Below the pieces are notes generated by a model, which saw only the letters and a list, made by a program, of their open reading frames with translations, made no database searches and was not told the DNA's origin. Positions 1-22,899 of a DNA stretch of 22,899 nt are shown in pieces. The position numbers and the translations under genes were made by a program. Where the stretch lies: the IMG/VR virus record IMGVR_UViG_3300022744_000345, positions 1-22,899 of that record; one strand, 5' to 3'. Positions within the stretch are counted from its first letter, which is position 1; every line of letters begins with the position of its first letter. Source of the stretch: a virus.

Positions 1-2
1 GT

Positions 3-413
3 CCAGCGTCTGCGAGTGGGATATACCTGTACCCAAAGACGCGTACGTCCACGGTCCGGGCGCGGAAGCTGTTCTACCTAGTAGCGAAGGAGCTATTGCT
101 ATCGGGAGTAACGATCTGTTGCCTACCCCTATCGCGTCTAATGGAAGCCCTGAATGCGGATGACTTCGTAGGAGAGGCCGCTCGTGTTGAGCGGGTACGC
201 ATGGTGTTTTTGCTAGACTTCTACGAGGAGGGAGCGGGGTTCCCGTTCTCCCCGTCAGATGCGGCGCGGCTACGTGCATGGGTTCGGCACCGGTTCGAGG
301 CGGGCAATGCAGTATCGTTCCTATCGGATAGTGCCATTGACCGATGTATCCCATGGTGGCCTCAGTCTTTCCTAGGCTTCATTTCGGACAACGTAATAAC
401 CCACTCGGTGTAG
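3..413 (+). CDS. Probable helicase loader or AAA+ ATPase, 3' part only
   Basis: The reading frame is open from the left edge (codon at 3) to a TAG stop at 411-413, so the true start lies outside the window. The visible part has a hydrophobic beta strand followed by an acidic patch (FLLDFYEE, around 199-240) that sits where a Walker B motif would be. Further on is a strand ending in SFLSDS, which could be a sensor-like segment. A WWPQSFLGFI stretch lies near the end. The Walker A part would lie upstream and cannot be checked. The stop is one base before the ATG of the DnaB-like helicase. That position fits a DnaC-type loader that places the replicative helicase on DNA. The assignment rests on this context and a Walker B-like strand only. 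It could also be an unrelated ATPase. Confidence 0.45.
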   Translation, partial: PASASGIYLYPKTRTSTVRARKLFYLVAKELLLSGVTICCLPLSRLMEALNADDFVGEAARVERVRMVFLLDFYEEGAGFPFSPSDAARLRAWVRHRFEAGNAVSFLSDSAIDRCIPWWPQSFLGFISDNVITHSV

Positions 414-414
414 C

Positions 415-1662
415 ATGAGCGACGGCAAAAAACTAATAGCGTCATTGATTGAAACGGGGAGCGTAGAGACTCTACGGTTGGCTGAAGACCACCTATTCGA
501 GGACGAAGAGCTAGACGTATTCAGGTTTGTAAAAGCACACTACCGCCGCTACGGCGAACTGCCCGACATCCGCACGGTTGAGTCGGAGACACGCCAGCGT
601 CTGCCTGCAGCGCCCGAGGCGGTAGCCTACTACCTCAAGCGAGTCTACGACCGGAAGCTATTCGTCTCGTTGCGTGAGGAGTTTGGAGCACTGCGGGATG
701 CCTTGCAGGGCTTCAACGTGGACGACGCCAAGGAGATCGTGGACCGCATGAAGACAGCGTGCCGCAACACGACCCCAGATAACGATGTCCGCAACGTCCG
801 GGACGCGGGGCGGCTTGTTCTCCGCCAATACGACGAGGCGCACCTAAACCCCGGCGTGTCGGGTATCCCTACCGGTTGGCACAGGCTAGACGAAGTTATG
901 GGTGGCTACCAGCGCGGAGACCTTGTTGCGTGGGTAGCGCGGATGGGCGTAGGTAAGACCTATCTGTTGCTCCGCCAAGCTATCTCTGCTTGGGCGGCGG
1001 GGTACTCAGTTCTCGTGGTCACCATGGAGATGACTATCGAGCAGATCGTTCGTCGTTTGATCGGCATGGAAGCTGGCATTAACCCTGACTTTATTCGTAA
1101 GGGCACACTGGACGAGTACGCGCTTCGTCGCGTTCGACGGTATGTTTCTACTATCGCCCATGCCGAGCGATTCAACATCTTTGCTGGATCGTTCTCCAAG
1201 AAGGTATCCGACCTTGAGGTACTTATTCACGAGTTGTCTCCAGACATCATATTCGTCGACGGGGCGTATCTGCTACGACCAGACACCGGTTCCAAGTCCG
1301 CGTCTCGTCTTGAACGGGTAGCCGAAGTATACGACGGTCTGAAGAAACTGACGATAACCAGTGACAGGCCGATCATTACGACTTCGCAGTTCTCCCGGCA
1401 GGCAGGTAAGCGCGGCAAGGATGGCAGTCTTGAAACCATCTCGTTCTCTGACGCTATTGCGATGCACTCGTCCGTAGTATTCTCTATCAAGGAAGGCGCA
1501 CCCCCGAATGAACGGTCTCGCCGCGAGATCGAAATCCTTAAAGGGCGGGAGGGCGAAGCAGGTGTTTATCAGACCAACTACCGTTTTGCCCCGATGGACT
1601 TCTCGGAAGTCTTGGAGGAGCAAGCGCAGGCTGAAGCGGTAGACGTTAACTGGATGGGCTAA
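415..1662 (+). CDS. DnaB-type replicative DNA helicase
   Basis: This 415-residue protein is a RecA-fold SF4 helicase that would unwind DNA 5'-3' ahead of the phage polymerase. Residues 1-130 form a helical N-terminal domain, which in this family contacts primase. The helicase core begins with GIPTGWHRLDEVMGG. Walker A is ARMGVGKT with Lys181. It is followed by VLVVTMEM (the DnaB motif with the catalytic Glu), Walker B IIFVDGAYLL, and the TTSQFSR segment that corresponds to the H4/sensor region. Length is slightly below bacterial DnaB (about 470) and close to phage forms. The ATG follows the previous stop by one base, so translation is probably coupled. The primase is encoded separately (4813), unlike T7 where the two activities are fused. 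Confidence 0.93.
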   Translation: MSDGKKLIASLIETGSVETLRLAEDHLFEDEELDVFRFVKAHYRRYGELPDIRTVESETRQRLPAAPEAVAYYLKRVYDRKLFVSLREEFGALRDALQGFNVDDAKEIVDRMKTACRNTTPDNDVRNVRDAGRLVLRQYDEAHLNPGVSGIPTGWHRLDEVMGGYQRGDLVAWVARMGVGKTYLLLRQAISAWAAGYSVLVVTMEMTIEQIVRRLIGMEAGINPDFIRKGTLDEYALRRVRRYVSTIAHAERFNIFAGSFSKKVSDLEVLIHELSPDIIFVDGAYLLRPDTGSKSASRLERVAEVYDGLKKLTITSDRPIITTSQFSRQAGKRGKDGSLETISFSDAIAMHSSVVFSIKEGAPPNERSRREIEILKGREGEAGVYQTNYRFAPMDFSEVLEEQAQAEAVDVNWMG

Positions 1663-1663
1663 A

Positions 1664-1677
1664 TGAAATTGATTTCA
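1664..1677. repeat. Palindrome site 1 (TGAAATTGATTTCA)
   Basis: First of seven copies of a 14-base palindrome. It lies between the helicase stop and the polymerase start and ends just before the polymerase Shine-Dalgarno sequence (GAGG, 1680-1683). A protein bound here could block ribosome or polymerase passage. No -10 hexamer sits at the right distance, so it is not a promoter by itself. Confidence 0.85.
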
Positions 1678-1690
1678 AAGAGGTCGAACA

Positions 1691-4366
1691 ATGTACACTG
1701 AACATTGCGAAGAATGCCCCCTCAAGGGCAAGGCGGACGTTATCGATGGCAAGCCAAATGAAGATGCGCGGTTCATGGTTGTCACTGACGTACCGAATTT
1801 CAGGCCGGAGGCGTACGGGCGGCTGATGCCCCAGTCCTCCATAACGCTTTTCGCCAAGAGTATGAGCGGGGAGAAGTTCAACAAGGATGACTTCGTGTTC
1901 CAGCCGCAAGTACGCTGTCCGTACGACCCGGACCAATACACGACCAAAGAGAAGACCAAGATTCAGAAATGCTGCCGGCCTCACCTTGTCGCGACTATCC
2001 GTAAGCACAAGCCTGAAGTCATCATCCCGCTTGGCGTTGATCCGTCAAAGCAGGTATTCGGGCGGGCAGTCAAGATCACGAAGGTACGCGGTATCCCGGA
2101 CCGCACTGAGGAGTTCGGCAGGACAGTCGTCCTGCCTATGCTAAACCCTATGATGGTCGTGATGTACCCGCAGCACGAGGCTGTCTTCAAGGCAGACTGC
2201 GCCACGCTTGGTCGTCTTGTCGATCACGAATACGACATCACCCATTCCTCCAAGTCGGTACTGGGTGACTACGAGTTCATCGACGACCTCCAGTTCCTCA
2301 TCGACCAGAAGCCTAGCGTGATTGCGTACGATACAGAGAACACGGGTCTCCGTTGGTTCGCGCCGGATGCGAAGATACTAACAATGCAGTTCTGTACGGA
2401 GGCGGGCAAGGCGTATCTCCTACCATGGGACCACCCCGACAAGCCGCAGACCGCACGGGCCAAGATGCGCCTGAAGCGCCAGCTACGCCAGTTGCTTTGC
2501 GCGGAGGGGGTAACCGTTGTCGGCCAGAATGCCAAGTACGATGCTGTCTATACCTATGCGCAGACCGGTATCCGCTATCGTATCGGCGGGGACACGCTTA
2601 TGCTTGCGGCTCTACTGGATGAAAATACATACGCCAAAAACCTTGATGAGCTAGTCAAGCGTTTTGTACCCGAGATGGCAGGCTACGCAGATCGCTTCAA
2701 CGCTACTGTGGACAAGTCGAAGATGATCGAGCTACCTCTGGATCAGGACTTCCTAGACTACGGTTGCGGGGACGCGGATTCCACCTTTCGCCTGTATAAC
2801 GTACTCTACGACATGCTCTGCGAGGACCCAAAGCTGGTCACCCATTACGAGAAGGTCACGCTACCGGGGCTCAACGCGTTTGCCTCTGTTGAGCTACGTG
2901 GCCTGTACATCGATGAGGCGCAGGTGGAGACCTTTGAGGCGTTCATGGAGGAGCGTGTTGATGGCATGCGCAAGAGCTTGCTGGGGCAGATTCCAAAGTC
3001 TATCAAGCGTAAGCACCTTGACCTAGCGGTAGAGAAGGCGGGTGGCAAACCAGTCTCCGTTGATGAGGCATTGAAGTTCAGCAAGAAAGGATTCCTGCTA
3101 GATATCCTCTTCTACCACCCGGATGGTTTCTGCTTGAAGCCCAAGGTCTTCACGAAGACGACGACCAAGCTGGACAAGACGCGGCAGGTACCGTCCCTGT
3201 CAACCAAGGACCACCTTCCCTACTTCTACGACACCTGTCCGTTTACCTACGAGCTATCTGAGTACATCAAGTCTGAGCGCATTCTGGGCACGAACGTCAA
3301 GGGGTTCAAAAAGAAGTACATCGTGGAGGCTATGGTCAGGCCGACCTATAACTTGCATGTCGCGGTGACGGGGCGCACTTCGTCGGAGGACCCTAACGGT
3401 CAGAACTTCCCGAAGCGGGGGCCGATTGCTATGGCGTACCGGAAGATGTTCGTCGCGCCGCCCGGACACTTTGTGATCGAGGCCGACTTGTCGCAGGCCG
3501 AGCTACGTATCGCGGGCGACATGGCGAACGACCCTACCATGATCGGTATCTACCGTAGTGCGGGCGACATCCACACGGCTACTGCCTTGATCGTTATGGG
3601 CGTCACCATGGAGCAGTTCCGCGAACTCGACAAGAAGGTACAGAAAGACGCACGGACCAAGGCTAAGGCCGTGAACTTCGGATTCCTCTACGGCATGGGT
3701 TGGCGGAAGTTTATCGGCTACGCCAAGACGCAGTACGGCGTGGAGTTTACCGAGAAGGAAGCGCAGCGCATTCGTACCCAGTTCTTTGAGAAGTACTACA
3801 AGCTGCCGGAATGGCACGCCACCATGCGCGAGTACGCCCGGAGGAACAAGTTCGTGCGCTCGTACTCAGGTCGCGTACGCCACCTCCCGATGATCGACTC
3901 CCCGGACGAGATGACTCAGCAGGAAGCGGAGCGGCAAGCCATCAACTCCCCAGTGCAGGAGTTCGGTTCCAGCCTAGGCGTTATGGCTTGCGGGCGGCTC
4001 AACGAGGAGATTGATCCGCAGTACCTACAGCTTGTCGGGTTCGTCCATGACGCTATCTACTGCTACGTCCCGAAGGAGTACGTTGAATGGGGGGCGAAGA
4101 CGCTGCGTTGGTACATGGAGTCCAACCCGCTTGAGGATTGGTTCAAGCGCAAGATGAAGCTGCCGATTGTCGCCGACGTAGGCTTTGGTCTCAACCTGTC
4201 CGAGGTATTTGAGATGGGAGAGTTCGAGATTGACGATCCGGTAGGCACATACGCCTTTGGCAAGTTGTGGGAGGAGGACCCGGAGAAGGGGCTCATCGTC
4301 CCGGCGCAGAAGGTACCGCCACACAACGGACTTATCGACGGCAGCATCTACACTCGTGCAGCTTGA
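1691..4366 (+). CDS. Family A DNA polymerase with UDG-like N-terminal domain and 3'-5' exonuclease
   Basis: The 891-residue replicative polymerase has three parts. Residues 1-195 resemble family 4 uracil-DNA glycosylase, with the cysteine pattern C6, C9, C76, C94/C95 that holds a 4Fe-4S cluster in that family. The glycosylase motifs are degenerate (no GEAPG, and LNPMM where the HPS motif should be), so the domain is probably structural. A DEDD-type proofreading exonuclease follows, with D214/E216 (AYDTENTGL), VVGQNAKYD, and DYGCGDADST. The polymerase domain has motif A DLSQAELR (D599), motif B ending NFGFLYG (662-668) and motif C VHDAIY (H786, D787). The same order is known from phage SPO1-type polymerases. 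GAGG lies seven bases before the ATG. All catalytic residues are present. Confidence 0.95.
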   Translation: MYTEHCEECPLKGKADVIDGKPNEDARFMVVTDVPNFRPEAYGRLMPQSSITLFAKSMSGEKFNKDDFVFQPQVRCPYDPDQYTTKEKTKIQKCCRPHLVATIRKHKPEVIIPLGVDPSKQVFGRAVKITKVRGIPDRTEEFGRTVVLPMLNPMMVVMYPQHEAVFKADCATLGRLVDHEYDITHSSKSVLGDYEFIDDLQFLIDQKPSVIAYDTENTGLRWFAPDAKILTMQFCTEAGKAYLLPWDHPDKPQTARAKMRLKRQLRQLLCAEGVTVVGQNAKYDAVYTYAQTGIRYRIGGDTLMLAALLDENTYAKNLDELVKRFVPEMAGYADRFNATVDKSKMIELPLDQDFLDYGCGDADSTFRLYNVLYDMLCEDPKLVTHYEKVTLPGLNAFASVELRGLYIDEAQVETFEAFMEERVDGMRKSLLGQIPKSIKRKHLDLAVEKAGGKPVSVDEALKFSKKGFLLDILFYHPDGFCLKPKVFTKTTTKLDKTRQVPSLSTKDHLPYFYDTCPFTYELSEYIKSERILGTNVKGFKKKYIVEAMVRPTYNLHVAVTGRTSSEDPNGQNFPKRGPIAMAYRKMFVAPPGHFVIEADLSQAELRIAGDMANDPTMIGIYRSAGDIHTATALIVMGVTMEQFRELDKKVQKDARTKAKAVNFGFLYGMGWRKFIGYAKTQYGVEFTEKEAQRIRTQFFEKYYKLPEWHATMREYARRNKFVRSYSGRVRHLPMIDSPDEMTQQEAERQAINSPVQEFGSSLGVMACGRLNEEIDPQYLQLVGFVHDAIYCYVPKEYVEWGAKTLRWYMESNPLEDWFKRKMKLPIVADVGFGLNLSEVFEMGEFEIDDPVGTYAFGKLWEEDPEKGLIVPAQKVPPHNGLIDGSIYTRAA

Positions 4367-4417
4367 ACGCACATAGCTGGGCCCGTATGATCGGGTTATC
4401 GCAAACAGGAGAGCATC

Positions 4418-4831
4418 ATGGTCACACGTATTCGTCGCAACAAACCGGTAGATAAAACCTCTGAGATCGAGAACTTAATGAAATTGATTTCAGAGGCGGA
4501 AGAGACTATCGCCCTGAAGCAAGCGGAGATCAAGTCAGCCATGCCGGAACTCTACGAGTTGATGAAGGCGCAGGGTATCGAACAACATCGCTGCGAGGAC
4601 ATCGTAGCTGAGCGTTACCGCCCCGCAGGCCGCGCCACCAACATCGTTGACCCCAAGGCGTTCCGCAAGCTGGTACCGAACGACACCGAGTACTACGCAG
4701 CTATCGCTGTATCCGTCACCAAAGCGCGGGAGGTTCTACCGAAGAAGCAACTGGATTCGATCACCACGACGATTCCGGGCAAGCTGGGTGAGGAGACGGT
4801 CAAGGTGTCGAAATGGACCGCAAAGAAGTAA
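4418..4831 (+). CDS. Unknown phage protein with N-terminal coiled coil
   Basis: A 137-residue protein that I do not recognise. Residues 14-50 (SEIENLMKLISEAEETIALK and onward) look like an amphipathic coiled coil. The rest is a small mixed domain containing YRPAGRATNIVDPKAF and a predicted helix with KAREVLPKKQL. It has no signal peptide, membrane segment or obvious catalytic motif. An AGGAG at 4407-4411 supports the ATG at 4418. The gene lies between polymerase and primase, and its last 19 bases overlap the primase start, so a replication-accessory role is plausible but not shown. Palindrome site 2 lies inside it and encodes MKLIS. Confidence 0.75.
   Translation: MVTRIRRNKPVDKTSEIENLMKLISEAEETIALKQAEIKSAMPELYELMKAQGIEQHRCEDIVAERYRPAGRATNIVDPKAFRKLVPNDTEYYAAIAVSVTKAREVLPKKQLDSITTTIPGKLGEETVKVSKWTAKK
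4479..4492. repeat. Palindrome site 2 (TGAAATTGATTTCA)
   Basis: Identical to site 1, but located inside a coding region, 61 bases after the start codon. It is read in the frame that gives Met-Lys-Leu-Ile-Ser. Neither strand shows a -10 hexamer at promoter distance. Confidence 0.85.
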
Positions 4832-5796
4832 AGGAGTTTATCAAGGAGGTACTGGGCCCGAACACGCAAATGGTAGACACAGATAACTGGGTCTCCATTT
4901 GCTGCCCACTATCGCCATGGACTCACGCGGGCGGACAGGATATGCACCCTAGCGCCGGTATCTCCGTTAAGCCCGGAGGCACGAGCGTATTCAACTGCTT
5001 TACCTGTCATACCAAGGGCAGGCTCAGTTGGCTGCTTCATAAGCTGGAGAAGTACACAGGCGAAGACTGGGGAGACATGGCCGCTGCTCTGGATAAGGGC
5101 GAGTTCTTTGGCGGTTCGCTTCCGGCGTGGGGCTCTACCGAAGAGGTCGATATCCTTCCGCCACCCATCGACAAGGCCGAGAGCTTCGGCCTATACGACT
5201 CTGCCGTAGGCCATCCGTACCTAAAGGAGCGCGGTATCACCACCACGGCGGCGCGGGTGATGGAGCTTTTGCATGACCCCGGCGACGGTAAAGATGAGCG
5301 AATCCTCTTCCCTGTCTATGGCTTAGACGGTTCGCTGTACGGGTTCAGCGGGCGGGCGACTAGCCCTAGAGCCAAACTACGCGTCAAGGACTACTTTGGC
5401 CTACCGAAGCGCCATCTGCTTCTAGGGTCGCACCTCATCCTACCGGAGGACGAGTATGTAATTCTGGTAGAGGGCCTATTCGACTACGCCAAGCTGGTAT
5501 CGTACGGCGAACCGGTCATGGCTTTTATGAGTTCAACCTTGACGCAGATGCAGGCAGAGATCGTGAAGGAGATAGGCAAGCCTGTTTACTTCTTCCACGA
5601 CAATGACGGTCCGGGTGAGGATGCTAGGGACCGAGCGAAGGAGTTGCTATGGCGGCATGTACCGGTGATGAAGGTAAGGTACCCGAAAGAACGTACTATA
5701 GAGACAGCCGAGGGAGATTTGCGTCAACCAAAGGACCCAGCGGAGCTAGCGTATGCTCAGGTGCGCCAGATGCTGATGGACGCTCGCCTTCTGTAG
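4813..5796 (+). CDS. DnaG-type DNA primase
   Basis: A 327-residue primase that would make RNA primers for the phage polymerase. The N-terminal zinc-binding CHC2-like module covers residues 30-69, with C30/C31, H38 or H45, C62 and C65 as candidate ligands (FNCFTCHTKG). The TOPRIM catalytic domain follows, with E220 in VILVEGLFDY and D263/D265 in FFHDNDGPG. These acidic residues bind the catalytic metal in DnaG and T7 gp4. At 327 residues it is much shorter than bacterial DnaG and lacks an obvious C-terminal helicase-interaction domain. The ATG is five bases after AAGGTG and overlaps the previous gene by 19 bases. Identification is firm because both diagnostic modules are present in the right order. 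Confidence 0.92.
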   Translation: MDRKEVKEFIKEVLGPNTQMVDTDNWVSICCPLSPWTHAGGQDMHPSAGISVKPGGTSVFNCFTCHTKGRLSWLLHKLEKYTGEDWGDMAAALDKGEFFGGSLPAWGSTEEVDILPPPIDKAESFGLYDSAVGHPYLKERGITTTAARVMELLHDPGDGKDERILFPVYGLDGSLYGFSGRATSPRAKLRVKDYFGLPKRHLLLGSHLILPEDEYVILVEGLFDYAKLVSYGEPVMAFMSSTLTQMQAEIVKEIGKPVYFFHDNDGPGEDARDRAKELLWRHVPVMKVRYPKERTIETAEGDLRQPKDPAELAYAQVRQMLMDARLL

Positions 5797-6155
5797 AGGG
5801 CTTGACAAAGGATTCTATATACAGTAGAATTACAACTGGGTCGAACGAGTTTCGACTTGACGCTGTAGAAGCCTCCTTAAGCCCCCTTCGTGACGGCAAG
5901 CCCGTATGGTTAGAGGTAGTAGATAAACGTCTTCCGAAGAAGACAAGGAAGTACAAGACGGTGTTGGTTCTTGTACCGATTGTGGCACTTGGCGGCAAGG
6001 GCCCGTGGATGTTAGTATCAATGCCGCCATACGGGTCAGAGCTTATCGACACGAGAACAGACCTGAAGGTAACTACATTCGCTCGACTTGGTTTGAGCTT
6101 TTCGCTGGCTAGTGCATTAGTTGATGCACTTTGTAAAACTCTTAGGAGAAAATGA
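5649..6155 (+). CDS. Unknown phage protein, long overlap with primase
   Basis: The 168-residue frame begins inside the primase gene and overlaps it by 148 bases. The start is supported by AAGGAG at 5638-5643, five bases before the ATG. The N-terminus also contains TYYRDSRGRFAS, a motif seen near the start of many small phage proteins. Residues 50-168 form a small domain with two hydrophobic strands (VLVLVPIVAL and WMLVSMPPYG). I do not recognise a family. A consensus promoter (5802-5830) lies within the gene, so its 3' two thirds also serve as leader for the SSB mRNA. An alternative TTG start at 5802 is unlikely because AGAGGG is only one base away. The gene is probably real, but the overlap makes its exact start uncertain. 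Confidence 0.6.
   Translation: MAACTGDEGKVPERTYYRDSRGRFASTKGPSGASVCSGAPDADGRSPSVEGLTKDSIYSRITTGSNEFRLDAVEASLSPLRDGKPVWLEVVDKRLPKKTRKYKTVLVLVPIVALGGKGPWMLVSMPPYGSELIDTRTDLKVTTFARLGLSFSLASALVDALCKTLRRK
5802..5830 (+). promoter_or_regulatory. Sigma70-type promoter upstream of SSB
   Basis: TTGACA (5802-5807, perfect -35) and TAGAAT (5825-5830, 5 of 6 for -10) are separated by exactly 17 bases. The -35 box starts five bases after the primase stop codon. Transcription would begin near 5837 and reach the SSB gene after a leader of about 315 bases. This is the strongest consensus promoter I found in the window. Confidence 0.75.
6111..6140 (+). promoter_or_regulatory. Hairpin and possible pseudoknot in SSB leader
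   Basis: AGTGCAT (6111-6117) and ATGCACT (6124-6130) form a perfect 7-bp stem with a six-base loop. Four loop bases, AGTT (6119-6122), can pair with AACT (6137-6140), which gives an H-type pseudoknot. The SSB Shine-Dalgarno AGGAG starts at 6144, in an A/T-rich, apparently unstructured stretch. The arrangement resembles the T4 gene 32 leader, where gp32 binds a pseudoknot to repress its own translation. The hairpin is seen directly. The pseudoknot and its role are inferred. Confidence 0.4.
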
Positions 6156-7171
6156 TGACTACTAAACGCTCTGCGTTTTTCCGTGGCAATGATGGCATGC
6201 GCCGCACCGATGAGGAACTTGAACGCGCTAAGCAGAAAGCCGAGCAACGCAAGGCCCAAGGCAATCAGCCGTTCCGTTTCCGTGTTCCGGTTGGCGAGAC
6301 GCGCAGCATCATTATCTGCGACGACAAGCCCGACTTCTTCCTCTACGAGCATTCGCTCAAGGACGCGGAAGGTAACTGGGGCAAACTGTTTACTGGTTGC
6401 ACCAAAGCATTCGACAACTGTCCAGTCTGTGAATCAACGGGCAAGGAGTCGTACTACGCAATGATCCTTACCTGTATTGACCTCACGCCGTTCAATTTGC
6501 GTGACGGTACGGAGATCGAGTTCAGCCGTAAGCTACTGGTAGTCAAGCCGGCGCAGCAGAAGAAGTTCCTACGTTTCTTCAACAAGGAAGGCACGCTTCG
6601 CGGGGCCCTGTTCGAGATGACGAGGGATGGCGACAAGGATTCGTCTATCGGTAACGACATCGAATTCGTTGAGTTCGTGGACGAAGACGAGATGGCCAGC
6701 TACACGCGTTCGTGGAAGGACAAGGAGGGCAAGAAGCATACCGAGAACTGCGACGAGCCCTACGAGTACGAGCATCTGTTCGAGGAACCCACCACTGAAA
6801 AGCTCCGCGCTATTGTTGGTGGTACGCCCGCCCCCGGCAGTCGCGCCCACGAGGACCGCGAACTGGGTGGCCGCACCTCGCGCACACGTGGTCGCCCCGG
6901 CGCAGATGAGGAGGCCAAGCCGTCGCGTAGTCGTCGTGCAGCTAAGGACGATGACTGGGAGGACCCGGCAGATGACCTTCCGTTTGACCCGGACGAGAAG
7001 CCCGCCCGCACTACACGAGGGCGTGCCGCTAAGGAGGAGACGGTAGAGGAAGAGGCACCCGCCCCGCGCTCCGCTCGCCGTCGCCCTACTCGTGAGGAGC
7101 CGGAGGATGAGGCCGAGCCTGAAGAAGCACCAGCCGCTAGGGGCCGCGAAGCACGGCGTACGCGCCGCTAA
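6155..7171 (+). CDS. Single-stranded DNA-binding protein, T4 gp32-like
   Basis: This protein of about 338 residues would coat single-stranded DNA during replication and recombination. Numbered from the first ATG (6152), the putative zinc site is H67, C83, C90 and C93 (GCTKAFDNCPVC). T4 gp32 uses H64, C77, C87 and C90. A basic N-terminal segment (about residues 3-45) matches the cooperativity region of gp32. From about residue 225 the protein becomes a long low-complexity tail of mixed Arg-Gly, acidic and Pro-Ala stretches. It ends in basic residues (RGREARRTRR), not in the purely acidic tip usual for SSBs. Two ATGs are adjacent. The second is chosen because AGGAG is six bases from it and only three from the first. 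A promoter and possible pseudoknot lie upstream, and a terminator follows immediately. Confidence 0.85.
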   Translation: MTTKRSAFFRGNDGMRRTDEELERAKQKAEQRKAQGNQPFRFRVPVGETRSIIICDDKPDFFLYEHSLKDAEGNWGKLFTGCTKAFDNCPVCESTGKESYYAMILTCIDLTPFNLRDGTEIEFSRKLLVVKPAQQKKFLRFFNKEGTLRGALFEMTRDGDKDSSIGNDIEFVEFVDEDEMASYTRSWKDKEGKKHTENCDEPYEYEHLFEEPTTEKLRAIVGGTPAPGSRAHEDRELGGRTSRTRGRPGADEEAKPSRSRRAAKDDDWEDPADDLPFDPDEKPARTTRGRAAKEETVEEEAPAPRSARRRPTREEPEDEAEPEEAPAARGREARRTRR

Positions 7172-7177
7172 ACATGA

Positions 7178-7202
7178 GGGGGCGCAAGCCCCCTTTCTTT
7201 TC
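7178..7202 (+). terminator. Intrinsic terminator after SSB
   Basis: GGGGGC and GCCCCC form a 6-bp G/C stem closed by a GCAA tetraloop (7178-7193), followed by TTTCTTTT. It begins seven bases after the SSB stop. There is no room for a new promoter before the next gene at 7214, so some read-through or an upstream antitermination mechanism is needed for downstream expression. Confidence 0.85.
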
Positions 7203-7213
7203 AAGGTGAGAGC

Positions 7214-8773
7214 ATGGTAGAACTTTCGAGTTGCATTTGGGTACCTGCGAAAGAGTTCGACGCATTGATGGCGGAGCGTTTGACCGTCAATGTGTTCAAG
7301 CTCAGCAGCAAGCCTGATGAAGAACCCGAGCGGGTCGAGTGCTTCCGGGAAGATCGTAAGGGCTACGTTGGTCTCCCGCGTGTATTCGGTTTGAAATTGA
7401 TTTCAATGCAGGGCGTGGCGGATCGGCGGGCGGAGGGCCTACCGGTTACGTTCCCGAAGAGGATCAAGCTGCGCGATTACCAAGAGCCGTTTGTTGAGTC
7501 CATGGTGGATGCTACCTATACACGTACCGACTTCATAGCGCAGGCCGCTACGGGTAAAGGGAAGACGGTATGCGGGCTGGCGGTCGTTCAGCGGCTAGGA
7601 CGGAATGCAGCTATCGTCGTTGACCAAGAGAACCTACTAGACCAGTGGGTAGAACGTTGCGTGGAGCATCTAGGTATAGAGAAGTCTGACATCGGTATCG
7701 TTCGCGGCCCGAAGGCTACCTATGAAGATAAGCCTATTACGATCTGCATGATGCAGACTCTGACCCGCCGTGAGCTTCCGGACGAGTTCTTCAACCACTT
7801 CGGCATCGTCATCTTTGATGAGTGCCACACGACAGGTGCGCCGACCTTCTCCAAGGTGTTGATGAAGTTTAGCGCCAAGGTGCGTTTTGGTCTATCCGCG
7901 ACGCCCGAGCGCCGGGACGATCTTAAGAAGGTCATTGCGTGGAATCTCGGGACGGTGGATGTCAAGCTGACTGACACCCCGGAGAGGTCATCGGTTTACG
8001 TACTAGAGAGCGAAGGTACGTACTCGTGGCGCGTTAACAACTCAAAAATGGTGGGCGGTTTTGTGAATGAGGTCGCAGAGGATGGGCGGCGCAACCTGCT
8101 AATCGTACAGGCAGTTAAGTGGCTCTACGAGTCTGGGCGGGACGTTCTGGTCATTGGTGATCGAGTAGAGCATCTATGTTCGCTCATGGCACTGTCTGAG
8201 GCGTCAGGCGTACCGAAGGCCGACCTAGGGCTGTACGCAAAGTCTCGAACAGTATTCGTATATGAGAAAGACCCGAGACCACCTAGACGCCCGGATCACT
8301 GGGAGAAAGGGACAGAGTACTCCCCCATCCGTCTTGCCTTGGTGCAGAAAACGATACCAAAAAAGCACCTTGAGGAGGTTAAGCAGCGGGCGCGGGTCAT
8401 CTTCGCTACGTATGGTATTATGGCCAAAGGCGTTGACATTCCAAGGCTTTCAGCCGGAGTGGACGCAACCCCACGCAGCGAAGCTACACAAGTTCATGGT
8501 CGTACTTTACGGACGGCACCGGGGAAGCTACGCCCCATCTGGGTAACTATCGCTGATATCAATTCGTTTCGGTCTCTTTACCAGTTGTCCAACAGGTTAG
8601 GTGACTATGAAGCCAGCAACGCAGAGGTGTTCTTATGGGATTTCAACAAAGGAAGAAAACGACTAGAGGTGAGGACCTACCGCAAGGACCTCGCAAGCCG
8701 CATATCGCTCCTCCGCCAAAGCCAGATCATAATGAGCTTAGACGGAAACAACGTCCTCGTCCCGAAGACATGA
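7214..8773 (+). CDS. SF2 DEAD/DEAH-type helicase, UvsW-like
   Basis: A 519-residue ATP-dependent helicase, probably a branch-migration or recombination helicase like T4 UvsW. It has the Q-like lead-in IKLRDYQEPF, Walker A ATGKGKT (K117), motif Ia/Ib region IVVDQENLLDQW, Walker B DECH (202-205) and motif III SAT (228-230). The second RecA lobe includes DVLVIGDRVEHL, FATYGIMAKGVDIPRLS (motif V) and a VHGRTLR segment in place of the usual QxxGRxxR. Residues 1-85 form an extra N-terminal domain. AAGGTGAG precedes the ATG. The last 139 bases overlap another frame that starts at 8635, and its stop overlaps the ATG at 8770. The C-terminal tail may therefore have been changed by insertion of the homing endonuclease gene. 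Palindrome site 3 lies in the N-terminal part. Confidence 0.9.
   Translation: MVELSSCIWVPAKEFDALMAERLTVNVFKLSSKPDEEPERVECFREDRKGYVGLPRVFGLKLISMQGVADRRAEGLPVTFPKRIKLRDYQEPFVESMVDATYTRTDFIAQAATGKGKTVCGLAVVQRLGRNAAIVVDQENLLDQWVERCVEHLGIEKSDIGIVRGPKATYEDKPITICMMQTLTRRELPDEFFNHFGIVIFDECHTTGAPTFSKVLMKFSAKVRFGLSATPERRDDLKKVIAWNLGTVDVKLTDTPERSSVYVLESEGTYSWRVNNSKMVGGFVNEVAEDGRRNLLIVQAVKWLYESGRDVLVIGDRVEHLCSLMALSEASGVPKADLGLYAKSRTVFVYEKDPRPPRRPDHWEKGTEYSPIRLALVQKTIPKKHLEEVKQRARVIFATYGIMAKGVDIPRLSAGVDATPRSEATQVHGRTLRTAPGKLRPIWVTIADINSFRSLYQLSNRLGDYEASNAEVFLWDFNKGRKRLEVRTYRKDLASRISLLRQSQIIMSLDGNNVLVPKT
7392..7405. repeat. Palindrome site 3 (TGAAATTGATTTCA)
   Basis: Identical to sites 1 and 2. It lies 178 bases inside the SF2 helicase gene, the farthest of the seven from a start codon. 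The reading frame again gives Leu-Lys-Leu-Ile-Ser, the same frame as sites 2, 6 and 7. Confidence 0.85.
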
Positions 8774-9267
8774 TAGGTCTAGTTTTTGGCAGACTTACTG
8801 TACTTTCGTTCTCTGGTCGTGACGCTACCGGTCATGCTACTTTTACCTGCCTATGTAGTTGCGGAAAGGAGAAGCAGGCACTAGGTAGTAACCTAACGAA
8901 AGGTTCTACTAAATCTTGCGGATGTTTATCATCTGAAGTAACTACTATACGAAACTTTAAGCATGGTTTGAGTGCACACCCGCTACATGCTATTTGGTCT
9001 AGCATGCTTGAGCGTTGCTTCAATCGAGATAACCCAAGTTACCCTAACTACGGAGCTAGAGGGATTACGGTATGTTCTCGCTGGCTTGAGTTTATTAACT
9101 TCTATAACGATATGTCTATCTCTTACTTACCGGGACTATCTATAGAGCGTATGGATAATGATAAAGGGTATGCTCCCGGAAACTGCAAATGGGCTACAGC
9201 AAAGGAACAAGCTAATAACCGCAGGCCGAGGGCTTATTATAGAAAACCAGTACTGAGGGCAGCATAA
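8635..9267 (+). CDS. Putative HNH/AP2-type homing endonuclease
   Basis: A 210-residue protein. Residues 46 onward match a common phage selfish-endonuclease pattern: MIGLVFGRLTVLSF, then a Cys cluster (CLCSCG, SCGC), then GARGITVCSRWL and a C-terminal block containing ERMDNDKGY, NCKWAT and EQANNRR. Such proteins cut a DNA target and spread their own gene. The first 45 residues are different. They contain RKPH....KPDHNELRR, which is repeated at the start of the next gene, so they appear to be the captured 5' end of that gene. The start at 8635 has GAGGTG five bases upstream. A second ATG at 8770 overlaps the helicase stop (ATGA) and would give the nuclease alone (165 residues). The core is visibly more A/T-rich than its neighbours, a sign of transfer. 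Confidence 0.75.
   Translation: MGFQQRKKTTRGEDLPQGPRKPHIAPPPKPDHNELRRKQRPRPEDMIGLVFGRLTVLSFSGRDATGHATFTCLCSCGKEKQALGSNLTKGSTKSCGCLSSEVTTIRNFKHGLSAHPLHAIWSSMLERCFNRDNPSYPNYGARGITVCSRWLEFINFYNDMSISYLPGLSIERMDNDKGYAPGNCKWATAKEQANNRRPRAYYRKPVLRAA
8692..8751 (+). repeat. Imperfect direct repeat, copy 1
   Basis: Twenty codons, at the 5' end of the endonuclease reading frame, whose translation matches 16 of 20 residues at 9285-9344. DNA identity is 41 of 60, and most differences are at third codon positions. The longest exact match is CATAATGAGCTT (8728-8739). Codon choice here is like the surrounding phage genes (19 G/C in the first 30 bases). Confidence 0.8.
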
Positions 9268-9773
9268 TGGCTAAGGAGTTAAAACGTAAACCTCATGTTT
9301 CTCCACCAGTAAAACCTGACCATAATGAGCTTCGCCGTCAGCAGTATGCGAATGACCCCGAGTACGCTGAACGACAGCGACAACTCTCTCGACAGACGTA
9401 CCGGAAGGATAAGCCGCTAGCTCCTAGCCGGCTACAGAATGGTTTGCTCTTCGCCGGAACGCAGCGTGAGGTTACAGCGGCAGGGATGGAGTACCCCGCC
9501 ACCGTTGAAGCCTACAGCGTACCCGAGGCAGCAAAGGCACTAGGGCGCACCGAGCTAACGCTTAAGCGCTGGATCGAGGAGGACTTAATCCCTGAGCCTA
9601 TCCTACGGGATACGACCAAGGGGTACCGCCAGTACAGCGTCGGGGAGCTTCGAGTGATCGCTCGCGTGCTACGGGAGCATGAGCATGAGTTCAGCTATTA
9701 TGCTAGTACGCATGTTCATACGCGAGAGCAGATCATGCAGCAGATTCATGGGTATCGTGCGCTTCATATCTAG
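9267..9773 (+). CDS. MerR-like helix-turn-helix DNA-binding protein
   Basis: A 168-residue protein. Residues about 83-135 (YSVPEAAKALGRTELTLKRW, then a wing with KGYRQYSVGELRVIARVL) are a MerR/excisionase-type winged helix that binds DNA. The N-terminus contains RKPH....KPDHNELRR and a charged helix (EYAERQRQLSRQTY). No effector-binding domain is visible, so it may be a simple regulator or a recruitment factor. The ATG overlaps the stop of the endonuclease gene (TAATG), with GAGGG upstream. The first twenty or so codons are A/T-rich like the endonuclease and then change to the G/C-richer local style. This suggests that the 5' end arrived with the mobile gene. It is one candidate for binding the repeated palindromes, without direct evidence. 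Confidence 0.75.
   Translation: MAKELKRKPHVSPPVKPDHNELRRQQYANDPEYAERQRQLSRQTYRKDKPLAPSRLQNGLLFAGTQREVTAAGMEYPATVEAYSVPEAAKALGRTELTLKRWIEEDLIPEPILRDTTKGYRQYSVGELRVIARVLREHEHEFSYYASTHVHTREQIMQQIHGYRALHI
9285..9344 (+). repeat. Imperfect direct repeat, copy 2
   Basis: Second copy of the 20-codon segment at 8692-8751, near the start of the MerR-like gene. Its first ten codons carry 12 G/C in 30 bases against 19 in copy 1. Residues are conserved while nearly every third base differs. The exact block CATAATGAGCTT is at 9321-9332. Confidence 0.8.
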
Positions 9774-9781
9774 GAGATAAA

Positions 9782-10096
9782 ATGGAACAACGTAAACGGC
9801 GCGGTGAAGGTAAGCCGGATTTGTTGACGGCGGAGGAGACGATAAACGTCACCTCTACCTATGGCGGTAAGGAAAGCAACCGTACGGAGAAGTTGTCTGT
9901 ACGCAAGTTCCTAGTCGAGCCGGCGTATGTACGGGTTAACGCAGGTATGACTAAAAACATGGGCAACTATGAGTCACTGCGGGTCGATGTCTCCCTTACG
10001 CTTCCGTGCTACCCGGAAGAGGTCGATAAGGTGTTTCCGCTAGTGGCAGACAAGGTTTCGCTCTTCCTTCAAGACGAACTGAAAAACTACGAGTAA
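9782..10096 (+). CDS. Conserved-looking phage protein of unknown function
   Basis: A 104-residue protein that I cannot assign. It has a charged, probably flexible N-terminus and then a compact domain: FLVEPAYVRVNAGMTKNMGN, YESLRVDVSLTLPCYPEEVD and a C-terminal helix. The alternating hydrophobic residues suggest beta strands. No enzyme motif, membrane segment or zinc site is seen. AGGAG lies seven bases upstream of the ATG, and the gene ends two bases before RecA. Close packing with RecA suggests a recombination-accessory role, which remains inference. Confidence 0.75.
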   Translation: MEQRKRRGEGKPDLLTAEETINVTSTYGGKESNRTEKLSVRKFLVEPAYVRVNAGMTKNMGNYESLRVDVSLTLPCYPEEVDKVFPLVADKVSLFLQDELKNYE

Positions 10097-10098
10097 CT

Positions 10099-11223
10099 AT
10101 GGCTACCGCAAAAAGAACACGGTCAACCAGTACAGAGTCGGGCGGCGGGGAGGAACTTACCGCTGTGCTTGGCGAGATCAATAAGCGCTTTGGTAAGGTA
10201 ATCACAAAGGGCTCCGACGCCACACAACCGGAACGTATCTCTACTGGTTCTTTTATGCTGGACTTCTGCACCCTTGGCGGGATACCGACAGGCCGTATTA
10301 GCAAGATTGTAGGCAACAAGCATGCCGGGAAGAGTACGGTATCCGACAAGATCATTGCCGCAGCCCAGCGTCAGTACCCGGACCAGCGAGTTGTCAAGCT
10401 GGACATGGAGGGTACCCATGAGTCTGTTTGGTCTGGCAAGCTAGGAGTAGACAATGACGCTCTGCTCCTAGCGCAGCCTGAGACGGGCGAGGCGGCGCTA
10501 GATATGTGCGACGCCCTCATGCGCACCAAGGAGGTATCCTTGATCGTTGTAGACTCACTGGCACAGCTTGTACCAGCCAAGGAGATCGAAGCGTCTGCCG
10601 AAGATCAGTTTGTTGGGCTGCAGGCGCGGCTCATTGGGTCCTTTGTGCGCAAAGCCGTCTCTGGTCTCCTTACCGAGAAGCTACGCGGGCACAACGTTAC
10701 CCTGCTCTTCATCAATCAGTTTCGCTCCAAGATCGGCGGCTGGTCCCCTACGGGTGACCCGCTAACCGAGCCGGGAGGGAAGGGCCTAGGCTTTGCATAC
10801 TCCCTAGAAGTGACCATGAAGAATAAAGAGGAGAAAGGCAAGGACTCCCACGAGGTAGAGACCATGGTGGAGAATGAGCATGCTTTCTCTATCACCAAGA
10901 ATAAGCTGAACGGCGGGCCGCGCACCGGGGAGTTCAGACTCCGCCGTGTCCCGGATGAGGAGCTAGGTTTAGGTATTGGTGATATCGATGACGCCAGTAC
11001 GCTTCTAGCCTTCGCCAAGAAGTTCGGTGCGTACACCGGAGGCGGGCAGTCATGGAAGCTAGACTTCTGGGACGAAGAGCATAATTTCCGCAGGCTAGAT
11101 GACGCTATCGTCCATCTCTACGAGGACCGGGATTTGTACTGGAAGTTGCGCAATTTTCTGATCTGCGAGCAGGCTACTCACCTTGGCATGCCCGACGACT
11201 TTTTGGAGAGGTTCTACCCATGA
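10099..11223 (+). CDS. RecA/UvsX-type recombinase
   Basis: A 374-residue strand-exchange protein. It has the RecA core entry RISTGSFMLDFCTLGGIPTG, Walker A GNKHAGKST (K78), the VVKLDMEGTHE strand with the catalytic Glu, Walker B SLIVVDSLAQL, and NVTLLFINQFRSKIGG corresponding to the end of the core before DNA-binding loop L2. A GGKGLGFAYSLEV block follows, as in RecA. Length is near bacterial RecA (about 350). The C-terminal 100 residues are divergent. It would pair single-stranded DNA coated by the phage SSB with homologous duplex. The gene begins two bases after the previous stop, with only a weak Shine-Dalgarno, so it probably relies on coupled translation. Confidence 0.92.
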   Translation: MATAKRTRSTSTESGGGEELTAVLGEINKRFGKVITKGSDATQPERISTGSFMLDFCTLGGIPTGRISKIVGNKHAGKSTVSDKIIAAAQRQYPDQRVVKLDMEGTHESVWSGKLGVDNDALLLAQPETGEAALDMCDALMRTKEVSLIVVDSLAQLVPAKEIEASAEDQFVGLQARLIGSFVRKAVSGLLTEKLRGHNVTLLFINQFRSKIGGWSPTGDPLTEPGGKGLGFAYSLEVTMKNKEEKGKDSHEVETMVENEHAFSITKNKLNGGPRTGEFRLRRVPDEELGLGIGDIDDASTLLAFAKKFGAYTGGGQSWKLDFWDEEHNFRRLDDAIVHLYEDRDLYWKLRNFLICEQATHLGMPDDFLERFYP

Positions 11224-11399
11224 GCAATGAAACCGATTTCAAAAACGATACGGAAGTTGAAGCCTACGATTATGGGCAGAACGCGTATTGGTGTACCTCA
11301 GAGACCACGCTAGCCAACAACCCATACCCGGAGGGGACTCGGCAGCACAAAGCATGGATGCTAGGCTGGGTCGATGCGCACGAGGACGACAGTGAGTAG
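11220..11399 (+). CDS. RMF-like small protein
   Basis: A 59-residue gene whose ATG overlaps the RecA stop (ATGA). The protein contains EAYDYGQNAYW, NNPYPEGTR and AWMLGWVDAHED. The pattern A..xG..A......(N/C)PY......R...W..GW is that of ribosome modulation factor, which binds 100S ribosome dimers in stationary-phase bacteria, and of short phage proteins with the same fold. It may modulate host ribosomes or be a repurposed small fold. Palindrome site 4 covers codons 3 to 8. It overlaps the next gene by a few bases. The match is by motif only. Confidence 0.65.
   Translation: MSNETDFKNDTEVEAYDYGQNAYWCTSETTLANNPYPEGTRQHKAWMLGWVDAHEDDSE
11228..11241. repeat. Palindrome site 4, variant (TGAAACCGATTTCA)
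   Basis: One arm base differs (C for T at position 6). It starts eight bases after the ATG of the RMF-like gene. Here the reading frame is different from sites 2, 3, 6 and 7 (Glu-Thr-Asp-Phe), so the conservation is of DNA and not of a peptide. Confidence 0.75.
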
Positions 11400-11757
11400 G
11401 GACTCGTTCCTGAATCGGGGTAAAGGGAAGCCAAGTGCTTCCCACCTACGCGCTCCGAAGATGGAGAAGGAACTAGCCAAGCGTATAGGCGGGCGTATCA
11501 CTCCCGGCTCTGGCAACAAGGATGTCAAAGGGGATGTGCGGCTAAAGCGGGTGGCACGCATCGAGGCGAAGACCACAAAGAATAAGTCGTTCAGCGTTAC
11601 GCTGGACATGATCGACAAGATAGAAACTGCGGCATTAACTTGTGACGAGCTACCTATTCTTGTGATAGAGTTCAACGATGGTAATGGGCGCAAGGTTAAA
11701 GAAGTAGCGGTTGTGCCTACTTACGTTTTAGATTCTCTGGGGTACAGTAATGGCTGA
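11392..11757 (+). CDS. Small PD-(D/E)XK nuclease, Holliday-junction-resolvase-like
   Basis: A 121-residue nuclease. A GTG start at 11392 is chosen because GAGG lies six bases upstream. The ATG at 11374 would add six residues without a good ribosome site. Catalytic pattern: E27 in KMEKELAKRIGG, GSGNKDVKGD with D48, and the E-x-K pair E58/K60 in RIEAKTT. This is the E..D..ExK layout of the PD-(D/E)XK fold used by small phage and archaeal resolvases, and by VRR-type nucleases. It would cut branched recombination intermediates or act as an endonuclease partner of RecA. The gene overlaps the RMF-like gene by eight bases and the Cas4-like gene by eight. Confidence 0.8.
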   Translation: MSRDSFLNRGKGKPSASHLRAPKMEKELAKRIGGRITPGSGNKDVKGDVRLKRVARIEAKTTKNKSFSVTLDMIDKIETAALTCDELPILVIEFNDGNGRKVKEVAVVPTYVLDSLGYSNG

Positions 11758-12679
11758 GAAGAAAGTATCACGAGTCCGGGTATCGGACTTCAAACCGTCA
11801 GGCGGAGCCGCCTCCGCGCTTAGCCGACGCACGGGCCGGGGTAACGTAGCGCCGCGTAGTGTTGTCGCGTACTTCGGCGAAGACGCAGACACCCCGATCA
11901 TTGAAATGCTGAAGGGTATCCGCCCGGAGTCTCAGAGCTTCCGTGGCGGGGAGCATGTTCATGTATCTGATGTCATCTCCAAGTGCATCCGTAAGATAGC
12001 TATCATGCGCCGTATGGACCTCCGCCATCCGCAGGAGTCGTTGATGGACGGCCACGCCATTACCTTCGCTATCGGGGAGGCCCTGCACGATTACGTCAAG
12101 GCCAAGTTCACCAAGGGACACCCGGACAAGGTATGGGCAGAATGGAAATGTAGCTGCGGGGCAACATCCCATACTGGCACGTTCTCTTCTATACCCACCA
12201 AGCAATGCCCGGAATGCTGCACGGCTGTAGATAAGCATAATGAGGTTCCCTTCGTGGACCCGGAGTACATGCTGAAGGGCAACCCGGACTTGATCCTATG
12301 GATGGACCAGTACGGTGCGTACTACGTTATCGAAATCAAGTCGATTGCGGCGGAGCCGTGGAAAGAACTAGCCCGCCCTCTCCCCGACCACACGGTACAG
12401 ATTGCCTTTTACTGGAACATCCTGAAGAAGGCAGGGTATCCTGTCGTTGACAAGGTGAGCATCCTATACGTGAACAAGGAATTCTCCTTCAAGTTCCCGT
12501 ACAAGGAGTTTATGATTGACCCGCAGGCGGTTGACCTAGGCATTTACTGGGATGACCTTGCGGCGTTGAAAGCCTCCGGGGAGGGCGGTCCTCTACCTAT
12601 GCGCGTAGTGTGCGCTACAGACTCCGCCCCGGAAGCCAAGAAATGCCCAGTTTGTGTAACTTGCTTCGGATGCCCTTGA
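11750..12679 (+). CDS. Cas4/RecB-like PD-(D/E)XK nuclease
   Basis: A 309-residue exonuclease-type protein. The core has KGNPDLIL (D180) and VIEIKS (E195, K197), then HTVQIAFYW with the RecB-family Gln and Tyr. A cysteine early in the core (ISKCIRK) and a C-terminal cysteine cluster (KCPVCVTCFGC) suggest the 4Fe-4S cluster typical of Cas4 and AddB nucleases. A separate Cys set in the middle (CSCG and CPECC) looks like an inserted zinc ribbon. Family members degrade DNA ends and support recombination. No Cas1, Cas2 or repeat array is nearby, so a CRISPR role is not supported. The ATG overlaps the previous stop, and the stop overlaps the RuvC-like start (TGATG). Confidence 0.85.
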   Translation: MAEKKVSRVRVSDFKPSGGAASALSRRTGRGNVAPRSVVAYFGEDADTPIIEMLKGIRPESQSFRGGEHVHVSDVISKCIRKIAIMRRMDLRHPQESLMDGHAITFAIGEALHDYVKAKFTKGHPDKVWAEWKCSCGATSHTGTFSSIPTKQCPECCTAVDKHNEVPFVDPEYMLKGNPDLILWMDQYGAYYVIEIKSIAAEPWKELARPLPDHTVQIAFYWNILKKAGYPVVDKVSILYVNKEFSFKFPYKEFMIDPQAVDLGIYWDDLAALKASGEGGPLPMRVVCATDSAPEAKKCPVCVTCFGCP

Positions 12680-13209
12680 TGAATATCATCGGACTTGATC
12701 CAAGTCTCACTTCATTGGGTTACGCCTGCTCTAGTTCCACCGGGGCGGTAAGGGTCGGTACAGTTCGTCCTAAGAAGATGAAAGGTCTCGACCGCATAGC
12801 TTTCATACGCGACCAAGTTCACGGCTTAATCGAGGAAGTACAGCCTGAGCTTGTCGCCTATGAAGGTTATGCGATGGGTCGGTTCGCGGGGAGAGCATTC
12901 GATCTCGGCGAGCTAGGTGGAGTATTGAAGTTGATGCTGTTCGAGCGTAAAATACGCCTTCTACTTGTACCGCCGACATGTCTTAAGCTGTTTGCTACAG
13001 GTAAGGGTAACGCCGACAAGGATAGGGTAATGGCAGCAATGGCTAAGGAGCGGGGTAAGCTATTTACCTACGACGACGAGGCCGATGCGTACGCCTTATA
13101 CTTGATGGGTCTAGCGTACTCTGACCGTAGACACAGGCCGCGTGATCCGCGACACTACAGACATACCGCACTTCGCGGTTGCGAGTTAGTTGGCGTAAGT
13201 GACGATTGA
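12679..13209 (+). CDS. RuvC-like Holliday junction resolvase
   Basis: A 176-residue protein of the RuvC/RNase H fold that would cut four-way junctions. Acidic residues are in the expected places: D7 in IIGLDPSLTS, E62 in AYEGYAMG, and D133/D136 in YDDEADAY. A region with LGELGGVLK and LLVPPTCLKLFATGKG matches the RuvC order between the second and third acid. The start at 12679 overlaps the previous stop. An upstream in-frame ATG at 12670 (adding MPL) is possible. Having this enzyme next to the PD-(D/E)XK nuclease gives the phage two different candidate resolvases. Palindrome site 5 begins in its stop codon. Confidence 0.9.
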   Translation: MNIIGLDPSLTSLGYACSSSTGAVRVGTVRPKKMKGLDRIAFIRDQVHGLIEEVQPELVAYEGYAMGRFAGRAFDLGELGGVLKLMLFERKIRLLLVPPTCLKLFATGKGNADKDRVMAAMAKERGKLFTYDDEADAYALYLMGLAYSDRRHRPRDPRHYRHTALRGCELVGVSDD

Positions 13210-13234
13210 AATCAATTTCAATTCTTTGTAAAAT
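13206..13234 (+). promoter_or_regulatory. Sigma70-type promoter of Ala/Lys-rich gene
   Basis: TTGAAA (13206-13211, 5 of 6 for -35) and TAAAAT (13229-13234, 5 of 6 for -10) are 17 bases apart. The -35 box lies within palindrome site 5, so a protein bound to the palindrome would compete with RNA polymerase, or touch it directly. Transcription would start near 13241 and give a leader of about 47 bases. Confidence 0.7.
13207..13220. repeat. Palindrome site 5 (TGAAATCAATTTCA)
   Basis: The only copy between a stop codon and a promoter. It is the reverse complement of sites 1-3 and overlaps the -35 element of the promoter for the 13288 gene. Its first three bases are the RuvC-like stop codon. Of the seven sites, only this one has a good -10 hexamer at 17 bases. 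Confidence 0.85.
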
Positions 13235-13287
13235 GTAGTCTCGTTTCAGTTCGGTTCATTCTCTCAACGAAAGGTATGGTGAACAAC

Positions 13288-14508
13288 ATGCAAGTTAAAA
13301 AAGGCGAATACGTAGTCTTCAAGGGCTACTCCGAGGAACCGGAAGAGGGCATGAACCTCCTCACGGTTGGCGACAAGTACGAAGTCGTCGAAGTCAACGC
13401 GAAGGAAAAGGCTGTCGTCGTTCGTATCGACAACCCGGACTTCAATGCGAAGAAGAAGGAGTCCGAGGCCAACCCGAAGACCGTCCTGCTCGACATCTTC
13501 GAGGAGGAGTTCGAGGTACCCAAGGCTGCAGCAAAGGCCAAGGCCCCCGCTAAGGCGGCTAAGGGCAAGCCGGCCCCGGAACCGGAAGAGTCCGACGAGG
13601 ACGAGGACGGCGATGATGCCAACGAAGGCGACGAGGAAGGCGCTGACGAGGAGCCGGAGGAAGAAGTGAAGCCGGCCAAGGCTAAGGCCCCCGCCAAGGC
13701 TAAGGCCGAGAAAGCCCCGGCCAAGACTGCCACCAAGGCTACCAAGGAAAAGGCCCCCGCCAAGTCCAAGGTCAAGACCCCGGCTCCGAAGAAGGAAGCG
13801 GTTGACGAGGACCCGTATGGCGACCTGTCGGAAGCCAACGAGGATCAGGAAATCCTCGCCATGGTCAACGAGGCGGAAGACATTCTCGATCTGGCTAAGG
13901 AAGTTGTCGAAGAAGCGGCGGCTACCGAGTACAAGCTGGGCGGTATTCTCTTCCACGTTCGCAAGACCGGCGCGTACAAGGAACTCGATGATCGCTACAA
14001 GGAGAAGGGTGGTTTCGGCCTCTACGTCCTTGAGCAACTGAACGTCGAGTACCGTAAGGCGATGTACCTCATCGACATCTACTACAAGACCAGCAAGTAC
14101 GGTCTGGATGCCGAGCGTATTGCCGCTATCGGTTGGGCCAAAGCTGCGAAGATCGCCGCCGTTATGACGGAAGATACCGCAGAAGAGCTTTTGGAACTGG
14201 CAGAGAGCAATACGGTTGCCGATCTGGTCGAGAACATCAAGACCTCCTACAAGGAAGTCGGCGGTGAGAAGGGCGAGAAGAAGGTCCTCAAGGTCTTCAA
14301 GTTCAAACTCTTCGAGGATCAAGCGGCTGCAGTCGAGGAAGTCCTCAACGCCGTCGCCTCCGCCATGGAGTTCAAGACGCTGGATCAGGCTTTCGAGCAT
14401 ATCGTCATGGAATGGGCGACCGAGCATCCGGTCAGCACCAACGCCCCGGCCAAGACCAAGGCGAAGGCGAAGGCTGCTCCGGCCAAGGCGTCCAAGGCTC
14501 GCGCCTAA
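13288..14508 (+). CDS. Ala/Lys-rich, histone-like phage protein of unknown function
   Basis: A protein of about 406 residues in three parts. Residues 1-80 form a beta-rich domain (VKKGEYVVFKG, YEVVEVNAKEKAVVVRIDNP). The middle, about 80-180, alternates AKAPAK-type repeats, like the tail of histone H1, with a run of Asp and Glu. The C-terminal 220 residues are a helical domain (YKLGGILFHVRKTGAYKELD, RKAMYLIDIYYK, IGWAKAAKIAAVM), ending in another AKAKAAPAKA tail. It probably binds DNA, with the basic arms contacting the backbone. The family is not recognised. The start at 13288 has GGTGA five bases upstream. The ATG at 13276 is only one base after AAGG. Its own promoter, operator-like site, terminator and biased codon use point to strong, separate expression. 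Confidence 0.8.
   Translation: MQVKKGEYVVFKGYSEEPEEGMNLLTVGDKYEVVEVNAKEKAVVVRIDNPDFNAKKKESEANPKTVLLDIFEEEFEVPKAAAKAKAPAKAAKGKPAPEPEESDEDEDGDDANEGDEEGADEEPEEEVKPAKAKAPAKAKAEKAPAKTATKATKEKAPAKSKVKTPAPKKEAVDEDPYGDLSEANEDQEILAMVNEAEDILDLAKEVVEEAAATEYKLGGILFHVRKTGAYKELDDRYKEKGGFGLYVLEQLNVEYRKAMYLIDIYYKTSKYGLDAERIAAIGWAKAAKIAAVMTEDTAEELLELAESNTVADLVENIKTSYKEVGGEKGEKKVLKVFKFKLFEDQAAAVEEVLNAVASAMEFKTLDQAFEHIVMEWATEHPVSTNAPAKTKAKAKAAPAKASKARA
13540..13760 (+). repeat. Repeats coding for Lys-Ala-Pro-Ala-Lys
   Basis: AAGGCCCCCGC occurs at 13540, 13684 and 13750, each followed by a codon pair for Ala-Lys. The repeats are in frame and build the histone H1-like segment. They could shift in number by slippage or recombination. 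Confidence 0.6.
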
Positions 14509-14528
14509 TCTCTTCGCATCGGCAGTAC

Positions 14529-14561
14529 ATGGGGGCGCACTGTCGCCCCCATTTTTGTTTT
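14529..14561 (+). terminator. Intrinsic terminator after Ala/Lys-rich gene
   Basis: ATGGGGGCG and CGCCCCCAT form a 9-bp stem with loop CACTGT (14529-14552), followed by TTTTGTTTT. It starts 21 bases after the stop codon. The next gene starts at 14572, so there is no space for a promoter between them. Confidence 0.88.
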
Positions 14562-14571
14562 AGGAGCTAGC

Positions 14572-15261
14572 ATGGCTACAACGCGCAAGCGCACCCGCGC
14601 AGCGGGAACGCCCACCAAAGACCACAAGGTGTCCTTGGAGTACATGGACATCAACTCACTGGTCCCGTACGACTGGAACCCCCGCGACAATGCGGCGGCA
14701 GTAGATTCGGTAGCAGCTTCGATTGCCAACTTTGGCTTCCTTATCCCCGTAGTAGTCGATGGCGAGAACGTGCTTGTCGCCGGCCACACGCGGGTCGAGG
14801 CGGCGAAGAAGCTAGGCATGGCGGAGGTCCCCGCTATTCGTGCCGGCCACCTCAGCGACACTCAGATCAACGCCTTCCGCCTTATCGATAACAAGGTTGC
14901 CGAGATGGCGAAGTGGGACTTCGATCTACTCTCCGGTGAAATCGCCAAGCTGCAGGACTCCGGGCTCACGCTTACCGACTTTGGCTGGACGCGGGAAGAG
15001 TTGGATTGCCTTACCGATATGGTCAAGGATGACTGCCTATCCAGCGATGGGTTAGTTGACCTAGAGTCGCAGGAGCGTATCCGCCGTACGGAACGCCGCG
15101 CCCCAGCAACTGCACGCTTCGTCCTAGGGGAGTTGGTCTTCTTCATTCAGGCCAGCGACTACCGCAACTGGGTTGACGGGATACGGACCCTGCACGACTA
15201 CAACGAGGCAGACATCACGGCCGACCTGAAGCGGAGGCTCGGCATCACGGAGTCGACATAA
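14572..15261 (+). CDS. ParB/sulfiredoxin-fold domain protein
   Basis: A 229-residue protein. The ParB N-terminal-type domain covers about residues 20-110: INSLVPYDWNPRDN, IANFGFLIPVVVDG and the phosphate-binding AGHTR (70-74) before VEAAKKLGMAEVPAI. A LSDTQINAFRLIDNKVAEMAKWD segment follows, as in many phage and plasmid ParB-domain proteins. There is no ParB-type helix-turn-helix domain for centromere binding. In phages such stand-alone domains are usually thought to be nucleases, NTPases or methyltransferase partners. It follows a strong terminator but has AGGAG six bases before the ATG. The second, larger ParB-domain protein lies one gene downstream, so the two may act together. Confidence 0.82.
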   Translation: MATTRKRTRAAGTPTKDHKVSLEYMDINSLVPYDWNPRDNAAAVDSVAASIANFGFLIPVVVDGENVLVAGHTRVEAAKKLGMAEVPAIRAGHLSDTQINAFRLIDNKVAEMAKWDFDLLSGEIAKLQDSGLTLTDFGWTREELDCLTDMVKDDCLSSDGLVDLESQERIRRTERRAPATARFVLGELVFFIQASDYRNWVDGIRTLHDYNEADITADLKRRLGITEST

Positions 15262-15611
15262 TGCCCCACCCCAACGGACGCCCAACGAGTGCCGAGTTGA
15301 TTGCTCGCGCCGACGCACATAGAGCGGAGGCCGCAGAGCGGCAGGCATGGTTTGACGCTGCGTATGCGGCGGCGGTAGCCTTCGCTCAACGGACCTCCGT
15401 ATTTGAGGGCGGGGAAGTCACTCAAGCCTGCCGCGATGCAGGAGTCGGGGAGCCGAGACACAGCAACCATTGGGTGACTCTAATCACGCTACTGGAGAGG
15501 GATGGGGTAACGTCCAAGGGCGAGTACAACATGGCTACTACGGTATCAGTCGCGGCGCATGGAAGTCGATCTGTGCGCCGTTGGACATCCAACGTCTACC
15601 GGGCGGGATAA
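15261..15611 (+). CDS. Small unknown phage protein, possibly winged helix
   Basis: A 116-residue protein. A long charged helix (residues 9-45) is followed by a short domain that could be a winged helix (FEGGEVTQACRDAGVGEP, HSNHWVTLITLLERDG, then SRSVRRWTSNVYRAG). Phages often encode small proteins with this order of elements, but I cannot name a family. The ATG overlaps the ParB-domain gene stop by one base, and its stop overlaps the next start (TAATG), so the three genes form one translational unit. Confidence 0.65.
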   Translation: MPHPNGRPTSAELIARADAHRAEAAERQAWFDAAYAAAVAFAQRTSVFEGGEVTQACRDAGVGEPRHSNHWVTLITLLERDGVTSKGEYNMATTVSVAAHGSRSVRRWTSNVYRAG

Positions 15612-17113
15612 TGAAATCGATTTCAATGGTAAAGGCAGTACCGATTGCGGACTTGTACCCGGACAACGCGAACCCGCGCAAGCCCGATCAAGCCCGGATG
15701 GCGCTGCTCCGCTTGAGCATTCAGAAGCTAGGCTTCATCATGCCGGTCTACGCTACCGACGACGGCATGCTGCTCTCCGGGCACCAGCGCCTCACTGTAG
15801 CCAAGAGTCTCGGACTCACTACGGTACCCACCATCCGCGTCAAGCTGAAAGAGGCAGATATCAAGGGCATCAACATCCTGTTCAACCGCGCCACGAATGA
15901 CTTCAGCGCATTCGATACGGGGCTCAAAGCCTCAGAGCGCTTGCACTACGCCGATGTGCTTGAGGCGGCGGAGGAGCTACCAGACTTTGAGGGAGAGGAC
16001 TTCTATGCCCTTAAGGCTGTGGACACAAACCTACGCGGACTCGGTAGCGAGGACGGTAGCCGATACGATAAGAAGGCAGCAGTCATGGCTGAGAACATGC
16101 TACGACTGGGTATCCACATTCCTATCGTCATGTCGGAGTCGGGGCGGGTAGTCAACGGTATTCACCGACTGTTCAGCGCCAAGGAACACAACGTCAAGAC
16201 ATGGCCGGTGGTTACTATCCCCGACGAGTTCGCGGATGTTGCCCTGACCTTCCTCAACTATCTTTCGATGGACTTCCATGTCGATGATGAGTTCGCCTCT
16301 GTACTCCGGTACTCAGCCTACCGTAGACCCCAGAATAACCGTGGCGCTGTACCGAAGGCTTACCGGTTCTGGGCTAACGGGTGTCGAACTTTGCTCGACG
16401 CTGATTCGTATTCGGTTGATTACTGGCGACACTTTAGGGACATGCACGGACAGTCTCTCATTGATTTCGGGGCAGGACTATGCAAGGTCGCCCCGTTTCT
16501 GCGGGACAAAGGGATGGACTGTATTGACTTCGAGCCGTACCGGATCGACTTCGAGAAGGATAAGGGGAAGCCATGCCCTATCCTGTCTAAACAGGAGGCT
16601 AGACGCTTCCTTGATGAAGTGGCGGATGGCCGACGCTTTACGAGCATCTTCCTTGCCTCAGTCCTTAACTCTATTCCGTTCCCAAAAGATCGGATGGCGG
16701 TACTCGCAATCGTGCACGCGCTCTCGTCTAAGGACACGGTGATCTACGGTACCTGCCGCGACATTACTGACTTCAACTACGAGTACGGAGGCATCCGCAA
16801 CGCCAACTACTTCGTGTTTGATTCGGAGCCCGGAGTCCGGGTGGGGGATGTAGTCAAGAACCCGAAGATTCAGAAGTTCCATACGCAGGAGGAGGCTGAC
16901 GCCATGTTCTCCCGGCTCTGGAACAAGCGGGAGTATTGGCCGGGAGGCAACGTCTTCTATTTCAAGCTGTCGTCGCCCAAGGGTATCAACCCAAAGGTAG
17001 TAGCGTCAGCACTAGAATTGGAGTTCGATCTGCCATACGCGGATGGAACAACAATGGACTTGGTGGAACACGCCAAGATTTGTTTTGGTAAACGGTTAAA
17101 GGTGAAACTATGA
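15611..17113 (+). CDS. Double ParB-domain and SAM-methyltransferase fusion
   Basis: A 500-residue protein with three modules. Residues 8-85 are a ParB/sulfiredoxin domain (NANPRKPDQ and SGHQRL with G57-R60). Residues 150-205 are a second, shorter ParB-like unit (LRLGIHIPIVMSESGRVVNG, IHRLF near H185). From about 280 to 500 the sequence looks like a class I SAM-dependent methyltransferase, with motif I IDFGAGLCKVAPFL (D285) and the acidic end of strand 2 in CIDFEPY. A catalytic DPPY/NPPY motif of DNA-adenine enzymes is not seen, so the target is open. ParB-methyltransferase fusions occur in mobile elements. The start at 15611 is in a TAATG overlap. An upstream in-frame ATG at 15470 is rejected. 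The gene begins with palindrome site 6. Confidence 0.75.
   Translation: MKSISMVKAVPIADLYPDNANPRKPDQARMALLRLSIQKLGFIMPVYATDDGMLLSGHQRLTVAKSLGLTTVPTIRVKLKEADIKGINILFNRATNDFSAFDTGLKASERLHYADVLEAAEELPDFEGEDFYALKAVDTNLRGLGSEDGSRYDKKAAVMAENMLRLGIHIPIVMSESGRVVNGIHRLFSAKEHNVKTWPVVTIPDEFADVALTFLNYLSMDFHVDDEFASVLRYSAYRRPQNNRGAVPKAYRFWANGCRTLLDADSYSVDYWRHFRDMHGQSLIDFGAGLCKVAPFLRDKGMDCIDFEPYRIDFEKDKGKPCPILSKQEARRFLDEVADGRRFTSIFLASVLNSIPFPKDRMAVLAIVHALSSKDTVIYGTCRDITDFNYEYGGIRNANYFVFDSEPGVRVGDVVKNPKIQKFHTQEEADAMFSRLWNKREYWPGGNVFYFKLSSPKGINPKVVASALELEFDLPYADGTTMDLVEHAKICFGKRLKVKL
15612..15625. repeat. Palindrome site 6 (TGAAATCGATTTCA, perfect)
   Basis: A perfect palindrome that starts at the second base of the start codon of the ParB-methyltransferase gene. 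Protein bound here would cover the initiation region in DNA. Codons read Met-Lys-Ser-Ile-Ser. Confidence 0.85.
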
Positions 17114-17619
17114 GCGACCAAAAGATTGAGCAAATGATTCAAGAGAAGGGGCTAACGGCACCCCGTGTCACGCCGGCTGACATCGAGGCGAACATCGTCG
17201 GCGAGTATTTCTTCACGGCAGAGCAGGCCGTGTCCGGATTCAACAAGGGCATGGTCGACCGCTTCCTCGCCTGGAAGCTGCCGGCGGATTTCGCGCCGGA
17301 CGCTGGCATTTCGTTCGGCCCGAAGTATGAACATGATAGCCCGCACTGGCCGAGTGGCACGAACCTCCTGCATGCAGGGCAGGCTAAGGAAATGCTGGAG
17401 CATGTCGTCGGCGGCGCTCCTGTTCTTCCTCCGCTCTTCCTCCTGACCTTCTGCGTCCTCGTCCTGCGCAATGGCTTTACGGTGACTGGGGAGTCGGCTT
17501 GTGCCAGCCCGGAGAACTTCGATGAGGAGGTCGGTCGCAAGGTAGCCCGCCAGAATGCGGTACAGAAAGTTTGGCCGCTGATGGGCTACGCCTTGCGTGA
17601 CCGGCTGGCAGGAGGCTAA
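17110..17619 (+). CDS. N4 gp49 / Sf6 gp66-like phage protein
   Basis: A 169-residue protein. The C-terminal half carries the signature of the N4 Gp49/Sf6 gene 66 family: LTFCVLVLRNGFTVTGESAC, NFDEEVGRKVARQNAV and VWPLMGYALRDRL. The N-terminal half is a separate segment (MVDRFLAWKLPADFAPDAGI, WPSGTNLLHAGQAKEMLEHV) that also occurs in other phage proteins. The family's function is not established as far as I know. AAAGGTGA lies a few bases before the ATG, which overlaps the upstream stop (ATGA). Confidence 0.75.
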   Translation: MSDQKIEQMIQEKGLTAPRVTPADIEANIVGEYFFTAEQAVSGFNKGMVDRFLAWKLPADFAPDAGISFGPKYEHDSPHWPSGTNLLHAGQAKEMLEHVVGGAPVLPPLFLLTFCVLVLRNGFTVTGESACASPENFDEEVGRKVARQNAVQKVWPLMGYALRDRLAGG

Positions 17620-17620
17620 C

Positions 17621-17941
17621 ATGGCTATCAATCTGAAACCCGCCGAAGGTAGAATTGTTCTGGGTCGGGCGCGGACCACGGAGTTCTTCCCTTGGTATGA
17701 GAAAGCAGGCATCATTACCCGTATCGCCGGGAAGCGCATCTACTACAAAGACGGCGAGGGTAACGAGAAGTTTCTGCATGAGTACGCCTGCATCGTTGAC
17801 ACCACAGAGGAAGAAGAAGCGCTGCTCGACTTCTCCGCTCGCGGGCGGGAGAAGGTAAAGGCCCTTAAGCAGGAGCTAGCGGACGAGGCTATCATCGTAG
17901 CCGCCCCTACACCCGTACGTAGGACCCGCAAGCGTAGTTAG
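17621..17941 (+). CDS. Small unknown phage protein
   Basis: A 106-residue protein. AGGAGG lies five bases before the ATG at 17621, one of the best Shine-Dalgarno matches in the window. An upstream in-frame ATG at 17597 is rejected because it lies inside the previous gene. The N-terminal 65 residues (EFFPWYEKAGIITRIAGKRI, YYKDGEGNEKFLHEYACIVD) suggest a small beta-rich domain. The C-terminus is a charged helix that ends in basic residues (RRTRKRS). It is the last gene before the leader hairpin at 17950. I cannot assign a function. Confidence 0.7.
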   Translation: MAINLKPAEGRIVLGRARTTEFFPWYEKAGIITRIAGKRIYYKDGEGNEKFLHEYACIVDTTEEEEALLDFSARGREKVKALKQELADEAIIVAAPTPVRRTRKRS

Positions 17942-17949
17942 TGGCACCG

Positions 17950-18009
17950 AACCTCCCTCTGGGCTATACTAAGGCGTCTATATTTCTTAGTAATTCCCAT
18001 GGGGAGGTT
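17950..18009 (+). promoter_or_regulatory. Long leader hairpin that hides a Shine-Dalgarno sequence
   Basis: The two arms are symmetric over 24 bases each: AACCTCCC pairs with GGGAGGTT (17950-17957 with 18002-18009), TGGG with CCCA (17960-17963 with 17996-17999), TACTAAG with CTTAGTA (17967-17973 with 17986-17992). Two- and three-base internal loops separate the helices, and the apical loop has 12 bases. The Shine-Dalgarno GGGAGG of the gene at 18012 is fully inside the outer stem. A TATACT at 17965-17970 could be a -10 box but lacks a good -35. Confidence 0.65.
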
Positions 18010-18011
18010 TT

Positions 18012-18749
18012 ATGTCTGTTGACGCGACATTCGGTGATCCCGTTCACTATCCGAAAAGGCGTGACCTGTTTTCGTTCGACGACGAAGTAGCTTCGATCTT
18101 CGATAACATGGCACCCCGTAGCATTCCGATGTACCTTGAGGTGCACCGCTTGCACGTTTCACTATTTGAGCATGTGTTCCGGGAGGGTGCGGTCATCGCA
18201 GATATTGGTTCGTCTACCGGTCATCTGTTCCGCAGCATCGAGAAGAGCTTCGGTCATTCGATACCGGACATGGGCATGAAGGCCGTAGCGCTTGATGTAT
18301 CCCAGCCGATGATGGACCGGCTAGCCTCAGAGTTTCCGTACGTCACTGGCTTGGTTGGCGACATTACCAACATGCCTGACTTGGATGAGCCTACGGACAT
18401 TATGTTTTGCCTCTACACCTTGCAGTTCATCTCCCCCGAGGGCAAGGTCAAGGCTATGGAGTGGCTAGTCCGGAACCTCAAGGTTGGCGGTGTGTTGATT
18501 CTCGGGCAGAAAGAAGTCATTCGCAATGTCGCATTGCGTGAACTCTTCGATGAGGAGTACTATAAATTCCGTAGGGACAACGGCTACACGCAAGCCGAGA
18601 TCGACGCGAAAACTGCTGCCCTGCGGAACTCTATGTGGCCCATAGAGCATGAGGTGCTGACTGCCATGCTCAACTTGCACCACATGGACTGCGTTGAGAC
18701 CTCTCGCTGGCTGCAGTTCAGCACGGTAGCCTGCATTAGGAGAAAATGA
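18012..18749 (+). CDS. CmoA-like SAM-dependent methyltransferase
   Basis: A 245-residue class I methyltransferase. Its order of motifs follows CmoA, the bacterial enzyme that makes carboxy-SAM for tRNA wobble uridine: FSFDDEVASIFDNMAPRSIP, motif I IADIGSSTGH, ALDVSQPMMDR, LYTLQFISPEGK, FRRDNGYTQAEIDAKTAALR. Against the E. coli sequence as I remember it, the arginine that binds the carboxylate (R199, in SQKR) is Thr here (DAKT). A carboxy-SAM synthase role is therefore doubtful, and an ordinary methyltransferase is more likely. Its substrate is unknown. Translation is probably controlled by the leader hairpin just upstream. The ATG at 18012 follows GGGGAGG. Confidence 0.75.
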   Translation: MSVDATFGDPVHYPKRRDLFSFDDEVASIFDNMAPRSIPMYLEVHRLHVSLFEHVFREGAVIADIGSSTGHLFRSIEKSFGHSIPDMGMKAVALDVSQPMMDRLASEFPYVTGLVGDITNMPDLDEPTDIMFCLYTLQFISPEGKVKAMEWLVRNLKVGGVLILGQKEVIRNVALRELFDEEYYKFRRDNGYTQAEIDAKTAALRNSMWPIEHEVLTAMLNLHHMDCVETSRWLQFSTVACIRRK

Positions 18750-19543
18750 TGGCCGATGAAGCAACTGATGAACCGCGCCGCAGGCGCATGCACAACCGGC
18801 GCTCTGCCGGTATGGCGTTCAGCGGTAACAGCATGAGCCAGTCGTCGCAAGGCGGTGGGGTAGCGGATGGCGAGGAGGCTGTTGAAGGACCCATCGAGGA
18901 CCTTAACGCCGTAGTCGCTGCGTCTGTACCGCCCACACGCAGGCTGTCCGAAGACGAGCAGTCTGACATGGTTCGTAACACGGTCAACTCTGAGGAGTTC
19001 ACGCCGCAGAACCGGCTGGCTCAGGTGCGTAACCGCTCCAGCGAGTATGAGCGCGAGTACCGCCTTCAGCTACTGCATCGTCTCTTGATGCGCAACCTAC
19101 CGCTGGACGAGATTGCTTCGCAGCTAGGCGTTTCAGTGTCCACTGTTATGCGGGACCGGCAGGAGCTTAAGGAACGACTGCGCGAAGTAGCAAAGCAGAT
19201 GGATGTCGAGATGATGATCGGCAACTCCAAAGGCTTCTACGAAGAGGTGCAGGCCATGGCTATGCGAGCGGCTTCCTCAAGCACTGTACCTATGCCTATG
19301 AGGCTTGCAGCTATGCGTACAGCCCTCGCCTCGCACAACGACATGCACCGCTTCTTCCAAGCAGCCGGTGTCTATGATGTCCTCCGCTTCCGCAAGGGCG
19401 CTAACGAAGGCGCACAGACCGACATCCAGCGCCTCATGTCGCTGACCGAAGACTTGCTTGCCGAGGCTCGCCATGACCGCCGTAGCGGCGGGGACGCACT
19501 AGGCGACTTCTCCGGTACAGACTCAGAGGTAATGGACCTATGA
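18749..19543 (+). CDS. Probable terminase small subunit
   Basis: A protein of about 264 residues directly upstream of the large terminase, which is the usual place for the subunit that recognises viral DNA. Residues 1-75 are low-complexity and charged. Residues about 110-145 hold a helix-turn-helix (LLMRNLPLDEIASQLGVSVS, TVMRDRQELKERL). The rest is helical (FYEEVQAMAMRAAS and following), consistent with oligomerisation. It has no ATPase motif. The second of two adjacent ATGs (18746 and 18749) is chosen because AGGAG is six bases away. The stretch TTAGGAGAAAATGATG before it is the same as at the SSB start. The assignment comes from position and the DNA-binding motif. Another DNA-binding protein is possible. 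Confidence 0.65.
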   Translation: MADEATDEPRRRRMHNRRSAGMAFSGNSMSQSSQGGGVADGEEAVEGPIEDLNAVVAASVPPTRRLSEDEQSDMVRNTVNSEEFTPQNRLAQVRNRSSEYEREYRLQLLHRLLMRNLPLDEIASQLGVSVSTVMRDRQELKERLREVAKQMDVEMMIGNSKGFYEEVQAMAMRAASSSTVPMPMRLAAMRTALASHNDMHRFFQAAGVYDVLRFRKGANEGAQTDIQRLMSLTEDLLAEARHDRRSGGDALGDFSGTDSEVMDL

Positions 19544-22500
19544 CTGAAGCGCGACGTACTCGCACCCGCCCCGGCTCAACTTTGAAATCGATTTCACGAC
19601 GAGAAGAAGAGGTACTGGCGCGGGCGCGGGAGGCAGCACAAGGCTTCGAGAACAAGATGTTCGCGGAGATGTATGTCGAGTCACTGGAGCGAAAGATTCG
19701 CAATGACGATGACGCCCTGTACAAGTTCATGCACCACCTTGAGCAGCCACCCGTGGACATCGAGACCTTCCTTGATGACCCAGAGTTCCTAGGCTCGACC
19801 GACTTGACGATGTGGCCGGAGGTGCGGGCTACCGTTATAGCTATCAACAAGGATTGGTGGAAGGGGCTAGACAGCGGCGCGAACATCGAAGCTATCCTCA
19901 TGGGCGCGACGGGTACAGGTAAGTGTCTTGCCAAGGGCACGCTAGTGCTCATGTTTGATGGTAGGGTGTTGCCTGTAGAGGAAGTACAGATAGGCGATAG
20001 ACTTATGGGGCCGGACTCAACGCCGCGCACGGTGCTATCGTTAGCAACTGGGCAGGAGGAGATGTTCAGGGTTACCCCAGCTAAAGGCAGGCCATATACT
20101 GTGAATCGCAGTCATATACTAAGCCTCAAGATTACCAATATGGGCGTAGGTAAGGGTTATGGTAAGACCGTATTAGCAGGCAACGGTCAGAAGTACCGTA
20201 GCGGCGACACCGTAAACATATCCATCGATGATTACCTAGCTTCGTCAAAAACTTTCAAGCATGTAGCTAAAGGATGGCGGGTTGGGGTAGAGTTTCAAGA
20301 AGCAGACCCACTACCCGTAGACCCCTACTTTGTAGGTCTTTGGCTTGGCGACGGGTGCAGCCGAGATATCCACATCTTTAACGAGGATGAGGAGGTTATA
20401 AGCTACCTGCGCAGCTATGCAGCGACGCTAGGTCTATGGCTAAATACGCTGTCTATAGAGGGAAAGTGCCGTAGGCACAGCATCCGAGCTACGCTGCGCG
20501 GCAACCACAATAGACTTCTTGCTATGATGCAAGGTATCGGACTATGCAACGGCACTAAAACGATACCACACACCTACCTAACGGCCTCGCGGGAAGACAG
20601 ACTATCGTTACTCGCTGGATTGATTGACTCTGACGGCTATAACGACACAAGCGGTGCCGGCTACGAGGTATCTACGATACTACCGGAGCTACGCGACGGA
20701 ATTGCCTACCTAGCTGGGTCTCTTGGGTATTGTGTTACATGGTCGGAAAAGCACGCTAAGGCACAGAACGGTAACGGGCAGTTGGCGTATCGTATGTACA
20801 TCTCTGGCAATGTACATGAGATACCATGCCGTATAGCCAGAAAACGTAAGGTACAAGGGAATACGTTACGTGACTCACAGCTTACGGGTATCACGGTATC
20901 GTCTGCAGGAGCCGGGGAGTACTTCGGCTTTACCATAGACGGAGATAGACTCTTCTTGCTTGGCGACTTTACGGTTACGCATAACACCACGTTATGTATC
21001 GTCACCACGCTCTACCATACGCATATCGTAGGGTGCCTCAAGGTACCGCAGGCGGTATACGGCCTACCCAAGGCTACCTCCATCGTCTTCCCTATCATGG
21101 CGGCAAAGCCGCACGTAACGAAGAAGGTGGTCTACCAGCCGCTGCGCAAGACCATTGAGGATATCCCTTGGTTCCAGAAGCACATGCAACTGGACAAGTT
21201 GGTCGAGTCTGAAATCTACTTCAAGGACAAGAACGTTCGTATCGCTGTGGGCGGGGCGGACGCTGACTCCATCCTAGGTGAAGCCGTTATCGGCGGGATC
21301 ATCGACGAAATCAACTTTATGAACGTGGTTCTCAAGTCGAAGAAGGCTGAGGTCACGAGTGGTCGGGCGGGTATGTACGACCAAGCCCAGACGATCTATG
21401 AAGCAATGACGCGACGGAAGAAGTCCCGCTTCATTACGCAAGGCCCGCAGATTGGTATCGTCATGGTGTCGTCCTCCACCCGCTACAAGGGTGACTTCAC
21501 CGACAAGCGGAAGGAACACGTAGACAAGGTGGGCGAGAAGGGCGTCTATATCTACAACAAGAAGCAGTACGAAGTCTGGCCGAAGGATCGTTACTGCGGC
21601 AAGACCTTCCGCCTCTTAGTAGGCAACGATGTACTTACTGACACCCGCGTACTGGAGGATGAAGAGGTAGTGCAGGAGGGCTCTCTAGTCCTTGACGTAC
21701 CTACCGAGTACCGCGATGACTTCCTGAAGAACCCGCACGATGCGCTACGCGATATTGTCGGCATGTCTACCAGTTCAGTCTCTCCGTTCTTCCGTCGCCG
21801 CTTCAAGATCATGGAGTGCATCACGGCGGGCGAGGAAGAGGGGCTACAGTCTTTCCTACTGAAGGATAATGTGATCCTAGGGGTAGACGGCATGCCTACC
21901 GTAAAGACAGGACACTACTGCATGAACCCGTCCCGTCCACGCTACGTCCATATCGACTTGTCCCTGACCGGCGACAGATGCGGAGTGGCTATGCTACGAT
22001 TCGATGGCCTACAGAAAGTTGAGCGCGAGGGCGGTATGATCGAAAGCCTACCCGAGTGCAGCGTAGAGCTAGCCATGACGGTAGAGCCAGACACCCAGAA
22101 TGAAATTCAAATTGCCGAAGTCCGGATGTGGGTCAAGCAACTCCGCGACATCTACGGCTACCCTATCAAGGTCGTGACGTACGACGGCTTCATGTCCACC
22201 GAGTCTCGCCAGCAGTGGAAGAAGGAAGGCATGAAGACCGGCCACGTGTCGGTTGACAAAACCTCTGTGCCGTATAAGCAATTCCGTGACGCAATCAATG
22301 ACCGCCGTATCAAGATGTTCCAGAATGATGTGCTTGTTTCTGAGCTATTCGAGTTGGAGTACGATACGGTTAAGGACAAGATTGACCACCCGCCCAAGGG
22401 TAGCAAGGACTTGGCTGACGCCGTATGCGGCGCGTACTCCACGCTTGTCGAGCGTAGGTCGTCTTGGATGCCTGCCGCCAGCGATGACGAGCAGTACGCC

Positions 22501-22554
22501 ATGAGCGAGCGCCGCGACTTCCAAGAAAGGTACGATGCACCGCGATTTGTGTAG
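19540..22554 (+). CDS. Terminase large subunit with intein
   Basis: The 1004-codon frame encodes a packaging motor with an intein inside it. Without the intein, the terminase has about 650 residues. Walker A is MGATGTGK|TT, split by the intein after the Lys. Walker B is GGIIDEINF, and VMVSSSTRYKGD is a likely coupling motif. The C-terminal nuclease has metal-binding acids in YVHIDLSLTGDRCG, VVTYDG and SKDLADAVCG. The ATPase pushes DNA into the capsid and the nuclease cuts the concatemer. Splicing is needed to rebuild Walker A, so the intein controls whether the motor works. The ATG overlaps the small subunit stop (ATGA). Palindrome site 7 is 43 bases inside the gene. Confidence 0.93.
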   Translation: MTEARRTRTRPGSTLKSISRREEEVLARAREAAQGFENKMFAEMYVESLERKIRNDDDALYKFMHHLEQPPVDIETFLDDPEFLGSTDLTMWPEVRATVIAINKDWWKGLDSGANIEAILMGATGTGKCLAKGTLVLMFDGRVLPVEEVQIGDRLMGPDSTPRTVLSLATGQEEMFRVTPAKGRPYTVNRSHILSLKITNMGVGKGYGKTVLAGNGQKYRSGDTVNISIDDYLASSKTFKHVAKGWRVGVEFQEADPLPVDPYFVGLWLGDGCSRDIHIFNEDEEVISYLRSYAATLGLWLNTLSIEGKCRRHSIRATLRGNHNRLLAMMQGIGLCNGTKTIPHTYLTASREDRLSLLAGLIDSDGYNDTSGAGYEVSTILPELRDGIAYLAGSLGYCVTWSEKHAKAQNGNGQLAYRMYISGNVHEIPCRIARKRKVQGNTLRDSQLTGITVSSAGAGEYFGFTIDGDRLFLLGDFTVTHNTTLCIVTTLYHTHIVGCLKVPQAVYGLPKATSIVFPIMAAKPHVTKKVVYQPLRKTIEDIPWFQKHMQLDKLVESEIYFKDKNVRIAVGGADADSILGEAVIGGIIDEINFMNVVLKSKKAEVTSGRAGMYDQAQTIYEAMTRRKKSRFITQGPQIGIVMVSSSTRYKGDFTDKRKEHVDKVGEKGVYIYNKKQYEVWPKDRYCGKTFRLLVGNDVLTDTRVLEDEEVVQEGSLVLDVPTEYRDDFLKNPHDALRDIVGMSTSSVSPFFRRRFKIMECITAGEEEGLQSFLLKDNVILGVDGMPTVKTGHYCMNPSRPRYVHIDLSLTGDRCGVAMLRFDGLQKVEREGGMIESLPECSVELAMTVEPDTQNEIQIAEVRMWVKQLRDIYGYPIKVVTYDGFMSTESRQQWKKEGMKTGHVSVDKTSVPYKQFRDAINDRRIKMFQNDVLVSELFELEYDTVKDKIDHPPKGSKDLADAVCGAYSTLVERRSSWMPAASDDEQYAMSERRDFQERYDAPRFV
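19583..19596. repeat. Palindrome site 7 (TGAAATCGATTTCA, perfect)
   Basis: Identical to site 6 and located 43 bases inside the large terminase gene, upstream of the intein. The codons read Leu-Lys-Ser-Ile-Ser. Confidence 0.85.
19924..20985 (+). mobile_element. Intein with LAGLIDADG homing endonuclease
   Basis: A 354-residue in-frame intein starting with Cys (CLAKGTLVLM, block A) and ending in THN before Thr of the extein. Block B has VNRSH. The endonuclease blocks are FVGLWLGDG and LLAGLIDSDGY, the two LAGLIDADG helices. Block F/G is EYFGFTIDGD, then LFLLGDFTVTHN. All splicing residues (Cys1, block B His, terminal His-Asn, +1 Thr) are present, so it should splice itself out. The endonuclease looks intact, so it could still home into inteinless alleles. 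Codon use is richer in A/T-ending codons than in the exteins. Confidence 0.95.
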
Positions 22555-22613
22555 CTAGCGACTTCCTTTCTGGCGGCAGACAATACGTACTTAACCAACG
22601 GAAAGGAACACCT

Positions 22614-22899
22614 ATGACTGAATTCATTACCTATCTTGCTACCGTTTACCTTTGCTTTGCCTTCATCAAGTTCATGCTATGCGTTCCGCACATTCCCCGA
22701 GTCATCGGGGTTGTCTCTCGCTTAGCTGGGGCGGATCGGGGCGCGGTTCTCAAGCGCTATGTGTTCATCATCCCGCTCGTTGTTGCCGGTCTATCCCTAT
22801 TCGGTTGGGTTGCCGCGCTATACCGAGAGGGTATTTCGTTTTTTGTAATGTACTCAAGCCGCGATGTAACGCGTGACTGCATTCTTGGCTACCGTCACT
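22614..22899 (+). CDS. Small membrane protein, 3' end cut off
   Basis: The frame starts at an ATG with AAGGA six bases upstream and stays open to the window edge (95 codons visible). Two hydrophobic segments are likely transmembrane helices: FITYLATVYLCFAFIKFML (about residues 4-22) and YVFIIPLVVAGLSLFGWVAA (about 53-72). Between them is a short charged loop with IPRVIGVVSRLAGADRG. The second helix is followed by a polar segment. It may be a phage inner-membrane protein, but a holin role cannot be claimed without the lysis context. The 59-base gap after the terminase holds no clear terminator or promoter. Confidence 0.7.
   Translation, partial: MTEFITYLATVYLCFAFIKFMLCVPHIPRVIGVVSRLAGADRGAVLKRYVFIIPLVVAGLSLFGWVAALYREGISFFVMYSSRDVTRDCILGYRH

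Follow-up and report, generated by a model that had tools for sequence, protein, structure and literature searches.

The window, that is the whole stretch of DNA analysed, is a 22.9-kb virus contig. Three co-directional ORFs are located at positions 14572-15261, 15261-15611 and 15611-17113 of its + strand, which also carries all the other features described here. They are joined to each other by TAATG overlaps, and the 3' end of the last one shares an ATGA overlap with an ORF starting at 17110. These overlaps indicate that the three ORFs are translationally coupled. The first ORF (14572..15261) encodes a stand-alone ParB-domain protein of 229 aa (PF02195, E 2.7e-7; phrog_620, E 1e-46), as had been proposed earlier from the bare sequence. 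Its C-terminal tail, about residues 177-229, is of a type specific to the cassettes described below and matches the tail profile with E 4e-19. The third ORF (15611..17113) encodes a protein of 500 aa, here called PBM, which has the organization ParB-ParB-class I SAM-methyltransferase-C-terminal helices. The second ORF (15261..15611) encodes 116 aa and occupies a variable slot outside the conserved unit. No match to it was found in phages, Pfam, PHROGs, NCBIfam or any of 117 related loci, and the same slot in the close relative L010 contains a MarR-like gene and a gene of the restriction-alleviation family Lar.

Downstream of PBM, a Phage gp49/gp66-family protein (17110..17619; PF13876, E 2.7e-29) is situated between PBM and a CmoA-like gene. 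This family occurs near the cassette in one locus only and is not conserved in it. It is followed by a small protein with no assigned function (17597..17941), present only in the nearest relatives (three loci, L008-L010). The CmoA-like protein (18012..18749; TIGR00740, E 4.6e-29; PDB 4gek, E 1.6e-19) is a proposed carboxy-SAM (Cx-SAM) synthase. Its gene is the third conserved component of the cassette and lies just 5' of the terminase genes, which are given for context only. The terminase small subunit (18746..19543) contains an HTH, and its order with the large subunit is kept in L004 and L007. The large subunit (19540..22554) contains an intein, as matches to the PA_L9 terminase flank an insert at about residues 128-469 which has intein-type matches. 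The cmoA, terS and terL genes overlap in the window. On the upstream side, the cassette is parted from the preceding gene by the intrinsic terminator of that gene (14529..14560), formed by a strong inverted repeat at 14529-14552 with a 9-pair stem, 7 of the pairs being GC, followed by T's (TTTTGTTTT).

The earlier note had described the three ORFs as one overlapping unit, possibly tied to a palindrome at its start codon. The ORFs and overlaps are real, but the 116-aa gene was dropped as a component since it has no relatives and close relatives hold other small genes in its place, and the CmoA-like gene, which is the best pointer to the chemistry, had been left out. The palindrome was likewise rejected as a regulatory site: the start-codon region holds only the 6-base, NheI-like GCTAGC, inside the ribosome-binding region, and the strong repeat is the upstream terminator. 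Known defence-system models gave only generic MTase_II ParB matches.

PBM belongs to PHROG 5475 over its full length (E 1.4e-124, residues 6-497), so the fusion itself is already known, and the occurrence of full-length matches in many phages excludes chance. It is composed of a ParB domain at about residues 1-112, another ParB domain at about 126-222 and a methyltransferase domain at about 226-460, followed by the C-terminal helices. The N-terminal ParB domain (PF02195) is matched in 51 of 54 family members. Methyltransf_23 of Pfam is weak in the window PBM (E 0.012) and is matched in 27 of the 54, with a best E of 4e-13. The AlphaFold2 model, constructed on 54 relatives, has a pLDDT of 89.7 and a pTM of 0.87. 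The N-terminal domain of the model is close to CDP-bound ParB 6sdk (Z 12.2, rmsd 1.4 over 93 residues), and residues about 222-460 match class I methyltransferases with Z 13.7. The nearest folds are the mycobacterial heterocyclic toxin methyltransferase 7bgg and human METTL6 7ezg, with glycine N-methyltransferases also close; they are small-molecule and tRNA methyltransferases, with no DNA methyltransferase among them. The second ParB domain was assigned from sequence profiles and an identical order of strands and helices. Comparison of residues 126-222 with residues 1-112 by hhalign gave a probability of 96.7% (E 3.5e-10), and the two controls with the methyltransferase part gave E 0.27 and 0.075. 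The earlier reading of this protein as two ParB-like domains joined to a SAM-methyltransferase fold is thus upheld by the PF02195 match, the profile comparison and the structure model. The outcome named in the note as refuting, a model with no methyltransferase fold after residue 280, did not occur.

The SAM-binding motif D285-F-G-x-G289 (DFGAG) and the acidic E308 after strand 2 are invariant in 54 sequences. The [DNS]PP[YFW] motif of amino-DNA methyltransferases (N6A/N4C) after strand 4, the usual DNA-methylase (DPPY-type) motif which had been reported missing, is indeed absent, and SVLNS(I/V)PF is found instead at 350-357. An NPPY-like reading of 'NSIPF' was rejected, as this segment is closer to the 'vlhHvpdp' segment of small-molecule methyltransferases and its P/F is missing in the CmoA-less branch. 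There is also no conserved cysteine in the alignment of 54 sequences. Taken together, the absence of [DNS]PP[YF] and of a conserved Cys indicates neither standard amino-methyltransferase nor C5-cytosine chemistry. ParB Box I (N21-P-R) and Box II (G57-H-Q-R60) are invariant in PBM, which makes nucleotide binding by the ParB domains plausible; the nucleotide specificity of the ParB-CTPase fold is not predictable from sequence (PMC12704722). Four basic residues of PBM, R233, R239, R361 (after the segment following strand 4) and K419, are kept without change in all 46 CmoA-linked PBMs, and none of the 8 CmoA-less ones has a basic residue at these positions. Some of them may read the extra carboxylate of Cx-SAM. 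The pattern is as expected for such a role, and shared ancestry could also give it.

The CmoA-like protein is homologous in fold and sequence to bacterial CmoA of the tRNA wobble pathway, but it scores below the equivalog cut-off of TIGR00740, the phage records contain no CmoB, and the carboxylate-binding arginine is moved from 199 to 203. Arg199 binds the carboxylate in E. coli CmoA (PMC3663124), and in the window protein residue 199 is T and the arginine is at 203. R199/E203 is found in many relatives, while the alphaproteobacterial and Samunavirus ones have neither arginine. The proven active CmoA of Synechococcus phage S-B43 has E199/R203, an arrangement resembling that of the window, and 49 CmoX-linked CmoAs are without both R199 and R203. 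Hence Arg199 is no reliable test of activity, and its loss was dropped as proof against Cx-SAM synthesis. The CmoA branch of the window likely makes Cx-SAM. Whole records with both PBM and CmoA number 18; a C5-methyltransferase is absent from 17 of them and CmoB from all, leaving PBM as the sole phage-encoded candidate user of Cx-SAM. The CmoB of the host could use it too.

The distribution of the cassette was followed in 117 PBM loci, taken from IMG/VR, from GTDB genomes and from phage records. The combination ParB-PBM-CmoA is shared by phages whose hosts are Pseudomonas, Aeromonas, Gordonia, Vibrio, Alphaproteobacteria, Desulfovibrionaceae, Clostridia and cyanobacteria, and the order ParB-PBM-CmoA-terminase is seen in the Samunavirus phages of P. 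aeruginosa, in Aeromonas HJ05 and in Gordonia Evaa. The gene order in other phages therefore bears out ParB and PBM, with CmoA added, but not the 116-aa gene. ParB is directly upstream of PBM in 88 of the 92 loci with room for it, and a CmoA-like gene is downstream in 94-96 of the 117. Where 3 kb or more of downstream sequence was available, a strict count put CmoA within the distance limit in 76 of 95 loci. Seven further loci have CmoA outside it, six of them with overlapping long ORFs and one, L022, at about 7 kb. The remaining twelve, without CmoA, are L046 of the main family and eleven members of a distant Bacteroides-type branch. A CmoA-like gene thus accompanies PBM in every main-family locus with that much downstream sequence, L046 excepted. 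CmoA relatives are rare in phages overall (77-82 of 50,697 records). The cassette adjoins terminase genes of several unrelated types, and one large phage group has RusA-like and other genes after CmoA in place of terminase.

This layout is the same as that of a phage system published in 2025 by Yang et al. (PMC12783734). There, phage CmoA makes Cx-SAM, the C5-methyltransferase CmoX, with SPPC and Arg350, carboxymethylates cytosine, and the amide ligase CmoY adds glycine; ParB-domain proteins with no assigned role are often near the genes (PMC12783734). Using TurkishDelight CmoX as query, 80 CmoX loci were collected. Their order ParB-CmoX-(CmoY)-CmoA corresponds to ParB-PBM-(HAD)-CmoA in the PBM loci. 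CmoY-type ligases are present in 38 CmoX loci, being absent in about half, and in 0/117 PBM loci, whereas a HAD gene is found in 56 PBM loci and in no CmoX locus. Searches of the window with the CmoX profile and for CmoY-type ligases gave no match, and PBM itself does not match the CmoX profile. Against the CmoA-CmoX-CmoY 5-carboxymethylcytosine system of S-B43 (PMC12783734), the PBM cassettes share the CmoA homologue, the gene order and a CmoA which is interchangeable in the tree, together with a similar ParB core, up to 77% identical in L039/L145. They differ in using an unrelated methyltransferase class with no SPPC and no conserved Cys, in having a HAD protein or nothing where CmoY stands, and in the other tail on the stand-alone ParB.

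A tree of 176 CmoA sequences showed the proteins linked to PBM and those linked to CmoX mixed in most subclades, although the clade of the window has PBM partners only. Parsimony required 18 partner changes, with a lower bound of 15 after weak nodes were collapsed and a mean of 58 for shuffled labels; reference loci L119-L123 were scored as CmoX group, L120 and L121 being without CmoX in the stretch read, which can affect the count only slightly. An exchange is also seen directly in one contig, L039, where PBM and a HAD gene sit exactly between the flanks of CmoX phages. Its nucleotides 1-396 (the ParB core) and 2531-4388 (from the cmoA start codon into the terminase) share 88-94% identity with CmoX phages (for example L141, L145, L127, L144 and L177; one left flank 82%), and its CmoA and the one of CmoX contig L137 are 99% identical. 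The middle consists of ParB tail, PBM and HAD in L039 and of ParB tail and CmoX (with or without CmoY) in the CmoX phages. We consider L039 a natural replacement of CmoX by PBM. It is a single contig, no second one with this type of swap having been found, and an assembly error is possible in principle; for that, two wrong joins would have to coincide with functional boundaries, and the tree is independent of L039.

The swap boundary in L039 falls between the core and the tail of ParB, and the tails follow the transferase throughout. The tail pattern 'Y..W...EI.RRLG' occurs in 95/105 PBM loci and in none of 76 CmoX loci, the ten PBM loci without it belonging mostly to the CmoA-less branch. The CmoX-cassette ParB possesses a zinc-ribbon-like tail, CPxCGYxWSGK, in 75/76 CmoX loci and 0/105 PBM loci. 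No crossover was observed, and the tail would be a docking element for the transferase. For the HAD protein, a model with a pLDDT of 96.4 predicts the fold of T4 polynucleotide 3'-phosphatase (T4 Pnkp; Z 15.3, rmsd 2.2 to 5uj0), with an atypical first motif, DxN in place of DxD. Its profile found nothing in a sequence search against the PDB, and the HAD gene is absent from the window and its nearest group.

The gene order shared with the CmoX system and the interchange with it lend strong support, by association, to the role in DNA modification or marking suggested in the earlier note; its middle gene and palindrome do not belong to the system. The cassette probably makes a DNA modification of an undescribed kind, as judged from these comparisons. 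In our estimate there is about a 60% probability that PBM acts as an alternative DNA transferase of non-C5 type, with Cx-SAM supplied by CmoA as its cofactor. We infer the cofactor, target base, DNA as substrate, ParB role and biological benefit as follows. The CmoA-like enzyme would convert SAM to Cx-SAM. PBM would grip DNA with both ParB domains and probably form an NTP-dependent clamp together with the stand-alone ParB, the C-terminal tail of the latter docking on PBM. The methyltransferase domain would then move a carboxymethyl group, or less likely a methyl group, onto a DNA base, at some position that is not C5 of cytosine, because PBM has neither a conserved catalytic cysteine nor the CmoX-type SPPC motif. 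In many relatives, though not in the group of the window, the HAD protein may process the product further, at the place which CmoY holds in the CmoX system. The outcome would be phage DNA shielded from host restriction ahead of packaging.

PBM might instead be an ordinary SAM-dependent, ParB-guided methyltransferase of DNA or RNA, the CmoA-like protein of this phage group having lost Cx-SAM synthesis and now being either another SAM-dependent methyltransferase or a partner with a structural role. The T199 of the window protein and the several relatives without R199 and R203 fit this explanation, and the relatives of PBM in Bacteroides phages, which have no CmoA at all, indicate that the family can use plain SAM. 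The interchange with CmoX speaks against it, as does the strict tie of main-family loci to CmoA, and the 49 CmoX-linked CmoAs which also lack both arginines make their absence a poor sign of lost activity, so that we regard it as unlikely. That PBM modifies a protein or a small molecule as an anti-defence effector is decidedly improbable: its nearest folds (heterocyclic-toxin, METTL6 and glycine N-methyltransferases) and the absent DNA-methylase motif would suit such a target, but PBM carries tandem ParB domains, has a stand-alone ParB partner, takes the slot of the proven DNA enzyme CmoX, and is linked to a HAD protein most like a polynucleotide 3'-phosphatase.

Equally small is the chance that the cassette marks or clamps DNA for the adjoining terminase, with concatemer ends or pac/cos sites tagged by PBM and the ParB proteins and any base modification aiding packaging rather than protection. 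The cmoA-terS-terL overlap in the window and the proximity to terminase genes of several unrelated types would agree with it; the same diversity of types argues against a specific partnership, one large group has RusA-like and other genes after CmoA, and the CmoA and CmoX genes of S-B43 are far from a terminase-adjoining context. Lastly, stand-alone ParB and PBM as a plasmid-style partition system, for a phage persisting as a plasmid, was rejected as highly implausible. The NPR and GHQR motifs are intact in the ParB domains, yet both proteins are far below the TIGR00180 cut-off (27.8 and 18.8 bits vs 58.45), no HTH or dimerisation domain was matched, and the partner is CmoA, not ParA.

The ParB-Methyltransf_23 fusions of PHROG 5475 (PMC12704722, PNAS 2025) have the same family and architecture as PBM, and the homologue in phage Evaa is labelled 'ParB-N-terminal-like domain methyltransferase' by SEA-PHAGES. 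These sources give no function and no link to CmoA, CmoX or a stand-alone ParB, and the second ParB domain is not mentioned in the text consulted. Phage ParB-DNA methylase fusions (PHROG 498, PADLOC MTase_II) possess a related N-terminal ParB domain (E 8e-25 to PBM residues 5-105), but their methyltransferase domain is unrelated to that of PBM, which has no [DNS]PP[YF]. No paper joining PBM with CmoA was found in the literature searched, a scope that left out most subscription journals and all preprints. The membership of PBM in a cassette with CmoA, interchangeable with CmoX, appears to be new.

As a candidate for a non-C5 enzyme of this kind PBM is abundant: phages of eight or more bacterial groups carry it, culturable ones of Pseudomonas aeruginosa among them, and a phage protein family listed as 'unknown' (PHROG 5475) obtains a testable function. 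The presence of ParB beside such enzymes would be explained as well, as its tail changes with the transferase. We propose tentatively, at somewhat less than even chances, that PBM is the founder of a second class of phage DNA carboxymethyltransferases, independent of CmoX, with a non-C5 target such as an exocyclic amine, an undescribed base, a second step by HAD in many phages, and modular ParB tails docking whichever transferase is present. PBM is a testable candidate for such a class, which predicts an undescribed modified base that may be searched for in phages already held in collections.

Alignment of the CmoA proteins (E. coli numbering) distinguished R199/E203 from x199/R203 sequences, an apparent charge swap, and a third type, KELSLxGxQRP, having no arginine at either 199 or 203. 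All three types were found alike with CmoX, the C5-methyltransferase of phage DNA carboxymethylation, and with the ParB-ParB-methyltransferase protein (PBM) as partner. In a distant Bacteroides-type branch of PBM loci (L077-L086 and L006), ParB is present while CmoA is absent, and the PBM-type ParB tail is missing from most of the branch. The PBM of these loci is probably a plain SAM enzyme.

Streptomyces phage TurkishDelight, a culturable actinophage, possesses a complete CmoX-type cassette, a single row of genes that comprises two for ParB proteins, one for a CmoX containing the SPPC motif, one for an asparagine-synthase/GATase fusion and one for CmoA (L122, 1677-6705). In the jumbo Erwinia phage Alexandra (L120, 2995-5694), CmoA lies close to a ligase resembling the amide ligase CmoY, and CmoX was not found in the stretch read.

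Among the other genes of the window, an HNH-type endonuclease-like ORF (8635-9267) shares about 140 bases, in a different frame, with the 3' end of the helicase gene (7214-8773) and is possibly a homing-endonuclease insertion. Compared with its Pfam and PHROG profiles, the gp49/gp66-family protein (17110-17619) apparently contains an additional stretch of about 65 residues as an insertion. The terminase large subunit (19540-22554) contains an intein immediately C-terminal to the Walker A motif GATGTGKC, whereas that of relatives such as the Samunavirus PA_L9 has no insert at this site.

In the close relative L010, a Lar-family restriction-alleviation gene (7731-7997; PF14354, E 6e-7) is situated between ParB and PBM, suggesting that this slot gathers anti-restriction genes.
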